A stretch of 64,000 nt of DNA, from NCBI RefSeq assembly GCF_001580365.1, contig NZ_CP014480.1, forward strand, positions 3,123,981 through 3,187,980, read 5' to 3'. The notes below the pieces were generated by a model, which saw only the letters and a program-made list of their open reading frames with translations, searched no databases and had not been told where the DNA came from. Shown in pieces: positions 1-64,000 of this stretch. The first letter of the stretch is position 1. The number at the start of each line of letters is the position of its first letter. The DNA comes from Kocuria turfanensis (GTDB taxonomy: Bacteria > Actinomycetota > Actinomycetes > Actinomycetales > Micrococcaceae). The position numbers and the translations under genes were made by a program.

Positions 1-432
1 CTCGTACCAGTAGTCGTCGAGGCCCTGCAGACCGGCGAGGTCGCGCATGGCGCGGGTGGTCAGCTCGGACATGCGCACGATCACCCCGAGCTGGTCGGTG
101 GCGTACGAGGGCGGCCGGGTGAGGCCGTGGGCGACGTGCGCCTCGGCCACGGCCAGGAGCTCCTCGGCGGCCTTGTTGAGCCAGTGCCCCAGCACGTAGA
201 CGTCCTGCCGGGGGACGGGGATCACGAACGTGGAGCGCACCGTGGTCATCACGGAGAAGTAGAGGTCGGTGGAGCGGGCCTCGCACTCCCGGATCGCGTC
301 GAGGGTCGCGACGTCCACCTCCGGGGACCCGATCAGCTCCGAGAGGAGGCGGACGGACTCCGTCACCTGTCCCGACATGTCGGCCAGCAGGTCCAGGACC
401 AGCTCGTCCTCCGGGAAGATGCGAAGCGCCAT
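1..432 (-). CDS. DUF47 / PhoU-like phosphate transport regulator (partial, C-terminus beyond window)
   Basis: The minus strand is open from an ATG at 432 to the window edge. It starts MALRIFPEDELVLDLLADMS and continues through a helical stretch containing EARSTDLYFSVMTTVRSTFVIPV and GHWLNKAAEELL. This is the pattern of the DUF47/TIGR00153 family, PhoU-like helical proteins that usually sit next to a PiT-type low-affinity phosphate transporter. The residues ST..YF.VMTTVR..FVIP are characteristic of that family. About 144 residues are visible, where about 205 is usual. The partner transporter would be expected just outside the window to the left. A classical PhoU is encoded separately at 50.0-50.7 kb, so this is a second, distinct PhoU-type protein. 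An imperfect operator-like palindrome lies upstream at 485-501. Confidence 0.8.
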   Translation of the reverse strand, partial: MALRIFPEDELVLDLLADMSGQVTESVRLLSELIGSPEVDVATLDAIRECEARSTDLYFSVMTTVRSTFVIPVPRQDVYVLGHWLNKAAEELLAVAEAHVAHGLTRPPSYATDQLGVIVRMSELTTRAMRDLAGLQGLDDYWYE

Positions 433-484
433 CTGGTGACCATCCTGGACGTCGGGGCCGGCGCCGCGGAGCACGGCGGGCTTC

Positions 485-501
485 ACTGTACACGGCACAG
501 T
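485..501. promoter_or_regulatory. Inverted repeat ACTGT-n7-ACAGT upstream of the DUF47 gene
   Basis: ACTGT (485-489) and ACAGT (497-501) form a 5-base inverted repeat about 55 bases before the DUF47 start codon, inside an AT-richer patch of an otherwise very GC-rich region. Position and symmetry fit a repressor or activator site. No known box is recognised. The rest of 433-715 holds no gene I can support. Confidence 0.3.
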
Positions 502-715
502 TGAACGCCCCGCGGACCCGCGGACGGCGGCGGAGGAGGAGGAAGGGGGCGGTGCCGGACCGGGAGCGCCTCTCGGCGGAAGGCCGCTCGTGGCGGCTAT
601 GAGATGGAGCCCGGGGCTGCCGCGGCCCGGCACCTGCAGTCCATGGTAGTCCACGTGCCGCGCAGGCCAAGCCCGGCGGCTGTGGCCTCCCGCACGGCCG
701 GCGGTGGCCCGGCTC

Positions 716-1360
716 TCAGTCCAGGTGCCCCCGGCGCCAGGCGTTGGCCGAGGCCTCCAGCTCCTCCGCGGTGCGTTCGAGGCGCTGGGTCAGGGCCACG
801 GTGCCCGGTCCCCGGGGCGTGTGCTCGTCCACGACCGGCAGCCGGCCCGTGTCGGCCAGCCGGATCCGGCCCAGGGCGATCACGCGGCAGAAGGCCGCGA
901 ACCGGTCGAGGGCGACGTCGAACTCGCCGTTGAACGCCCCGGAGAGGATGGCGTCCGCCATCGTGGTGATCTCCTCGGCCCCGGGAGGCTCCGCCACGCC
1001 GGCGACCACGTGGGAGACCTGTGCGGTGCCCCGGCCCGCGGCGAAGTACCGGCCCATCCGCACGGGGTCCTTCCGCACCCCGGCGCGCAGCGCGTAGAGC
1101 CGCCACAGCGCCCCGGGGAGCGAGACCGCCGGGGCCTCCGCCCACATCTCGGCGATGCCCTCCAGGCCCTGCTCGTCGGTGAGCTCGATGAGCCGGCGGC
1201 TGATCTCCGGGTCGTCGCTGGCCCGCCCCCGGGAGACCAGGGCGTGGGCGGCGAGGTGCGCCGCCTCCGAGACGCGGGCCGGGTCCGGGCCGCCCTCGTG
1301 GGCGTCGAACTGCTCGGGGGAGAACTTCACCGGCTTGTGGTGGCGGGGGACGTCGCTCAT
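716..1360 (-). CDS. Conserved actinobacterial hypothetical protein (214 aa)
   Basis: The start is set at the ATG at 1360 (MSDVPRHHKPVKFSPEQFDA). The frame is open 12 codons further upstream, but that extension is basic and low-complexity. The protein is mostly helical, with no signal peptide, no membrane segment and no catalytic motif I recognise. It resembles a family of roughly 200-residue actinobacterial cytoplasmic proteins of unknown function. Conserved-looking stretches are SRRLIELTDEQGLEGIAEMWA and GALWRLYALR, the latter followed by RKDPVRMGRYFAAGR. It lies just downstream of the glutaminase fusion on the same strand, with 43 bases between them, so cotranscription is likely. Confidence 0.7.
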   Translation of the reverse strand: MSDVPRHHKPVKFSPEQFDAHEGGPDPARVSEAAHLAAHALVSRGRASDDPEISRRLIELTDEQGLEGIAEMWAEAPAVSLPGALWRLYALRAGVRKDPVRMGRYFAAGRGTAQVSHVVAGVAEPPGAEEITTMADAILSGAFNGEFDVALDRFAAFCRVIALGRIRLADTGRLPVVDEHTPRGPGTVALTQRLERTAEELEASANAWRRGHLD

Positions 1361-1403
1361 GCGTCCAGGGTACGGCCGCCGTTCCCGCCGGGCCACGGAG
1401 CGC

Positions 1404-3275
1404 TCACCAGTCGCTGGCCGAGGCGTGCACCGCCGCGTCCCGCCACTGCTGGTCCGCCCGCTCGAAGCCGTCCCGGGCCAGCGCCTTCCACAGCCGCAGC
1501 CCCAGCCCCGGGTCCTCCTGCTCGAGCTCCGCGAGCGTCTGCGGGGACAGGACCCGGGCGGTGACGTCGGTGACCGCGCTGAGGGTCGCGTGCTGCTTGT
1601 CGCCGGTGCCCAGGGCGAGCTCGCCGAAGCTCATGCCGGGGCCCAGCACCTGCAGCTCCACGCGCTCCCCGGACGGCGTGCGCAGGGACATCGACACGTC
1701 CCCGGTCACGATGAGGTGGATGCCGGCGAAGTTCTGGCCGGCGCGCAGGATGTTCTCCCCGGCCGCCCACGAGCGCTCCACGGTGCGGACCCGCAGCGCG
1801 CGGGCGTCCGCGGGGTCCAGCCGGGAGAACAGCTCCGACTCGACGGGCTTGACCCGGGACGGGGTGCACTCCGGCCCGCCGTGCTCCTCGAGCAGCGCGT
1901 CCTCGACCCACTTGATGGCCGCGGCCCGGCTCGGGAAGACCTCCAGCGGCGGATCGCCCCGGAAGGAGCGGCCGAAGTCGGGATTGCCGGCGACCACCAC
2001 CACGGTGCGCCCGGCCGCGTGCAGCTCCTGCCGGGTCCGGGCCAGCATCGGCATCGCGTAGTCGGCGATGACGTCCACCCGGCGCAGGTCCACCACCACG
2101 TAGGAGGCGTCGTAGGCGACGTCGCGGACCGTGCGGATCGCCGTCTCCGTGCCCGTGAACAGCAGGTCGCCCTGCAGCTCGACGACGACGGCGTCCGTCC
2201 CGTGCTCGGCCAGCACGGCCTCGGCGTCGGCGTTGCGCCGCACCAGGGACGGGGACTGGTCGATCGGGTAGCTGGCCCGCACCGTGGACCGGGCCACCCG
2301 GGCGGTGTGCGTGAAGTGCAGGTCCAGGTCCTGGGAGAGCCGCTCGCAGGCGAGCACCCCGCGCACGCTGTTGCCGTGCCGGTCCAGGGCGGGGGAGAAG
2401 GTCGCCACCGCCAGCTCGCCCGGCAGGACGGCGATGATGCCCCCGCCCACCCCGGACTTCGCGGGCAGTCCCACCCGCACCATCCACTCGCCGGCGTCGT
2501 CGTACATCCCGCAGGAGCTCATGACGGACAGGACCCGGGAGACGGTCCCGGCGTCGAACACCTCCTCACCGGTGAGCGGGTTGGTGCCCGCGTTGGCCAG
2601 GGTCGCGCCCATCAGGGCGAGGTCGCGGCAGGTGACCAGCACGGAGCACTGGGCGAAGTAGTCCTCCAGCGCCTGGGTGGGGTCCCCCTCGATGATCCCG
2701 GCGGAGGCCAGCAGGTAGCCCAGGGCCCGGTTGCGGTCCCCGGCGTCGTGCTCCTGGGCGAGGACCTCGGGGCTGATGGCCAGGTCCCGGCCCGCGCAGC
2801 GGGAGTAGGCCTCCCGGATCCGGTCCCGGCGCAGGTCGCGGTCGCTGTCCGGGACCAGCCACGTCGAGGCGATCGCCCCGGCGTTGATCATGGGGTTGGC
2901 CGGGCGCCCGGAGCCGGGCTGGAGCGAGATCTCGTTGTAGGCGTCCCCGCTGGGCTCCACGTCCATCTTCGCGTGCACGGCCTCCGCCCCGAGGTCGTGC
3001 AGGGCGAGGGCGTAGGTGAAGGCCTTGGAGATCGACTGGAGGCTGAACTCGTCCCGCGTGCTGCCCGCCTCGTACACGTGGCCGTCCGCGGTGGCGATGA
3101 CGACGCCGAAGCGCTCCGGGTCCGCCTCCGCGAGCGCCGGGATGGAGGAGCTGGGGGCGCCGCCGCGCTCGTCCCGCAGCTGCTCCACCACCTGCTCGAG
3201 GTACGCGGTGACGGCCGAGGGGCCGAAGAGCCCCGTCTCGGCGCGCTCTTCTTCCTCGGTGCTCGGCTGCGGCAC
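1404..3275 (-). CDS. glsA: Glutaminase fused to STAS and cyclic-nucleotide-binding-like domains
   Basis: A 623-residue protein starting at GTG 3275 with GGAGGAG 8 bases upstream. Residues about 24-318 form a serine-dependent beta-lactamase-like glutaminase (L-glutamine to L-glutamate plus ammonia), with the catalytic S-x-x-K motif in QSISK (S81, K84). Residues about 350-465 form a STAS domain, and about 482-600 a Crp-type cNMP-binding fold. Stand-alone bacterial glutaminases are about 310 residues, so half the protein is regulatory. Both added domains look atypical. The cNMP domain has FGELALGTGDKQHAT where the phosphate-binding arginine (R-A-[AT]) is expected, and the STAS domain lacks the usual phosphorylatable serine (VIADYAMPML). 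This suggests a scaffolding or allosteric role. The glutaminase call is firm. Regulation is inference. Confidence 0.9.
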   Translation of the reverse strand: MPQPSTEEEERAETGLFGPSAVTAYLEQVVEQLRDERGGAPSSSIPALAEADPERFGVVIATADGHVYEAGSTRDEFSLQSISKAFTYALALHDLGAEAVHAKMDVEPSGDAYNEISLQPGSGRPANPMINAGAIASTWLVPDSDRDLRRDRIREAYSRCAGRDLAISPEVLAQEHDAGDRNRALGYLLASAGIIEGDPTQALEDYFAQCSVLVTCRDLALMGATLANAGTNPLTGEEVFDAGTVSRVLSVMSSCGMYDDAGEWMVRVGLPAKSGVGGGIIAVLPGELAVATFSPALDRHGNSVRGVLACERLSQDLDLHFTHTARVARSTVRASYPIDQSPSLVRRNADAEAVLAEHGTDAVVVELQGDLLFTGTETAIRTVRDVAYDASYVVVDLRRVDVIADYAMPMLARTRQELHAAGRTVVVVAGNPDFGRSFRGDPPLEVFPSRAAAIKWVEDALLEEHGGPECTPSRVKPVESELFSRLDPADARALRVRTVERSWAAGENILRAGQNFAGIHLIVTGDVSMSLRTPSGERVELQVLGPGMSFGELALGTGDKQHATLSAVTDVTARVLSPQTLAELEQEDPGLGLRLWKALARDGFERADQQWRDAAVHASASDW

Positions 3276-3398
3276 GGGCGGTCTCCTCCGGTCGGTTCGG
3301 TGTGCACGGTGCTCACGACCACTCTAGGCGGGCGCGCCGGGGCGCTCGCCGGCGCTGCCCGGGCGGGTGGGGTCCCGGGCCCGCGGGGGACCGTGCGG

Positions 3399-3404
3399 TA
3401 GAGT
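3399..3404 (+). promoter_or_regulatory. Candidate -10 box (TAGAGT) for tRNA-Lys
   Basis: TAGAGT lies 47 bases before the mature 5' end of tRNA-Lys, at a usual distance for a tRNA precursor promoter in actinobacteria. No clear -35 hexamer is visible. Confidence 0.35.
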
Positions 3405-3451
3405 GGTGCCCGCTCCGGACCGGCCGCGCCCCGTGCCCGCCGGCCGGGCGC

Positions 3452-3524
3452 GGGCCTCTAGCTCAGTTGGTAGAGCAGTGGACTTTTAATCCATGGGTCG
3501 TGGGTTCGAGCCCCACGGGGCCCA
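3452..3524 (+). tRNA. tRNA-Lys (anticodon UUU)
   Basis: A full cloverleaf of 73 bases. The 7-bp acceptor stem is GGGCCTC with GGGGCCC. The D-arm is AGCTCAGTTGGTAGAGC, the anticodon loop is CTTTTAA between TGGA and TCCA, and the T-arm is GTGGGTTCGAGCCCCAC. The discriminator is A. CCA is not encoded (the sequence reads CCC after the discriminator). It is followed directly by a strong hairpin. Confidence 0.97.
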
Positions 3525-3532
3525 CCCGTTCG

Positions 3533-3567
3533 AAGGGCCTCCTTCCCCGCCCGGGAAGGAGGTCCTT
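3533..3567 (+). terminator. Intrinsic-type terminator after tRNA-Lys
   Basis: A hairpin of 14 pairs (one G-T) with core arms CCTCCTTCC and GGAAGGAGG and a 7-base loop, beginning 8 bases after the tRNA. There is only a weak pyrimidine tail, as is common in high-GC actinobacteria. It may also end transcription from the minus strand. Confidence 0.8.
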
Positions 3568-3641
3568 CCGCGTTCCCGGGCTCGGCCGGGACGGTGCGCG
3601 GCGGCAGCGCTCGTGGCGCACGGTGCCGCCGCGGGGCGTGC

Positions 3642-3923
3642 CTACTCGAGCAGGCCCAGCGCCTCGTCGATGCGGTCGCGCAGGACCCTGGCCTGCGCCA
3701 CGGTCCAGGCCTCGTGGCCGATGTGCAGGACCACGCCGTCCGGGTGGGCGTAGGACCCGTCCGGGGTGGTGACGACCTCCCACGTCTCCAGCAGGGCCAC
3801 CGGCGACGGACCGGCGAGGGACCGGGCCGGCAGCTCCCGCGAGTTGGTGACCGTCTCGGGGTCGGTCACCTCCTGAGCGGTGGCCCAGGGGGGACGGGGG
3901 ACGAGAGCAGTGTTCTCGTGCAT
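3642..3923 (-). CDS. Small hypothetical protein (93 aa)
   Basis: Start chosen at ATG 3923 (MHENTALVPRPPWATAQEV) because GGAAGG lies about 9 bases before it. An ATG 12 codons upstream has no ribosome-binding site. The C-terminal half reads as a compact alpha/beta unit: WEVVTTPDGSYAHPDGVVLHI, then GHEAWTVAQARVLRDRIDEAL. There is no signal peptide or membrane segment. I do not recognise the family. Codon use is strongly GC3-biased in this frame, which supports a real gene. It lies convergently against tRNA-Lys. Confidence 0.6.
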   Translation of the reverse strand: MHENTALVPRPPWATAQEVTDPETVTNSRELPARSLAGPSPVALLETWEVVTTPDGSYAHPDGVVLHIGHEAWTVAQARVLRDRIDEALGLLE

Positions 3924-4076
3924 GGGGGGGTGCCTTCCAGCGAAGAGGGGTGTACCCATGTTCGTGCATGTGGGAGCGGAACCCGGCGACCGGGCGGCGT
4001 GTGTCGCGCCGCGGGGCGAGGAGTGGACGTCCGTCGACCCGGCCCGGACCTTCGTCGTGCGCGCGCGGGACGCCCG

Positions 4077-4340
4077 CTACGGCCCGTCGAGCTGCTCGGA
4101 GGGGGTGGGCACCGACTCGGGGCCCGGCTGGTCCGGGGCTGGCGCCTCGGACCCGACCTGCGCATCGCCCGGGGCGCCCTCGGGCGCGGGGGTGGTGGTC
4201 ACGGGCGGTGGCGGGCTGAAGGTGCTCGTGGGGGAGGCCTCGGGGGACGTCGCGGGGACGCTCGCCCCGTCCTCCTGCGCGTCGTCGCAGCCGGTCAGCG
4301 CGAGGGCGAGCAGTGCCGCGGCGGGGATGATCCGGCGCAT
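4077..4340 (-). CDS. Small secreted lipoprotein (87 aa), Pro/Thr/Ser-rich
   Basis: Starts at ATG 4340 with GAGAGGA upstream. The N-terminus MRRIIPAAALLALALTGC is a textbook lipoprotein signal peptide, with the lipobox L-T-G-C ending at Cys18. The mature chain is only about 70 residues and is low-complexity, rich in Pro, Thr, Ser, Ala and Glu, with no folded domain recognisable. It would be a lipid-anchored, probably unstructured surface peptide. The next gene upstream on the same strand is a PstS-type lipoprotein, which begins more than 1.2 kb away, so the two may share a transcript. No function can be assigned. Confidence 0.65.
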   Translation of the reverse strand: MRRIIPAAALLALALTGCDDAQEDGASVPATSPEASPTSTFSPPPPVTTTPAPEGAPGDAQVGSEAPAPDQPGPESVPTPSEQLDGP

Positions 4341-4425
4341 CAGGGTGGTCCTCTCGGTCGGTGACCACTCCACGGTATCCGGGCCGGACCCGATCCGCAG
4401 GGACCCGCACGCCCGGGCCGCAGGG

Positions 4426-5577
4426 TCAGCGCAGGCCGATGGAGTCCAGGGCCGCCTGCGCCTCGGCCCGGAGGTTGTCCGGCAGCGGGGCGCTCTTCAC
4501 GGCCTCGGAGGCGGCCTGCTGGCCCTCCTCGCTGACCACGTAGTGGCCGAACGTCCGGGCCAGCTCGAGCACCTCCGGGTCCGTGTAGCTCGTGCAGTAG
4601 ACGTGGTAGGACACCAGCACCACCGGGTACGCGCCGGCGGCGTCCGGCTCGCGGTCCAGCTCGAGGGCGACGTCGTGCGGGGCGGTGCCCTCCACCCGGG
4701 AGGCCTCGCCGACCGCGGTGCCGGCCGCCTCCCCGGACACGGCCACGTACTCGGAGCCGACCTTCACCCGGGCCTTGCCCAGGGACTCGTCCACGAGCGA
4801 GTCGTCCGCGTAGGTCACGGCGCCCTCGGTCCCGGCGGTGAGGCTCACCACCCCGGCGTTGCCCTGGGAGCGCTCCGTGGGCAGGCTGCCCGGCCAGCTC
4901 CCGTCCTCCTCCTCCGGCCACGCCTCCGGGGCCACCGAGTGGAGGTAGTCGGTGAAGTTCTCCGTGGTGCCCGAGTCGTCGGCGCGCGCGATCGGGGTGA
5001 TCGGCAGGTCGGGGAGGTCCACGCCCTCGTTCTGGGCGGCGATCGCGGGGTCGTCCCAGCGGGTGATCTCGTCGCGGAAGATGCCCGCGATGGTCGCGGC
5101 GTCCAGGTCGAGCTCCGGGACGCCGGGCAGGTTGAAGGCGACGCTGATGGGGGAGATGTACACCGGGATGTTGATCGCGCCGTCCGGGCCGCAGAACTGC
5201 CCGACCTCGGCCTGCTCCTCCTCGTCCAGGTAGGCGTCCGAGCCGGCGAAGTCGGTGCCCCCGCCCACGAGCGCACTGCGCCCGGCACCGGACCCGGCCG
5301 AGAGGTACTGCACCTGCGCGTCGGGGTGCATCGACTCGAAGCCGCTGCGCCACGTGAGCATGGCGGCGTTCTGGGCCGAGGAGCCGACGCCGGTGAGGAT
5401 CCCGGACAGGTCCGACCCGCCCTCCTCCGCGACCCGGCGCTGCTGCTCCCCGAGCGGGTAGTCGGAGCCGCATCCCGTCAGCGCTGTCAGCGCCGTCAGC
5501 GTCAGGGCCGCCACCGCACCGGTGCGGAGCGGCCGGGCGGGCCGGTGCCGTCGGCGCGGGCTCGAAGCGTGGGGCAT
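4426..5577 (-). CDS. pstS: PstS-type phosphate-binding lipoprotein
   Basis: A 383-residue protein. The start is placed at ATG 5577 with GAGGAG upstream; an in-frame ATG 39 codons earlier has no ribosome-binding site. A basic, Arg-rich n-region leads to a hydrophobic stretch and the lipobox L-T-G-C (Cys36), so it is exported and lipid-anchored. The phosphate-site motifs of PstS are present: GSGAGRSALVGGGTDFAGSDA and DDSGTTENFTDYL. Folded parts such as INIPVYISPISVAFNL and IFRDEITRWDDPAI match the family. The ABC transporter partners pstC, pstA and pstB are not adjacent, so this is an orphan copy in view. A possible -10 (TAAGCT) lies at 5654-5659 on the minus strand. I see no PHO-box repeat in front of it, which is unusual for pstS. 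Confidence 0.88.
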   Translation of the reverse strand: MPHASSPRRRHRPARPLRTGAVAALTLTALTALTGCGSDYPLGEQQRRVAEEGGSDLSGILTGVGSSAQNAAMLTWRSGFESMHPDAQVQYLSAGSGAGRSALVGGGTDFAGSDAYLDEEEQAEVGQFCGPDGAINIPVYISPISVAFNLPGVPELDLDAATIAGIFRDEITRWDDPAIAAQNEGVDLPDLPITPIARADDSGTTENFTDYLHSVAPEAWPEEEDGSWPGSLPTERSQGNAGVVSLTAGTEGAVTYADDSLVDESLGKARVKVGSEYVAVSGEAAGTAVGEASRVEGTAPHDVALELDREPDAAGAYPVVLVSYHVYCTSYTDPEVLELARTFGHYVVSEEGQQAASEAVKSAPLPDNLRAEAQAALDSIGLR

Positions 5578-5729
5578 GGAGAGGTCTCCTCGGGGACTGG
5601 GGGCGGTACGGCTGGGAGGTGCGGCGCCCGCGGGGGCGCAGGTCCGGCCGCCCAGCTTACCTGCGGACGGCCGGCACCGGAGGCCGGGTCCCACCCCGGG
5701 CGGCCGGGCGGTCTCCTAGGGTGGGTCCC

Positions 5730-7022
5730 ATGCAGAAGCTGTCCGGTTCCTGGCGCCGGGTGTTCAACAAGTTCTGGTTCGTCCCCGCCGTGTGCGTGGT
5801 GGCCGCCGTCGTGCTGGCCCAGTCCGTGGTGGCCGTGGACCGGTGGCTGCCCGAGGACCTGGACTCGCCCTGGATCTCGTGGGTCTACGCGGTGGGCATC
5901 GACGGGTCCCGGGGGATGCTCTCGGCGATCGGCGGGTCGATGCTCGCAGTGGCCGCGACCGCGTTCTCCATCACCATCTCGGTGGTCGCCACGGCCAGTT
6001 CCACGTACGGGCCGCGGCTGGTGCGCAACTTCATGGCGGACCGCGGCAACCAGGTGGTGCTGGGCGTGCTGGTCTCCACCTTCATCTACGCCCTCCTGGT
6101 GCTGCGCACGATCCGCTCCGCCTCGGACGACCTGGCCCAGCCGTTCGTGCCGCACCTGGCGGTCAACCTGGCCGTGCTGCTGGCCGTGGTCGACGTCGCC
6201 CTGATCGTGTACTTCATCCACCACATCGCCGACTCCGTCCAGGTGGACACCCTCGTGCACGGGGTGCGCCGGCGCCTGCTGGCCGTGATCGAGCGGTGGC
6301 ACCCGGAGGAGACGCCCGAGGAGCTGGTGCGGACCGCCGGCCGCCGCCGCGGCGGCGGGCAGCTCCGCGCGGACGCCGTCGGCTACGTCGTCAGCGTGAA
6401 CTTCGAGCGGCTGCGCTCCCACGCCGAGGACCAGGACGTCGTCGTGGAGCTCGTCCCGCGGGTGGGCGACCACGTCCTGCCGGAGGAGCCCCTGTTCCGC
6501 GTCTGGCCCGAGCACCGGGCGGAGGAGCTGGCGGAGCGGCTGCGGCACTGCGTGGCGCTCGGCGACTCCCGGTCGGCGGACCAGGACGTACGGTTCGCCG
6601 AGCAGCAGGTCGTGGAGCTGGCGGTGCGGGCGCTGTCCCCGAGCACCAACGACCCCTACACCGCGGTCAACGCCATCGAGGAGGTCGCGGCCGGCATCGT
6701 CACGGCCGTCTCCCGCCCGCTGCCCGGCAACACGGTGGTCGTGGACGGGGAGCCCCGCCTCCGCTACCGGGTGGTGGGCCTCGACGAGATCGTGGACATG
6801 CCCTTCGACCAGATCCGCCCGCACGCGACCGGGCACGTCAGCGTGCTGCTGGCCCTCGTGGACCTCGCCGCCCGGATCGGGTCCGCGACCGTGCACCCCT
6901 CGGTGGAGCGGCAGGTGCGCGAGCACGTCGACGTGCTGCTCGGCCAGTACCGGGACAGCGGCCCGAACCCGCGGGACCTCGCCCGCGTGGAGCAGCACGC
7001 GGCGGCCCGGCTGGGCGGCTGA
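5730..7022 (+). CDS. DUF2254 family membrane protein
   Basis: A 430-residue protein. The start at ATG 5730 is favoured over the longer open frame because TAGGGT (5717-5722) stands 7 bases before it, the leaderless arrangement seen throughout the window. The N-terminal third holds about four membrane segments (near residues 16-35, 65-90, 110-130 and 145-165). The rest is soluble, with the family motif PSTNDPYTAVNAIEEVA and the start of the C-terminal region ADAVGYVVSVNFERL. DUF2254 proteins are widespread in bacteria and their function is unknown. It ends 16 bases from the convergent MFS gene. Confidence 0.85.
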   Translation: MQKLSGSWRRVFNKFWFVPAVCVVAAVVLAQSVVAVDRWLPEDLDSPWISWVYAVGIDGSRGMLSAIGGSMLAVAATAFSITISVVATASSTYGPRLVRNFMADRGNQVVLGVLVSTFIYALLVLRTIRSASDDLAQPFVPHLAVNLAVLLAVVDVALIVYFIHHIADSVQVDTLVHGVRRRLLAVIERWHPEETPEELVRTAGRRRGGGQLRADAVGYVVSVNFERLRSHAEDQDVVVELVPRVGDHVLPEEPLFRVWPEHRAEELAERLRHCVALGDSRSADQDVRFAEQQVVELAVRALSPSTNDPYTAVNAIEEVAAGIVTAVSRPLPGNTVVVDGEPRLRYRVVGLDEIVDMPFDQIRPHATGHVSVLLALVDLAARIGSATVHPSVERQVREHVDVLLGQYRDSGPNPRDLARVEQHAAARLGG

Positions 7023-7038
7023 GCCGGGCCGGGAGGCG

Positions 7039-8568
7039 CTACCGGCGGCGCAGCCGCGGCACGCGGCGCAGGAGCAGGGCCACGACCACGGCGGTCACGC
7101 CCAGCAGGACGGCGCCGATCCCGGCGGACAGGTGCACCCCGGCCTCGAAGGCCGCCACCGCCGAGGCGAGCAGCTGGTCGGACGCGGCCGGGTCCAGGGC
7201 CCCCGCGACGTCGACCGCCCCGCCCAGGGTCTCGCCCGCGGTGGCGGCCTGCTCCGGGGCCAGGCCCGGCGGCGGCACCACCCGGTGCGCGTAGGTGGCC
7301 GTGACGGCCGTGCCCAGCACGGCCACGCCCAGCCCCGCGCCGAGCTCGTAGGCGGTCTCGGAGATCGCCGAGGCCGCACCGGCCTGCTCGGGGGCGACCT
7401 CGGCGAGGATCAGGTCCCCCGCGATCGTCTGGGCCGCCCCGGAGCCGAGCCCGATCACCATGAGGGCGACGACGAGGACCGACCCGCCGGAGAGGTCCCC
7501 GAGCAGCACCAGCAGGAAGCCGGAGGCCATGACCAGCAGGCCGCCGCCGAGCACGAACGCCGGGCGGACGACGCCGACCACGTGCACCGCGAGCAGCCCC
7601 GACACGATGGTCACGGCCGCGCCCGGCAGCAGGGCCAGGCCCGCCCGCATCGGCGGCACGCCCTCGACCAGCTGCAGGTACTGGGAGACGAAGAAGAGGA
7701 CGCCGATGAAGGTGGTGGAGGCCACCAGGTTGTTGAGCAGACCGCCGGTGAACGGTGCGTGGCGGAACAGGCGCAGGTCCAGCATCGGCACCGGCCGGCG
7801 CAGCTGGCGGCGCACGAACAGGGTCCCCGCGGCGGCGGCGAGCAGGACCGCCGCGGCCACGGCCGGGGAGGGCCCGTGCGCGCCGAGGTCCTTGAGGCCG
7901 TGGACCAGTCCGACCATGGCCGTCATGATCAGCGCCGCGCTGGGCACGTCCACCGGCCCGGGGGCCGGGTTCCGGGATTCCGGCACCAGCACCGGGGCCA
8001 GGACCAGCAGGGGCAGCAGCACCGGCACGGCGATGAGGAGGACGGAGCCCCACCAGAAGTGCTCCAGCAGGAACCCGCCCAGCACCGGACCGAGGGCCCC
8101 GCCCGCCGAGAAGCCCGTGGCCCACACCGCGATGGCGGCCCGCCGCTGGGTGGGGTCGTGGAAGATGTTGCGCAGCAGGGACAGGGTGGCCGGCATCAGC
8201 ATGGACCCGAAGAGCCCCAGCAGCGCGCGGGCCGCCACGAGCGCCGCTCCCGTGGGGGCGAACGCGGCCAGCGCCGACACCACCGCGAACCCCGTGCTCC
8301 CCACCAGCAGCAGCCGGCGGCGCCCCACCCGGTCCCCGAGGGATCCCATCGGCACGAGCAGTCCGGCCAGCACCAGCGGGTAGGCGTCCACCATCCACAG
8401 CAGCTGCGTGCCGGTGGGGCGCAGCTCCCGGGAGATCTCGGGCAGCGCGAAGTTCAGCACCGTGTTGTCCACGGAGATCAGCAGCACCGGCAGCATCAGC
8501 ACCACGAGGGCCGCCCACTCACGGGCGCCGGCGCGGGCGGGAGCGGCCGTGGTGGCAGGGGAGGGCAT
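7039..8568 (-). CDS. MFS drug/proton antiporter, DHA2 (EmrB/QacA) type
   Basis: A 509-residue polytopic protein starting at ATG 8568. About 14 hydrophobic segments are visible. Family motifs are motif A (MGSLGDRVGRRRLLL) after segment 2, and the antiporter motif C (GGALGPVLGGFLL) in segment 5. An Asp in segment 1 (VDNTVLNFALPEI) matches motif D1 of DHA2 exporters such as QacA, SmvA and LfrA. The likely role is proton-driven export of cationic or hydrophobic compounds across the cytoplasmic membrane. The substrate cannot be read from sequence. No TetR-type regulator is adjacent, which is often the case for regulated members. Confidence 0.88.
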   Translation of the reverse strand: MPSPATTAAPARAGAREWAALVVLMLPVLLISVDNTVLNFALPEISRELRPTGTQLLWMVDAYPLVLAGLLVPMGSLGDRVGRRRLLLVGSTGFAVVSALAAFAPTGAALVAARALLGLFGSMLMPATLSLLRNIFHDPTQRRAAIAVWATGFSAGGALGPVLGGFLLEHFWWGSVLLIAVPVLLPLLVLAPVLVPESRNPAPGPVDVPSAALIMTAMVGLVHGLKDLGAHGPSPAVAAAVLLAAAAGTLFVRRQLRRPVPMLDLRLFRHAPFTGGLLNNLVASTTFIGVLFFVSQYLQLVEGVPPMRAGLALLPGAAVTIVSGLLAVHVVGVVRPAFVLGGGLLVMASGFLLVLLGDLSGGSVLVVALMVIGLGSGAAQTIAGDLILAEVAPEQAGAASAISETAYELGAGLGVAVLGTAVTATYAHRVVPPPGLAPEQAATAGETLGGAVDVAGALDPAASDQLLASAVAAFEAGVHLSAGIGAVLLGVTAVVVALLLRRVPRLRRR

Positions 8569-8710
8569 GGCGGGGAGAGGTCTCCTTCCGGGACGTCGGG
8601 TGTGGGCACCATCCTCGCAGAGGCCGGGCGGCGGGGGCGCCGCACTAGACTGCACGGGAAGGCCGGCCGGACGAGCCCGCCCGGCCCGCAGCGACGGAGA
8701 GAGGTCCCCG

Positions 8711-10516
8711 ATGGTCGAGCCGGTTCCCACGAGCGCGATGTCCGACGCCGCCCCCGGCGTCTCCGAGCAGTACGAGGCGGTCCGGGACCGTGTCCTGGAG
8801 CTGCGCGAGGACTACGACCGGGCGCGGGAGGAGTTCCGCTGGCCGCGGATGGAGCACTTCAACTTCGCCCTGGACTGGTTCGACCACGTGGCCCGGGACC
8901 CCGGGCGGGGGAGCCGGGACGCCTTGTGGATCGTGGCCGCCGACGGCTCGGAGCAGCGGCGCACCTTCGCCGAGCTCGCCGAGTCCTCGGCCCGCACCGC
9001 GAACTGGCTGCGGGGCCTGGGGGTCCGCCGCGGCGACCGCATCCTGCTGATGCTGGGCAACCAGCTGGAGCTGTGGGAGACCCAGCTCGCCGGGATGAAG
9101 CTGGGGGCGCCGCTGATCCCGACCGCCGTCATGATGCCGCCCGCGGACCTGCAGGACCGGGTCCGGCGCGGCCGGGTCTCCTGGGTCGTGACGGACGCCG
9201 CCAACGCCCCGAAGTTCGCCGCGGTGGACGGGGACTACGGTCTCGTCGTCGTGGGCGGGGACGCGGAGGTGGAGGCCGCGCGGGCGCAGCTGCCCGGCCG
9301 GGCGGTGCGCCGCTACGCCGACTCCGCCGGCGCGGACGCCGTGTTCGTCCCCGAGGGGGTCACGCGCTCCCGGGACCCGCTGCTGCTGTACTTCACCTCC
9401 GGGACCACGTCGCAGGCCAAGCTCGTGGAGCACACCCACTACTCCTACTCGTTCGGGCACCTCTCCACCGTCTACTGGATGGGCCTGCGCCCCGGGGACG
9501 TGCACCTGAACATCGCCTCGCCCGGGTGGGGCAAGCACTCGTGGTCGAACTTCTTCGCCCCGTGGATCGCGGAGGCCACCGTGTTCATCCTCAACCAGGA
9601 GCGCTTCGACGCGGTGGGCCTCATGGAGCAGATGGGCCGCGCGGGCGTCACCAGCTTCTGCGCCCCGCCCACCGTGTGGCGGATGCTCATCCAGGCCGAT
9701 CTGCACCGCGTCCAGGACCCGCCGGTGTCCGCCGTCTCCGCCGGGGAGCCGCTGAACCCCGAGGTGATCCGCCGGGTGCAGGAGGCGTGGGGCGTGACGA
9801 TCCGGGACGGCTACGGCCAGACGGAGACCACGCTGCAGATCGCCAACACTCCCGGCCAGCCGGTCGTGCCCGGCGCCATGGGCAGGCCGCTGCCGGGCTT
9901 CGTCGTCGAGCTCCTGGACCCCCGCACGGGCGCGCCCGCCGAGGAGGGCGAGATCTGCCTGAAGGTGGACGACGATCCCCCCGGGATCATGGCCGGCTAC
10001 ATCGACGAGCCCGAGCGCACCGCCGAGGTCGTCCAGGACGGCTGGTACCACACCCGGGACATCGCCCGCCGGGACGAGCACGGCGTCTACACCTACGTGG
10101 GGCGCACCGACGACGTCTTCAAGGCCTCGGACTACCGGATCTCCCCGTTCGAGCTGGAGTCGGTGCTCATCGAGCACCCCGCGGTCGCGGAGGCGGCCGT
10201 GGTCCCGGCCCCGGACCCCGTCCGGCACGCCGTGCCGAAGGCCTACCTGGTGCTCGCCGCCGGGGCGGAGCCCACCCGGGAGCTCGCGGGCGAGATCCTG
10301 CGCTTCGCCCGGGAGAACCTCGCCCCCTACAAGCGGGTGCGCAGGATCGAGTTCACCGACCTGCCCAAGACGATCTCGGGCAAGATCCGCCGCGTGGTGC
10401 TGCGCGAGCGCGAGGCGGCCGCCGACCGCCCGGCGGCCGGCGCCCCGGCGGCGCCTCCCGCCGACGGCCTGGGCATCGAGTACACCGAGGCGGACTTCCC
10501 GGGACTGCGCGGCTGA
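8711..10516 (+). CDS. AMP-forming acyl-CoA synthetase
   Basis: A 601-residue ANL-superfamily enzyme starting at ATG 8711 with GAGAGG upstream. The ATP-binding P-loop is YFTSGTTSQAKLVEH. The adenylate motif is DGYGQTETT, the hinge region YVGRTDDVFKASDYRISPFE, and the catalytic C-terminal lysine lies in KTISGKIRR. The chain also has a long N-terminal region (REDYDRAREEFRWPRMEHFN) typical of medium-chain/ACSM-like and related acetyl-CoA-synthetase-like proteins. It activates a carboxylic acid to its CoA thioester through an acyl-AMP intermediate, in the cytoplasm. Acid chain length is not predictable. A possible promoter (TAGACT about 8646-8651) gives a leader of some 55 bases. A GC hairpin follows the stop codon. 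Confidence 0.9.
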   Translation: MVEPVPTSAMSDAAPGVSEQYEAVRDRVLELREDYDRAREEFRWPRMEHFNFALDWFDHVARDPGRGSRDALWIVAADGSEQRRTFAELAESSARTANWLRGLGVRRGDRILLMLGNQLELWETQLAGMKLGAPLIPTAVMMPPADLQDRVRRGRVSWVVTDAANAPKFAAVDGDYGLVVVGGDAEVEAARAQLPGRAVRRYADSAGADAVFVPEGVTRSRDPLLLYFTSGTTSQAKLVEHTHYSYSFGHLSTVYWMGLRPGDVHLNIASPGWGKHSWSNFFAPWIAEATVFILNQERFDAVGLMEQMGRAGVTSFCAPPTVWRMLIQADLHRVQDPPVSAVSAGEPLNPEVIRRVQEAWGVTIRDGYGQTETTLQIANTPGQPVVPGAMGRPLPGFVVELLDPRTGAPAEEGEICLKVDDDPPGIMAGYIDEPERTAEVVQDGWYHTRDIARRDEHGVYTYVGRTDDVFKASDYRISPFELESVLIEHPAVAEAAVVPAPDPVRHAVPKAYLVLAAGAEPTRELAGEILRFARENLAPYKRVRRIEFTDLPKTISGKIRRVVLREREAAADRPAAGAPAAPPADGLGIEYTEADFPGLRG

Positions 10517-10522
10517 GCGGCT

Positions 10523-10550
10523 GCGCCCCCGGCCCGGGCGCCGGGGGCGC
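10523..10550 (+). terminator. GC hairpin terminator after acyl-CoA synthetase
   Basis: A perfect 10-bp stem (GCGCCCCCGG with CCGGGGGCGC) and 8-base loop, beginning 7 bases after the stop codon at 10516. It has no T-run. Confidence 0.7.
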
Positions 10551-10781
10551 AACGTGACGTCATCCCGCGCCCGGGACGGGTGCCCGACAGGGGACGTCCC
10601 CGGGCCGGCCTGTCCCCACTTCGTGCCACGTTTGCCGATGCAAATGAATGGAGCCGGTGCCCCGAAGCCGGGAGAATGCCGGTGTGGCCAGCGCAAACAC
10701 ATGAAAAAACGTCGATGTCCACCGTTCTGAATATGACGTCGGCCCCCGTGACAGGTCATGGAAACCCTGCCACCATGGAGT

Positions 10782-10948
10782 CAATTGGTTCACCCGATGG
10801 GGCAGAACCAACTGATCCGTCGGGGGGCGGATCGACGGCGGTTCATCGGGGGATGGGCCGCCCGCACGCAGGCATCGGGGGGTGCCGGTGCGACCGGTTC
10901 ATCGGGGGGTGAACCGACACGGGAGCACCGCTGGGGGGCGGTACTCCC
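10782..10948 (-). ncRNA. 6C-RNA-like array: six consecutive stem-loops, five with C-run loops
   Basis: Read on the minus strand, five hairpins have loops that are nearly pure cytosine, and a sixth follows. Plus-strand positions: (f) 10921-10948, 5+5 bp around loop TGGGGG; (e) 10895-10916, 7-bp stem CGGTTCA/TGAACCG; (d) 10863-10892, CGCAC/GTGCG then GGCA/TGCC; (c) 10837-10862, GGCGG/CCGCC plus CAT/ATG; (b) 10814-10833, 6-bp stem GATCCG/CGGATC; (a) 10782-10814, 10 positions with one A-C on the plus strand. Hairpins b, d and e share the exact loop TCGGGGGG (CCCCCCGA on the minus strand) while their stems differ completely. The actinobacterial 6C RNA is known for two stem-loops with at least six C in each loop, so this looks like an expanded relative. 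In (a) and (f) the odd pair is a G-U only on the minus strand, but in (c) two odd pairs are G-U only on the plus strand, so strand is not settled. Confidence 0.6.
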
Positions 10949-10952
10949 ACCA

Positions 10953-10987
10953 GGCGAGTCTCTGCTCGCCACCGGCCGTCAGGCCGG
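10953..10987. repeat. Two adjacent short perfect hairpins
   Basis: GGCGAG/CTCGCC (10953-10958, 10965-10970, 6-base loop) is followed at once by CCGGCC/GGCCGG (10972-10977, 10982-10987, 4-base loop). They continue the hairpin series of 10782-10948 toward recQ. Individually, 6-bp stems are not surprising in GC-rich DNA. Confidence 0.4.
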
Positions 10988-10988
10988 A

Positions 10989-11043
10989 CGATGCGCCCGT
11001 TGCGGGGGCCATCCGTTCCGACGGATGGGCAGCGGGCGCATCG
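10989..11043. repeat. Long imperfect hairpin upstream of the RecQ-type gene
   Basis: The outer stem is 11 perfect pairs (CGATGCGCCCG at 10989-10999 with CGGGCGCATCG at 11033-11043). It is continued by a T-G and TGC/GCA, then a one-sided bulge GGGGG (11004-11008), then 8 perfect pairs CCATCCGT/ACGGATGG closed by the loop TCCG. This gives about 23 pairs in 55 bases, beyond what GC content alone should give. It could be part of a structured leader, a terminator for the minus-strand RNA region, or a DNA cruciform. Confidence 0.5.
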
Positions 11044-11068
11044 CTCTGTCCGGGCCCGACCGGTGGCG

Positions 11069-11108
11069 CCGGGCGGTGCAGTGCGGTGCGCCGTGCTGCA
11101 CCGCCCGG
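11069..11108. terminator. 13-bp perfect hairpin 47 bases before the RecQ-type gene
   Basis: CCGGGCGGTGCAG (11069-11081) pairs perfectly with 11096-11108 around a 14-base loop. It lies just upstream of the candidate recQ -10 box, so on the plus strand it would shield that promoter from read-through. There is no T-run. Confidence 0.45.
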
Positions 11109-11154
11109 TGACCGCCGCGCCACGGCGTCGGTGGACCCTGGAAGACTGGGACCC

Positions 11155-13338
<2,184 letters not shown>

Positions 13339-13349
13339 GCCGCGGCACG

Positions 13350-13380
13350 GACCGGGCCGGGGGAGCGGCCGGGCCCGGTC
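13350..13380 (+). terminator. Hairpin terminator after the RecQ-type gene
   Basis: GACCGGGCC (13350-13358) pairs with GGCCCGGTC (13372-13380), 9 perfect pairs and a 13-base loop, followed by TTGT. It separates the helicase from the leaderless glycosyltransferase gene. Confidence 0.6.
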
Positions 13381-13396
13381 TTGTACGCTGTCCTGC

Positions 13397-14491
13397 GTGT
13401 CCTCCGCTCCCGCGCCGCTCGTCGACGTCATCATTCCCGTGCACACCGCCGCACGACCCGTCGACCGCGCCGTCGCGGCGGTGCTGGCCGGGGGGCTCCC
13501 GGTCGGCGACCACGGCGGGGTGCGCCTCACGGTGGTCTGCCACAACGTCGGCGCCGCGCTGATCCGCGACCGGCTCGCCGCGGAGCACCGGCCGCTCGTC
13601 GACCTGGTGGAGTGCTTCGACGGCACCCGCAACCCGGCCGCCCCCCGCAACCTGGGTCTGGAGCGCTCCTCCGCCCGGTACGTCTCCTTCGTGGACAGCG
13701 ACGACACCATCGCGCCCGGGGCGCTGGCGGCCTGGACGGAGATCGCGGAACGCCACGGCTCGGCGGCAGTGCTCCCGCGCCTGGTCCACGGCGGCGGCGG
13801 CGTGCTCCGCACCCCCGTGCCCCGCCCGCTCCGCCGCGCGGACCTCGACCCGGTCAGGGACCGGCTGGCCTACCGCACCACCAGCCTGGGGCTGCTCCGC
13901 CGGGAGGTGCTGGCCGAGCGCGGGCTGCGCTTCCAGGGCCAGTACGCCACCGGCGAGGACCTGGGACTCACCGCCCGCGCCTGGTTCGGCGGCGGACGCC
14001 TCGACCTCGCCCCCCGGTGGGCGCACTACGTGGTGCACGACGACGCCGACGGGCGGATCACCCGCGGGCCACGCCCGCTCGCCGAGGACCTCGAGGCCTT
14101 CACCGACCTGCTCGCCGGCACCTGGTACGCCGGGCTGGGCGCGGAGCAGCGCACGGCGATCGCCGTCAAGGTGCTGCGGGTCCAGCTGCTCGGCGCGGTG
14201 CACGCCCGGGCGTCGGCGGGGGCCTGGACCGGTGAGGACGCCCGGACGTGCCGGGCGGTCCTCCGGCTGGTGGGGGCGGTGGGCGGGCCGGCCCTCGAGA
14301 TGCTCTCCCGGGCCGACCGGGACCTGCTCGACCTCGCCGCCCGCGGCGGGGCCACCGCCGGCGAGGTGCTCCGGGCCTCCACCCGGCGCCGCCGCTTCGG
14401 ACGGCCCGCCACGCTGCTCACCCGGGACCCGCGCCGGGTCCTGCACCGCGAGGCGCCCCTGCGCTTCATGGCCGCGTCCCTGCTGGTCTGA
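13397..14491 (+). CDS. Family 2 glycosyltransferase (364 aa)
   Basis: Starts at GTG 13397, with TACGCT (13384-13389) exactly 7 bases upstream (leaderless pattern). The N-terminal domain is GT-A: PLVDVIIPVHTAAR for nucleotide binding, PRNLGLERSSARYVSFVDSDDTI with the metal-binding D-S-D (D100-D102), and a second acidic region TGEDLGLTARAW that serves as the ED motif. The C-terminal 130 residues are helical and basic. There is no membrane segment. It is probably a cytoplasmic enzyme transferring sugars to a lipid-linked or secreted glycan, in keeping with the acyltransferase, flippase and second glycosyltransferase that follow. Donor and acceptor are unknown. Confidence 0.82.
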   Translation: MSSAPAPLVDVIIPVHTAARPVDRAVAAVLAGGLPVGDHGGVRLTVVCHNVGAALIRDRLAAEHRPLVDLVECFDGTRNPAAPRNLGLERSSARYVSFVDSDDTIAPGALAAWTEIAERHGSAAVLPRLVHGGGGVLRTPVPRPLRRADLDPVRDRLAYRTTSLGLLRREVLAERGLRFQGQYATGEDLGLTARAWFGGGRLDLAPRWAHYVVHDDADGRITRGPRPLAEDLEAFTDLLAGTWYAGLGAEQRTAIAVKVLRVQLLGAVHARASAGAWTGEDARTCRAVLRLVGAVGGPALEMLSRADRDLLDLAARGGATAGEVLRASTRRRRFGRPATLLTRDPRRVLHREAPLRFMAASLLV

Positions 14492-14518
14492 CCGACCGGT
14501 GTGACCGACCGGTGTGAC
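14489..14518 (+). repeat. 13-bp tandem direct repeat TGACCGACCGGTG x2 (+TGAC)
   Basis: Two exact 13-base copies (14489-14501, 14502-14514) and a 4-base third start. The first copy contains the glycosyltransferase stop codon. It lies 50 bases before the acyltransferase start, so it could serve as an operator, or it may be a local duplication. Confidence 0.45.
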
Positions 14519-14566
14519 AATGGTGGCCTGTCCATCGTCTGACCCCCCTCCCGACGAGGAAACCTC

Positions 14567-16654
14567 ATGAGCCGTCTCCTGCCCGCCGAGCTGTCCGCGG
14601 GGACCGACCGCGCCCCCGCGCCCCCCGCCCCGGCCGCCCACCGCTTCCGCCCCGAGGTCCAGGGGCTGCGCACCGTGGCCGTCCTCCTGGTCGCCGTGTA
14701 CCACGTGTGGATCGGCGGGGTCTCGGGCGGGGTGGACGTGTTCCTGTTCATCTCCGCGTTCCTGATGACCCTCTCCTTCGTGCGGCGCCTCGAGAACGGG
14801 ACGGGGCCGCAGCTGGGCCGCTACTGGGCCAGGACCTTCTCCCGGCTGCTGCCCCCCGTCGTCGTGACGGTGCTGGGCACCCTCGTGGCGGTGCGGCTGC
14901 TGTTCCCCTCCGACCGCTGGTACGCCGCCATCGAGGAGGCGGCGGCCACGGTGCTGTACGCCCAGAACTGGGTGCTCGCGTTCAACGCGGTGGACTACTA
15001 CGCCGCGGACACCTCGCAGGCCAGCCCGTTCCAGCACTTCTGGTCCCTCTCCGTGCAGGGGCAGGTGTTCCTGCTCTGGCCGCTGCTGCTCGCCCTGTGC
15101 GGACTGCTCGCCCGGCGCACCCGGCAGCCCGTGGGCCGCGTGGCCGCCGTCGTGTTCGGGGCCGTGTTCCTGGCCTCCTTCGTCTTCTCGGTGGTCTCCA
15201 CGAACCACGAGCAGGCCTTCGCCTACTTCGACACCCGGGCCCGGCTGTGGGAGTTCGCGCTCGGCTCGCTGCTGGCCCTGGCCGTGCTGCGCGGCGTCAG
15301 TCTCCCGGGCGCGCTGCGCCTCGTCCTGGGCTGGACCGGGCTCGTGGCCATCGCGGTGTGCGGGCTGGTCCTGGACGTCCAGGGCTCCTTCCCCGGGTGG
15401 GCGGCGCTGTGGCCGCTGACCGGGGCGGCCCTGGTGATCCTCGCCGGCCACACCGGCGACCCGCGCGGGGCCGACGCCCTGCTCACCCGCCGCCCCCTCC
15501 TGGTGCTCGGCGAGGCCTCCTACGCGGTCTACCTCGTGCACTGGCCGGTGCTCGTGACCTATCTGGTGGTCACGGACCGGGAAAAGGCCACGCTGCTGCA
15601 CGGGCTGGTCATCCTGCTGGCCAGCATCGTCCTGGGCGTCCTGGTGCACCGGCTGGTCGAGCGGCCGCTGCGGCCCGGGACCGGGGCGCGGGCCGTTCTG
15701 CGCCAGCTCGGGCTGATCGTGCTGTGCGTGGCCCTCGTGCTGGTCCCCGCCGCGGGCGCCCGGGTCGTCCTGGACCGGCACGCGCAGGAGGCCGCGGCGC
15801 GGGCCGCCGTCGAGAACCCGGGAGCCGCCGTCCTGGCCGGGGACCTCGCGTGGCAGCAGGACCCGGCGGTGCCCACGATCCCGAACCCCCTGGTGCGGGA
15901 GGGCCAGTGGGCGACGCTGCCGGAGAAGTGCGACGACGCGACGCAGGACTGGTTCGGCGACCACGTGGTGGCGTGCACGGCCCTGCCCGTGGACCCGGAC
16001 GCCGAGGTCGACGCCATGGTGGTCGGCAACTCCCACGCCGAGCAGTGGCTGCCGGCGTTCCAGCGCGTCGCCGAGGACCGCGGCTGGAACCTGCTCTCCG
16101 CCGTCAAGGGCGCCTGCCGGTACCAGCCGGTCGAGACCACCGACGAGACCGAGTGCCAGGAGCTCATCCGGCTCACGGACCAGTACATCGAGGAGCAGGA
16201 CATCGACGTGGTGTTCACGACCTCCACCGTCACCTCCACCGACGGGCCCGGCGAAGAGATCGCTCCCGGGTTCGCGCAGCTCCTCGACGACCTGGACGAG
16301 CGGGGCGTCACCGTGGTCGGGATCCGCGACAACCCGCGCTTCTCCTTCAACATGGTCACCTGCATCGACCAGGACGGCCCCGACGCCGCGCGCTGCAACC
16401 CGCCGCGGGAGCAGAAACTGGCCCCGCAGAACCCGGCGGACGCGCTCGAGGCGGCGCACGGGAACTTCGTCAACGTGGACATGAGCGACTGGATCTGCCC
16501 GGACGGGACGTGCCCGTCGCGGATCGGCAACCGCTGGGTCTACATGGACGACAACCACATGCCCCACGACTACGTGGTCACCATGGTCCCGGCCTTCGCG
16601 GAGCAGTTCGACCGGCTGGCGGAGGGCCGGGCGCAGTCCCTGCCCGGCGGGTGA
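14567..16654 (+). CDS. OafA-like membrane O-acyltransferase with C-terminal SGNH domain
   Basis: A 695-residue protein, ATG 14567 with GAGGAAA upstream. Residues about 25-400 form the acyltransferase-3 membrane domain of roughly 10-11 helices. It begins with RFRPEVQGLRTVAVLLVAVYH, carrying the family's R-x-R-like start and catalytic His, and contains a second His region YAVYLVHWPVLV. After a last helix near residue 400, an extracytoplasmic SGNH-hydrolase-like domain follows, with the nucleophile in VVGNSHAEQW (about residue 487) and a D-x-x-H near YMDDNHMPHDY. Such proteins O-acetylate surface polysaccharide, peptidoglycan or lipids. The neighbouring glycosyltransferases and flippase support a surface-glycan substrate. 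The family call is firm and the substrate is not known. Confidence 0.9.
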   Translation: MSRLLPAELSAGTDRAPAPPAPAAHRFRPEVQGLRTVAVLLVAVYHVWIGGVSGGVDVFLFISAFLMTLSFVRRLENGTGPQLGRYWARTFSRLLPPVVVTVLGTLVAVRLLFPSDRWYAAIEEAAATVLYAQNWVLAFNAVDYYAADTSQASPFQHFWSLSVQGQVFLLWPLLLALCGLLARRTRQPVGRVAAVVFGAVFLASFVFSVVSTNHEQAFAYFDTRARLWEFALGSLLALAVLRGVSLPGALRLVLGWTGLVAIAVCGLVLDVQGSFPGWAALWPLTGAALVILAGHTGDPRGADALLTRRPLLVLGEASYAVYLVHWPVLVTYLVVTDREKATLLHGLVILLASIVLGVLVHRLVERPLRPGTGARAVLRQLGLIVLCVALVLVPAAGARVVLDRHAQEAAARAAVENPGAAVLAGDLAWQQDPAVPTIPNPLVREGQWATLPEKCDDATQDWFGDHVVACTALPVDPDAEVDAMVVGNSHAEQWLPAFQRVAEDRGWNLLSAVKGACRYQPVETTDETECQELIRLTDQYIEEQDIDVVFTTSTVTSTDGPGEEIAPGFAQLLDDLDERGVTVVGIRDNPRFSFNMVTCIDQDGPDAARCNPPREQKLAPQNPADALEAAHGNFVNVDMSDWICPDGTCPSRIGNRWVYMDDNHMPHDYVVTMVPAFAEQFDRLAEGRAQSLPGG

Positions 16655-16669
16655 CCGGCGGAGCGCGGC

Positions 16670-18136
16670 TCAGCGCCGGAAGCGGCCCCCGACGGCCCGG
16701 ACCATGGGCCGCAGGTCCCGCGCGCTGAGCCCGGCCCAGACCGCGAGGAACACGGCGGTCACCGCCAGGGCCGGCAGCAACCGGAACTGCGGGCCGAGCA
16801 CCTGCAGGCCGGCCAGGACCAGCCCGTAGCCGACGACGATGCGCAGCACGATCCCGCCCCACCGCATCCGGTCCAGCCGCCAGACCACCAGCAGCGGCAG
16901 GACCGCGCTGATCAGCGAGCCCACGAGATAGCCCACGGCCGAGGCCACGATCCCCAGCTCCGGGCCCAGCAGCAGCATGGTGCACACCCCCACGGCCAGG
17001 CCCAGGCCGTTGGCGGCGGCCAGGACCTTGATCCCCCAGGGCTCGGTGCCGTTGAGCCGGGCGTTCGCGGCGTTGAAGCTGGTCGCCGAGACCGCCAGGA
17101 ACAGCAGGACCAGCAGCGGCTCGGCGTCCACGAAGTCGGGGTCCCCGAAGTAGACCAGCCGCAGGACGGGCTCCGCCCACAGGGCGCCCACGCCGAAGAC
17201 CGGCAGGAAGACCGTGACCATCGTGCGCAGGATCGTGTCCACCTGGCGGGTCAGGCCCCCGGTGTCGCCGGCGGCGTACATGCGGGCCACGCTCGGGGAC
17301 AGGGCGGTGAGCATGGCCCCGGAGAGCATGCTGGCGGGGGTCGCGAGGGACACCGCGGCGGCGTAGAGGCCGACCTCGGCCTTGGTGGCGAAGCCGTCGC
17401 CGATCACCAGGGACAGCTGCATCAGACCGGTCGCGGCCACCAGGTGGGCCGATCCCCAGGCGGTGAACACCAGGATCTCCCGGCGCTGGGCGGGGTCGAG
17501 CCGCGCCCGGCTGCGGCGCGGCCACGCGGGCAGGGCGTAGACCGCGTAGCCGGTGATCAGGGGCAGCAGCAGCACCCAGTGCCAGCCCGCGAGCAGGACC
17601 AGCAGCAGCAGGGTGAGGGTGAGGAACGAGCTGATGGTGTCCCACGCCGTCGTCGTCACGAACTGGTTGTTGCCCGTGCGCACGCCGCGCACGAAGTTGT
17701 ACGCCGACAGGGAGAGCACGAGCAGGCCCGCCGAGACCGTGTAGGCCCCCGGGAGCTCGAGCACGAACGCGGCGTAGAGCACCGCCGAGACCGACAGCAG
17801 CGCCATGCCCGCGGAGGCGCTGGTCGCGGTGAAGGACGCCGTGGCCGCCTGCGCGTCCGGGTCCTGGCGGCCCCGGGCCATCGCGATGAACTTGGACGCC
17901 GCGGTGCCGGAGGCCTGGGGCCACAGCAGGACGAGGAACAGGGCCAGCGAGATCGTCAGGTTGACGTCGGCGAGCGCCTCCTGGCCCAGCAGATTGCCCA
18001 CCAGCACGCTGTAGCCGAAGCGGGACAGGCCCTGGACGAACACGGCCACCACGGTCAGCGCGAACGCCGACCCCAGGGGGTTGTCGGTGTTCGCGTGGTT
18101 GGGGGGCGGGAAGAGGATCGAGCGCAGCCGGGACAT
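16670..18136 (-). CDS. Oligosaccharide flippase (Wzx/MVF-like, MATE superfamily)
   Basis: A 488-residue protein, ATG 18136 (MSRLRSILFPPPNHANTDNP). About 12-14 hydrophobic segments span the length. Patterns such as NPLGSAFALTVVAVFVQGLS at the start and ATPASMLSGAMLTALSPSVAR in the middle match polysaccharide-export flippases of the MOP superfamily. It probably moves undecaprenyl-linked glycan across the cytoplasmic membrane. It is convergent with the acyltransferase (15 bases apart) and divergent from the GT4 gene. A longer open frame upstream overlaps the divergent gene and is not used. Confidence 0.82.
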   Translation of the reverse strand: MSRLRSILFPPPNHANTDNPLGSAFALTVVAVFVQGLSRFGYSVLVGNLLGQEALADVNLTISLALFLVLLWPQASGTAASKFIAMARGRQDPDAQAATASFTATSASAGMALLSVSAVLYAAFVLELPGAYTVSAGLLVLSLSAYNFVRGVRTGNNQFVTTTAWDTISSFLTLTLLLLVLLAGWHWVLLLPLITGYAVYALPAWPRRSRARLDPAQRREILVFTAWGSAHLVAATGLMQLSLVIGDGFATKAEVGLYAAAVSLATPASMLSGAMLTALSPSVARMYAAGDTGGLTRQVDTILRTMVTVFLPVFGVGALWAEPVLRLVYFGDPDFVDAEPLLVLLFLAVSATSFNAANARLNGTEPWGIKVLAAANGLGLAVGVCTMLLLGPELGIVASAVGYLVGSLISAVLPLLVVWRLDRMRWGGIVLRIVVGYGLVLAGLQVLGPQFRLLPALAVTAVFLAVWAGLSARDLRPMVRAVGGRFRR

Positions 18137-18231
18137 CAGGCGGCCGACCCGGGGGCTGGGCTGGTCATCGGGCCCGAGTCTACTCGGGCCCCGGCACGGT
18201 GCCCGGACCGCCCCGGGCGCGGCCCCGCCGA

Positions 18232-18237
18232 TAGGGT
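18232..18237 (+). promoter_or_regulatory. -10 box TAGGGT for the small ORF / GT4 unit
   Basis: TAGGGT sits 6 bases before an ATG at 18244, the same spacing as at the other leaderless genes of the window. Transcription would therefore start at that ATG, which opens a short reading frame ahead of the glycosyltransferase. Confidence 0.6.
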
Positions 18238-18243
18238 GGCAGC

Positions 18244-18402
18244 ATGACCGTCGCCCCCACCCCGTCCAGCGCCGGGCCCTGCGCCGAGTCCCGCAGCGTT
18301 CCCGGCGCCCCCTGCCGCACCGTCCCCGACGGCGCCACCGCCGGCACCACCGCCGGCAGCACCGGAAGCGCCACCGCCCGCACCGTCGCGGACGAGGGCT
18401 GA
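18244..18402 (+). CDS. Possible 52-aa upstream ORF (leader) before the GT4 gene
   Basis: An ATG placed exactly at the expected leaderless transcription start opens 52 codons (MTVAPTPSSAGPCAESRSVP...) that end 5 bases before the GTG of the glycosyltransferase. The peptide is Ala/Thr/Gly/Pro-rich and low-complexity, with no family resemblance. Its value may be translational coupling: ribosomes ending here would restart at GTG 18408, which has no good ribosome-binding site of its own. It could be spurious. Confidence 0.4.
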   Translation: MTVAPTPSSAGPCAESRSVPGAPCRTVPDGATAGTTAGSTGSATARTVADEG

Positions 18403-18407
18403 GCGCC

Positions 18408-19514
18408 GTGCGCGTGCTGGTCGTCAGCACCTGGTACCCGTCCGCGGAGCGGCCCGGGGAGACCCCGTTCGTGCCCCGGCACGTCCGGGCGATCGCCCGG
18501 CACCACGACGTCCGGGTCCTGCACGTGCGGCTGCTGCGCACCGGGCCGGCCGCCCAGGAGGAGTGGGACGGCGTCCCCGTGCTCCGGCTCCCGTTCCACC
18601 CGCTGAGCCCGGCCACGGTGCTGCGGGCCTGGGCCGAGGTCGGCCGGCACCTCGCGGCCGCGGACGTCCTGCACACCATGCCGTTCTCGGCCGCGCTGGT
18701 CTGCCTGCCCGTCGCCCGCCGCCGCCCGTGGGTGCACACGGAGCACTGGAACGGCGTGCTCACCCCTGAGCAGAACGGGCCGCTGTGGCGGCGCCTGGCC
18801 TGGAGCCGCCGGATCCTGCGCCTGCCGGACCGGGTCACGGGCGTGAGCACCATGATGTGCGAGGTGCTGCGCCGCTTCGCGGACCCCGAGCGGGTCGAGC
18901 GGATCGGCAACGTGGTCGACCACGCCGAGCACGTCACCGCCCCGCCGCGCGGGCGCAGGCTCGAGCTGCTGGCCGTCGGCGCGCTGCGCGCGATCAAGGA
19001 CCCGCTGCTGGCGGTCGAGGCGGTGGCCTGGCTGCGGGACGCCGGTCACGACGTGCGCCTCACCTGGTGCGGGGCCGGGGAGCTCGAGCAGGACGTCCGG
19101 GACCGGGCGCGGGAGCTCGGGCTCGAGGGCCGCGTCCTGCTCGCCGGCACCGTGGGCGCCGAGGAGGTCCAGCGGCGCCTGGCCGCCTCGGACGTGTTCC
19201 TGCTGCCCAGCCGCTCCGAGACCTTCTGCGTCGCCGCCGCCGAGGCCCTCGCCGCGGGCCGGCCCGTGGTCATGGGCGCCGTGGGCGGGCAGCGGGACTT
19301 CGTGCATCCCCGCAACGGGCGGCTCGTGGCCGAGCGCACCCCGGAGGCCTTCGGGCAGGCCGTGCTGGACGTCGTCGGCGCGCACGCCCTGCTCCCGCCC
19401 GAGGAGATGGCCCACGAGATCCGCTCCGTCTACGGGAGCGAGCGGATCGCCGCCGACCTCGACCGGCTCTACCGGTCGGTGGTCCCGCGGCCGGGGGCGG
19501 GGCGTCGGCTTTGA
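18408..19514 (+). CDS. Family 4 glycosyltransferase (368 aa)
   Basis: Starts at GTG 18408 (MRVLVVSTWYPSAERPGETPF), a typical GT-B N-terminus. The C-terminal Rossmann half contains LLAVGALRAIKDPLLAVEAV for donor binding, the LTWCGAGELEQDV segment, and the retaining-GT E-x7-E region FLLPSRSETFCVAAAEALAAG. It likely transfers a nucleotide-sugar-derived residue to a surface glycan or lipid carrier in the cytoplasm. It is divergent from the flippase and preceded by the 52-codon ORF. Its last codons overlap the -35 box of the tRNA-Ser promoter. Confidence 0.85.
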   Translation: MRVLVVSTWYPSAERPGETPFVPRHVRAIARHHDVRVLHVRLLRTGPAAQEEWDGVPVLRLPFHPLSPATVLRAWAEVGRHLAAADVLHTMPFSAALVCLPVARRRPWVHTEHWNGVLTPEQNGPLWRRLAWSRRILRLPDRVTGVSTMMCEVLRRFADPERVERIGNVVDHAEHVTAPPRGRRLELLAVGALRAIKDPLLAVEAVAWLRDAGHDVRLTWCGAGELEQDVRDRARELGLEGRVLLAGTVGAEEVQRRLAASDVFLLPSRSETFCVAAAEALAAGRPVVMGAVGGQRDFVHPRNGRLVAERTPEAFGQAVLDVVGAHALLPPEEMAHEIRSVYGSERIAADLDRLYRSVVPRPGAGRRL

Positions 19515-19540
19515 CCCCGTGGCCGGTCCTCGCTTAAGCT
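19511..19540 (+). promoter_or_regulatory. Promoter of tRNA-Ser(GCU): TTGACC-18-TAAGCT
   Basis: A near-consensus -35 TTGACC (19511-19516) and -10 TAAGCT (19535-19540), separated by 18 bases, end 37 bases before the tRNA. The -35 overlaps the glycosyltransferase stop codon. It is one of the best-defined sigma-70-type promoters in the window. Confidence 0.75.
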
Positions 19541-19577
19541 GGCCTGTGTTGTCCACCCGGCGTGGTGGACGGCGGAT

Positions 19578-19666
19578 GGAGACGTGCCAGAGCGGCCGAA
19601 TGGACTTCACTGCTAATGAAGGGTCGGGGTTAAACTCGACCGGGGGTTCAAATCCCCCCGTCTCCG
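19578..19666 (+). tRNA. tRNA-Ser (anticodon GCU)
   Basis: An 89-base type II tRNA with a long variable arm. The acceptor stem is GGAGACG/CGTCTCC, the anticodon stem-loop is CTTCA-CTGCTAA-TGAAG (anticodon GCT), the T-loop is GTTCAAATC, and the discriminator is G. CCA is not encoded. Confidence 0.96.
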
Positions 19667-19690
19667 CGTTGTGATGTCTCAGGACATCGG

Positions 19691-19721
19691 AAACACCCCG
19701 GACCTACGGTCCGGGGTGTTT
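19691..19721 (+). terminator. Terminator after tRNA-Ser(GCU)
   Basis: A perfect 14-bp stem (AAACACCCCGGACC with its complement) and a 3-base loop, ending in TTTCG. It lies 24 bases after the tRNA. Confidence 0.85.
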
Positions 19722-19847
19722 CGCGTTCCGGGGCTCCCGCCGGACCCGGTGCCGCGCGTCATCTGCGGCCGTGCCCGTGACCGCCGCCGGGCCGCTTCCT
19801 AGAATGGTGCCCAGCGTCGCCGACGGACCGACCCCAGGGGGAAGACC

Positions 19848-20267
19848 ATGTCCGAGCAGCAGCAGCCCTCCGTCCCGGCCGACCCGTCCTCGGGGCGCAC
19901 CACCGCGCGGTGGGAGTCCGGGGTCCCCGACCGCTCCGTGCTGGAGCGGGCCCTCGACGCCGTGACGGTGCGCCGGGTCTTCGGCGAGGCCTACGAGCTC
20001 GACGGCGCCACGATCGTCCCGGTGGCCCACGTCCGCGGCTGGGGCGGCGGCGGGGGCGGCTCCGGCGAGCAGCACGGGGACTCCGGCAGCGGCTCGGGCC
20101 TGGGCTTCGGGGTCAACGCCTCCCCGGCCGGGGTGTACGTGCTCCGGGACGGCGCCGTGACGTGGCAGCCGGCCGTCGAGCCGGTCCGGATCGCCCTGCC
20201 CGTCGGCCTGGCCCTCGTCGCGGCGCTCGGCGCGGTCGGCTGGGCCCTCGCCTCGCGCCGCTCCTGA
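19848..20267 (+). CDS. GerW/YtfJ-family protein with C-terminal membrane anchor
   Basis: A 139-residue protein, ATG 19848 with AGGGGGA upstream. The conserved GerW/YtfJ core is VFGEAYELDGATIVPVAHVR, a glycine-rich stretch (GWGGGGGGSGEQ... then GLGFGVNA), and AGVYVLRDGAVTWQPAVEP. A single hydrophobic segment (about residues 118-135) followed by RRS suggests a C-terminal anchor. In Bacillus the relative GerW is needed for spore germination. Actinobacteria that do not form endospores keep homologues of unknown role, so the spore label should not be carried over. Confidence 0.8.
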   Translation: MSEQQQPSVPADPSSGRTTARWESGVPDRSVLERALDAVTVRRVFGEAYELDGATIVPVAHVRGWGGGGGGSGEQHGDSGSGSGLGFGVNASPAGVYVLRDGAVTWQPAVEPVRIALPVGLALVAALGAVGWALASRRS

Positions 20268-20395
20268 GCGCCTTCCGGGCGTCCGCCCCCGGGCGTCCGT
20301 TCCTGCGCGCCCACCCCTGAGCCTCCGTGCCCGGGCGCCCGTCACCGAGCGTCCGCTCCTGTCGCCCCGACGCCGGCGCCTGACAGGATGGGGCC

Positions 20396-20806
20396 ATGTC
20401 CTTCCTGCTCCGCGTCCTCGTCAACGCGCTCGCCATCTGGGTGGCCGCCTGGATCCTGCCCGGGATGCAGCTCACGGCGGACCCCTCCGTGGTCTCGGCC
20501 GTCGGCGGCGAGACCACGGCCTCCGTCCTGGCCTACCTCTTCGTGGGGCTGGTCTTCGGCGTCGTCAACGCGATCGTGCGGCCCGTGCTGACGATCCTGT
20601 CCCTGCCCATCACCTGCCTGACGCTGGGCCTGTTCGCCATCGTGGTCAACGCGGCGATGCTGTGGCTGACGTCCTGGCTGAGCTCGTTCACGCCGCTGCG
20701 GCTCGAGATCGACGAGTTCTTCTGGACCGCGGTGCTGGCCACCCTGATCATCGGGGTCGTCTCCCTCGTGATGGGCTGGGTGGTCCCGGAGCGCGAGCGG
20801 CGCTGA
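20396..20806 (+). CDS. PF04020 four-helix membrane protein ('phage holin family 4')
   Basis: A 136-residue protein, ATG 20396 with CAGGAT (20384-20389) 6 bases upstream (leaderless pattern). Four hydrophobic segments are visible: LLRVLVNALAIWVAAWILP, LAYLFVGLVFGVVNAIVRPV, CLTLGLFAIVVNAAMLWLTS and WTAVLATLIIGVVSLVMGWV. The motif FGVVNAIVRPVLTILSLPIT is diagnostic of the family. Many genomes call it mycobacterial four-TM phage holin, but it is a common chromosomal protein and nothing phage-like surrounds it. Function unknown. Confidence 0.85.
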   Translation: MSFLLRVLVNALAIWVAAWILPGMQLTADPSVVSAVGGETTASVLAYLFVGLVFGVVNAIVRPVLTILSLPITCLTLGLFAIVVNAAMLWLTSWLSSFTPLRLEIDEFFWTAVLATLIIGVVSLVMGWVVPERERR

Positions 20807-20818
20807 CCCGGACCGGGC

Positions 20819-22936
20819 TCAGTCCCGGTGCAGCGCCGCCCAGAGGAACTCGTGGGAGAGGGCGTGCAGCCGGGCCGCCTGCCGGTTGTCCCCGGCGCCC
20901 GCGTGCCCGCCGTCGGTGGCCTCGTAGAACCACACGTCCTCGTGGCCCAGCCCCAGCATCCGCGCCGCGGTCTTGCGGGCCTGCACCGGGCCCACGCGGT
21001 CGTCGCTCGTGGCGGTCCAGAACAGCACCGGCGGGTAGTCCTGACCCTCGCGCACCAGGTGGTAGGGCGAGAACGTGCGCACGGACTCCCACTGCGCGGG
21101 GTCGTCCGGGTCCCCGTACTCCGCGATCCAGGAGGCCCCGGCGGACAGCTTCGTGTAGCGGCGCATGTCCAGCAGCGGCACCCCGCAGGAGACGGCGCCG
21201 AAGAGCTCCGGCCACCGGGTGAGCATGTTGCCCACGAGCAGCCCGCCGTTGGACCCGCCCGAGCAGGCCAGGCGCCGGCGCGCGCACACGCCCCGGGCCT
21301 GCAGGTCCGCGGCGACCGCCGCGAAGTCCTCGTAGGCGCGGTGCCGGTGCTCCCGCAGCGCGGCCCGGTGCCACGCCGGGCCGTACTCCCCGCCGCCCCG
21401 GATGTTGGCGAGCACGTACACCCCGGAGCGGCCGGCGGCGTCGGTGCGGGTCAGCCAGGACCGCCCGAGCGCCCCGGAGTAGGCGGGGGTCCGGGAGACC
21501 TCGAAGCCCCCGTAGCCCGAGAGCAGGGTCGGGTTCCCCCCGTCGAGCACCGGCTCGGCCGGACCCACCTGGAAGTAGGGCACCCGGGTGCCGTCGGCGG
21601 AGACCGCGAAGTGCTGCTCGACGGCCAGCCCCGAGGCGTCGAAGAACGCCGGCGCGGTCCTCGCCACCCGCGGGGGCGCCCCGGCGCCCGCGCCGGCCGG
21701 GAGGGTGCCCCGGGAGACGGTGGTCGGGGTGAGGAAGCCGGTGGCCACCAGCCAGTAGTCGTTGCCCGCCTCCGGGTCCTCGTCGTCGACGGCGTAGGCG
21801 TCCAGGCTGGACAGCGCCGGCGCCCCGGGCAGCTCGACGGTGGTCCACGGACCCGGTGCGGCCACGTGCACCACCGAGGAGACGTCCCGCAGCAGGTTCA
21901 GGATCAGCCGGTCGGCCGTCCAGGACCAGGACTGCAGCGCGGTGCGCTCGTCCGGGACGAAGACCGGTGCCACGGACCGGTCCCCGGCCAGGAAGGCCTC
22001 GAGGTCGGCCGCCAGCAGGGACCCCGCGGGGTGGACGGTCCCGTCCAGCTCCAGATCCTCCTGGGGCCGCAGCAGCAGCCACTGCCGGTGCAGGTCCACC
22101 GTGACGCTGTCGGGCACGTCGACGTGCACGAGCTCGCCCTCCCGCAGCAGGTAGGTGCGGGAGGAGAAGAAGTCGACCACGTCCACGGCCAGGTCCCGGA
22201 CGAACCCGGGGGTGTGGTCGCGCACGAACACCGCCTGGACGTGCTGCTCGTCCACCTCGAAGACCTGGCGGGCCTGGGCCAGGTCCTGGCCGCGGCGGAG
22301 CACGCGCACCGTGCGGGGGTAGGAGGAGACGGTCATCGAGCCGGGCCCGAAGTCGGTGCCCACGTGCACGGTGTCCGCGTCGACCCAGCTCACCGAGGAC
22401 TTGGCCGTGGGGACGTCGAAGCCGCCGGGCACGAACTGCCGGCGCTCGAGGTCGAACTCGCGCACCCGCTTGGCGTCGCCGCCGTCGGGGGAGAGGCTGA
22501 TCAGCGCCCGCCGGTGCTGCCCGCCGGTGTACTGGGGCCGCAGCAGCCGGGCGCCGCCGTAGACCCACTCCACGCCCTCCTCCGCGGCCAGGGCGTCGAC
22601 GTCGAGCAGCAGCTCCCACTCGGGCTCCTCGCTCAGCCAGGACTCCCACGTGGTGCGGCGCAGGACACCGCGCGGGTGCTCGGCGTCGCGCCAGAAGTTG
22701 TAGTAGTGCGGCCCGTGCTTGGCGACCATGGGGATCCGCTCGGTCGAGTCCATGACCTCGAGCACGTCCGCCTCCAGACGGCGCAGCTGCGGTCCCTCGA
22801 GCGCCGACAGCGTGCGGGCGTTCTGCCCGGCGACCCACTGCAGCGGCGCCTCGCCCGTGATCTCCTCCAGCCACAGGTGCTCGTCGTGCGGCTGCTCGGC
22901 GGTCGGTCGGGCGGCGGTCCCAGCGGTCTCGGTCAT
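20819..22936 (-). CDS. S9 family prolyl oligopeptidase-like serine peptidase
   Basis: A 705-residue protein. The start at 22936 is chosen because TACGAT (22944-22949, read on the minus strand) is 7 bases before it. An ATG three codons upstream would overlap that spacing. N-terminal residues (DEHLWLEEITGEAPLQWV) and a beta-propeller-like middle precede the alpha/beta-hydrolase domain. The nucleophile serine is in CSGGSNGGLL (about residue 560), the Asp in TSDDRVGPVQ, and the His in TDGGHAGAG. NIRGGGEYGPAWHRAA is the S9A signature. There is no signal peptide, so it is probably cytosolic and cleaves short Pro-containing peptides. It is divergent from the FAD protein, with 78 bases between them. 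Confidence 0.9.
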   Translation of the reverse strand: MTETAGTAARPTAEQPHDEHLWLEEITGEAPLQWVAGQNARTLSALEGPQLRRLEADVLEVMDSTERIPMVAKHGPHYYNFWRDAEHPRGVLRRTTWESWLSEEPEWELLLDVDALAAEEGVEWVYGGARLLRPQYTGGQHRRALISLSPDGGDAKRVREFDLERRQFVPGGFDVPTAKSSVSWVDADTVHVGTDFGPGSMTVSSYPRTVRVLRRGQDLAQARQVFEVDEQHVQAVFVRDHTPGFVRDLAVDVVDFFSSRTYLLREGELVHVDVPDSVTVDLHRQWLLLRPQEDLELDGTVHPAGSLLAADLEAFLAGDRSVAPVFVPDERTALQSWSWTADRLILNLLRDVSSVVHVAAPGPWTTVELPGAPALSSLDAYAVDDEDPEAGNDYWLVATGFLTPTTVSRGTLPAGAGAGAPPRVARTAPAFFDASGLAVEQHFAVSADGTRVPYFQVGPAEPVLDGGNPTLLSGYGGFEVSRTPAYSGALGRSWLTRTDAAGRSGVYVLANIRGGGEYGPAWHRAALREHRHRAYEDFAAVAADLQARGVCARRRLACSGGSNGGLLVGNMLTRWPELFGAVSCGVPLLDMRRYTKLSAGASWIAEYGDPDDPAQWESVRTFSPYHLVREGQDYPPVLFWTATSDDRVGPVQARKTAARMLGLGHEDVWFYEATDGGHAGAGDNRQAARLHALSHEFLWAALHRD

Positions 22937-23014
22937 GTCCGCCATCGTAGGCCCCGCCCCCGTCCGGCACAGCCCCGTCCGGCCCTGCCCGCGCGGGTCG
23001 ATACCCTGATGGTC
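22937..23014. promoter_or_regulatory. Divergent leaderless promoters, S9 peptidase / FAD protein
   Basis: Minus-strand -10 TACGAT (22944-22949) is 7 bases from the peptidase ATG. Plus-strand -10 TACCCT (23002-23007) is 7 bases from the FAD-protein ATG. Both transcripts would begin at the start codon. No convincing -35 boxes are visible. Confidence 0.55.
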
Positions 23015-24979
23015 ATGAGTGCAGCGGGCAGGACAGGGACCGAACGACGTGTCACGGTGATCGGGGCGGGCCCGCGCGGGCTGTCCGTGGTGGAGCGGCT
23101 CGCGGCCCGCTCGGCGGCCTCGGGCACCCGCGTGCGCATCGACGTCGTCGACCCCTTCCCGCCCGGCCCCGGCCACGTGTGGCGGACGAACCAGTCCCCG
23201 CTCTACCTCATGAACACGCCGTCGCTGTACCCCACGGTGATCGCCGACGACGGGGTGCTGCCCGTGGACCCGGTCGAGCCGCTGCGGAACATGAGCTTCG
23301 AGCACTGGCGGCTCGCGGCCGTGTCCGGGGAGATCGCCGTGGACCCCGACGACGCCGCGCACCTCACCCGGATGACCCCCACGTCCTATCCCTCCCGGCG
23401 GATGTACGGGGTCTACCTCGACTGGGTCTTCCGCGCCCTGCGGGACGCCCTCCCGGGCTCGGCCCAGCTGACCGTGCACCGGGCCGAGGCCGTGGGCGTG
23501 CACGTGCGCGAGCACGCCCGGCACCGCTACGACGTGGAGATCAGCGGCGGACAGAACCTGCCGGCCGACGCCGTGGTGCTCGCCCTCGGCCACCTCGACG
23601 CCGACCTGCGCCCGGACCAGCAGGAGCTCGTGGACGGCGCCGCGGAGTTCGGGCTGACCTACTGGCCGCCGGCCGTGCCCGCCGACGTCCACTGGGAGGA
23701 CCTGCCGGCCGGGGAGACCGTCCTGGTGCGCGGGATGGGGCTGAACTTCTGCGACGTCCTGGCCCAGGTGACCGAGGGCCGCGGCGGGATCTACACCCAG
23801 GAGGGGGAGCGCTTCGTCTACCACCCCTCGGGCCGGGAGCCGGTGATCGTGGCCGGTTCCCGCCGCGGCGCCCCCTACCGCTCCAAGGCGGTGCTCGAGG
23901 GCTACTACGCGCGTTCGCTGCGCACCCGCTTCTTCACCCTCGACGCCGTGCGGGCGCTCGCGGCGCGGGCGGACGGGCCCCTGTCCTTCGAGGCGGACCT
24001 CTACCCGCTGATCCGCAAGGACGCCCAGTGGAACTACTACACGGTCCTGGCCAGGACGGCCCCCGAGGCGTTCGAGACCGACCCGGAGGACTTCCTGGCC
24101 CGCTTCGACGCCGTGCTCGGCACCGGGGACGACCACCCGGAGGGGCCGTGGACCTCCCGTGCGGAGCGGCTCATCGCCTCGGCGGTGGTGCCGGGCCGGC
24201 AGCTCAATGCGCTCCGGCTCGCCCGCCCGTTCGAGGGGATCGGCTTCGGCTCCCACGACGAGTACGCCGCGGCCGTGGTCCACCACCTGGACCGGGACGT
24301 GCACGGGGCCCTCGCGGGGGAGGACGACCCGCTGCAGATGGCGGTCGCCTCGCTCAACGCCGCGCGCACCGTGCTCAAGGCCGTGCTCGCGGACATCGGG
24401 ATCGGTGACGCCTCCTGGACGGACGAGCTGCGCCGGAGCTTCGAGCCGTTCGTGGAGGGCCTCGCCTCGGGGCCGCCCGTGCTGCGGACCCAGCAGCTGG
24501 CGGCCCTCGCCCGGGCCGGGGTGGTCCGTTTCCTGGGCCCCGACCCGCAGTTCCTCGTGGACGAGGAGGAGGGCCGGTTCGTGGCCGGCTCACCGTGGGT
24601 CAAGGACGAGCCCTTCCACGCCGAGCACCTGGTGGAGGCCATGTCACCGCCCAACGACGTCCGCCGCAACATCTCGCCGCTGCTGACCTCGATGCACCGG
24701 GAGGGCCTGGTCCGGGTGCGGGCGATGGAGACCCGGGACGGCGTCGCGACCGTTCCCGGCACCGGCCTCGACGTCAGCCGCCCCCCGTACCGGGCCGTGC
24801 GGGTCGACGGCGGGGTGGAGCCCGGGGTGCACGTGCTCGGCCTGCAGCTCTCGGCCGTGCAGTGGGGCGTGGCGATCGCCGCGGAGGCCGGGGCGTCCGC
24901 GGAGCTGGGCGCGCGGACCCTGGCCGACGCCGACCGCATCGCCGAGGCGGTGCTGGCCCCCGCCCTGCTCCGCGAGTGA
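23015..24979 (+). CDS. FAD/NAD(P)-binding protein (NAD_binding_9 type)
   Basis: A 654-residue protein, ATG 23015. The Rossmann dinucleotide-binding motif VTVIGAGPRGLSVVERL is at residues about 13-29. The next segment VDPFPPGPGHVWRTNQSPLYLMNTPS is characteristic of the PF13454 family, large actinobacterial FAD-dependent proteins whose substrate is unknown. A second nucleotide-binding patch is PADAVVLALGHLD. There is no signal peptide or membrane segment. The stop codon lies inside the first copy of a palindromic repeat that is then repeated downstream, so the last codons (Leu-Arg-Glu-stop) are part of the repeat unit. Confidence 0.82.
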   Translation: MSAAGRTGTERRVTVIGAGPRGLSVVERLAARSAASGTRVRIDVVDPFPPGPGHVWRTNQSPLYLMNTPSLYPTVIADDGVLPVDPVEPLRNMSFEHWRLAAVSGEIAVDPDDAAHLTRMTPTSYPSRRMYGVYLDWVFRALRDALPGSAQLTVHRAEAVGVHVREHARHRYDVEISGGQNLPADAVVLALGHLDADLRPDQQELVDGAAEFGLTYWPPAVPADVHWEDLPAGETVLVRGMGLNFCDVLAQVTEGRGGIYTQEGERFVYHPSGREPVIVAGSRRGAPYRSKAVLEGYYARSLRTRFFTLDAVRALAARADGPLSFEADLYPLIRKDAQWNYYTVLARTAPEAFETDPEDFLARFDAVLGTGDDHPEGPWTSRAERLIASAVVPGRQLNALRLARPFEGIGFGSHDEYAAAVVHHLDRDVHGALAGEDDPLQMAVASLNAARTVLKAVLADIGIGDASWTDELRRSFEPFVEGLASGPPVLRTQQLAALARAGVVRFLGPDPQFLVDEEEGRFVAGSPWVKDEPFHAEHLVEAMSPPNDVRRNISPLLTSMHREGLVRVRAMETRDGVATVPGTGLDVSRPPYRAVRVDGGVEPGVHVLGLQLSAVQWGVAIAAEAGASAELGARTLADADRIAEAVLAPALLRE

Positions 24980-25028
24980 CCACGCCCCTCTCCGCGAGTG
25001 ACCACGCCCCTCTCCGCGAGTGACCACG
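24971..25028 (+). repeat. 22-bp tandem repeat carrying CGAGTGACCACG (3 copies)
   Basis: CGAGTGACCACG occurs at 24973-24984, 24995-25006 and 25017-25028, with a strict 22-base period and nearly identical CCCCTCTCCG between copies. The first copy is the 3' end of the FAD gene. A diverged fourth half-site is at 25036-25047. The array looks like duplication of the gene end together with the palindrome arm. Confidence 0.85.
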
Positions 25029-25084
25029 GGACCTCCGAGCGACCACGTCAACCCGTGGTCACTCGGGGATCCCGTGGTCACTCG
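25017..25084. terminator. Nested palindrome CGAGTGACCACGGGA / TCCCGTGGTCACTCG
   Basis: The outer arms (25017-25031, 25070-25084) are 15 perfect pairs. Inside lies a second hairpin: CCGAG, one C-A mismatch, GACCACG, loop TCAACC, then the complement (25035-25066). It sits between the FAD gene and the AbiEi-like gene and would terminate either strand. The same 11-base core recurs on the far side of the AbiEi-like gene. Confidence 0.7.
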
Positions 25085-25200
25085 GGTGCGAGGACGGGCC
25101 GCACTGCACCGGCGGGACCGGACGGGCCCACTGCCCGGCAGCGTCCACATACCTCGCCGCGCCTCGGCCGGCGCGGTGCCCGCAGGTCCACGGTGGGGGC

Positions 25201-26112
25201 ATGACCGACGTGTCGCACCGGCTGTTCAGTCTGGCCGAGCTGGAGGAGGCCGGGATCTCCCCGGCCTCGGCCCAGCGGGCCGTCCGCGGGGGGACCCTGG
25301 TGCGGGTGGTGCCGGGCATCTACGCGCCCGCCCCGTGGTGGAGCCGGCTCCGGCCCGGCGACCGGGCGTACCAGATGCACGTGGCCGTGCGCCGCTCGGC
25401 CCGCCGGGCGCCCGTCTTCTGCCGGGACTCCGCGGCCACGGTGCTCGGCCTCCGGGTCCTGCACCGTCCGCTCGTCCCGCACGTCATCCAGCAGATCGAC
25501 CACGGGAGCCGGAACAACCGGCACGTCGTGCACCACTGGGCCGAGCTGCCGCCCGCCGACGTGGTCGAGGCCAACGGCTTCCGGGCCACCTCCCACGCCC
25601 GCACCGCGCTGGACTGCGCGCGTTTCCTGCCCGTGCCCGGAGCGCTGGCCCTGGTCGACCACGCGCTCCGGCTGGGCGTGTCCCGGCAGGAGCTCCTGGC
25701 CCGGTGCGCCGCCCTGCCGGGACACCGGGGTGTCCGCCGAGCCCGGGTCGTCCTCGAGCTGGCGGACCCCCGATCGGAGTCGGTGGGGGAGACGCTCACC
25801 CGACTGGTCGTCGTCCGGGCAGGGCTGCCGCCGCCGGAGCTCCAGGTGGAGGTCGAGACGGACCTGGGGATCTTCCGCCCGGACTTCGTGTGGCCGCAGG
25901 CGCGGCTGATCCTCGAGTTCGACGGGCTGGTTACCTACTCGGGCGCCCACGGCAGGGCGGACCACGTGCTGATCGCGGAGCGACAGCGGGAGAAGGCCCT
26001 CACGAACCGGGGCTGGCGGGTGCTGCGCACCGACTGGGCCACCGTGACGGGACGACCGGAGCTGCTCGTGTCCATGCTCCGCCGGGAGCTGGCCCGGGCG
26101 ACCGCGCCGTGA
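25201..26112 (+). CDS. AbiEi-type N-terminus fused to DUF559 (PD-(D/E)XK nuclease-like) domain
   Basis: A 303-residue protein, ATG 25201 after GGTGGGGG. Residues 8-45 (FSLAELEEAGISPASAQRAV then LVRVVPGIYAPAP) form the winged-helix unit of AbiEi-type antitoxins and transcriptional regulators. The C-terminal about 110 residues are DUF559, a Vsr-like endonuclease fold. Its candidate active-site residues are E197 (SVGE), D228 (FRPDFVW) and E239/D241 (LILEFDG), followed by a lysine/arginine-rich helix (AERQREKALTNRGWRVLRTDW). No AbiEii-like toxin gene is adjacent. Proteins of this architecture are frequent as solitary genes in Micrococcales. Here it is bracketed on both sides by copies of one palindrome, which hints at a self-associated repeat. 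Nuclease activity is inferred. Confidence 0.8.
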   Translation: MTDVSHRLFSLAELEEAGISPASAQRAVRGGTLVRVVPGIYAPAPWWSRLRPGDRAYQMHVAVRRSARRAPVFCRDSAATVLGLRVLHRPLVPHVIQQIDHGSRNNRHVVHHWAELPPADVVEANGFRATSHARTALDCARFLPVPGALALVDHALRLGVSRQELLARCAALPGHRGVRRARVVLELADPRSESVGETLTRLVVVRAGLPPPELQVEVETDLGIFRPDFVWPQARLILEFDGLVTYSGAHGRADHVLIAERQREKALTNRGWRVLRTDWATVTGRPELLVSMLRRELARATAP

Positions 26113-26175
26113 CCGATCCCGCCCCGGACGGCTCCGCCCCTGACACCCCCGCCCGGGCGGTTCGGCCCGGGCTGC

Positions 26176-26241
26176 GACTGACCCCGCTTTCCCCGAGTGA
26201 CCACAGGAGACCGTGGTCACTCGGGGAAAGCGGGGTCAGTC
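26176..26241. terminator. Perfect 29-bp inverted repeat (bidirectional terminator / repeat element)
   Basis: Left arm 26176-26204 and right arm 26213-26241 are perfectly complementary over 29 bases around the 8-base loop AGGAGACC. The arm includes CGAGTGACCAC, the core shared with the repeats at 24973-25084, plus CCCCGCTTTCCC. It lies between the convergent AbiEi-like and nuclease genes and has A/T-rich steps (CTTT/AAAG) in the arms. It is the longest perfect palindrome I saw in the window. Confidence 0.85.
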
Positions 26242-26324
26242 AGCGCCGGTGGGGCGCGGGGCGGGGTCAGTCAGCGCCGGTGGGGCGCGGGGCGGGGCCG
26301 GTCAGAGCCGGAAGGGCGCGCAGC
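26232..26324 (+). repeat. 31-bp tandem repeat, about 2.7 copies
   Basis: GGGGTCAGTCAGCGCCGGTG followed by GGGCGCGGGGC repeats exactly at 26232 and 26263, and in a diverged form at 26294. The first bases of unit 1 are the end of the palindrome arm. The rest of 26113-26349 is non-coding. Confidence 0.75.
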
Positions 26325-26349
26325 GGGGCCGCGGGACACCGGGGGCGGG

Positions 26350-29010
26350 TCAGCCGAGGCGGCCCTGCAGGACCTCGCGGGCGCGGTCGCCGGGGTGCTC
26401 CCGGAGGCCCTTGCCGGGGTGTTCGCCGGAGGTGCCTCGGCCGGGGTGTTCGCCGGAGGTGCCTCGGCCGGGGTGCTCGCCGGAGTGGCCCCGGCCCGGC
26501 TTCTGCGGGTCGGTGGGCTCCGCACCGCCGAAGGCCAGGCCCACGACCTCCGGGTTGTGGTCGGAGGCCCGGTACGGGTCCGCCGCGTAGAGGTCGGTCA
26601 CGTTGTAGTTGTGCCGGCTGTACTCCAGGCCCACCGACTCGTGGGCGTTGATCTCCCATATGTCCGAGCCGGTGACGAGCTCGGCCGCGGCGGGGGAGGC
26701 CAGGACGTGGTCCAAGGAGCCGAGCATGCCGCCGTAGGCGTAGGAGTACTCGCCCTCGGGGGCCAGGTTCGCGTATCCGGCGTCGTGCAGGACCCGCATC
26801 GGGTCCTCCTGGTCGTAGGAGTTGAAGTCGCCCGTGAGGAAGACCCGGTCCGTGCCCTGCGAGGTCTTCAGCTGCTCGGCGAAATCGACCAGCGCCTGCG
26901 CCTGCGCGGTGCGGTCGGCGTTCCAGGCCCCGGCGCCGTCCCCGGCGTCGGCGTTGGGCCCGGTGCGGGGCGCGGAGCCCTTGGACTTGAAGTGGTTGAC
27001 CACCACGGTGAAGTCGTCGTCCGGGCTCCCGCCGGCGGGGCGGAACGTCTGGGCCAGCGGCTCCCGGGCGTTGTCGAAGTTCTCCTCGTCCTGCAGGATC
27101 ACGGACTCGCCCACGGGGCCGACCGCGGCGGGCCGGTAGATGAACGCCGTGCGGATGACGTCCTCGTCCTCGAGGGCAGGCCGCTGCGCCGGCGAGGGCA
27201 CGTAGGCCCAGACCTCCGCCCCCGCGGCCGCGTTGAGGGCCGCGACCAGGTCGGCGAGCGCCTGGTCGCGGTCCTTGCCGAACTTCGCGGAGTTCTCGAT
27301 CTCCTCCAGGGAGACGACCTCGGCGTCGAGGGCGTTGACCGCGGCCACGATCTTGGCCTGCTGGCGCTCCAGGTCCTCCTGCTCGGCCGCCCCGCGGGCC
27401 AGGCAGCCCCCGCGCACGCTGATCGGGTCACCGGCGCGGTCGGTGTAGTAGGAGCAGCCGGAGAGCTCGTCACCGGTGGTGCTGAAGTAGTTGAGCACGT
27501 TGAACGTGGCCAGCTGGAGGTCCCCGCCCACGTCCTCCGGGGCGGCGGTGCGGGCGTTCTCGGCGACGACCGGCGCGTCCTCCGGGTTCGCCCCGGTGAG
27601 GTGCGTGGTGGGCTGGAGGCGCCACTCGTCGAAGGAGTAGCCGAGCACCACGGGCGCCACGAAGTCGACGGGCGCGCCGATCCGCATCGGGGTCTGCGGG
27701 GTGAGGTAGGGCAGCGGCACCGACGCGTTGGCGAAGTTGCCGTAGTTGGTGGTCGCGCCGTCGTCGAGCAGCACCCCGCGGGCGGCGTTGTCGGCGGCCT
27801 GGGCGGCGGCCTCCGGGGAGCCGGGGGCCCCGACGGCGGTGGGCTGGACCAGGGGTGCGCCGCCGGCGGCGAGCCCGAGCTCCCCGTAGCTGTTGAGGCC
27901 GTAGTTGTCCGTGATCACGAACTCGCCGGCCGGGTCGAGCAGCATGCCCTCGAGGCTCTCGCGCCGGGCGTCGTCGGCCGGCCAGCCGACCGTGGCCGGC
28001 TTGACGGCCTCCACGGGCTCGTCCAGGACCCGCAGCCCGTCGGGGCGCACGCTGAGCTGGGTCTGGCCGTAGTACTCGGCGACCGTCCCGGTGACCTCCA
28101 CGTACTGGCCGAGCCGCACGTCGGCCACGGCCGAGGGGGAGTGCACGAACACGCCGTCCGACGCCTCGTGCTGCCCGAGGTCGAGGTCGCCGCCCGTGCC
28201 GGGCGTCTGCACGTACCAGCCGTCGAGGCCCCCGGTGGCGTAGACGGCGGTGACCACGCCGCGGGTGGTCACCGTCCGCCCGGCCACCGGCGAGGCGTCC
28301 CCGGTGCCCTGGATCTCCCGGATCGGGAGGCTGACGGGCGGTGCCGTGGGCTCGGGGGTGGGCTCGGGCACCGGGCCGTCGCCGCCGGAGTTCTGCGGGG
28401 TCACGGTGCCGGTGGCCGTGAAGTCGGCGGCGTTGTCGTCGGTGTCGACGCCGTCCTGGCGGGTCATCGACCGGGGGTCGCCGTTGGTGGCCGGGCCGGT
28501 GGCCGGTGCGCTCTCGTACGTGTTGGAGGTGCCGTAGCCGAGCAGGTCCACGATGCCGTCCGCGCCGGTCACCGAGCCGGTGGGCGCGCTCAGGCGTTCG
28601 GCGCCGTCGGAGAGCAGGATCGTGCCGGAGACTCCCGCGGGATTGAAGGACGTGGTCAGGTCGGGGGTGGGCAGGGGCTGCCCGCTGCCGCCGTTGGACC
28701 CGCCCTGGACCAGGAAGTAGCCGCCCGGGGCGATGGTCCCGGACAGCGCGACGGCGCTGGCCTCGCCGGTGCCGCCCGCGGACCGGTACTGCAGCGTCCA
28801 GCCGGTGAGGTCCACGGTCTCGGACGTGGGGTTGTAGAGCTCGACGAACTTGTGCCGGTGCACGGCGTTGGCCGAACCGCCGTTGGTGTAGGCCTCGTTG
28901 ATGACCACGGCCGTCCCGTCCGGGGCGGCGTGGACGGGAACGGTCAGCGGCGCGGCGAGCAGTGCCGCGGCCAGGGCCCCGCTCAGGGGCAGGGAGAGCA
29001 GCGTCTTCAC
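26350..29010 (-). CDS. Secreted ExeM/NucH-like nuclease with lamin-tail and EEP domains
   Basis: An 886-residue protein starting at GTG 29010. A signal peptide is clear (MKTLLSLPLSGALAAALLAA, then APLTVPVHAA). Residues about 35-140 form a lamin-tail-like domain (VVINEAYTNGGSANAVHRHK). A DNA/OB-like region follows at about 230-330. Residues about 495-830 form the endonuclease/exonuclease/phosphatase domain with NVLNYFS, SLEEIEN, VVNHFKSKGS, LTGDFNS, LGSLDHVLA and ASDHNPEVV, so the metal and catalytic His/Asp set is complete. It probably degrades extracellular DNA. The C-terminus has three SGEHPGRGT-type repeats and ends REHPGDRAREVLQGRLG, closely resembling the tail of the next gene. It lies downstream of the 5'-nucleotidase on the same strand, so nucleic acid scavenging as a pair is plausible. 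Confidence 0.9.
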   Translation of the reverse strand: MKTLLSLPLSGALAAALLAAPLTVPVHAAPDGTAVVINEAYTNGGSANAVHRHKFVELYNPTSETVDLTGWTLQYRSAGGTGEASAVALSGTIAPGGYFLVQGGSNGGSGQPLPTPDLTTSFNPAGVSGTILLSDGAERLSAPTGSVTGADGIVDLLGYGTSNTYESAPATGPATNGDPRSMTRQDGVDTDDNAADFTATGTVTPQNSGGDGPVPEPTPEPTAPPVSLPIREIQGTGDASPVAGRTVTTRGVVTAVYATGGLDGWYVQTPGTGGDLDLGQHEASDGVFVHSPSAVADVRLGQYVEVTGTVAEYYGQTQLSVRPDGLRVLDEPVEAVKPATVGWPADDARRESLEGMLLDPAGEFVITDNYGLNSYGELGLAAGGAPLVQPTAVGAPGSPEAAAQAADNAARGVLLDDGATTNYGNFANASVPLPYLTPQTPMRIGAPVDFVAPVVLGYSFDEWRLQPTTHLTGANPEDAPVVAENARTAAPEDVGGDLQLATFNVLNYFSTTGDELSGCSYYTDRAGDPISVRGGCLARGAAEQEDLERQQAKIVAAVNALDAEVVSLEEIENSAKFGKDRDQALADLVAALNAAAGAEVWAYVPSPAQRPALEDEDVIRTAFIYRPAAVGPVGESVILQDEENFDNAREPLAQTFRPAGGSPDDDFTVVVNHFKSKGSAPRTGPNADAGDGAGAWNADRTAQAQALVDFAEQLKTSQGTDRVFLTGDFNSYDQEDPMRVLHDAGYANLAPEGEYSYAYGGMLGSLDHVLASPAAAELVTGSDIWEINAHESVGLEYSRHNYNVTDLYAADPYRASDHNPEVVGLAFGGAEPTDPQKPGRGHSGEHPGRGTSGEHPGRGTSGEHPGKGLREHPGDRAREVLQGRLG

Positions 29011-29098
29011 GGTGGGAGGGTTCCTTCGGTCAGGGAGAGAAAGAGGAAGAGGGAGAGGACGAGGAAGAGGGCAGCGCAGGGAGGAAGCGGGCGGGGAT
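29011..29098 (-). promoter_or_regulatory. Pyrimidine-rich intergenic leader between nucleotidase and nuclease
   Basis: The plus strand carries 28 uninterrupted purines (29032-29059), then 11 more after one C. The RNA made from the minus strand would therefore have a long C/U-only tract about 25-60 bases before the nuclease start. A weak AAGGA precedes the GTG by about 13 bases. The tract could bind a C/U-specific protein or form triplex DNA. No hairpin is visible. Confidence 0.4.
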
Positions 29099-31231
29099 TC
29101 AGCCGAAGAGGCGGCCGAGGACCTGGCGGGCGCGCTCGGAGCCGTGCTCCCAGACGCCGCGGCCGGGCTCGCCCTTCCCGGGGTGCTCTCCGGGCCGGCC
29201 CTTGCCGGGCTGCTGGGGCCCGGCCGGCTCGGTGGGCTCCGTGGGCTCCGGCTCGGTGGGCTCGGGCGTCGCGCAGTCCGCGGCCAGGCCCAGGACGGCG
29301 TCCGGGACCCGCACCCGGGTGCCGGTGGGGTCGGCGACCAGCCACACGGCAGCGCCCTCGGTCAGTGCGGCCCTGTCGAGGCTGACGGAGGCCGCCCCGT
29401 CGAGGACCGGCACCGTGCCGAGCTCCGTCCCGTCCGGGGCTCCGGCGCGCACGGACAACGAGGTGGTGTCCGGGGCGCCCAGGGACGTCATGTCGAGGGA
29501 GGAGACGTCGAAGCGCACGGTGCAGGCCTCGGCGGCGGCGCCGGTGAGCTGGACCGAGCGGCGATCGAAGCGCGGGCTGAGCGGGGCGTTCGCGGCGAGG
29601 TACTCCGAGAAGGCCTCGCGGTCGATCCGGCCGGTGTCGGTGGCGGCCGTGCCCTCGGCGAGCGCGGTGAAGTTGTCGCCCCCGGAGGTCAGGAAGGACA
29701 CGGAGCCCACCACGTAGCTGCCCGCGGGGTCGTAGGGCGCGCCGTCCACCGTGATGGAGGTGATCCGGTCGCCGACCGGCCGGGAGGGGTCGGCGGTGTA
29801 CGAGACGTTCTCCGAGAGCCCCAGCTGGAGGTAGGGCCGGGAGGATCCGGCGGGCTGCCACTGCTGCTCGAGGGCCTGCTTGAACTGGGCGCCGGTGAGG
29901 GTGACGGTGTTCAGGTTGTTGGAGAAGGGCATCACCTGGTTCACCTCGGCCTCGGTGACCTGGCCGTCGCGGTCGCCGTCGAGGGCCTCGCCGGGGTTGT
30001 CCGCCCAGAGCAGATCCGCGCGCAGTCCGCCGGGGTTGATCAGGCCGATCTGCACGCCGTGGGGCTCCTGCAGGGTGGCGCGGATGGACTCCGCGACGAG
30101 GTTGCCCAGGCTCGACTCGGCGCCGCGGTCGTCACGGGCCGGCTGCCCGTCCCGGAGCCCGTAGGCGGTGGTGATGTCCCCGGTGATCTGCCCGACCGGG
30201 GTGCTGCCCTGCTCGACGGCCACGGCCTCGGCCGCGGCGACGATCTCGGCGACCCGGGCGACGCGGGGGTACCGGTCCACCAGCTCCTCCTCGCTCGCGG
30301 TGACGGTCTCGCCGACGTCGAGCACCTCGGTGCGCGCGTCCACGGCGTCGGTCTCCCGGTCGTAGCTGAACGAGACGCGTCCGAGGCTGCCGCCGTAGGA
30401 GCCGGCCTGCAGCACGGCGCGCTCGAGGGTGCCGTCGCCGTCACGGTCGACGGCCTCGTCGTAGACGTCGTGGGTGTGGGCGTTGAACACCACGTCCACC
30501 GTCTCCGAGGTCCCGGTGACCAGCCGGTCGCCCAGGACGTCGGACGCGTTCGCCACTCCCTCGTGGTAGAGGGCGACGACGACGTCGGCCCCCGCCGCCT
30601 CGAGCCGCTCCGCCTCGGCGTTGACCGCCGCGACGGGGTCCCCGAAGGTGATGCCCTCGATCCCGGCGGGCGAGACGAGCGTGGCCGTCTGCTGGGTGAC
30701 GGCGCCGACCACGCCGATGCGCACGCCGTCGACGTCGAAGGTCGCGGAGGCCTCGGTGACGGGCGCGCCGTCGGGGCCCAGGACGTTGGCCGCGAGGTAG
30801 GGGAAGTCGGCGCGCTCGGTGATGCGGCCGGTGAGGTCCGCCACGCCGCGGTCGAACTCGTGGTTGCCCACGGCGGAGGCGTCCAGCTCGAGGGCGTCGA
30901 GCACGTCCAGGGTGGGGTTGTCCTGCTGGACGGCCGAGACGTACTCGGAGGCGCCGACGTTGTCGCCGCCGGACAGCAGCAGCGTGCCCTCCTCGTTCTC
31001 GGCGCGCAGTTGCTCGATCGCGCCCGCGAACAGCAGCGGGTCGGAGGCGAGCCGGCCGTGGTAGTCGTTGAAGTAGAGCAGGTCGACGTCCGCGGCCGCG
31101 GGGGACGCGGGGGCCGGGGGCGCGCCCACGGTCTCGTCGGCGTGCGCCGCCGGGAGGACGAGCACGGACGAGGAGACGACGCCGGCGGCGAGAGCCGCGT
31201 GCAGGGCAGGACGGTGCTTCGGGGGTGTCAT
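29099..31231 (-). CDS. Secreted 5'-nucleotidase / UshA-family bifunctional phosphoesterase
   Basis: A 710-residue protein, ATG 31231 with GGAGGA 8 bases upstream. The signal peptide reads MTPPKHRPALHAALAAGVVS with cleavage near AHADE. The metallophosphoesterase domain has LLYFNDYHGRL, LLSGGDNVGAS, AVGNHEFDRG and FNAHTHD (metal ligands D, H, N, H). The 5_nucleotid_C domain has GLINPGGLRADLL and MPFSNNLNTVTLTGAQF, and SYVVGSVSFLTSGGDNF for base stacking. It hydrolyses nucleotides to nucleosides and phosphate outside the membrane. The C-terminal tail has EP(T)-rich repeats, then PGKGRPGEHPGKG and EHGSERARQVLGRLFG, matching the tail of the nuclease downstream. The 87 bases between the two genes fit an operon. 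Confidence 0.9.
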   Translation of the reverse strand: MTPPKHRPALHAALAAGVVSSSVLVLPAAHADETVGAPPAPASPAAADVDLLYFNDYHGRLASDPLLFAGAIEQLRAENEEGTLLLSGGDNVGASEYVSAVQQDNPTLDVLDALELDASAVGNHEFDRGVADLTGRITERADFPYLAANVLGPDGAPVTEASATFDVDGVRIGVVGAVTQQTATLVSPAGIEGITFGDPVAAVNAEAERLEAAGADVVVALYHEGVANASDVLGDRLVTGTSETVDVVFNAHTHDVYDEAVDRDGDGTLERAVLQAGSYGGSLGRVSFSYDRETDAVDARTEVLDVGETVTASEEELVDRYPRVARVAEIVAAAEAVAVEQGSTPVGQITGDITTAYGLRDGQPARDDRGAESSLGNLVAESIRATLQEPHGVQIGLINPGGLRADLLWADNPGEALDGDRDGQVTEAEVNQVMPFSNNLNTVTLTGAQFKQALEQQWQPAGSSRPYLQLGLSENVSYTADPSRPVGDRITSITVDGAPYDPAGSYVVGSVSFLTSGGDNFTALAEGTAATDTGRIDREAFSEYLAANAPLSPRFDRRSVQLTGAAAEACTVRFDVSSLDMTSLGAPDTTSLSVRAGAPDGTELGTVPVLDGAASVSLDRAALTEGAAVWLVADPTGTRVRVPDAVLGLAADCATPEPTEPEPTEPTEPAGPQQPGKGRPGEHPGKGEPGRGVWEHGSERARQVLGRLFG

Positions 31232-31361
31232 GACGGGGTCCTCCGGGGGCGGGGTGACGAGTCGATGTCCCCATTGGAGCATGCAGATGTGAACGTCCGG
31301 CGTCGTGGCGGGCACATGTCGGCGGCGTGCCGGGAATCGGCCGGAGGGGCGGGGAGCGCAG

Positions 31362-31390
31362 CGGCCCCCGGCGCGGGGCGCCGGGGGCCG
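31362..31390 (-). terminator. Terminator after tRNA-Ser(UGA)
   Basis: A 12-bp perfect stem CGGCCCCCGGCG/CGCCGGGGGCCG with a 5-base loop, 10 bases beyond the 3' end of the minus-strand tRNA. Confidence 0.75.
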
Positions 31391-31399
31391 TGGCAGGAG

Positions 31400-31487
31400 C
31401 GGAAGGTAAGGGATTTGAACCCTTGGTACGGGGTCACCGCACACCGGTTTTCAAGACCGGCTCCTTAGGCCGCTCGGACAACCTTCC
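31400..31487 (-). tRNA. tRNA-Ser (anticodon UGA)
   Basis: An 88-base type II tRNA on the minus strand. The acceptor stem is GGAAGGT/ACCTTCC. The anticodon arm is CCGGT-CTTGAAA-ACCGG (anticodon TGA), followed by a long variable arm and the T-loop GTTCAAATC. The discriminator is G. CCA is not encoded. Confidence 0.96.
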
Positions 31488-31571
31488 CCGCGCTCGCCGG
31501 GACGGCGGAGCGCGCCGCCCATTCTTCCACGCCGCTGGGAACGCCAGCAAAGCCCCCGCTAGGGTGGGCGC

Positions 31572-32975
31572 GTGAGCGCACCGGAGAGCCCCGCCCGCGG
31601 GACGACGACGATCGTGTGGTTCCGGGACGACCTGCGCGTCACCGACCATCCCGCCCTCGAGGCCGCGTGCCGGCGGGGGGAGGTGCTGGCGCTGTTCGTC
31701 CTGGACGAGGCGTCGGCGGGTGTGCGCCCCCTGGGCACGGCCTCGAGGTGGTGGCTGCACGGGTCGCTGCGGTCCCTGCGCGCCTCCCTGGAGGAGCTGG
31801 GGATCCCGCTGGTGCTGCGCCGCGGGCCCGCCGGGGCGGTGCTGCCCGAGGTGCTCGAGCGCACCGGGGCGGGCGGGATCACCTGGAACCGCCGGTACGG
31901 CGGCCCCGAGCTCGCGGTGGACGCCGGGGTGAAGCAGTGGTGCTCGGAGCACGGGGTGGAGGCCCACTCCTTCCAGGCGTCGCTGCTGCACGAGCCGTGG
32001 GCCCTGCGCACCGGGGCCGGCGGGCCGTACAAGGTGTTCACCCCCTTCTGGAAGGCCCTGCGGGCGCTGGAGATCCGTCAGCCGCTGCCCGTGCCGGGAG
32101 CGGGACGGGGCGCGGACCGGGCCGTCGCGGCCTGCGCCGCCGGGGAGGACCCGGAGGCGTGGGGCCTGCTGCCCGAGGCCGGGCGAGCGGCCGGGCTGGC
32201 CGGGACGTGGACGCCGGGAGAGGCCGCCGCGTGGGAGCGGCTGGACGACTTCCTGGACCGTGCCGAGGACTACGACGAGGGCCACGACCGCCCCGACCGG
32301 GAGGGCACCAGCCGGCTCTCCCCGCACCTGCGCTGGGGGGAGATCAGTCCCTTCGCGGTGTGGGACGCCGCGGTCCGGCACCGCGCGGAGCAGGGGAGCA
32401 GCCCGGGGCTGGAGAAGTTCCTGACGGAGCTGGGCTGGCGCGAGTTCAACTGGCACCTGCTGCACCAGGAGCCGCAGCTGCACGTGCGCCACGTCCGCCC
32501 GGCGTTCGACGCGTTCCCGTGGCGGGACCCCGCCGAGGGCACCGGGTTCCCGCTGGTGGACGCGGGGATGCGGCAGATGCTGACCACGGGCTGGATGCAC
32601 AACCGGGTCCGGATGGTCGCCGGGTCCCTGCTGACCAAGAACCTGCTGGTGGACTGGCGCAGCGGGGAGCAGTGGTTCTGGGACCACCTCGTGGACGCCG
32701 ATCCCGCCTGCGGGCCCGGCAACTGGCAGTGGGTGGCCGGCTCCGGGGCGGACGCGAGCCCGTTCTTCCGGATCTTCAACCCCCTGACGCAGGGGCGCCG
32801 GTTCGACCCCGAGGCCCGCTACATCCGCCGGTGGGTCCCGGAGCTGGCCGGGGACTCCGGGGTGGATCCGCACGAACCCGGCCTGCTCGGGCCGCCGGTG
32901 GGCTATCCCGCCCCGGTGGTGGACCTGCCGGCCAGCCGCTCCCGCGCCCTGGACGCCTACGCCTCCATCCGCTGA
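31572..32975 (+). CDS. phrB: Deoxyribodipyrimidine photolyase (cryptochrome/photolyase family)
   Basis: A 467-residue protein from GTG 31572, with TAGGGT (31560-31565) 6 bases upstream (leaderless). The N-terminal antenna domain starts TTIVWFRDDLRVTDHPALEAA. The FAD-binding C-terminal domain contains TSRLSPHLRWGEISPFAVW, FLTELGWREFNWHLL, GFPLVDAGMRQMLTTGWMHN, and NWQWVAGSGADASPFFRIFNP, all typical of class I CPD photolyases. Length fits (about 450-480). It repairs UV-induced cyclobutane dimers using blue light, consistent with a pigmented, sun-exposed lifestyle. Substrate (CPD or 6-4) cannot be told for certain, though the motifs favour CPD. Confidence 0.93.
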   Translation: MSAPESPARGTTTIVWFRDDLRVTDHPALEAACRRGEVLALFVLDEASAGVRPLGTASRWWLHGSLRSLRASLEELGIPLVLRRGPAGAVLPEVLERTGAGGITWNRRYGGPELAVDAGVKQWCSEHGVEAHSFQASLLHEPWALRTGAGGPYKVFTPFWKALRALEIRQPLPVPGAGRGADRAVAACAAGEDPEAWGLLPEAGRAAGLAGTWTPGEAAAWERLDDFLDRAEDYDEGHDRPDREGTSRLSPHLRWGEISPFAVWDAAVRHRAEQGSSPGLEKFLTELGWREFNWHLLHQEPQLHVRHVRPAFDAFPWRDPAEGTGFPLVDAGMRQMLTTGWMHNRVRMVAGSLLTKNLLVDWRSGEQWFWDHLVDADPACGPGNWQWVAGSGADASPFFRIFNPLTQGRRFDPEARYIRRWVPELAGDSGVDPHEPGLLGPPVGYPAPVVDLPASRSRALDAYASIR

Positions 32976-33124
32976 GCGGCGCCGCCGGCCGACCCAGGGC
33001 GAGCAGCAGGGGAGCACCGGGCCCGGTGTTCGCCGGTGGGGGAGGTCCGGCGGCCGCGGGTGACCCCGGCCGGACCCGGGGACACAATGGGAGCGCACGT
33101 CGTTCCCGACAGGAAGGCCCCAGA

Positions 33125-34108
33125 ATGCGCGCAGTGCTCGAGACCACCCCCGGCGGGCCGGAGGTGCTCGCCGTGACCGAGGTCCCCGCCCCGGAGCTCA
33201 CCCCGGACGGCGTGCGGATCCGCGTCCGCGCGGCCGGCATCAACCGGGCCGACGTCATGCAGCGCCTGGGCCGGTACCCGGTGCCCCCGGGGGCCTCGAG
33301 GATCTTCGGGCTGGAGGTCTCGGGCACGGTCCAGGAGCTCGGCCCGGCGGTCCCGGCGGAGACCGGGATCGCCGTCGGGGACGAGGTCGTCGCGCTGCTG
33401 GACTCCGGGGGCTACGCCGAGGAGGTCGTGGTCCCCGCCGCGCAGGTGCTGCCCGTCCCGCAGGGCGTGGACCTGCAGGCCGCGGCCGGGCTGCCCGAGG
33501 TGTGCGCCACCGTCTTCTCCAACGTCTTCATGGCCGCCGCGGCCCGGGAGGGGGAGACGGTGCTCGTCCACGGCGGCACCGGCGGGATCGGCACCAACGC
33601 CATCCAGATGTGCCGGGCGCTGGGCCTGCGGGTGCTGACCACGGTCGGCGGCCCGGGAAAGGCGGCCGCGGCCCGCGAGCTCGGCGCGGAGACCATCGAC
33701 TACCGCGAGGAGGACTTCGTGGCCCGCGTCCGGGAGCTGACGGACGGCCACGGCGCGGACATCGTCCTCGACGTGGTGGGCGGGGCGTACCTGGAGCGGA
33801 ACCTCGACGCGCTGGCCGTCAACGGGCGGCTGGTCGTGATCGGCCTGCAGGGCGGGCGCACGGGGGAGCTGGACCTGGGCAAGCTCATGGCCAAGCGCGC
33901 CGCGGTCATCGGCACCACGCTGCGCGCCCGGCCCGCCGGGGAGAAGGCCCGGATCATGGCCGCCCTCCGCGAGCACGTCTGGCCCCAGGTCGAGGCCGGG
34001 CGGATCGTCCCGGTGGTCAACCGCACCTTCCCCCTGGACCAGGCGGCGCAGGCCCACGAGTACTTCGACTCGGGCACGCACATCGGCAAGGTCCTGCTCG
34101 TCCCGTGA
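33125..34108 (+). CDS. Zinc-independent NAD(P)H:quinone oxidoreductase (PIG3/QOR type)
   Basis: A 327-residue MDR-family protein, ATG 33125 with AGGAAGG upstream. The start MRAVLETTPGGPEVLAVTEV is typical, as are RAAGINRADVMQRLGRYPVPPG and the NADPH-binding ETVLVHGGTGGIGTNAIQM. The zinc-binding cysteines of alcohol dehydrogenases are absent. It probably reduces quinones or other activated carbonyls by one- or two-electron transfer in the cytoplasm. A hairpin terminator follows 5 bases after the stop. A possible -10 (ACACAAT) lies near 33086, and the leader would be about 30-35 bases. Confidence 0.9.
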   Translation: MRAVLETTPGGPEVLAVTEVPAPELTPDGVRIRVRAAGINRADVMQRLGRYPVPPGASRIFGLEVSGTVQELGPAVPAETGIAVGDEVVALLDSGGYAEEVVVPAAQVLPVPQGVDLQAAAGLPEVCATVFSNVFMAAAAREGETVLVHGGTGGIGTNAIQMCRALGLRVLTTVGGPGKAAAARELGAETIDYREEDFVARVRELTDGHGADIVLDVVGGAYLERNLDALAVNGRLVVIGLQGGRTGELDLGKLMAKRAAVIGTTLRARPAGEKARIMAALREHVWPQVEAGRIVPVVNRTFPLDQAAQAHEYFDSGTHIGKVLLVP

Positions 34109-34113
34109 GCACC

Positions 34114-34139
34114 CGCCCCGGGCCACCGTGCCCGGGGCG
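34114..34139 (+). terminator. Terminator after quinone oxidoreductase
   Basis: CGCCCCGGGC/GCCCGGGGCG, 10 perfect pairs with a 6-base loop, just past the stop codon at 34108. Confidence 0.75.
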
Positions 34140-34164
34140 TCCGCGGACCGGGCGCTCCCGCCGC

Positions 34165-34245
34165 GCGGACGGCCGCGCCGATCGCCGTCGCGCGGACGGC
34201 CGCGCCGATCGCCGTCGGGCGGACGGCCGCGCCGATCGCCGTAGG
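34165..34245 (+). repeat. 27-bp tandem repeat, 3 copies, ending in a -10-like box
   Basis: GCGGACGGCCGCGCCGATCG followed by CCGTCGC repeats at 34165, 34192 and 34219 (period 27) with one or two changes. The third copy runs into TAGGAT (34242-34247), the likely -10 of the next gene. A direct-repeat array ending at a promoter could be an upstream activator array, or slippage-prone DNA. Confidence 0.7.
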
Positions 34246-34275
34246 ATGGACTGTCTCCTCCCGAAAGGACCGCCC

Positions 34276-34740
34276 GTGGCATTCCTGCGCGACTACCGCG
34301 CCGCTCGCCGTGACGAGGCCGAGCTGGGGCTGGGTGTGTGGCGCCGCGCCCACGACCGGTTCCGCCGAGGTCTGGACCGCTTCCACCAGATCCTCGAGAC
34401 CCTCCCCGACAAGGCGCTCGCGCAGTCCGTGGTGCCCACCGCCAACGCACTGGCCGACCTGCTGCCGGAGGTGCGGGCGATCTGCGCCGCCGCCCAGCGC
34501 ACGGCACCAAGCAGCAGCCACGACATCCCCGCCTCGACCGGCGGCTACCTCAACGACGTCCACCGTGAGCTCTCCCGGGCCGGCAACGCCATGGCCCAGG
34601 CCGCCGAGGCGCTGACCATGGCCCGGTTCATGCGCACCGACGACGAGAGCGCGGCCCACCGCCTGGACGCGGTGGTGCGCCGGGCCGAGGCCGTGCGCGG
34701 GCACGTGGACCGCGCCCGGGAGCTGCTGGAGCGCGGGTGA
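34276..34740 (+). CDS. Actinobacterial hypothetical helical protein (154 aa)
   Basis: Starts at GTG 34276 with AAAGGA 8 bases before. An ATG at 34246 overlaps the presumed -10 and is not used. The protein (MAFLRDYRAARRDEAELGLG) is nearly all helical, without signal peptide or membrane segment. It contains heptad-like stretches (RGLDRFHQILETLPDKALAQ and LSRAGNAMAQAAEALTMARF). It may form a coiled-coil bundle. I do not recognise a named family. Strong GC3 bias supports coding. Confidence 0.65.
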   Translation: MAFLRDYRAARRDEAELGLGVWRRAHDRFRRGLDRFHQILETLPDKALAQSVVPTANALADLLPEVRAICAAAQRTAPSSSHDIPASTGGYLNDVHRELSRAGNAMAQAAEALTMARFMRTDDESAAHRLDAVVRRAEAVRGHVDRARELLERG

Positions 34741-34800
34741 GCCGTCCGGCAGGTCCGCCGGGGATGGACTCAACAGCCTGCTGATGGTTTGATGGACGGC

Positions 34801-35130
34801 ATGACTGCTCCAGGGTTCGACTACCGCGCGGCCGACGACGACTTCGACTCCCGCTGGTCCCGCTCGCCGCTGGGCCGCCCCGGGCACCGGGGGCCCGGCC
34901 GCTTCGGGCCGGGCTACGACCTCCCCGGCTACCGCGGGGCCCCGTACGGGCGCGGCGGCCGCCGTTCGGGGCTGCGGATGCTGCCGTTCCCCAGCTACTC
35001 GACCCGTACCCGGCGGGGCACGAACGTCTCGGTGGGCGGATGCTGTCTGCCCATCCCGATCGGGTGCCTGACCACCACGGTCCTCGCCGGCGCGGCGGCC
35101 GTGGTCGTGGGACGCGCTACCCGGTCCTGA
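34801..35130 (+). CDS. Hypothetical protein with C-terminal membrane segment (109 aa)
   Basis: The start is placed at ATG 34801 because TTTGAT (34788-34793) lies 7 bases before. An ATG at 34789/34792 would overlap that box. The first about 70 residues are Gly/Arg/Asp/Tyr-rich and probably unstructured (RPGHRGPGRFGPGYDLPGYR). The end, GGCCLPIPIGCLTTTVLAGA followed by AAVVVG, is one membrane helix with paired cysteines (CC). A tail-anchored small protein seems likely. Function unknown. Confidence 0.6.
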   Translation: MTAPGFDYRAADDDFDSRWSRSPLGRPGHRGPGRFGPGYDLPGYRGAPYGRGGRRSGLRMLPFPSYSTRTRRGTNVSVGGCCLPIPIGCLTTTVLAGAAAVVVGRATRS

Positions 35131-35168
35131 GGACCGGTCCCGGGCGTCGCCGCAGGGCGCCCGGTGGG

Positions 35169-35738
35169 TCAGGCGGCCACCGGCTGCGCCGGGGCGCCGT
35201 GGAGCACCCCGACCGGCACGTCCTGTCCGGCCTCCAGCGGCGCAGCCAGGCGCCACCCGACCGCCTCCAGGTCCAGGGCCAGCCGGGCGTGCCCGGTCAC
35301 CGGCCCCTCGTCGCAGTAGCGGCCGAAGGACCGGTGGACGTCCTCGAGCGCGCACCAGCGGACCAGGGCGGCGGCACCGCCCACGGCGGAGGCCCGGGCG
35401 GAGACGGCGCCCACGTTGCGGTCCTGCAGGGCGGTGAGCGCGCGGGCCAGGAACCCCGGTGGCAGCTCGGCGTCCGGGTCGAGCAGCAGGACGAGGTCGC
35501 CGGCCTCCATCCGCACCGTGCCGAGGGCCTGGTTCAGGGCCCCGGCGCGGTGGTGCAGGTTGTCCACGGTGAGCAGGACCTCGGCGCCGGCGCGCAACGC
35601 CACGTCCACGGTGGCGTCCGTGGACTCGTCCGACATCACGAGGATCCGTTCCGGCGGGCGGGTCTGGCGGTGGAGCGCGGTGACCGCGTGCCCCACGCGG
35701 GCCGCCTCGTCGTGGGCGGGGATGATGGCCGCGATCAT
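35169..35738 (-). CDS. Short GT2 glycosyltransferase-like protein (189 aa)
   Basis: Starts at ATG 35738 (MIAAIIPAHDEAARVGHAVT). It has the nucleotide-binding start of GT-A enzymes (IIPAHDEAARVG), a diverged SDESTD in place of S-D-D-S-x-D, and the metal-binding D-P-D in LVLLLDPDAELPPGFLARAL. It stops before any acceptor-binding or Q-x-x-R-W region, and it has no membrane segment. At 189 residues it is shorter than most active GT2 enzymes (250-400). It lies downstream of the partner-switch/synthase operon on the same strand, after a 186-base gap. It could be a truncated former synthase or an accessory domain. Confidence 0.65.
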   Translation of the reverse strand: MIAAIIPAHDEAARVGHAVTALHRQTRPPERILVMSDESTDATVDVALRAGAEVLLTVDNLHHRAGALNQALGTVRMEAGDLVLLLDPDAELPPGFLARALTALQDRNVGAVSARASAVGGAAALVRWCALEDVHRSFGRYCDEGPVTGHARLALDLEAVGWRLAAPLEAGQDVPVGVLHGAPAQPVAA

Positions 35739-35924
35739 GACGACGCCTCCCGCGCTGCGCGCTGCGCGTCCTGCGGGCGGTTCCCCCCGCGGCGGGAGCC
35801 CTGATCGGCTCCCCGAATGCGTGCTGCAGATGACACCGGATGTCCCCCCTGACGTCCTGTCCTGCCTCCAATTCTAGGGATCGCGGCAGACAGTTGACAT
35901 ACGCGAATAGGGGGACGACCGGTC

Positions 35925-36356
35925 CTACGGGGCCTCCGGGCCGCACTCCCGGGAGAGCTCCCAGACGTTCGTGTCCCCGCGGCGCTCGAACACCACGCGG
36001 CTCACGAGGGCCTGGATCAGGGCCAGTCCCCGGCCCGACTCGAGGTGCTCCTCGGCCATGGCGCGGCCGAGGTCCACCTCGGCCGGGGCGGCGCCGATCT
36101 CGTAGATCATCGCTTCCAGCCGGTGCGGTCCCGCGGCGAGGTCCACCTCGAGCTGGATGGGGGCCTCCGCGGCGGGCACCGCGTGGACCACCACGTTGCC
36201 GGCCGCCTCCATGACCGCCAGCGTGAAGGCCATCCGGTCGGCCTCGGGCACGAACGCGGCGGCCTCCCACAGGGCGTCGAAGTCCTCGTGCAGGGCGTCC
36301 ACGGTCTCGGCGGTGGCCGGGCCGCGCCGGCAGCGGCGGGACGTCGCCTCAGTCAT
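35925..36356 (-). CDS. RsbW-like ATP-binding protein (GHKL serine kinase)
   Basis: A 143-residue protein, ATG 36356, overlapping the STAS gene by 8 bases (translational coupling). The HATPase fold of anti-sigma kinases is recognisable. The N-box is VMEAAGNVVVHAVPA (E-x-x-x-N). A G1-like YEIGAAP has Glu where Asp is usual, and the G2 segment is HLESGRGLALIQAL. In B. subtilis-type partner switching such proteins bind either a sigma factor or an unphosphorylated STAS antagonist, and phosphorylate the latter. No sigma factor is encoded nearby, so the target here may be different. Catalytic competence is uncertain because of the D-to-E change. Confidence 0.8.
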   Translation of the reverse strand: MTEATSRRCRRGPATAETVDALHEDFDALWEAAAFVPEADRMAFTLAVMEAAGNVVVHAVPAAEAPIQLEVDLAAGPHRLEAMIYEIGAAPAEVDLGRAMAEEHLESGRGLALIQALVSRVVFERRGDTNVWELSRECGPEAP

Positions 36357-36681
36357 CGGCGAAGGCCGCGTCAGCGGTGTCGTAGGGCGTCAGGACGCGG
36401 TGCATGCTGGTGAGCTCGAGGACCATGCGCACCTGGGGCCGGACGTTCGCGATCCGCAGGTCCCCGCCGGCCTGGCGGGCCAGCTTGAGGCACCCGATGA
36501 GGGCGCCCAGGCCGGAGGAGTCCATGAACTCCGTGCCGCCGAGGTCGACCACCACGTGGTTGCTGCCCCCGTCCACGACCTGCGCCACGACCTCCCGCAG
36601 CTTCGGCGCTCCGACCATGTTCAGCCGTCCGGTGCCCGTGATGTGGGCGAACCTCGGCTTCTGCTCAACCGTGAACTGCAT
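36349..36681 (-). CDS. STAS-domain anti-anti-sigma-factor-like antagonist
   Basis: A 110-residue protein, ATG 36681, overlapping the synthase gene by 17 bases and the ATPase gene by 8. It is a stand-alone STAS domain with the phosphorylatable serine in EFMDSSGLGALIG (the canonical [DE]-S-S-G-L-G of SpoIIAA/RsbV). The presence of both a kinase-like partner and a PP2C phosphatase in the same operon fits a full phosphorylation cycle. It is probably cytoplasmic. Confidence 0.88.
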   Translation of the reverse strand: MQFTVEQKPRFAHITGTGRLNMVGAPKLREVVAQVVDGGSNHVVVDLGGTEFMDSSGLGALIGCLKLARQAGGDLRIANVRPQVRMVLELTSMHRVLTPYDTADAAFADD

Positions 36682-38620
36682 CGGCTTTCCTCTCCTCCGG
36701 GTCGAAGCCCGTGTATCTCGCGGCGGTGACGAGCACGCTCAGCACCACCAGGTCGAAGGCGACCCAGGCCACGTTGACCAGGGTCCCCACCGGTTCGTTC
36801 AGTCCCAGCGCCAGGCGCAGCGTGCCGATCACCAGGGCCGCGGCGAGCAGGCCCATCACCACCAGCTGCGGGCGGATCAGGTGCCAGGCGGGGCCGGAGT
36901 CCTGTCGGACCTTGGGCGTGACCGCGAAGCCGAGGGGCCGGCCGAACCACACGTTGCGCGCGGCGGTGGTGCACGCACGGATCCAGATGGGGAACAGGGC
37001 CAGGCTGTACTGCTGGCCGCGCCACGTGGGGATGCCCCGTCCCACCACGAGGAACAGCAGCTGGTTCACCACCATGAAGGGGATGAACCGGACGAAGAAG
37101 TCCCAGCTGAGGCTGGTGACGGGCAGGATGCCCAGCACCAGGTAGACGATGGGCGCGGCGAAGTAGACGACGGCCGCGAAACCGCTCAGGTAGCTCCACA
37201 TCGTGGCGAAGTACATGAGCCGCTGCCCCCACCCGAGCCGGCGCTGCAGCAGCGGGTTCTCGCGGAGCAGGACCTGCACCGTGCCCTGCGCCCAGCGCAG
37301 GCGCTGGGTGAGCATGGTCTTGAGGTCCTCGGGGGCCAGGCCGTGGGCGAGGATCTCGTGGTGGTAGACGCTGCGCCAGCCCAGCCCGTGCAGGCGCATG
37401 GCGGTGGCCATGTCCTCGGTGACCGAGATCGTGGCCAGCGGCATCAGCGGCTGGGCCTCGCCGGGCCGCTCCACGGACACCGCCTCGAGCACCTCCCGGA
37501 CCGGTTCCACCGACGCCAGCGGGGAGAGGTCGCGGCGGGACATCCGGTCCACGGCGGAGGAGAGCTCCTCCGGCCACACCATGCCGTCCTCGGGGGGCAG
37601 CTCCAGGGCGGCGATCGAGGCGAGGTCCGCCTGGATCTGGGAGAAGTCCTGGGTGACGGTCCGCCGGGCGGCGGCGTCCACGGCCCGCTGCAGCCGGTAG
37701 GTCAGCTCGGTCAGCGGTGCCCCGGCCCGGAGTTCCGCGCGGGCGCGCTCGGTGGCGGCCTCGACGTCGTCGAGCATGCCGGCGACCACCGGGTTCGCGG
37801 CCTCGGGGGACTTCCGGGCCCGGCGCAGGGCGGTGCGCGTGCGGGCGAGGGACTCCTTGACGTCCTGCTCGACCTCCCGGACGTAGCCGGAGAGGCCGAG
37901 CTGCATGAGCGCCTCGCGGCGCAGGATCGCGTTGGAGCCGCAGAAGAAGGCGGCGTTCCAGCCGTCCTTGCCCTGCTGGATGGGCCCGTAGAACAGCGGG
38001 GCCTGGCTGCCCAGGGGATCGTGCTCCGGGACGTTGACGAACCACTGCGGGGTCTGCACGAGCGCCACCTTGCGGTCGTTGAACCAGCCCAGGGTCCGGT
38101 CGAGGATCCGCGGGTCCGGCACCTGGTCGGCGTCGAGGATCAGCAGGAACTCGCCGTGGGTGAGCATCAGGGCGTTGTTGAGGTTGCCGGCCTTGGCGTG
38201 GCGCGGCCGGTCGGCCCAGTCCGCGCTGCGCGTCAGGTAGCCCAGCCCGTGCTCGGCGGCGAGGGCCTCCAGCTCGGGCCGGGCACCGTCGTCGAGGATC
38301 CACGTGCTGTGCGGGTGCCGGATCGCCTTCGCGGCCAGGGCGGTGCCCATCACGAGGTCGAGCGGCTCGTCGTAGGTGGTGATGAAGACGTCCACGGTGG
38401 CGCCCGGGGGCGGGTCCCCGGCCTCCCCCCGGCGCCGGAGGCGCCACACGGTCAGCCCGAACAGCGAGACGTCGATGAGGCTGTACGTCTCGGCGAGCAC
38501 GAGGGGCACGGCGATCCACCACGCGGCCCAGTTCAGCGACTCGAGCCAGCGCCAGGCGATGTAGTTCACGCCCAGCAGGAGGGTCAGGACGACCAGCAGC
38601 CGGACCAGGAAGCGGTTCAT
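36665..38620 (-). CDS. BcsA-like processive GT2 synthase with about 140-residue insertion
   Basis: A 651-residue protein, ATG 38620, overlapping the phosphatase stop by 4 bases (ATGA). Two N-terminal helices are followed by the GT-A domain with D110/D111 (WILDDGARPE), D163-A-D165 (LDADQVPD), T401-E-D (SVTEDMA) and Q439-R-L-R-W443. About five further helices lie C-terminally. All catalytic motifs of cellulose/hyaluronan-type synthases are present. The D-x-D to TED distance is about 238 residues, against roughly 95 in BcsA. Residues about 248-395 form a charged, helix-rich insert. No PilZ domain is visible, so c-di-GMP control is not expected in this chain. The partner-switch genes in the same operon are the likely regulators. 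The polymer is unknown. Confidence 0.85.
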   Translation of the reverse strand: MNRFLVRLLVVLTLLLGVNYIAWRWLESLNWAAWWIAVPLVLAETYSLIDVSLFGLTVWRLRRRGEAGDPPPGATVDVFITTYDEPLDLVMGTALAAKAIRHPHSTWILDDGARPELEALAAEHGLGYLTRSADWADRPRHAKAGNLNNALMLTHGEFLLILDADQVPDPRILDRTLGWFNDRKVALVQTPQWFVNVPEHDPLGSQAPLFYGPIQQGKDGWNAAFFCGSNAILRREALMQLGLSGYVREVEQDVKESLARTRTALRRARKSPEAANPVVAGMLDDVEAATERARAELRAGAPLTELTYRLQRAVDAAARRTVTQDFSQIQADLASIAALELPPEDGMVWPEELSSAVDRMSRRDLSPLASVEPVREVLEAVSVERPGEAQPLMPLATISVTEDMATAMRLHGLGWRSVYHHEILAHGLAPEDLKTMLTQRLRWAQGTVQVLLRENPLLQRRLGWGQRLMYFATMWSYLSGFAAVVYFAAPIVYLVLGILPVTSLSWDFFVRFIPFMVVNQLLFLVVGRGIPTWRGQQYSLALFPIWIRACTTAARNVWFGRPLGFAVTPKVRQDSGPAWHLIRPQLVVMGLLAAALVIGTLRLALGLNEPVGTLVNVAWVAFDLVVLSVLVTAARYTGFDPEERKADAVHG

Positions 38621-39279
38621 GCCCCCACCCCCGGTTCCGGGAGCCGACGGAGGACGACCGCGGTCACGTCGTCGCCGGGTCCGTCCGCGTCCGGGGCTCC
38701 GCCGCGGGCGAGGTCGAGCACGGCCGCGCAGACCGCCCGGGCGTCCGCGCCGCGGGAGGTGGCCTCGGCCACGGCGCGCACGGCCTCGTCCACGTCGTCG
38801 TAGGCGTCGAGCAGGCCGTCGCTGACCACCACGAGCGCGTCGCCGGGCGCGAGCGCGAACCGACCGGGCGTCCAGCTCGTGCCGGGCACCGCGCCCACGG
38901 GCGGGCCGCCCGGGCGGAGCCGCACGACCCCGTCGGCGTGCACGTGCAGGCCCAGGCCGTGGCCGGCGTCGACGTAGTCGACCACCCCGCGGGCCGTGTC
39001 CAGCCGGGCGTGGAAGAGCGTGACGAAGGACCCGGAGTGGTCGAGGTCGTTCTCGAGGTGGCGGCAGGTGTCCCGGAAGGCCCGCTCCATGTCGGGCTGC
39101 CCGGCGGCCGAGCGCAGCACGGCCCGGACCGTGGCGGCGATGAGGGCGGCGCCCATGCCCTTGCCCATGGCGTCGGCCAGAGAGATCTGCAGGCCGCCCT
39201 CGGTGGCGTACCAGTCGAAGAAGTCCCCGCCCACGCTGCGGGAGGGCCGGCACGCGCCGGCCACGTCGTAGCCGGCCAC
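38617..39279 (-). CDS. PP2C (SpoIIE/RsbU-type) phosphatase domain, downstream of an in-frame amber codon
   Basis: A 220-residue reading from GTG 39279 gives the SpoIIE fold: VGGDFFDWY, LADAMGKGMGAAL, VDYVDAGHG, VVSDGLLDAYDD and PGDDVTAVVLRR, with the Mn-binding aspartates present. It dephosphorylates STAS antagonists in this class. The frame is open further upstream to a TAG at 39310-39312, and the 10 codons between (RSLLPSAAPVV...) match the linker [VA]-Q-x-x-L-L-P that joins receiver and phosphatase in fused proteins. No good ribosome-binding site precedes GTG 39279. Either a restart occurs, the stop is read through, or the gene is broken. Confidence 0.75.
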   Translation of the reverse strand: MAGYDVAGACRPSRSVGGDFFDWYATEGGLQISLADAMGKGMGAALIAATVRAVLRSAAGQPDMERAFRDTCRHLENDLDHSGSFVTLFHARLDTARGVVDYVDAGHGLGLHVHADGVVRLRPGGPPVGAVPGTSWTPGRFALAPGDALVVVSDGLLDAYDDVDEAVRAVAEATSRGADARAVCAAVLDLARGGAPDADGPGDDVTAVVLRRLPEPGVGA

Positions 39280-39309
39280 GACCGGGGCGGCCGAGGGCAG
39301 GAGGCTGCG

Positions 39310-39312
39310 CTA
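39310..39312 (-). other. In-frame amber codon splitting receiver and PP2C domains
   Basis: Minus-strand codons read GCG GAG GTC TAG CGC AGC CTC CTG CCC (A-E-V-stop-R-S-L-L-P). Fused receiver-PP2C proteins typically read V-Q-R-S-L-L-P here, so a single C-to-T change (CAG to TAG) separates them. Both parts are in one frame from 39741 to 38617 (374 residues if read through). Confidence 0.8.
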
Positions 39313-39741
39313 GACCTCCGCGGCGCGGCGCAGCTCCTCCGCGTCGGCCTGCTCCGCCCGGGCGCGCGGGCGGCGGAACATCGCCTCGATCCGCGCCTGC
39401 AGCTCACGCGGGCTGAACGGTTTGCTGATGTAGTCGTCCGCCCCGAGCTCCAGGCCCTCCAGTCGGTCGATCTCGCCGGGGCGGGCGGTGACCATGAGGA
39501 GATAGGCGTCCGAGAACTCCCGGACCTGCCGGCACACCTCCATGCCGTCGAGGTCGGGCAGGTTCAGGTCGAGGGTGATGAGGTCTGCGCCGTCGCGGCG
39601 GACGGCCTCGAGGCCCTCGCGGCCGGTCGCGGCCGTGGTCACGGCGAATCCGCGCATGCCGATGGTCTGGGCGAGAAGGTTGCGGATGTCGTCGTGATCC
39701 TCGATGACGACGGCACGACGGCCCTGGGGGGAGGGGGTCAT
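39310..39741 (-). CDS. Response regulator receiver domain
   Basis: A 143-residue protein, ATG 39741. It has the receiver residues E14/D15, phosphoacceptor D58 (LITLDLNLPDLDG), T85 (MVTA) and K107 (ISKPF). A helical, charged tail (ARAEQADAEELRRAAEV) is the coiled-coil linker usual in receiver-PP2C fusions, and then the amber codon. The likely phosphodonor is the divergently encoded histidine kinase at 39770. ATTAAG read on the minus strand (39748-39753) is 6 bases from the start, fitting a leaderless mRNA. Confidence 0.88.
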   Translation of the reverse strand: MTPSPQGRRAVVIEDHDDIRNLLAQTIGMRGFAVTTAATGREGLEAVRRDGADLITLDLNLPDLDGMEVCRQVREFSDAYLLMVTARPGEIDRLEGLELGADDYISKPFSPRELQARIEAMFRRPRARAEQADAEELRRAAEV

Positions 39742-39769
39742 GCACCCATTAAGCCGCTAATCTTTGCGA
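39742..39769. promoter_or_regulatory. 28-base divergent promoter, response regulator / histidine kinase
   Basis: The minus-strand -10 CTTAAT (39748-39753) and plus-strand -10 TAATCT (39758-39763) each stand 6 bases from a start codon. Both promoters fit in 28 bases. The -35 contacts of each would lie inside the other coding region, so the two transcripts should compete. Confidence 0.55.
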
Positions 39770-41524
39770 ATGTCATCCCGACCCTCCGGGGACGGCTCAC
39801 CCCCGTCGGAAGTGCTTCCCGTGGACCGCATGCTCACCGTCCTGTCCTTCGACCGACTCAGCTTCCACGAACTGTCGATGCGCCGGCGGGTGCTGCTGAG
39901 CCAGCTGCCGTTCAGCGTCACGACGGTGGTGCTCGTCCTCGGCGTCTGGGTGGTGCACGCGCCCGTGCGCGGGGACCTGCGGCTCCACCTCGCGACGGCG
40001 CTGACCCTGGCCCTGACGGCCCTGTGCGTGCTGGTGCCGTGGGACCGGCTGCCCGACGGGGCCTTCCTGGCCGTCCCCGTCCTGGACTTCGTGCCCCTGA
40101 CCCTCCTCCGGGAGGCCACCCTGACCTGGGTGACCGGGGTGGGCATCATGGCCGCGTTCCCCGTCATCTGGCTCGCCGCCTCGGGGCGGCTGCCGCGGGC
40201 CGCCGCCCCGCTCGGCTTCCTGCTGTCCCTGGCCATGGTCTGGGTCCCGCTGCTCGTCCCGCCGCGGCCGGTGACGGCGCAGATGATCACGGCCCCGCTG
40301 CTGATCCCGTTCATGCTCCTGGGCATCGGGATCACCGTCCAGGTGCTCTCGAACAGCATGGAGCGGCAGAACGCCGAGCTGACGGCCAAGGACGCGCAGC
40401 TGCGCCGCCTGCTGGACGTGACCGCGCGCCGGGAACGGCTGCTGCAGACCGTCATGGACACGGTGGACGTGGGGGTGCTCGCCGTCGACGAGGACGGCCA
40501 CGACGTCCTGATGAACCGGCGCCAGCGCCGGATCCACGAGCTGTCGCTGCCCGAGGGCATGTCCGACGGCGCCGAGGCGGACCTGCTCATCTACGCCGAC
40601 GCGGAGGGGACGCCCCTGCCCGCGGAGCAGCGGGCGGCGGCCCGGGCGGTGCGCGGGGAGTCCTTCTCGGACGTCCTGGTCTGGGCCGGCCGGGCCCCCG
40701 TCCAGCGGGTGCTCTCCGTCTCGGCGCGGGTCATGCGCGACGACGACGGACGCCCGGAGGGCTCCGTCCTGTCCTTCAACGACGTCACGGAGCTCGTCGC
40801 CGCGCTGCAGGCCAAGGACGACTTCCTGGCCGGGGTCTCGCACGAGCTGCGCACGCCGCTGACCTCCATCCGGGGCTACACCGAGCTGCTGGCCATGGAC
40901 GACGGGCTGCCCGGGCAGGTCCGCTCGGGCCTGGAGGTCATCGAGCGCAACGCCGACCAGCTGCTGGTCCTGGTGGAGGACCTGCTGGGCACGGCGAGCT
41001 CGGCGCTCGAGCCGCAGCTCGTGTCCGCCGACCTCGTGCAGGTGGTCGAGCAGTCGGTCGCCGCCGCCGGTCCGAAGGCCGCCGCCGGCGGGGTGGACCT
41101 GCACGTCGAGGCGCCGCGGCGCCTCGTGCTGGAGTGCGACCCCGTGCGCATCGGCCAGGTGCTGGACAACCTGCTCTCGAACGCGATCAAGTACTCGCCG
41201 TCCGGCGGGCCCGTCACGGTGAGCCTCACCCCCGGCGGGCGCGCCGTGCAGCTCCGGGTGGCCGACCGCGGCATGGGCATGCGGCCGCAGGACGCCGAGG
41301 ACGTCTTCGGCCGGTTCTTCCGCAGCCCCAACGCCCGGATGAGCGCGATCCCCGGGCTGGGTCTGGGGCTGGCGGTCGCCCGGGAGATCGTCGAGCGCCA
41401 CGGCGGGAGCATCCGCTGCGAGAGCGCGCTGGGGGAGGGCACGGTCTTCACGGTCCTCCTGCCGCTCGCCGGCCCCGGGTCCGCCGGGGCGGGCGCGCTC
41501 GAGGCCCTGCAGCGGCAGGACTGA
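39770..41524 (+). CDS. Membrane sensor histidine kinase with PAS-like domain
   Basis: A 584-residue protein. The start at ATG 39770 is chosen from TAATCT 6 bases upstream. N-terminal residues about 45-200 hold five or six membrane helices without a large extracytoplasmic loop. A short helix (NSMERQNAELTAKDAQLRRL) leads into a PAS-like domain (about 225-340: VMDTVDVGVLAVDEDGHDVL). HisKA has AGVSHELRTPLTSIRGYTEL (His about 360), and HATPase has N-box LDNLLSNAIKYSP, G1 VADRGMGM and G2 GLGLGLAVAREIVERHGG. It probably senses a membrane or redox/small-molecule cue and phosphorylates the divergent response regulator. Confidence 0.9.
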   Translation: MSSRPSGDGSPPSEVLPVDRMLTVLSFDRLSFHELSMRRRVLLSQLPFSVTTVVLVLGVWVVHAPVRGDLRLHLATALTLALTALCVLVPWDRLPDGAFLAVPVLDFVPLTLLREATLTWVTGVGIMAAFPVIWLAASGRLPRAAAPLGFLLSLAMVWVPLLVPPRPVTAQMITAPLLIPFMLLGIGITVQVLSNSMERQNAELTAKDAQLRRLLDVTARRERLLQTVMDTVDVGVLAVDEDGHDVLMNRRQRRIHELSLPEGMSDGAEADLLIYADAEGTPLPAEQRAAARAVRGESFSDVLVWAGRAPVQRVLSVSARVMRDDDGRPEGSVLSFNDVTELVAALQAKDDFLAGVSHELRTPLTSIRGYTELLAMDDGLPGQVRSGLEVIERNADQLLVLVEDLLGTASSALEPQLVSADLVQVVEQSVAAAGPKAAAGGVDLHVEAPRRLVLECDPVRIGQVLDNLLSNAIKYSPSGGPVTVSLTPGGRAVQLRVADRGMGMRPQDAEDVFGRFFRSPNARMSAIPGLGLGLAVAREIVERHGGSIRCESALGEGTVFTVLLPLAGPGSAGAGALEALQRQD

Positions 41525-41590
41525 GGCACGGGCAGGGACGGGGGCGCCGGCAGGGACGAGGCACTGACAGGTCCGGTCCGCGGGGACGAC

Positions 41591-41624
41591 GAAGGCTCCG
41601 GACCCTGCTGGGTCCGGAGCCTTC
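41591..41624. terminator. Bidirectional terminator, histidine kinase / tRNA-Thr
   Basis: A 15-bp perfect stem (GAAGGCTCCGGACCC and complement) with loop TGCT, between the plus-strand kinase stop and the 3' end of the minus-strand tRNA-Thr. Confidence 0.88.
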
Positions 41625-41631
41625 CGGGTGG

Positions 41632-41704
41632 AGCCTCCTGTCGGAATCGAACCGACGACCTTTTCATTACGAGTGAAACGCTCTACCGACTGAGCTAAGG
41701 AGGC
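41632..41704 (-). tRNA. tRNA-Thr (anticodon CGU)
   Basis: 73 bases on the minus strand. The acceptor stem is GCCTCCT/AGGAGGC, the D-arm AGCTCAGTCGGTAGAGC, the anticodon arm TTTCA-CTCGTAA-TGAAA (anticodon CGT), and the T-arm GTCGGTTCGATTCCGAC. The discriminator is T. CCA is encoded at 41629-41631, unlike the other three tRNAs in the window. Confidence 0.96.
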
Positions 41705-41946
41705 CTGCACGTCGCCGTCCGGGACGGGATCAGTGCAGGTGAAACTGTAGCAGAGAGCGTGCGGGCGTCCGCAATTCCGGCCGTCCCGGCGTGCTGCCGG
41801 TGCGGCACCGGCACGGCGCCCGCGTTCCCCGGGTGTTCACCCGCCCTTCGGCCGCCACGCCTTCCGGGCCCGGGGCCGGGAGCGCACCATGGACGGACAC
41901 GACGACGGGGCGGCCACTGGGGCTCTCCCGGGACAGGAGGGCCCCG

Positions 41947-42654
41947 GTGGGCGAGACGGCGCAGGACCTCGACCTGGCGTTCCTGGACATGTCCGGGACC
42001 CTCTTCCACGACAACGGGATCGTGGAGCGGGCCTTCGAGCGGACAGCGGCCGGACTGGGCGTGGACCCGGGCTCCGAGCGGTTCCGGCGGATGCTGGACC
42101 ACCTCCGCGGCAGCCCGGGGCAGTCGCGGTCCGGAGTGCTCGAGCAGCTCTTCGCCGCGGAGCCCGACCGGGCACGGCAGGCCGTGCGGGACTTCGAGCG
42201 CCACCTCGACGACCTCCTGGCCGCCGAGGGCGTGTGCCCGGTGGAGGGCGCGGAGCAGGCGGTCGCGCAGCTGCGCGCGGCCGGGCTGCGGGTGTGCCTG
42301 GCCACCGGCCACAACCGGCACAGCATGAACACGCTGCTGGAGCAGCTGGGCTGGACGGGACTGGCCGACCTCAGCCTGTGCCCCTCGGACGCGGGACGCG
42401 GGAGGCCCTGGCCGGACATGGTCCTCACCGCGGTGCTGGCCCTGGACCTCGGCGACGTCCGCCGCGTGATGGTCGTCGGGGACACGGCGGCGGACATGCA
42501 GGCCGGCCGGCGCGCCGGGTCGGCCGCCGTCGTCGGGGTCCGCACGGGCGCCCATCCCGCCGAGGCCCTGCGCGCGGCCGGGGCGCACGTGGTGGTGGAC
42601 TCCGTCCGGGACCTGCCCGGCCTCCTCCGGGCGCCCGTGGCCCTCCGCCGCTGA
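41947..42654 (+). CDS. Phosphonatase-like HAD hydrolase
   Basis: A 235-residue protein. The start is GTG 41947, with AGGAGGG 5-11 bases upstream; a longer open frame has no ribosome-binding site. HAD motif I is FLDMSGTLFHDNG, with Ser in place of the second Asp, as in phosphonatase-type members. Motif II is LATGHNRHSM. Motif III lies around SDAGRGRPWPDM, where Arg stands for the usual Lys. Motif IV is VVGDTAADMQAG. This matches the PhnX-like family next to, but not the same as, phosphonoacetaldehyde hydrolase. No phosphonate uptake or transaminase gene is near, so the substrate is open. A hairpin follows. Confidence 0.82.
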   Translation: MGETAQDLDLAFLDMSGTLFHDNGIVERAFERTAAGLGVDPGSERFRRMLDHLRGSPGQSRSGVLEQLFAAEPDRARQAVRDFERHLDDLLAAEGVCPVEGAEQAVAQLRAAGLRVCLATGHNRHSMNTLLEQLGWTGLADLSLCPSDAGRGRPWPDMVLTAVLALDLGDVRRVMVVGDTAADMQAGRRAGSAAVVGVRTGAHPAEALRAAGAHVVVDSVRDLPGLLRAPVALRR

Positions 42655-42659
42655 CCCGC

Positions 42660-42688
42660 CCCGGCACGGTCCCCTCCTGCGTGCCGGG
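42660..42688 (+). terminator. Terminator after HAD hydrolase
   Basis: CCCGGCACG/CGTGCCGGG, 9 perfect pairs and an 11-base loop, 6 bases after the stop. Confidence 0.65.
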
Positions 42689-42765
42689 AGCGCGAGGGCA
42701 CCGTCGGCTGGCATGCTGGTCGGGGACCGGCGGGCCGCCGCTCCGGCACACCCCAGAGGACCCCC

Positions 42766-43404
42766 ATGGAACGTCCCGCTCCGCCCCTCCACCGCTCCTG
42801 GCGGACCTCGCAGCGCGTGCTGATCACGGTGCTGACGCTCGCCTTCGGGGTGCTGGGGCTGGTCGTCCTGCTGGCCGGTGCCGAGGCCGGGGTGCGGGCC
42901 TGGCACGGCCGGGCGGACCTGTGGCTGGAGGCCGCCGCGGCGACCGCCCCGAACGTGGGGGACCTGGCCCCCGGTCTCAGCTCGGAGGGCTACGACCTGG
43001 TGCACGTGCGCGTGACGGGAGCGGAGTCCTCCAGCATGGTCCTCTACGCGCTGACCCTGGCCCTGGGCACCGTGGTCTTCGCCGGCATCTGCTTCTTCCT
43101 CGCCTACCTGTGCCACCGCATCCACCTCGGCAAGCCGTTCGACCGGGTCCTGACCGTGGGGCTGACGGCGTCCTCGGTCTCGCTCGTGGCGCTGTCCCTG
43201 CTGGGCCCGTTCCTCTTCGCGGCCGCGCAGGGGAGGATCTTCGCCGACCTCGGCGTGGAGCTCGGCCGGGCGCCGTTCGTCAACGGCTGGTCCTTCGGGG
43301 ACACCGACGCGGTGCTGCTGGTGGCCGGGGTGTTCCTCGGCCTGCTGGCGCTCGCCTTCCGCGCGGGCGGCTGGTGCCAGCGCGCCGAGCTCGCGCGGGC
43401 CTGA
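42766..43404 (+). CDS. Four-helix membrane protein, possibly DUF2975-like (212 aa)
   Basis: Starts at ATG 42766 with CAGAGGA upstream. Hydrophobic segments are at about residues 18-38, 88-115, 125-150 and 178-200, and a roughly 45-residue extracytoplasmic loop lies between the first two. The second helix carries VFAGICFFLAYLCHRIHLGKPF, which resembles DUF2975. No catalytic motif is present. Neighbours give no functional clue. Confidence 0.65.
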   Translation: MERPAPPLHRSWRTSQRVLITVLTLAFGVLGLVVLLAGAEAGVRAWHGRADLWLEAAAATAPNVGDLAPGLSSEGYDLVHVRVTGAESSSMVLYALTLALGTVVFAGICFFLAYLCHRIHLGKPFDRVLTVGLTASSVSLVALSLLGPFLFAAAQGRIFADLGVELGRAPFVNGWSFGDTDAVLLVAGVFLGLLALAFRAGGWCQRAELARA

Positions 43405-43433
43405 CCGGGAGGCCCCGGGCGGGTGCGGGCCGC

Positions 43434-44027
43434 TCAGTCCCGCGCCGGCGGATCCAGGGACACGACGGCCAGGAAGCCCCGGCCGGTGATCCCGGGACTG
43501 TCCGGCTCGGCGCCGCGCACGGTGTCGTGGACCCCGATCTCCTCGGTGGTCGTCTCCGTGATCCCGCCGGCCGTGACCCCGCCGGCCGTGAGCACGGCAC
43601 GGCCGGAGAGCAGGACCGCCAGCTGGTCCGCGAAGACCGGGTGCGGGCGCTTCTTGGACAGTTCCAGGACCACCACGTGCGCCCGGACCGCCTCGCGCGG
43701 GGCCAGGACCTCGAGCGCGCGGACCGGGCCGGTGGGCAGCGCGGCGTCGACGGGCTCGTCGGCGGGACCCCGGAAGGGCCGGTGCCGCTCCAGCGCCTGC
43801 TCCCGCCCGCCGGTCCCGAGCACGAGCAGCTCGCCGTCGACGACGGTGAGCACGCGCTCCGCCCCGGCGGCGGCGGGCAGCGTGCCGGGGCGCTCGAGGT
43901 CGAGCAGCGAGAGCTCCCAGGCCCCGGCCGGGCCGGCGGCGATCCGGCGCACCGTGCGACCCCCGGCGCGGGTGACGGGCAGGTCGCCGGCGCGCAGCAG
44001 GACGGGGCGGGGGAGCGGGTCGGTCAC
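43434..44027 (-). CDS. HutD/Ves family cupin-like protein
   Basis: A 197-residue protein, GTG 44027 with GGAGG 8 bases upstream. Family features are AGPAGAWELSLLDLERPGTL and AGAERVLTVVDGELLVL near the N-terminus, then HRPFRGPADEPVDAALPTGP. These match the HutD/Ves double-stranded beta-helix fold. In some bacteria HutD sits with histidine utilisation genes. There are none here, so no pathway can be assigned. It lies 31 bases from the next upstream hydrolase on the same strand. Confidence 0.78.
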   Translation of the reverse strand: MTDPLPRPVLLRAGDLPVTRAGGRTVRRIAAGPAGAWELSLLDLERPGTLPAAAGAERVLTVVDGELLVLGTGGREQALERHRPFRGPADEPVDAALPTGPVRALEVLAPREAVRAHVVVLELSKKRPHPVFADQLAVLLSGRAVLTAGGVTAGGITETTTEEIGVHDTVRGAEPDSPGITGRGFLAVVSLDPPARD

Positions 44028-44058
44028 GGGAGCCTCCGGTCGGCGGTCGTGGGCGGGG

Positions 44059-45645
44059 TCAGGAGCACGTGGTCCCCTCCTCGGGCAGCTCGCCCTCCAG
44101 CAGGTAGGCGTCCACGGCGTCCTGCACGCACTCGTCGCCCGAGGCGTAGGCCGTGTGCCCGTAGCTGTCGTAGCTCAGCAGGCGGGCGCTCTCCAGCTGC
44201 TCCGCGAGGGCCTCGGACCAGTGGTAGGGGGTCGCGGGGTCGTGCGTGGTGCCCACGACCAGGATCGGGGCGGCGCCGGCGGCGTCGACCGGAGCGGGTG
44301 CGGCCGCGGGCTCCACCGGCCAGCCCTGGCACGCGGCGTCGCCGTAGCCGAGGTAGGGGCCGAAGGTCGGCGCGAGCTGTTCGAGCTGCTCCTGGTGCCG
44401 GGCCATCTGCTCCTCGGTGACCGTCCCGGCGGACCGGTCGAGGCAGTTGACCGCGGTGAAGGCCATCGTGGTGTTGTTCGCGTACCGGCCCTCGGCGTCG
44501 CGCCCGTGGGTGGCGTCGGACAGGGCCAGCAGCGGGGAGAAGTCCCCGTCGAAGGCGGCCCCCAGGGCCTCGTTGAGCTGCGGGTAGGACGTGGTGGCGT
44601 ACAGCGGGGTCAGGATGCCCTCCACCACGTTCGTGGCCGTGACGCGGCGCCCGTCCCCGGCGGTGACGGTGCCCTCCTCGACCGAGGCGATGAGCTCCTG
44701 GATCCGCGCCGTCGCCGCGTCCGTGCTCGAGCCGCCGACCACGCAGCCGCGGATCTCGGCCTGGCACACCTGCACCCAGTGCCGCAGGTTCTCCTCGAAG
44801 CCCTCGGCCTGGTCGGCGGTGGCCTCCTGGGCGCTGAGGGTCGGGTCCACGCCGCCGTCGAGCACGAGCCGGCCCACCCGCTCGGGGAACAGGTCGGCGT
44901 ACACGGCGCCCAGGTGGGTGCCGTAGGAGAAGCCCAGGTACGTGGTGCGCTCGTCGCCCAGGACCGCCCGCAGGACGTCCATGTCCCGGGCGGCGCTGGC
45001 GGTGTCCATCTCCGCCACCAGGTCCCCGGAGTTCTGCACGCACTGCGCGCCGAGCCGCCCGTACTCCTCGCGGATCTCGTCGGCGGGCGCCGACCGCGGG
45101 TCGAACATCGGCTCGGCGCGCCACGCGTCCAGCTCGGCGTCGTCGAGGCACTCGATCCCCGCGGAGCGTCCCACGCCCCTCGGGTCGAAGCCCACGACGT
45201 CGTAGGCCTGCCGCACCTCGTCCGTGACCGTGTACTCGGCGAAGGCCGTCGCGTCCACCCCGGAGGCGCCGGGCCCGCCCGGGTTGATCAGGAGGCTGCC
45301 GCGGGCCTGTCCCTCGGCCGGGAGGCGGGACATCACCACGGTGGTGGTCTCCCCGGACGGGTCGTCGTAGTCCAGGGGCACCTCCACGGCGGCGCACCGG
45401 AGGTCGTCCTCCGCACCGTTCGTCTCGATCTCGAACTCGCACTCGCCCCAGTCCACCGTCTGGGTGTAGAACCGCTCGAGCTCCGCGGGCGTGCCCTCCA
45501 CCACGGCGCCGCTCGCGCCCCCGGACGGCTCGTCCGTGCCGGAGGCGCCCAGGGAGGAGCACCCGCCCAGGAGCAGGCCCGCCGCGGTCAGCGCAGCCGC
45601 GGCGGGCAGGGGCGCGCGGCGTGGTCGGGAGGCACGGCGGATCAT
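44059..45645 (-). CDS. TAP-like alpha/beta-hydrolase lipoprotein (tripeptidyl aminopeptidase family)
   Basis: A 528-residue protein, ATG 45645 with GAGGAG upstream. A lipoprotein signal ends in L-L-L-G-G-C. The hydrolase has the oxyanion region LLINPGGPGASG, the nucleophile elbow LGFSYGTHLG, an Asp around VVGTTHDPATPY, and the catalytic His in YDSYGHTAYASG within a C-terminal TAP-type cap (PF08386). Streptomyces relatives remove tripeptides, and mycobacterial ones (CaeA/Hip1-like) act on cell-envelope substrates. It would act outside the membrane, lipid-anchored. Confidence 0.88.
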   Translation of the reverse strand: MIRRASRPRRAPLPAAAALTAAGLLLGGCSSLGASGTDEPSGGASGAVVEGTPAELERFYTQTVDWGECEFEIETNGAEDDLRCAAVEVPLDYDDPSGETTTVVMSRLPAEGQARGSLLINPGGPGASGVDATAFAEYTVTDEVRQAYDVVGFDPRGVGRSAGIECLDDAELDAWRAEPMFDPRSAPADEIREEYGRLGAQCVQNSGDLVAEMDTASAARDMDVLRAVLGDERTTYLGFSYGTHLGAVYADLFPERVGRLVLDGGVDPTLSAQEATADQAEGFEENLRHWVQVCQAEIRGCVVGGSSTDAATARIQELIASVEEGTVTAGDGRRVTATNVVEGILTPLYATTSYPQLNEALGAAFDGDFSPLLALSDATHGRDAEGRYANNTTMAFTAVNCLDRSAGTVTEEQMARHQEQLEQLAPTFGPYLGYGDAACQGWPVEPAAAPAPVDAAGAAPILVVGTTHDPATPYHWSEALAEQLESARLLSYDSYGHTAYASGDECVQDAVDAYLLEGELPEEGTTCS

Positions 45646-45677
45646 GGGGCTCCTCGGGGAACGGGCGTCGGACGGGG

Positions 45678-46817
45678 TCACAGCAGGGAGACGGCCATCG
45701 CCTCGAACGCGAGCTGCGCGCTGACGTTGGTGCGGATCCGGTCGCGGGTCCGGCTGATCACGTCGATGCGCTGCAGGGTCTGCTCGGGGGTGGCGTTGGA
45801 GGCGTGGTCCCGCAGCTGCTGGGCCAGGTGCTCGTTGACCAGACCGGAGCCCGTGCGCAGCTGCAGGGTCAGGACGTCCCGGTAGAAGGTGGTGAGGTCG
45901 ATGAGGAAGCGGTCGAGGGTGTCGGTCTGGATCCGCCGGGAGCGCCGCTTCTGGTCCGCCTCGAGCCGGTTCAGCGCGCCGCGGATGGCCGGCGGCACCC
46001 GGCCCGACTCGGGGGCACCGAGCGCCACGAGCAGCTGCTTGCGCTCCGACTCGTTGCGGGCCTCGGCGTCCGCCTGGGACTCCTCGACCGCGATCTTGTG
46101 CAGCCGGTCCGCGGCGCGCACGGCGTCGGGCACCCCGGAGAGCTTCAGGGGGATGGACACCACCTCCTGCCGCCGCGTCCGGGCGTCGTCGTAGAGGGCG
46201 AGCCGCTTGGCGATCCCGACGTGGGACTGGGCGAGCCGGGCGCTCTCCTGCGCCCGCTGCCGGGGCACCCCGTGCCGGCGGATGAGCAGCTCCGCGACGT
46301 CCTCCACCGCCGGGACCTTCAGCGTGGCGGGCCGGCAGCGGGAGCGGATGGTCACGAGCACGTCCATGGGGCTGGGGGCGCACAGCAGCCAGATCGTGTT
46401 CGGCGGGGGCTCCTCGATGGCCTTGAGCATGACGTTGGAGGTGCGCTCCACCATCCGGTCGGCGTCCTCGATCACCATCACGCGCCAGCGGCCCACCGAC
46501 GGCCGGTCCTGGGCCCGGACCACGAGCTCCCGGGCCTCGTCGATGGTGATCTGCGGGTTCTCCGTGACGAAGTGGGTGAGGTCGGCGTGCGAGCTGGCCA
46601 GCACCGTGCGGCACGCGTGGCAGTGCCCGCAGCCGCGGTCGGCGGGGTCCTGCTGCTCGCACAGCAGCGCCGCCGCGAAGGCCAGGGCCGCGTTGGACCG
46701 GCCGGAGCCGGGTGGGCCGGTGAACAGCCACGCGTGGGTGGGGCGGTCCTCCCGCGCGGCGCGGCGCAGCTGCCCGACCACGGCCTCCTGGCCCAGGAGC
46801 TGGTCCCACACGCTCAC
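45678..46817 (-). CDS. holB: DNA polymerase III delta-prime subunit
   Basis: A 379-residue protein, GTG 46817 overlapping the tmk stop by 4 bases (GTGA), so translation is coupled. The AAA+ clamp-loader fold is seen: LFTGPPGSGRSNAALAFAAA (Walker A variant), a zinc module C-x8-C-x2-C-x2-C (CEQQDPADRGCGHCHAC), VMVIEDADRM and IRSRC (sensor/SRC motif). It is part of the clamp loader that places the beta sliding clamp on DNA. The tmk-holB pair is conserved across bacteria. The walker Lys is replaced by Arg, as often in delta-prime, which does not hydrolyse ATP. Confidence 0.93.
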   Translation of the reverse strand: MSVWDQLLGQEAVVGQLRRAAREDRPTHAWLFTGPPGSGRSNAALAFAAALLCEQQDPADRGCGHCHACRTVLASSHADLTHFVTENPQITIDEARELVVRAQDRPSVGRWRVMVIEDADRMVERTSNVMLKAIEEPPPNTIWLLCAPSPMDVLVTIRSRCRPATLKVPAVEDVAELLIRRHGVPRQRAQESARLAQSHVGIAKRLALYDDARTRRQEVVSIPLKLSGVPDAVRAADRLHKIAVEESQADAEARNESERKQLLVALGAPESGRVPPAIRGALNRLEADQKRRSRRIQTDTLDRFLIDLTTFYRDVLTLQLRTGSGLVNEHLAQQLRDHASNATPEQTLQRIDVISRTRDRIRTNVSAQLAFEAMAVSLL

Positions 46818-47527
46818 GAGGCGACCTCCGCGGCGGTCCGGGGGAGCCGGGCCAGGCGGTCCCGGACGGCGGCCGCGAGCTCCTCGGCCGGCCGGGTCGC
46901 GTCGAGCACCAGGTAGCGGCCCGGGGCCCGTGCGGCCAGCTCGAGGAAGGCCTCGCGGTTGGCGTCGTGGAAGGCGTCGGGCTCGACCTCCAGGCGGTCG
47001 CCGGCATCGCCGTCGCGGGCCTCCCGGCGGGCGCGGCCCGTGGTCGCGGGGACGTCCAGCAGCACGGTGAGGTCGGGCACGAGGCCGGTGGTCGCCCAGC
47101 GGTTGAGCTCCGCGACGCGGTCCACCCCGAGCCCGCGCCCGGCGCCCTGGTAGGCGGCGGAGGAGTCGGCGTAGCGGTCGCAGACCACGGTGCGCCCGGC
47201 CGCGAGGGCGGGGCGGATGAGCTGCTCGACGTGGGCGGCCCGGGCGGCCGCGAACAGCAGGGCCTCGGTGCGGGCGTCCACCGGGCCGTGCGCCGGGTCC
47301 AGGACCAGGGCGCGCACCCGCTCGCCCAGCGGGGTGCCGCCCGGTTCCCGGGTGCGCACGACGTCGTGCCCCGCCGCGCGCAGCACGTCGGCGAGCAGTC
47401 GGGCCTGCGTGGACTTCCCGGCGCCGTCCCCGCCCTCGAACACGACGAAGACCCCGCGCCGGGCGGGCGCGGGGGAGGACTCCGGGGCGGAGGAGGACGG
47501 CGGGGCGGGAGCCGGTCGGGAGGTCAC
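46814..47527 (-). CDS. tmk: Thymidylate kinase
   Basis: A 237-residue protein, GTG 47527. The first about 24 residues are an Ala/Pro/Ser-rich extension. The kinase has P-loop FVVFEGGDGAGKSTQARLL, the TREPGGTPLGERVR substrate motif, VVCDRYADSSAAYQG and LDVPATTGRAR. It phosphorylates dTMP to dTDP. Minus-strand TAGGCT (47534-47539) is 6 bases from the GTG, a leaderless start. It is divergent from the PLP enzyme. Confidence 0.95.
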   Translation of the reverse strand: MTSRPAPAPPSSSAPESSPAPARRGVFVVFEGGDGAGKSTQARLLADVLRAAGHDVVRTREPGGTPLGERVRALVLDPAHGPVDARTEALLFAAARAAHVEQLIRPALAAGRTVVCDRYADSSAAYQGAGRGLGVDRVAELNRWATTGLVPDLTVLLDVPATTGRARREARDGDAGDRLEVEPDAFHDANREAFLELAARAPGRYLVLDATRPAEELAAAVRDRLARLPRTAAEVAS

Positions 47528-47609
47528 CCCACCAGCCTATCGACCGCGGGGGACAGGGAGCGCTCCGCGCCCTGCCGCTGGGGACCCGCCGGGCCGCTAG
47601 CCTGTGACC
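47528..47609. promoter_or_regulatory. Divergent leaderless promoters, tmk / PLP enzyme
   Basis: The tmk -10 TAGGCT (47534-47539, minus) is 6 bases from its GTG. The plus-strand TAGCCT (47598-47603) is 6 bases from ATG 47610. Confidence 0.6.
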
Positions 47610-48779
47610 ATGACTGCGCGCCCCGAGACCCCGTCCGCCCACTCCACCGACGCCCTGCGCCCGGACACCGTGGTGGTGGCCGGCGGGCGGCCCGCGCCGG
47701 AGCACGACGCCCCGGTCGGGCCCGCCATCGTCCTGACCTCCACGTACCGGGGCTCCGGCGGCCTCGACGCCGCCGATCGCGCCTACGGGCGCTACAGCAA
47801 CCCCACGTGGGAGGACATGGAGGAGGTCCTGGCCCGGCTCGAGGGGGCCGGGCAGCCCGGGCTGCTCTACGCCTCGGGCCTGGCGGCGATCGCCTCGGTG
47901 CTGTCCCTCGTCCCCGCGGGCGGGTGCCTGGTCATGCCCCGGCACAGCTACCAGGGCTCCCTGGCCCTGGCCAAGGACCTCGAGGCGCGCGGGCTGCTGA
48001 CGACCGTCACCGTGGACGTCGCGGACACCGAGGAGGTCGTGGCCGCCCTCGGCGCCGCGGACCTGCTGTGGCTGGAGAGCCCCACCAACCCCATGCTCGA
48101 GGTCGCCGACCTCCCGGCGCTGCTCGCCGCGGCCCGGGAGCGCGGCGTGCTCACGTGCGTGGACAACACCTTCGCCACGCCCCTCGTGCAGCGCCCGCTG
48201 GAGCACGGCGCCGACGTGGTCGTGCACTCGGTGACCAAGTACCTGGCCGGGCACTCCGACGTCGTGCTGGGGGCGGCCGTCACCTCCGACCCCGGCCTGC
48301 GGGACCGGCTGAAGGGCCACCGCTCGCTGCACGGGGCGATCCCGGGCCCGTTCGAGGCGTGGCTCGCGCTGCGGGGGATGCGGACCCTCGCGCTGCGGAT
48401 CGAGCGCTCCGCGGCGACGGCGGGCGAGCTCGCCCGCCGGCTGCAGGAGCACCCGGCGGTGCTCGAGGTCCGCTACCCCGGTCTGCCCGGGGACCCGGGG
48501 CACGAGCGCGCCGCCGCGCAGATGGACGGGTTCGGCGCGATCGTGGCCATCGTGCCCGCGGGGGACGTCGACGCGGTCGAGGCGGCGGTGGACCGCCTGC
48601 GGGTGTGGACCCCCGCGACCTCCCTCGGCGGCGTCGAGTCGCTGATCGAGCGCCGGCGCCGGCACCACGAGGAGCCGCGCAGCGTCCCGGAGACGCTGCT
48701 GCGCCTGTCGGTGGGCATCGAGAACGTCGAGGACCTCTGGGAGGACCTCGACCACGCCCTGCGCGGGATCGACCGGTAG
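47610..48779 (+). CDS. Cys/Met-metabolism PLP-dependent enzyme (cystathionine gamma-synthase/lyase family)
   Basis: A 389-residue protein. ATG 47610 is used on the basis of TAGCCT 6 bases before. PLP family features are YGRYSNPTWEDMEEVLARLE, LLYASGLAAIASVLSL, DLLWLESPTNPMLEVADL, VDNTFATPLVQRPLEHGADV, and the PLP lysine in HSVTKYLAGHSDVVLGA, followed by SLGGVESLIERR. It may act as cystathionine gamma-lyase or -synthase, or O-acetylhomoserine-type enzyme. Sequence alone does not separate these. Its stop codon is shared with the -10 of the next gene. Confidence 0.88.
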   Translation: MTARPETPSAHSTDALRPDTVVVAGGRPAPEHDAPVGPAIVLTSTYRGSGGLDAADRAYGRYSNPTWEDMEEVLARLEGAGQPGLLYASGLAAIASVLSLVPAGGCLVMPRHSYQGSLALAKDLEARGLLTTVTVDVADTEEVVAALGAADLLWLESPTNPMLEVADLPALLAAARERGVLTCVDNTFATPLVQRPLEHGADVVVHSVTKYLAGHSDVVLGAAVTSDPGLRDRLKGHRSLHGAIPGPFEAWLALRGMRTLALRIERSAATAGELARRLQEHPAVLEVRYPGLPGDPGHERAAAQMDGFGAIVAIVPAGDVDAVEAAVDRLRVWTPATSLGGVESLIERRRRHHEEPRSVPETLLRLSVGIENVEDLWEDLDHALRGIDR

Positions 48780-48788
48780 GCTGGGACC

Positions 48789-49100
48789 GTGGACATTCCC
48801 TGGGTCTTCTATCTCGTGCGATTCATCGACATCGCCCTCGCGCTGGTCGTCGCCGGCCTGGCCGTGTGGGCCTTCGTCGACTGCCTGACCAAGGCGCCGG
48901 TGCAGTTCCAGCGCGCGTTCAAGCGCACCAAGGGCTTCTGGCTCGCCCTGACCGGCGGGTCCCTCGCGTTCACGGTCTTCACCCTGCTGCTGCGGCCCAG
49001 CCTCTTCGTCCTGCTCATCGCGGGCACGGCCGTGGGCGTCTACCTCGCCGACGTCCGCCCGGCCGTGGGCCTGGAGTCCAAGGGGCCCAACAGCTGGTGA
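48789..49100 (+). CDS. DUF2516 family membrane protein
   Basis: A 103-residue protein, GTG 48789, with TAGGCT (48777-48782) 6 bases before; the TAG is also the upstream stop codon. Helices FYLVRFIDIALALVVAGLAV and FWLALTGGSLAFTVFTLLL flank FVDCLTKAPVQFQRAFKRTK. A short last helix leads to YLADVRPAVGLESKG. This is the actinobacterial DUF2516 pattern. Function unknown. Confidence 0.85.
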   Translation: MDIPWVFYLVRFIDIALALVVAGLAVWAFVDCLTKAPVQFQRAFKRTKGFWLALTGGSLAFTVFTLLLRPSLFVLLIAGTAVGVYLADVRPAVGLESKGPNSW

Positions 49101-49157
49101 CCCGCCCCGTGGCGCCCGCTTGTCCCGGGGCCCGCGCCCGGATGGAAGAATGGGGCC

Positions 49158-49916
49158 ATGGCTACCGAATCAGCACCGTACAAGCTCGTCCTGCTCCGCC
49201 ACGGACAGTCCGACTGGAACGAGAAGAACCTGTTCACCGGGTGGGTGGACGTGGACCTCACCGACAAGGGGCGGGAGGAGGCCGTCCGCGGCGGTGAGCT
49301 GCTCGTGGAGAAGGGCATCGCCCCGGACGTCCTGCACACCTCGCTGCTGCGCCGGGCGATCACCACGGCGCACCTCGCGCTGGACCGGGCGGACCGGCAC
49401 TGGATCCCCGTCAAGCGGTCGTGGCGGCTCAACGAGCGCCACTACGGTGCGCTGCAGGGCAAGGACAAGACCCAGGTCCGCGAGGAGTACGGCGACGAGC
49501 AGTTCATGACCTGGCGGCGCTCCTACGACGTCCCGCCGCCGGAGCTGGACGACTCCGACCGGTACTCCCAGGCCGGGGACCCCCGGTACGCCGACGTGGA
49601 GAACGCCCCCCGCACCGAGTGCCTCAAGGACGTCCTCGACCGCTTCATGCCCTACTGGGAGCAGGAGATCGTCCCCGACCTGCAGGCCGGGCGCACCGTG
49701 CTCGTGGCGGCGCACGGGAACTCGCTGCGCGCGCTGGTGAAGCACCTGGACGGCATCTCCGACGACGACATCGCGGCGCTGAACATCCCCACGGGCATCC
49801 CGCTCTACTACGAGCTGGACGAGGACCTGCGCCCCGTGGTGGCCGGCGGCGAGTACCTCGACCCGGAGGCCGCCGCCAGCTCGATCCAGGCGGTCGCCAA
49901 CCAGGGCAAGAAGTAG
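49158..49916 (+). CDS. gpmA: 2,3-bisphosphoglycerate-dependent phosphoglycerate mutase
   Basis: A 252-residue protein, ATG 49158, with AAGAAT (49146-49151) 6 bases upstream. Catalytic motifs are [20 protein letters not shown] (phosphohistidine), [27 protein letters not shown] and [17 protein letters not shown] (second His). Length and motifs fit the cofactor-dependent glycolytic enzyme, which interconverts 3- and 2-phosphoglycerate. It is followed by a strong hairpin. Confidence 0.96.
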
Positions 49917-49932
49917 CCCCGGCACCGCAGCA

Positions 49933-49979
49933 CGCCGAAGGGCCGGCCTCACCGCGGCGGTGGGGCCGGCCCTTCGGCG
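49933..49979. terminator. Terminator between gpmA and phoU
   Basis: A perfect 16-bp stem (49933-49948 with 49964-49979) with a 15-base loop, between convergent genes. It would stop both. Confidence 0.88.
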
Positions 49980-50016
49980 CTCCCGGGCGCGGACCGTGCC
50001 GCGCCCGGGCGGGGAC

Positions 50017-50715
50017 TCACTCGCCGCCGTCGCGGCCCACGTGCCCGTGGCCGGTCGGGCGGTCGGAGCTGGCGGGGACCCAGTCCCCGGTCACGAGGTA
50101 GGAGACTTTGCGGGTCACCGAGACACCGTGGTCGCCGATCCGCTCGAGGTAGCGGGAGCACAGGGTGACGTCCACGGCCGTGGGCACCGAGCAGTCCCAG
50201 GTGGGGGCGGCCAGGGCGTCGAACACCGACTGGTGCAGCGCGTTGACCTCGCCCTTGAGGGCGTAGATGTCGTCGGCGAGGGAGAGGTCGCGGGTCTGGA
50301 GCACCTGGATGACGCGGTCCACGATCTGCAGGTCGAGGTCGAACATGCGGGTGAACGTCTCCACGAGCGGCTCGGGGATGACCGGGTCCGGGTAGCGCAG
50401 GCGGACGGCCTGGGCCAGGTGGCGGGCCAGGTCCCCGGCGCGCTCGAGGGAGGCGCTCATCCGCAGCGCCCCCACGATCATCCGCAGGTCCGAGGCCACG
50501 GGGCTCTGCAGGGCGAGGATGTCGATGGAGCGCTCGTCGAGGTCGTTCTGCAGGAAGTCGATCCGGGCGTCGTTGGAGATGACCTCCTCGGCCAGCTGGA
50601 TGTCCGCGTCGAGGAGGGCGTCCTTGGCACGGGCGAGGGCCTCGCGCACCAGGGTCGCGATCTGGATGAGCTCCTCCCCGACCTGGTGGAGCTCTGCCTG
50701 GAAAACCTTGCGCAC
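50017..50715 (-). CDS. phoU: Phosphate signalling protein PhoU
   Basis: A 232-residue protein. Start GTG 50715 (MRKVFQAELHQVGEELIQIA, the common PhoU N-terminus) with AAAGGA 8 bases upstream. It has two three-helix PhoU repeats, with metal-site-like acidic motifs SNDARIDFLQNDLDERSIDI and, in the second repeat, YLERIGDHGVSVTRKVSYL. PhoU keeps the phosphate two-component system off when phosphate is plentiful. It is divergent from senX3-regX3, with a PHO-box-like operator between. Confidence 0.93.
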   Translation of the reverse strand: MRKVFQAELHQVGEELIQIATLVREALARAKDALLDADIQLAEEVISNDARIDFLQNDLDERSIDILALQSPVASDLRMIVGALRMSASLERAGDLARHLAQAVRLRYPDPVIPEPLVETFTRMFDLDLQIVDRVIQVLQTRDLSLADDIYALKGEVNALHQSVFDALAAPTWDCSVPTAVDVTLCSRYLERIGDHGVSVTRKVSYLVTGDWVPASSDRPTGHGHVGRDGGE

Positions 50716-50835
50716 GGGTGTGTCCTTTCGAGATGCGGCACGTCCGCGGCCCGCGGCCGGGGCACGGCGCGGGACGGAACGGATGACGAGGGGGCGAGGT
50801 GCGAGCACACCCGCCGCCACGGTCACAGCCAGGAG

Positions 50836-50873
50836 TGAACTTCCGCTCATCTTAGGGTGAACGTTCGTTGAAC
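50836..50873. promoter_or_regulatory. PHO-box-like operator: TGAAC repeats phased by 11 bp
   Basis: TGAAC occurs at 50836-50840, 50858-50862 and 50869-50873. The distances are 22 and 11 bases. The fourth expected position (50847) has the degenerate TCATC. Read on the minus strand this is GTTCA-n6-GTTCA with CC after one copy, resembling the 11-base direct-repeat PHO boxes (GTTCACC) of Streptomyces PhoP and RegX3. Its place between phoU and senX3-regX3 suggests autoregulation. Confidence 0.6.
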
Positions 50874-50932
50874 CTGTAGCTCGTGACGCCCGGGGGGAGC
50901 TCCCCGCGCCGGCGGAAGCCTAAGCTGGATCC

Positions 50933-52201
50933 GTGAGTCCAACTGCCATCGCCGTCGTCGCCGGCCTGCTCGGCTTCGCCCTGGGCGTGAGCGGTCTGAT
51001 CGGCCTGCGGCTGAGCGGCCGCGGCCGCCGCGCCCGCGCCGACGTGCAGGAGCCCACCCTGCCGGACGGCACCGCGGACGTCCTCGCCGTGATCGGGCGC
51101 GCCTACGTGGTGGTGGACGGCGTCGACGGCGTGGTGCGCGCCTCCCCGGCCGCCTACGCGTTCGGCCTGGTCCGGGGGCACACCGTGGTGCACGAGCAGA
51201 TGCTGGAGATGATCCGCCGCGCCCGGCGCAGCGGGGTGATCGAGGAGCGGCGGGTGGAACTGTCCCGCGGGCCCTTCCAGACCGGCGCCGTGGTGCTCGA
51301 CGTCCGGGTGGCGCCCATCGCCGAGGAGTACATCCTGCTGCTCGCCGACGACCAGACCGAGATCGCCCGGGCGCAGTCGATCCGCAACGACTTCGTGGCC
51401 AACGTCTCGCACGAGCTGAAGACCCCGGTGGGGGCGATCGGGCTGCTCGCCGAGGCGATCGAGGACGCGGCCGAGGACGAGGAGGCCGTGCGCCGCTTCG
51501 CCCAGCGGCTGCACAAGGAGTCGGTCCGACTCACCGCCCTGGTGCAGGACATCATCGAGCTGTCCCGCCTGCAGAGCGCCGACGTCGTCACCGAGGGCCG
51601 GCCCGTGGACCTCAACCAGGTGATCGCCGACGCCGTGGACCGCAACCGGTTCCCGGCCGAGAACAAGCGGATCGAGCTGGTGGTCGGCGGCCGCGTGACC
51701 CGGCCCGTCTTCGGCGACCCCGACCTGCTGGTCACCGCCCTGCGCAACCTCATCGACAACGCGGTGCACTACTCCCCGGAGGGCACCCGCGTGGGCGTCG
51801 GCGTCCGCGAGCGGGACGGCATGGCGCAGATCTCGGTCACCGACCAGGGCCCGGGCATCCCCGAGGACGAGCAGGACCGGATCTTCGAGCGCTTCTACCG
51901 CGTGGACGCGGCCCGCTCCCGGCGCACGGGCGGAACCGGGCTGGGCCTGAGCATCGTCAAGCACGTCATGTCGCAGCACGGCGGGGAGGCCACCGTGTGG
52001 TCGCAGCCGGGCCGCGGCTCCACCTTCACCCTGCGCATCCCCCAGATCGAGGGCGCCGACGAGCCCGAGGAGACCGCCCCGGCGGCCTCCGGCGCGTCCG
52101 CCCCACCGGCGCCCACGACGGCGCGAGCCCAACCAGTGACCACGACCCCACGGCCGGCCGCCCCCGCGCGCCGGACCGGGAGCACGGAGGACCGACAATG
52201 A
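50933..52201 (+). CDS. senX3: Phosphate-sensing histidine kinase SenX3
   Basis: A 422-residue protein, GTG 50933, with TAAGCT (50921-50926) 6 bases upstream. One N-terminal helix (IAVVAGLLGFALGVSGLIGL) is followed by a PAS-like region with no large periplasmic loop. HisKA is FVANVSHELKTPVGAIGLLA (His about 160), with DxxELSRLQ, N-box LRNLIDNAVHYSPEG, and G-boxes VTDQGPGIPEDEQDRIFERFY and GTGLGLSIVKHVM. The C-terminal about 45 residues are Pro/Ala/Thr-rich and disordered. With RegX3 it controls phosphate starvation genes in actinobacteria. It overlaps regX3 by 4 bases. Confidence 0.93.
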   Translation: MSPTAIAVVAGLLGFALGVSGLIGLRLSGRGRRARADVQEPTLPDGTADVLAVIGRAYVVVDGVDGVVRASPAAYAFGLVRGHTVVHEQMLEMIRRARRSGVIEERRVELSRGPFQTGAVVLDVRVAPIAEEYILLLADDQTEIARAQSIRNDFVANVSHELKTPVGAIGLLAEAIEDAAEDEEAVRRFAQRLHKESVRLTALVQDIIELSRLQSADVVTEGRPVDLNQVIADAVDRNRFPAENKRIELVVGGRVTRPVFGDPDLLVTALRNLIDNAVHYSPEGTRVGVGVRERDGMAQISVTDQGPGIPEDEQDRIFERFYRVDAARSRRTGGTGLGLSIVKHVMSQHGGEATVWSQPGRGSTFTLRIPQIEGADEPEETAPAASGASAPPAPTTARAQPVTTTPRPAAPARRTGSTEDRQ

Positions 52202-52878
52202 CCCGCATCCTGATCGTCGAGGACGAGGAATCCCTCAGCGACCCCCTCTCCTACCTGCTGGGGAAGGAGGGCTTCGAGGTGCAGGTCGTGGACAACGGCG
52301 TCGACGCCGTCACGGAGTTCGACCGGGCCGGGGCCGACCTGCTGCTGCTGGACCTCATGCTCCCCGGGCAGTCCGGCACCGAGGTGTGCCGGCAGGTGCG
52401 GCAGCGCTCCTCGGTCCCGATCATCATGCTCACCGCCAAGGACGCCGAGATCGACAAGGTGGTGGGGCTCGAGCTGGGCGCCGACGACTACGTCACCAAG
52501 CCCTACTCCTCGCGCGAGCTCGTGGCCCGGATCCGGGCCGTGCTGCGCCGCCAGGCGGAGCCCGAGGAGCTCGTGACGGCCACCGTGCAGGCCGGCCCGG
52601 TGCGGATGGACGTGGAGCGCCACGTGGTGAGCGTCAACGGCGAGCAGGTGGCCATGCCGCTCAAGGAGTTCGAGCTGCTGGAGATGCTGCTGCGCAACGC
52701 GGGCCGGGTGCTCACCCGCGGGCAGCTCATCGACCGGGTCTGGGGCTCGGACTACGTGGGGGACACCAAGACCCTCGACGTGCACGTCAAGCGCCTGCGC
52801 GCCAAGATCGAGCCCGACCCCTCCGCGCCCCGGCACCTGGTCACGGTGCGGGGGCTGGGCTACAAGTTCGAGGCCTGA
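52198..52878 (+). CDS. regX3: OmpR-family response regulator RegX3
   Basis: A 226-residue protein, ATG 52198 overlapping the senX3 stop (ATGA). The receiver has D52 (LLLLDLMLPGQSG), T79 (MLTA) and K101 (VTKPYSSREL). The winged-helix DNA-binding domain has VNGEQVAMPLKEFELLEMLL, RVLTRGQLIDRVWG and the recognition region KTLDVHVKRLRAKIEPDP. The upstream PHO-box-like repeats are the expected target. Confidence 0.95.
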   Translation: MTRILIVEDEESLSDPLSYLLGKEGFEVQVVDNGVDAVTEFDRAGADLLLLDLMLPGQSGTEVCRQVRQRSSVPIIMLTAKDAEIDKVVGLELGADDYVTKPYSSRELVARIRAVLRRQAEPEELVTATVQAGPVRMDVERHVVSVNGEQVAMPLKEFELLEMLLRNAGRVLTRGQLIDRVWGSDYVGDTKTLDVHVKRLRAKIEPDPSAPRHLVTVRGLGYKFEA

Positions 52879-52916
52879 GGGCCCGCCGCGGGAGCCACCA
52901 CGTGCGTGCACCGGAA

Positions 52917-52951
52917 AGGGCCCGGGACCCGCGCCGCGGGTCCCGGGCCCT
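52917..52951. terminator. Terminator after regX3
   Basis: A 16-bp perfect stem (AGGGCCCGGGACCCGC and complement) with loop GCC, between regX3 and the convergent lipoprotein gene. Confidence 0.85.
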
Positions 52952-52973
52952 GCCCGTGCGCCTCGGCGGCGGG

Positions 52974-53537
52974 TCAGTGCTCGTCGGCCTGCTGGCCTCC
53001 CACGAAGCCCTCCTCGCCCGGCTTCGCCGGGACGTTGGACGGGTTGGCCGGGGTGGTCGGGGCCCCACCGGGAATGAACTCGGCGTAGCGGGGGAAGGTG
53101 TGGTCGAGCACCGGCACGGACTCGGTCACGGACTCGCCGGCGGCGCTGATCTCGGTCTCGACCATCAGGCCGGGCATGGCACCGGCCGGGTCGAGGATCA
53201 CGGGCTCGGTCTCGGACAGCTTCAGGGTGCTCCCGGCGGGGACGGGGATCTCACCCGTGGCGCCGTCCGCGTCCACCGTGACGGTGATGTCCTGGTCGCC
53301 GCTGTTGGTGAGGCTGCCCAGCAGCCGGCCCTCGGACTCGGCGCTCTCGGCCACGATGAGCAGATCGGTCGCCTTCAGCTCGCCCATCTCCACCACGATG
53401 CCGTCCGCGGGCGCGTAGCCCACCTCGGCGGTGGCCACCGGGTTGATGGCGCTGCACCCGCTGGCTGTGAGCAGGGCGGCCACGGCGGCGGCACTGAGGC
53501 CTGCGCGCTTCAGGGACTTGCGGGCGGCGGTCTTCAC
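52974..53537 (-). CDS. Secreted lipoprotein of unknown function (187 aa)
   Basis: GTG 53537 with GAGGAG upstream. The signal peptide MKTAARKSLKRAGLSAAAVA ends in L-T-A-S-G-C, a lipobox. The mature part is a beta-rich domain with VVEMGELKATDLLIVAESAE and SLTNSGDQDITVTVDADG, somewhat like copper-chaperone/DUF461-type immunoglobulin-like folds, but no metal-binding Met/His pattern is clear. The C-terminus is Pro/Gly-rich. It is divergent from carD. Actinobacterial relatives of this small lipoprotein are often found at the carD locus, which I note as recollection. Confidence 0.7.
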   Translation of the reverse strand: MKTAARKSLKRAGLSAAAVAALLTASGCSAINPVATAEVGYAPADGIVVEMGELKATDLLIVAESAESEGRLLGSLTNSGDQDITVTVDADGATGEIPVPAGSTLKLSETEPVILDPAGAMPGLMVETEISAAGESVTESVPVLDHTFPRYAEFIPGGAPTTPANPSNVPAKPGEEGFVGGQQADEH

Positions 53538-53659
53538 GGCGCGTACTCCTCGGGAGCTCAGGACGATGTCCCGACCAGCTTATCCGTTTGCCGACGGATC
53601 GTCCGCATCGCCGGGCGCCCGGGGGCGGCCACGGCGGATCGGCGAATCCTACACCGTGT

Positions 53660-53683
53660 TAGAATGGACGTTCTGAAAGGGGT
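53660..53683 (+). promoter_or_regulatory. carD -10 (TAGAAT) and ribosome-binding site
   Basis: TAGAAT at 53660-53665, then GAAAGGGG (53676-53683), 8 bases from the carD ATG. Unlike many genes here, carD has a leader with a strong ribosome-binding site. The region around the start is notably AT-rich. Confidence 0.6.
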
Positions 53684-53691
53684 ATTTCCAT

Positions 53692-54174
53692 ATGGTTTTT
53701 GAGGTTGGCGAGACGGTTGTCTACCCGCACCACGGCGCGGCGACCATCGAGGAGATCAAGACCCGCACCGTCAAGGGCGAAGAGAAGATGTATCTCAAGC
53801 TCAAGGTGACCCAGGGCGATCTGGTCATCGAGGTCCCCGCGGAGAACGTGGACCTGGTGGGCGTTCGCGACGTCGTCGACGAGGACGGGCTGAAGAAGGT
53901 CATCTCGGTCCTGCAGGCGAAGGACACCGAGGAGGCCAGCAACTGGTCCCGGCGATACAAGGCCAACCTCGAGAAGCTCGCCTCGGGCGACGTCCTGAAG
54001 GTCGCCGAGGTCGTGCGCGACCTGTGGCGCCGGGACCGCGACCGCGGGCTCTCGGCGGGGGAGAAGCGGATGCTGACGAAGGCCCGTCAGATCCTCACCT
54101 CCGAGCTCGCCCTCGCCAAGAAGATCGACGAGGAAGAGGCCGAGAAGCGCCTCGACGACATCCTGGCGTCCTGA
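53692..54174 (+). CDS. carD: CarD-family RNA polymerase-binding transcription regulator
   Basis: A 160-residue protein, ATG 53692. The Tudor-like RNA polymerase-interaction domain is [20 protein letters not shown] through [20 protein letters not shown]. The C-terminal helical DNA-contact domain has [19 protein letters not shown] (with the conserved Trp that inserts at the -10 edge) and [20 protein letters not shown]. CarD stabilises open complexes, especially at GC-rich promoters with weak -10 edges. It is essential in mycobacteria. It sits before ispD-ispF as in other actinobacteria. Confidence 0.96.
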
Positions 54175-54181
54175 CCTCCCC

Positions 54182-55015
54182 GTGACCGGGAACGGGCCAC
54201 GGCCCACGACGGCGAACCCGCCCTCCCCGGAGGGCGGGTTCGCCGTCGTCGTCGTGGCGGCCGGGTCCGGCACCCGGCTCGGGCACGGCATCCCCAAGGC
54301 CCTCGTGCCACTGGACGGCCGCCCCCTGCTCGAGCACGCCCTGCGCGGCGTGGCCGAGGCCGGGATCGCCGACCGGGTGCTCGTCACGGTCCCCGCCGGC
54401 GACGTCGACCTGTCCGCCCTGGCCCGGGCGCACGGGGCGCTGCCCGTGACCGGCGGCGCCTCCCGCGCCGCGTCGGTCCGGGCGGCCCTCGCCGTGCTGG
54501 GGCGCACCGGCCCCGGGTGCACCGCGGTGCTGGTCCACGACGCCGCGCGGTGCCTGACCCCGCCCGCGGTCTTCCGGTCCGTGGCGCGGCGCGTGCGCTC
54601 GGGTGCGCGGGCCGTGGTGCCGGTGCTCCCCGTCGCGGACACGATGCGCCGGGTCGACGAGGCCGGCCGCTCGCTCGGGACCGTGGACCGCACGGTCCTG
54701 CGCGCGGTGCAGACTCCCCAGGGCTTCGACCTCGCCCTGCTGCGCGCGGTCGACCGCGCCGCCGCCGAGGCCGGCACGGACCCGGAGACCGTCACCGACG
54801 ACGCCTCGCTCGTGGAGACCCACGCCCCCGGGGTCGTCGTCCAGACGGTCCCGGGCCACGAGCACGCCTTCAAGATCACCCGGCCCCTCGACCTCGTGCT
54901 GGCCGAGGCCGTGCTCCGGGGCCGGGCGCCCGGCGCCGCCGGCGCGGTCCCGGTCGCCGCCGGGCCCTCCACCGCCACCGCCACCTCCACCGCCACCACC
55001 CCCGAGGAGCGCTGA
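54182..55015 (+). CDS. ispD: 2-C-methyl-D-erythritol 4-phosphate cytidylyltransferase
   Basis: A 277-residue protein. GTG 54182 is the only usable start: the next GTG (54254) would remove the first beta strand. The nucleotidyltransferase core is [21 protein letters not shown], followed by [21 protein letters not shown] and TDDASLVE. It adds CTP to MEP in isoprenoid precursor synthesis (MEP pathway). The C-terminus is an unusual Ala/Thr/Pro tail of about 35 residues. No ribosome-binding site is visible before the GTG, and a 21-bp perfect hairpin covers codons 9-23. Confidence 0.92.
54206..54249 (+). terminator. Perfect 21-bp hairpin inside the 5' end of ispD
   Basis: Arms 54206-54226 and 54229-54249 are fully complementary with a 2-base centre. 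It lies 31 bases after the carD stop and 24 bases into ispD. It has the look of a carD terminator, yet is translated as part of IspD (Thr-Ala-Asn-Pro-Pro-Ser ... Phe-Ala-Val-Val). It may attenuate ispD expression, with ribosome occupancy deciding. Confidence 0.65.
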
Positions 55016-55019
55016 CCCC

Positions 55020-55511
55020 GTGAACCTGCCCCGCACCGGCATCGCCGTGGACGTCCACGCCTTCGGGCCCGAGGGCACCCCGCTGTGGGTCGCCGGGCTC
55101 GAGTGGCCGGGGGAGCGGGGCCTGGCCGGGCACTCGGACGGGGACGTCGTGGCCCACGCCGCCGCCGACGCCCTGTTCTCGGCCTCGGGCACCGGGGACC
55201 TGGGCTCCAACTTCGGCGTGGACCGCCCCGAGATGCAGGGCGCCTCGGGGCTGCACCTCCTCGCCGAGGCGGCCCGGATCGTGCGGGCGGCCGGGTTCGA
55301 GATCGGCAACGTGGCCGTGCAGCTGATCGGCGAGCGGCCGCGCTTCGCGCCCCGCCGCGCCGAGGCCGAGACCGCCCTCAGCGCCGCGGCCGGCGCGCCC
55401 GTGACGGTCAGCGCCACCACCTCGGACCACCTCGGGTTCCCGGGCCGGGGCGAAGGGCTCGCGGCCGTGGCCACCGCCCTGGTCGTCGCCGTGGGAGCGG
55501 GCGGGGCCTGA
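55020..55511 (+). CDS. ispF: 2-C-methyl-D-erythritol 2,4-cyclodiphosphate synthase
   Basis: A 163-residue protein, GTG 55020, 4 bases after the ispD stop, with GAGGAG inside the end of ispD. It has the metal-site motif AVDVHAFG (D-x-H) and the signature [34 protein letters not shown] completes the family pattern. It cyclises CDP-ME-2-phosphate to MEcPP. It forms an operon with ispD. Confidence 0.94.
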
Positions 55512-55546
55512 CCGGCCCGCGGGCGCGCGCCCTTATGATGGGCCGT

Positions 55547-56977
55547 GTGACTCTGCGCTTCTACGACACCGCCACCGCCTCCGTGCGGGACTTCGAGCCC
55601 GTCCACCCCGGTGAGGCGCGTCTGTACTACTGCGGTGCCACCGTCCAGGGCATGCCGCACATCGGGCACGTGCGCTCCGCGCTCGTCTTCGACCTGCTGG
55701 CGCGCTGGCTGGAGTTCCGCGGCCACCGGGTCACCACGGTGCGCAACGTCACCGACATCGACGACAAGATCCTCGCCAACGCCGCGGCCTCGTTCGCCCC
55801 CGACTACACCGGCGACCACCCCCGCGAGCCGTGGTGGGCGCTGGCCTACCGGTTCGAGCAGGTCTTCAACGCCGCCTACGACGCCATCGGCATCGCCCGG
55901 CCCACCTACGAGCCGCGCGCGACCGGCCACGTCCCGGAGATGCACGCTCTGATCCGGGCCCTCGTCGAGGCCGGGCACGCCTACCCGGCCCCGGACGGCT
56001 CGGGCGACGTCTACTTCGACGTCCGCTCCTGGGCCCGCTACGGGGAGCTCACCCACCAGTCGGTGGACGACATGCAGGACGCCCCGGACGCCGACCCGCG
56101 CGGCAAGCGCGACCCCCGCGACTTCGCCCTGTGGAAGGGGCACAAGGCCGGCGAGCCGGAGACCGCGCGCTGGGAGTCCCCGTGGGGGGCCGGCCGGCCC
56201 GGCTGGCACCTCGAGTGCTCCGCGATGGCCGGGAAGTACCTCGGGGACCACTTCGACATCCACGGCGGCGGCCTGGACCTGCGCTTCCCCCACCACGAGA
56301 ACGAGCTCGCCCAGTCGGCCGCGGCCGGGCAGCGCTTCGCGAACTTCTGGCTGCACAACGGCCTGGTCACCTCCGCGGGGGAGAAGATGTCCAAGTCGAT
56401 CGGCAACACGGTCTCCCCGGCGGACATGCTCGCCGCGGCCCGTCCGCTCGCCGTGCGCTACTACCTCGGCCAGGCCCACTACCGCTCCGTGCTGGACTAC
56501 CGGCCCACCTCCCTGACCGAGGCGGCCGCCGCCGTGGAGCGCATCGAGTCCTTCCTGCGCCACGCCGCGGACTCCGGGCTCGACCTCGCCTGGACCCCCG
56601 CCGACGTGCCGGCGGCCTTCCAGGAGGCCATGGACGACGACCTCAACGTGCCCCAGGCCCTCGCGGCGCTGCACGAGGCCGTGCGGGCGGGCAACTCCGC
56701 GCTCGCCGACGGCGGTGACCCGTCCGCGCCCGCCCGCGCCGTGCGGGCCATGACCGACGTCCTCGGGCTGACCGGGCTCATGGACCTCGGCGGGGCCGGC
56801 GGCAACGCCGCCGAGCACGCCGCCCTCGACGCCCTCGTGCGCTCCCTCCTGACCCAGCGCGAGCAGGCCCGCGCCGCCAAGGACTGGGCCCGGGCCGACG
56901 CGATCCGGGACGAGCTGGCCGCGGCCGGCGTCGCGGTCCGCGACGGCGCCGACGGCGCCGCCTGGTCCGTGGCCTGA
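55547..56977 (+). CDS. cysS: Cysteinyl-tRNA synthetase
   Basis: A 476-residue protein. The start GTG 55547 ([20 protein letters not shown]) is preferred because TATGAT (55534-55539) is 7 bases upstream. In-frame ATGs at 55535 and 55538 lie inside that box. It has HIGH ([15 protein letters not shown]), KMSKS ([12 protein letters not shown]), the zinc ligands ([26 protein letters not shown]), and the C-terminal helical domain with [19 protein letters not shown]. It charges tRNA-Cys. It is 35 bases after ispF. Confidence 0.96.
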
Positions 56978-57017
56978 GCCGGCCCCCACCCACCACCGAC
57001 CGAAACAGAGGAATCCC

Positions 57018-57980
57018 ATGCCAGCCCCCAAGCGCCCCGGTGCGATCCGCAAGAACAAGAAGGGCCCCCTCGTGGGCACCGGCGGCCACGGCCGCAAGGC
57101 GCTCGAGGGTCGGGGACCGACGCCGAAGGCCGAGGACCGCCCGTACCACAAGGCGCACAAGATGAAGAAGGCCGCCGAGCGGCGCCAGCCCCAGGGCGGC
57201 CGCACCCGGGGCAAGGTCCAGGAGGACCTCGTCACCGGGCGGAACTCGGTGGTCGAGGCGCTGCGGGCGGACATCCCCGCCAAGGCCCTCTACGCGGCGA
57301 GCAGGATCGACGTGGACGACCGCGTGCGGGAGATCCTGCAGATCTGCGCCGAGCGCGGGATCACGATCCTCGAGGCCTCCAAGTCCGAGCTCGACCGGCT
57401 CACGAGCGACGCCGTGCACCAGGGGGTGGCCCTGCAGGTGCCGGCCTATGAGTACGAGGACGCCGTGGAGACCGCCCGCCGGCTGATGACCCAGTGGGAG
57501 AAGCGGCACATCCACCGCCCGCCGCTGCTGGTCGCCCTCGACGGCATCACCGACCCGCGCAACCTCGGGGCCATCATCCGCAGCGCGTCGGCCTTCTCCG
57601 GCAACGCCGTCATCGTCCCCGAGCGCCGCTCCGTGGGCGTCACCGCCTCCGCCTGGAAGACCAGCGCCGGCGCCGCCGCCCGCGTGCCCGTGGCGAAGGC
57701 GGCCAACCTCAACCGCGCGCTCGAGGAGCTCAAGGGCATGAGCTACTTCGTGGTCGGCCTCGACGGCGACGGCGACGTCCAGCTGCCCGGGCTCGAGCTC
57801 GCCACCGAGCCGCTGGTGATCGTGGTCGGGGCCGAGGGCAAGGGCCTGTCCCGGCTGGTCACCGAGAACTGCGACCAGGTCGTCTCCATCCCCATCGACT
57901 CCGCCATGGAGTCCCTCAACGCCTCGCTGGCCGTGGGCATCACCCTGTACGAGGTGTCGCGACGCCGTGCTGGTTCCTGA
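57018..57980 (+). CDS. rlmB: 23S rRNA (guanosine-2'-O)-methyltransferase RlmB-like (SpoU family)
   Basis: A 320-residue protein, ATG 57018 with GAGGAA upstream. A basic N-terminal extension (residues 1-60, Lys/Arg/Gly-rich) is typical of actinobacterial members. The substrate-binding domain is VTGRNSVVEALRADIPAKAL. The SpoU knot has LVALDGITDPRNLGAIIRSA, FVVGLDGDGD, LVIVVGAEGKGLSRL and SIPIDSAMESLNASLAVGI. It probably methylates G2251 in 23S rRNA. It overlaps glgX by 14 bases. Confidence 0.93.
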   Translation: MPAPKRPGAIRKNKKGPLVGTGGHGRKALEGRGPTPKAEDRPYHKAHKMKKAAERRQPQGGRTRGKVQEDLVTGRNSVVEALRADIPAKALYAASRIDVDDRVREILQICAERGITILEASKSELDRLTSDAVHQGVALQVPAYEYEDAVETARRLMTQWEKRHIHRPPLLVALDGITDPRNLGAIIRSASAFSGNAVIVPERRSVGVTASAWKTSAGAAARVPVAKAANLNRALEELKGMSYFVVGLDGDGDVQLPGLELATEPLVIVVGAEGKGLSRLVTENCDQVVSIPIDSAMESLNASLAVGITLYEVSRRRAGS

Positions 57981-60186
57981 GCCCCGGCGGCAGGACACCG
58001 GCCGGCCCTACGTCTCCCACCCGTACCCGCTGGGGGTGCACCCCTCGCACGAGCGCGACGGCAGCGCCAACGTGGCCGTCTACGCCCCCGGGGTGCCGGA
58101 CCTCGACATCGTCTTCCGGCTGCCGGGCGGGCGCTGGCAGCGGCGCCGGCTGACCGGACGCACCGGCGGGGTGCACCACGGGACGATCCCCCCGGCCGAG
58201 CAGCAGCGGCTCTCCGAGACAGGCTTCGAGTACATGCTGCACCGGGACGAGGCCCCGGCGCTGCCCGTCGGCACGGAGTACGGGTTCGTGCCCGCGGACT
58301 CGCCGGTGGCCGCCCGCCGCCGCGCCCCGGACCCCTCCGACCAGCAGGTCCTGCTCGACCCCTACGGCAAGGGCCTGCGCCGCGTGGCCCCGCCGGACGA
58401 CGTCGAGGACCCCGGCCCGGACGCCTACGGCGGACGCTACGTCTCCGTGGTCGCCCAGCAGGACTTCGACTGGGACGAGGACCGCCCGCCGGCCACCGCG
58501 TGGCGGGACACGGTGATCTACGAGGCGCACGTCAAGGGCCTCACCGCCCTGCACCCCGACGTCCCCGAAGAGCTCCGGGGCACGTACGCCGGCCTGGCCC
58601 ACCCGGTGATGACCGACTACCTCACCTCGCTGGGCGTCACGGCCGTGGAGCTGCTGCCCGTGCACGCCCACCTGGACGAGCCCCACCTCACGGCCCTGGG
58701 GCTGAGCAACTACTGGGGCTACAACACGCTGGGCTTCTTCGCCCCGCACGCCGGCTACGCCACCGAGGCCGCCCGCGCCCGCGGCCCCCAGGGCGTGCTC
58801 GACGAGTTCAAGGCGATGGTCCGCGACCTGCACCGGGCCGGCCTCGAGGTCTACCTCGACGTGGTCTACAACCACACGGCCGAGGCCGGGCAGGGCGAGC
58901 CGGCCTACTGCTGGCGCGGCCTCGGCGACGAGGCCTACTACCGGCACGGCGACGACGGCCGCTACGTGGACGTCACCGGGTGCGGCAACTCGGTGAACTT
59001 CGGCAACCCCCGTGTGGTGCAGATGGCCCTGGACTCCCTGCGCTTCTGGGTGGAGCGCTGCCACGTGGACGGCTTCCGCTTCGACCTCGCCCCGGAGCTG
59101 GCCCGCGACGAACGCCACCGCTTCACCCGCAACCACCCCTTCCTGGTCGCCGTGAACGCGGACCCCGCGCTGTTCGGCACCAAGCTCATCGCCGAGCCGT
59201 GGGACGTGGGCATGGGCGGATGGCAGACCGGGCACTTCCCCGAGGGGTGGGCCGACTGGAACGACCGCTTCCGGGACACCGTCCGCGACTTCTGGCTCAC
59301 CGGCCCGCGCAGCATGAGCCTGGGCGGGGACGGGGGCAACGCCTCGCGCCTGGCCGGGGCGCTCACCGGCTCCGCGGACCTGTTCGCCGCCTCCGGGCGC
59401 AGCGCCCTGGCCTCCGTGAACTTCGTGACCGCCCACGACGGCTTCACCCTGGCCGACCTCGTGTCCTACGACAACAAGCACAACCAGGCCAATCTGGAGA
59501 AGAACCGGGACGGCACCAACGACAACCACTCCTGGAACCACGGGATCGAGGGCCCGGCCCGGGACGTGCGGATCCGCGCCGACCGCGCGCAGACCGCGCG
59601 CAACGTGATGGCCACCCTGCTCTTCTCCCAGGGCGTGCCGATGATCACCGCCGGGGACGAGTTCGGCCGCAGCCAGCGCGGGAACAACAACGCCTACTGC
59701 CAGGACAACGAGCTCTCCTGGGTGGACTGGCGCCACACCCCCGCCGACCGGGCCATGCTGGCCGCGACCCGCTCCCTCGTGGCCGTGCGCGGCGAGTTCC
59801 TCGCCGGGCAGCCGTCCCACTTCCCGACCCGGCCGGACGAGGTGATGATGCACTGGTTCGGCCCGGACGGCTCGCCCATGACCGCGACCGACTGGCAGGC
59901 CCCCGGCGCCCGCACCATCCAGGTGCTGATCGGCTCGCGCGGCGGACGCGTCTCGGGGCTGATGGTGGTCAACGGCGCGAGCGCCGACATGGCGATCACG
60001 TTCCCGGACGTCACGCAGCTGCTGCGCCCCGACGAGGAGGAGCACCCGCTGCGGGCCTCGGAGGGCGTCTACGCCCTGGTGCACAGCACCGCCTCGGTGC
60101 TGCACGGCCGCTACGGCGCCCGCTACCGCGCCGGGCGGCCCCAGGGCGTGCCCGCCAACTCGGTCACCCTGTTCCGGCTCCTCTGA
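57967..60186 (+). CDS. glgX: Glycogen debranching enzyme GlgX
   Basis: A 739-residue protein from GTG 57967, overlapping the rlmB end. An N-terminal CBM48 (YPLGVHPSHERDGSANVAVY) is followed by a GH13 barrel with VYEAHVKGLT, the nucleophile in HVDGFRFDLAPEL (Asp about 373), acid/base in LIAEPWDVG (Glu about 410) and VTAHDGFTLADL (Asp about 490). It removes alpha-1,6 branches left by phosphorylase. Convergent glgP and then glgE follow, making an alpha-glucan group. The N-terminal reading before residue 15 is uncertain. Confidence 0.95.
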   Translation: MLVPEPRRQDTGRPYVSHPYPLGVHPSHERDGSANVAVYAPGVPDLDIVFRLPGGRWQRRRLTGRTGGVHHGTIPPAEQQRLSETGFEYMLHRDEAPALPVGTEYGFVPADSPVAARRRAPDPSDQQVLLDPYGKGLRRVAPPDDVEDPGPDAYGGRYVSVVAQQDFDWDEDRPPATAWRDTVIYEAHVKGLTALHPDVPEELRGTYAGLAHPVMTDYLTSLGVTAVELLPVHAHLDEPHLTALGLSNYWGYNTLGFFAPHAGYATEAARARGPQGVLDEFKAMVRDLHRAGLEVYLDVVYNHTAEAGQGEPAYCWRGLGDEAYYRHGDDGRYVDVTGCGNSVNFGNPRVVQMALDSLRFWVERCHVDGFRFDLAPELARDERHRFTRNHPFLVAVNADPALFGTKLIAEPWDVGMGGWQTGHFPEGWADWNDRFRDTVRDFWLTGPRSMSLGGDGGNASRLAGALTGSADLFAASGRSALASVNFVTAHDGFTLADLVSYDNKHNQANLEKNRDGTNDNHSWNHGIEGPARDVRIRADRAQTARNVMATLLFSQGVPMITAGDEFGRSQRGNNNAYCQDNELSWVDWRHTPADRAMLAATRSLVAVRGEFLAGQPSHFPTRPDEVMMHWFGPDGSPMTATDWQAPGARTIQVLIGSRGGRVSGLMVVNGASADMAITFPDVTQLLRPDEEEHPLRASEGVYALVHSTASVLHGRYGARYRAGRPQGVPANSVTLFRLL

Positions 60187-60208
60187 AGACGCGCCGGGCC
60201 GGGCGGAT

Positions 60209-62806
60209 TCAGGCGTTGGCCACGAGCCCCAGCTCCGCCTTGTCGGCGAGGTGGGGGTGGGCGGGCAGCACCCGCACGGTGTAGCCGAAGGGCCCGGAAC
60301 GGTCCACGGTGATCGTGCCGCAGAACTTGTGCCGCCCGCCCCCGAGGTCGCCGGTCGGGCGCAGGCTCGCGTACTTGCGCTCGTGGATGTGGTCGGTCTC
60401 CGAGACGCGGCCGTAGCCGATCTCCGCGCAGACGTCCTCCGGGGCCAGCGAGCCGAGGGTGACGTAGGCGCACACGGAGAGCTCGTCGCCGATCTGCGGG
60501 TCCTGGGCCACGCCCTCGGTGTCGACGTGCTCCACCGAGACCTGGCCCCAGGCCTGGCGCACGCGCCCGATCCACCGGGACTTCGCGCGCGCGGCGGCGT
60601 GCCCGTCCTCGGCGGCCCGGCGTCCCGAGACGGCGGCGGGGACGTAGAGATCCCGCACGTAGTCCTCGAGCATCCGCTTGGCCGAGACGCGGGGGCCCAG
60701 CGTCGCCAGGGTGTGCCGGACCATGGCCAGCCACTGGTGCGGCACCACGTCCGTGCCCGGCTCGGAGGCGTCGGCCGCCTCCCCGTAGAAGCGGGGCGCC
60801 ACGTGGTTCTCGATGAGCTCGTAGAGGGCGGCCGCCTCGATGTCGTCGCGCTCGTCCGGGTGGGCGCCCTCGTCCGCGGTGGGGATGGCCCAGCCGTTCT
60901 GGCCGTCGTACATCTCGTCCCACCAGCCGTCGAGCACCGACAGGTTCAGCCCGCCGTTGAGGGCGGCCTTCATCCCCGAGGTGCCGCAGGCCTCCAGCGG
61001 TCGCAGCGGGTTGTTCAGCCACACGTCGCAGCCCGGGAACAGGGTCCGGGCCATCGCGATGTCGTAGTTGGGCAGGAAGACGATCCGGTGGCGCACCTCC
61101 GGGTCGTCCGTGAAGCGCACGAGGTCCTGGATCAGCCGCTTGCCCTGCTCGTCCGCCGGGTGGGACTTCCCCGCGACCACGAGCTGCACCGGGCGCTCCG
61201 GGTCCAGCAGGATCTTCTTGAGCCGCTGCGGGTCCCGCAGCATGAGCGTGAGCCGCTTGTAGGTGGGCACCCGGCGGGCGAAGCCGATCGTCAGCACCCC
61301 GGGGTCGAGGACCGAGTCGGTCCAGCCGAGCTCGGCGTCCGCGAGGCCGCGCTTCTTCCAGGAGGCCCGCAGCCGGGCCCGGACGTCCTCCACCAGGCGG
61401 GTGCGCAGCTCCCGGCGCACCGCCCAGAGCTCGGCGTCGTCCACGCCGTAGATCCGCCGCCACCGCGCGGCCCGGTTGAGGTCGGAGCCCATCGGGTCCA
61501 GGGCGAGCTCCGCCATGCGGGGGTCGATCCAGGTCATGACGTGCACGCCGTTGGTGATGGAGCCGATCGGCACCTCGTCCTCGTCGAAGCCCGGCCACAG
61601 CCCCCGGAACATGCCGCGGGAGACCACGCCGTGCAGCTTGGCCACGCCGTTGGCGCGCTGGGCCAGGCGCAGGCCCATCACCGCCATGTTGAACTTGGAC
61701 GGGTCGCCGTCGTCGTAGTCCTCCGCGCCGAGGGACAGGACGTTGGCCGTGGGGACGGCCGGGGCGAGACCGGCGTTGAAGAAGTGCTCGATCTGCGCCC
61801 GCTCGAACCGGTCGATGCCCGCGGGCACCGGGGTGTGGGTCGTGAACACGGTCGCCGAGCGCACCGAGGCCAGCGCCTCGTCCCAGGTCAGCGGTTCGCT
61901 CCCGTCGGAGGGCTCCATGAGCTCCGCGATCCGCTCGATGCCCAGGAACCCGGCGTGGCCCTCGTTGCAGTGGAAGACCTCCGGGGCCGGCGCCCCGGTC
62001 AGCCGGGAGAACGTGCGCAGGGCGCGGATCCCGCCCATCCCGAGCAGCAGTTCCTGCTGCAGCCGGTGGTCGCCGCCGCCGCCGTAGAGGCGGTCGGTGA
62101 CGCTGCGGGCGTGGTCGTCGTTGTCCGGGATGTCGGAGTCGAGCAGGAGCAGCGGCACGCGCCCCACGTCGGCGCGCCAGATCTGCGCGGACAGCGAGCG
62201 GCCGTTGGGCAGCGGGAGGGTGATCCGCGCGGGCGTCCCGTCCTCCTCCCGCAGCAGGGCCAGGGGCATCCCGTCCGGGTCGAGCACCGGATAGGACTCC
62301 TGCTGCCAGGCGTCGCGGGAGAGCGACTGCTTGAAGTACCCGTGCTGGTAGAACAGGCCCACGCCCACGACCGGCACACCGAGGTCCGAGGCGCTCTTGA
62401 GGTGGTCCCCGGCGAGGATGCCCAGCCCGCCCGAGTACTGGGGCAGCACGGAGGTCACGCCGTACTCGGCCGAGAAGTAGGCGATGGCCCGGGGGGCGTC
62501 CTCGGTCTGGGTCTTCTGGTACCACAGCTCGTCGGTGAGGTAGCGCTCCAGATCGGCGTCGAGCTCCTCGATCCGCCGCACGGTGGCGGGGTCCTCGGCG
62601 ATCTGCTGGATCTCCTCCCGGGTGAGGGAGCCCAGCAGCTTGACCGGGTCGCCGTGCACGGTCTCCCAGGCCTGCGGATTGAGATCCGCGAACAGCTGTT
62701 CGGTCGGCCGGTGCCAGGACCAGCGGAGGTTCCTCGCGAGACGGCTCAGAGGGGCGATGGACTCCGGCAGCACGGTGCGCACGGTGAATCTACGGATTGC
62801 CTTCAC
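60209..62806 (-). CDS. glgP: Alpha-glucan (glycogen/maltodextrin) phosphorylase
   Basis: An 865-residue protein, GTG 62806, with minus-strand TAGTCT (62813-62818) 6 bases upstream. It has the DUF3417 N-terminal region common in actinobacterial and thermophile phosphorylases (ARNLRWSWHRPTEQLFADLN), then AYFSAEYGVTSVLPQYSGGLG and FHCNEGHAGFLGIERIAEL. The PLP-lysine region is EACGTSGMKAALNGGLNLSV (Lys about 610). It releases glucose-1-phosphate from glucan ends. It is divergent from glgE. Confidence 0.94.
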   Translation of the reverse strand: MKAIRRFTVRTVLPESIAPLSRLARNLRWSWHRPTEQLFADLNPQAWETVHGDPVKLLGSLTREEIQQIAEDPATVRRIEELDADLERYLTDELWYQKTQTEDAPRAIAYFSAEYGVTSVLPQYSGGLGILAGDHLKSASDLGVPVVGVGLFYQHGYFKQSLSRDAWQQESYPVLDPDGMPLALLREEDGTPARITLPLPNGRSLSAQIWRADVGRVPLLLLDSDIPDNDDHARSVTDRLYGGGGDHRLQQELLLGMGGIRALRTFSRLTGAPAPEVFHCNEGHAGFLGIERIAELMEPSDGSEPLTWDEALASVRSATVFTTHTPVPAGIDRFERAQIEHFFNAGLAPAVPTANVLSLGAEDYDDGDPSKFNMAVMGLRLAQRANGVAKLHGVVSRGMFRGLWPGFDEDEVPIGSITNGVHVMTWIDPRMAELALDPMGSDLNRAARWRRIYGVDDAELWAVRRELRTRLVEDVRARLRASWKKRGLADAELGWTDSVLDPGVLTIGFARRVPTYKRLTLMLRDPQRLKKILLDPERPVQLVVAGKSHPADEQGKRLIQDLVRFTDDPEVRHRIVFLPNYDIAMARTLFPGCDVWLNNPLRPLEACGTSGMKAALNGGLNLSVLDGWWDEMYDGQNGWAIPTADEGAHPDERDDIEAAALYELIENHVAPRFYGEAADASEPGTDVVPHQWLAMVRHTLATLGPRVSAKRMLEDYVRDLYVPAAVSGRRAAEDGHAAARAKSRWIGRVRQAWGQVSVEHVDTEGVAQDPQIGDELSVCAYVTLGSLAPEDVCAEIGYGRVSETDHIHERKYASLRPTGDLGGGRHKFCGTITVDRSGPFGYTVRVLPAHPHLADKAELGLVANA

Positions 62807-62959
62807 GCGGTCAGACTACCGGTGACCCGGCGGGAACCGGCCGTGTCCTCGCCCGGTCGTCGCCCGGGCGCGCCGGGCGCGCCCGCCGGGACGGGAACAC
62901 TGCCGAGCCCTTCGACAGCGGGCTTAACGATCGCGGGGTTTGTCGCTAACGTGTTCCAG
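62807..62959. promoter_or_regulatory. Divergent promoter region, glgP / glgE
   Basis: The glgE promoter is well formed: TTAACG (62924-62929), 17 bases, TAACGT (62947-62952), then 7 bases to the GTG at 62960. The glgP -10 TAGTCT (62813-62818, minus) is 6 bases from its GTG. The middle is GC-rich and carries no obvious operator. Confidence 0.65.
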
Positions 62960-64000
62960 GTGAGCCAAGCCAACACGCCGTCCCCGTCCGACCCGGCCGC
63001 GAGCCCGGCCGGCACGTCCGCCCCCGACCTCCCGACGACTTCCGCCGCCGAGGCGGCCGTTCCCGGCGACGGGGCCGCAGTCCCGGCCGAGCCGCCGGCG
63101 AAGAAGGCCCCGGCGCGCCGCAGGGCCTCCACCGCCAAGAAGGCCGCGGACGCCGCGTCCGTGGAGGACGAGCCGGGCATCTCCGTGGTGCCCGCGGCGG
63201 AGCCCAGCACCCGCGCGCGCAGGACCTCGACCCCGAAGACGTCGACGGCCAAGACGCCCACCGCCAAGACGGCGTCGGCGCGGACGTCGACCGCGAAGAC
63301 CTCCACCGCGAAGACCTCCACGGCGAAGACCCCGGCCGCCCGGACGTCGACGACGAAGAAGGCCGCGACCACGCGCAAGGCCCCGGCCACGCGCAGGAAG
63401 GCCGCCGGGTCGGCGTTCTCCCGCGAGGACCTGGTCTACGGCCGGATCCCGATCGTGGGCGTGAGCCCCGTGGTCGAGGACGGGCGCTTCCCGGCCAAGG
63501 CCCTGCCGGGCGAGTCGATCCGGGTGGGCGCCACCGTGTTCCGGGAGGGCCACGACGCCCTCGGCGTCACCGCGGTGCTCTACGACCCGCAGGGCACCGA
63601 GGCCGAGCGGGTGCCCATGGTCCTGACCACTCCTGGCACCGACCGCTACGAGGCGTGGCTGACCCCGACCTCCGAGGGCGCGTGGACCTTCGCCGTCGAG
63701 GGCTGGGGCGACCTCTACGAGACCTGGCGGCACGCCGCCGAGATCAAGGTCGGCGTGGGCCAGGACGTCGAGCTGATGATGGCCGAGGGCGTGGTCCTCT
63801 TCGACCGCGCCGCCGCGGAGCCCGGGCGCCCGGACTCCGACGTCGAGCTGTTCCGCTCCGCCTCCCGCGCGCTGGGCAACCAGGAGCTGCCCGCCGAGCA
63901 CCGGCTCGAGGCCGGCACCTCGGCCGAGGTCCTGGCCGCCGTCGCCGAGCGCCCGCTGCGCGACCTCGTCACCGAGAGCCGCCGCTATCCGCTGAAGGTC
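62960..64000 (+). CDS. glgE: GlgE-type maltosyltransferase, N-terminal part with Lys/Thr-rich tail (cut by window end)
   Basis: 347 codons are visible from GTG 62960. An in-frame GTG three codons earlier overlaps the -10 box. From about residue 153 the GlgE N-terminal domain is clear: EDLVYGRIPIVGVSPVVEDG, FPAKALPGESIRVGATVFRE and FAVEGWGDLYETWRHAAEIK. Before it stands a roughly 150-residue extension found in few GlgE proteins. It is Ala/Pro-rich to residue 85, then has about nine pentads of the type [KR]-T-[SP]-[TA]-[AP] (residues 88-132) and a basic end (TTKKAATTRKAPATRRKAAG). That part resembles histone H1/HupB C-terminal tails. GlgE polymerises maltose-1-phosphate into alpha-glucan. The GH13 catalytic domain is beyond the window. 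Confidence 0.88.
   Translation, partial: MSQANTPSPSDPAASPAGTSAPDLPTTSAAEAAVPGDGAAVPAEPPAKKAPARRRASTAKKAADAASVEDEPGISVVPAAEPSTRARRTSTPKTSTAKTPTAKTASARTSTAKTSTAKTSTAKTPAARTSTTKKAATTRKAPATRRKAAGSAFSREDLVYGRIPIVGVSPVVEDGRFPAKALPGESIRVGATVFREGHDALGVTAVLYDPQGTEAERVPMVLTTPGTDRYEAWLTPTSEGAWTFAVEGWGDLYETWRHAAEIKVGVGQDVELMMAEGVVLFDRAAAEPGRPDSDVELFRSASRALGNQELPAEHRLEAGTSAEVLAAVAERPLRDLVTESRRYPLKV

Follow-up and report, generated by a model that had tools for sequence, protein, structure and literature searches.

6C RNA is widespread in actinobacteria, and its function is still called an open question in passages of PMC9569102. Passages of PMC8539372 equate it with scr3558 of Streptomyces, and those of PMC12395582 describe B11 as the 6C-type RNA of mycobacteria. 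According to the same passages, the terminator C-loop of B11 in M. marinum acts on guanine tracks close to ribosome binding sites; the conservation of B11 across species with differing targets is discussed as an open question; sponges appear there in reference titles only (PMC12395582). In the open-licence literature, no sponge of 6C or B11 was found, no antisense or kissing partner of 6C, no small-RNA sponge with G-rich loops, and nothing relevant on the small RNAs of Kocuria. RNA sponges of small RNAs reportedly include a tRNA external spacer sponge and a Vibrio quorum-sensing sponge. Decoys of the CsrB/RsmZ type are built of many hairpins that carry one repeated loop motif.

The window, that is, the whole 64-kb stretch of Kocuria turfanensis DNA analysed here, contains a run of nine hairpins at 10782-11043, between an acyl-CoA-synthetase-like gene and the gene for a RecQ-family helicase. 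The helicase is 88% identical to that of Kocuria dechangensis, the nearest named locus among the best 80 matches listed. The features are as follows.

End at 10516: acyl-CoA-synthetase-like gene, below the curated cut-off of every listed NCBIfam model.
10748-10776, plus strand: promoter-like element GTGACA-N17-CACCAT, with a predicted start at about 10783-10785.
10782-10814, plus strand: hairpin 1, loop ACCCGAUGGGGCA; its GAUGGGG is complementary to CCCCAUC in loop 1 of 6C.
10814-10833, plus strand: hairpin 2, loop UCGGGGGG, 7 pairs (a count that takes in an inner U.G/C-G pair).
10837-10862, plus strand: hairpin 3, with a G5 run; AUCGGGGGA forms a 9-nt antisense match to 6C loop 2.
10864-10891, plus strand: hairpin 4, loop UCGGGGGG.
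10895-10916, plus strand: hairpin 5, loop UCGGGGGG; 98.2% of cells paired in the clade-A alignment.
10921-10948, plus strand: hairpin 6, loop UGGGGG(G), complementary to CCCCCCA in loops 1 and 3 of 6C.
10953-10970, plus strand: hairpin 7, GGCGAG-UCUCUG-CUCGCC, lacking a G run and invariant in clade A.
10972-10987, plus strand: hairpin 8, CCGGCC-GUCA-GGCCGG, its stem invariant in clade A.
10989-11043, plus strand: long GC-rich hairpin with a G5 bulge, the likely 3′ end or terminator, with tail CTCTGTCCGG to 11053.
11115-11154: conserved promoter-like block of recQ itself (conservation 0.77-0.80 in clade A).
11155-13338, plus strand: recQ-family helicase gene, ATG at 11155, above the TIGR00614 cut-off.

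The first-pass annotation had described three hairpins sharing one 8-base loop, and these are present: TCGGGGGG on the plus strand (CCCCCCGA on the minus) occurs at 10820, 10875, and 10902, each time on a perfectly paired stem (6, 4, and 7 pairs). The plus strand of the window holds four TCGGGGGG 8-mers in all and no CCCCCCGA. The two further run loops and the sixth hairpin that it listed are likewise found, as the G-run hairpins at 10837-10862 and 10921-10948 and the hairpin at 10782-10814. Its range of 10782-10948 does hold hairpins; its right-hand limit, however, is not the end of the unit, which extends on to the terminator-like hairpin at 10989-11043. We infer an independently transcribed, plus-strand RNA that spans some 265 nt, from about 10784 to 11050. 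Two further sequences were observed nearby: a conserved block, CTGTCCCCACTTCGTGCCAC, at 10610-10629 upstream of the promoter-like element, which recurs in related form in groups B and C, and a long inverted repeat at 11069-11108 between the array and recQ, in a stretch that is not conserved in clade A.

Within the window alone, evidence for the array is mixed. The segment 10770-10975 folds better than 200 of 200 shuffles on either strand (z of -5.2 for minus and -5.7 for plus), and a third comparison with shuffles, of the full RNA, gives a z of -7.5; in the predicted minimum fold of the full RNA, hairpins 1 and 2 give way to an alternative fold. A loose count of hairpins (G5 or C5 loop, perfect stem of at least 5) finds three in the densest 200 nt of the window, a density of three or more being reached by 9 of 60 shuffled windows, and the shuffled windows hold more such hairpins in total than the real one (mean 29 versus 21). 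Because this density is unexceptional, the case for the array rests on comparison between genomes; the loose cluster count could not rule out a chance origin, and comparison does.

The locus DNA is strongly matched in 8 of the 27 genomes of the genus, which constitute clade A. RecQ is present in 25 of 27 (E <= 1e-60), and each of the 24 genomes whose DNA upstream of recQ is readable has G-run hairpins there. One genome (G001) was left out because its recQ is broken at a contig end and the printed stretch (L056/L057) is not upstream DNA; in another, G007, a group B-type sequence lies at a contig end (a pattern match only). The clade-A architecture has G5-G6 in five loops, G4 in hairpin 1, and the G5 bulge of the last hairpin; group B has four G-run loops and group C two to three. 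The group B counterpart of the hairpin at 10989-11043 has the loop UUCGGGGGAA. An acyl-CoA-synthetase neighbour within 1.5 kb upstream of recQ was found by tblastn in the eight clade-A loci only, among 26 stretches that include L057 (not valid upstream DNA) and L060 (a repeat of genome G018).

In clade A, across 8 genomes, both bases have changed in 14 of 87 pairs; group B, with 10 genomes, gives 24 of 68, and group C, with 6 distinct sequences, 8 of 29. One shared outer pair was left out of each of the clade-A and group B alignments (A1 and A2). Shuffles reached as many in 0, 0, and 6 of 500 cases, respectively, and structures slid along the alignment score far lower. One of the five covariation measures, that of further pair types, is unexceptional (70, 38, and 189 of 500 for the three groups). 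While the stems covary, the loops mostly remain G5-G6. Exceptions occur: hairpin 1 varies within clade A, where 81.7% of its cells are paired; the G run of hairpin 3 is missing from one of the eight genomes (L037); and in L039 the run of hairpin 5 is interrupted and that of hairpin 6 reduced to G4. In group C, the middle loop is G4 in 4 of 7 genomes and has no G run in two (L040 and L044). Hairpin 2 is paired in 100% of cells in clade A, with two pairs changed on both sides. A protein-coding array was rejected, as single-base indels between the hairpins in alignment A1 would break its frames. As far as aligned sequences can show it, comparison thus establishes the array as a real structured RNA unit, Kocuria-wide wherever it is readable; the compensatory changes that aligning the recQ-upstream regions was proposed to reveal are there, and they bear out the suggestion of a multivalent functional RNA with conserved loops on stems kept by pairing.

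What kind of RNA this is can be judged first against 6C. The first-pass annotation had read the array as an expanded 6C RNA, and that identification does not hold: the Rfam 6C model (RF01066) has no match at gathering score, nor any up to E = 10, in 10500-11200, and no other Rfam 15 family matches the array at gathering score. The same genome has its 6C elsewhere, at G000:C1:1552958-1553034, where the match (47.5 bits) passes the curated cut-off. All 27 genomes of the genus have a 6C match with C-run loops at E <= 0.1, over Rfam's curated cut-off in 15; 25 of the 27 make up the 6C alignment (A6), two (G024 and G001) being left out owing to contig edges. At the Kocuria 6C loci (L001 and L139-L164), the 75-nt core modelled by Rfam is preceded by one more C-loop hairpin; a promoter-like TTGCnC-N17-TAnRGT is also seen by eye in most of clade A. 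The array resembles 6C in its tandem hairpins, six-base homopolymer loops, and terminator-like last hairpin; it differs in having G for C on the strand that appears to be transcribed, in its greater number of loops, and in its locus. Hence it is most likely an RNA distinct from 6C, with plus-strand G-runs where 6C displays C-runs, its loops being complementary to those of 6C.

The three 6C loops in this genome are GAUCCCCCCAUC, AUUCCCCCGAU, and GAUCCCCCCAUG, and the array loops UCGGGGGG, AUCGGGGGA, CUGGGGGG, and GAUGGGG are antisense to CCCCCGA, UCCCCCGAU, CCCCCCA, and CCCCAUC, respectively. The longest of these matches is the 9 nt of hairpin 3. A G run of any origin will pair with a C run, and the summed antisense match was compared with sets of loops given random flanks: in the window's own genome it reaches 52 nt versus 44.6 (sd 2.2), with 4 of 300 sets as high. 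The total exceeds the null mean in 23 of 23 genomes tested (G001, G007, G020, and G024 left out), which are not independent of one another, and the test takes in all G4+ and C4+ runs, some of them in stems or tails. Group B shows no significant excess, with 28-118 of 300 sets as high, and neither do two clade-A genomes (56 and 75 of 300); in group C, 8 to 54 of 300 sets are as high. Most array G runs are preceded by U or C, in agreement with the A or G found after the C-runs of 6C. Predicted loop duplexes range from -8.6 to -17.8 kcal/mol with the 6C loops versus -5.2 to -10.3 with what we take to be the sequence of the 16S 3′ end. Five genomes (G004, G018, G020, G021, and G023) have one or more 6C loops of only C4 while most of their array loops are still G6, one array loop being G4 in four of the five; loop lengths therefore track poorly. 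The flanks of the loops may serve loop shape instead of pairing.

These complementarities suggest that the array could be a multivalent sponge, or decoy, for 6C and other C-loop RNAs, a reading to which we assign an even chance. Transcribed from the plus strand as an RNA of roughly 265 nt, the array would display several G5-G6 hairpin loops, and these would kiss the C-loops of 6C. Once occupied, the C-loops would be kept off G-tracts near ribosome-binding sites, and 6C targets would thereby be released; the G-loop RNA would compete for the same terminator C-loop that B11 uses. Both the pairing with 6C and the relief of its targets we infer from loop complementarity. Action through C:G pairing, which the first-pass annotation had also proposed, may hold with its direction reversed, in that G-loops would titrate a C-loop RNA. 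As in known small-RNA sponges, an RNA would titrate a regulatory RNA by base pairing; the array would differ in using many short loop-loop contacts and in belonging to an actinobacterial genus, and it is known here from its sequence. That 6C occurs across actinobacteria and the array only in Kocuria counts against the sponge.

The main rival, which we think rather unlikely, keeps the same plus-strand RNA but gives its G-loops another partner than 6C: C-run mRNAs, or a protein, in the way that RNAs of the CsrB type sequester CsrA. Identical loops repeated on varied stems would fit a protein decoy, and the lack of significance for extended 6C complementarity in group B also speaks for this alternative; the occurrence of a 6C match in 27 of 27 Kocuria genomes, and the U or C before the G run that agrees with the 6C loops, speak against it. 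The array shares with the CsrB/RsmZ type its many hairpins, a single repeated loop motif, and a decoy logic; the repeated loops in the window are, however, UCGGGGGG and CUGGGGGG, which lack GGA.

Both the sponge and the decoy presuppose the plus strand, and a third alternative, which we hold to be improbable, is that the locus encodes a 6C-like RNA on the minus strand, whose five loops with C-runs would act on G-rich sites in mRNAs. The minus strand folds well also, and its loop CCCCCCGA resembles 6C loop 2; five lines of evidence point to plus. G.U pairs are tolerated in an RNA stem and A.C pairs are not. On the plus strand, G.T is found in 44 pair columns versus A.C in 17 (14/6, 23/10, and 7/1 in A1, A2, and the group C alignment A3; binomial p 0.0007, though the columns are not independent of one another and the count is not unanimous). 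Hairpin 6 has one C.A mismatch on plus, equivalent to G.U on minus, in 7 of 8 clade-A genomes. With alignment A5, which adds G020, in place of A3, the counts are 44 and 19. The control, 6C RNA of the same genus with its strand known, gives G.T 11 versus A.C 2.

Promoter-like sequences agree. The best hexamer pair of the left flank, GTGACA-N17-nAnnAT, precedes hairpin 1 at nearly one distance in 8 of 8 clade-A loci, and 6 of 10 loci in group B have TGGAAA-N17-CAGCAT. In the right flank read on minus, the hexamer-pair scan yields no candidate in 7 of 8 clade-A loci. Over 24 loci, the mean best score is 7.5 of 12 for the left flank on plus versus 3.3 for the right flank on minus, in a scan with unequal flanks (the clade-A right flank is shorter), with A2 and T6 required in the second hexamer and the absence of a candidate scored as -1. 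Conservation among seven clade-A genomes is 0.79-0.99 per 20-nt step over 10755-11054, stands at 0.96 just before the end of this stretch, and then drops to 0.47 and 0.01. In the right flank, only the block beside the recQ ATG (11115-11154) is conserved, and the left flank has partly conserved blocks. Genome G020 retains the left flank and has a tRNA-Ser as its right flank; there, ATTTTT starts six bases past the last stem.

The last line comes from covariance models. R2, built on group C (8 rows, 7 of them distinct, since L043 and L060 are the same genome), finds 5 of the 8 clade-A arrays at a genome-wide E <= 0.05, every one on the recQ-sense strand, and matches the window at 10862-10957 on plus (27.3 bits). 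Models of both groups also match the opposite strand of one array each: R1, built on group B, gives 33.6 bits on that of a group B array versus 33.0 on the plus strand of the window, and R2 gives 29.2 bits (E 0.03) on that of one of its own training arrays, from G018. Such matches arise because the hairpins are nearly strand-symmetric; since opposite strands score too, this is the weakest of the five strand lines. The array RNA is probably read from the plus, recQ-sense strand, and the first-pass annotation probably took the wrong one; together with the absent Rfam match, the strand lines led us to reject an expanded 6C on the minus strand as the main reading.

Reading in the recQ sense raises a further alternative, very improbable in our view: a cis-acting 5′ leader of the recQ mRNA, acting as an attenuator or a protein-binding leader. 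The array is indeed upstream of and in line with recQ at 24 of 24 readable loci, but G020, which has no RecQ match (E <= 1e-60), retains a group C array with 78% identity, so the array is not always linked to recQ. As this genome keeps the array and, by our reading, the conserved block close to the recQ ATG is promoter-like, the array is most likely not a recQ leader; strong hairpins between the array and recQ likewise oppose this role. Genome comparison, as far as sequences go, thus shows the array to be independent of recQ. Least probable of all is a DNA-level feature devoid of functional RNA, such as a protein-bound cruciform or a cluster of bidirectional terminators, which the position between two genes and the DNA symmetry of the hairpins would suit and against which stands the excess of G.T over A.C, an RNA signature with which the 6C control agrees.

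The plus-strand G-loop RNA has no convincing member outside Kocuria among 295 genomes of the family or, with R2, 396 of the order, in searches whose filters lose weak matches. Among the 295, R1 under strict filters finds its own 10 training genomes only, and R2 at E <= 0.05 finds nine Kocuria genomes and five others. The five loci outside Kocuria (L193, L195, L196, L198, and L199) resemble single terminator-like stems, of which only L196 has a G5 loop, and none was accepted as a member. Within the genus, R2 at E <= 0.05 matches 14 of 27 genomes, one of them (G018) through the opposite-strand match noted above. Order-wide at E <= 0.001, it matches 1 of 396 genomes, the window's own, at a second G-loop locus. 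Upstream of recQ in 78 non-Kocuria loci (among the best 80 matches, with at most 700 nt read), no array was found; 16 of the 78 have a single short G- or C-run hairpin there and the rest none. A mobile origin of the window array was also considered and rejected, as there was no match in plasmids or phages.

Related G-loop elements were observed elsewhere in Kocuria. The second chromosomal locus, L201 (G000:C1:2046082-2046422, minus strand), scores 42.8 bits with R2 and has a terminator-like hairpin with a G6 loop, followed by TTTCTCC. Others lie on two small contigs of the same genome that may be plasmids, C4 (69.6 kb; L208, C4:58191-58295) and C5 (52 kb; L212, C5:31404-31437), and in genomes G003, G015, G022, and G025. 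A G6 loop in a terminator-like stem is found in L201, L202, L204, L205, L207-L210, and L212, which are candidate accessory RNAs or hairpins; a second GGATCCGGGGGGATCC hairpin is present in L201, L202, and L208, and L204, L205, L209, and L212 lack a T-rich tail. On a plasmid of K. rosea RP1 (NZ_CP126486.1, 47790-47931; L214 3001-3142), a G-loop element lies between cold-shock and LysR genes, with no annotated feature beneath the match. A degenerate partial copy of the first array hairpins (window 10793-10851) is seen at G000:C1:3522901-3522959 (L018 1501-1559).

The locus is a real, previously unrecorded structured RNA gene that adjoins recQ across Kocuria, judged by its covarying stems, and it adds to the catalogue a structured RNA outside every Rfam 15 family at gathering score. 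We advance more tentatively the proposal that the core sponge by recQ and the accessory G-loop RNAs, on chromosome and plasmids, form a dedicated anti-6C system, which would be the first 6C antagonist. If true, such a system would give both cell and plasmids a means of tuning a global C-loop regulator, and would illustrate how two hairpin RNAs may make contact through homopolymer kissing loops alone. A natural, genus-wide inhibitor of 6C would also offer a handle on 6C function through its deletion or overexpression.
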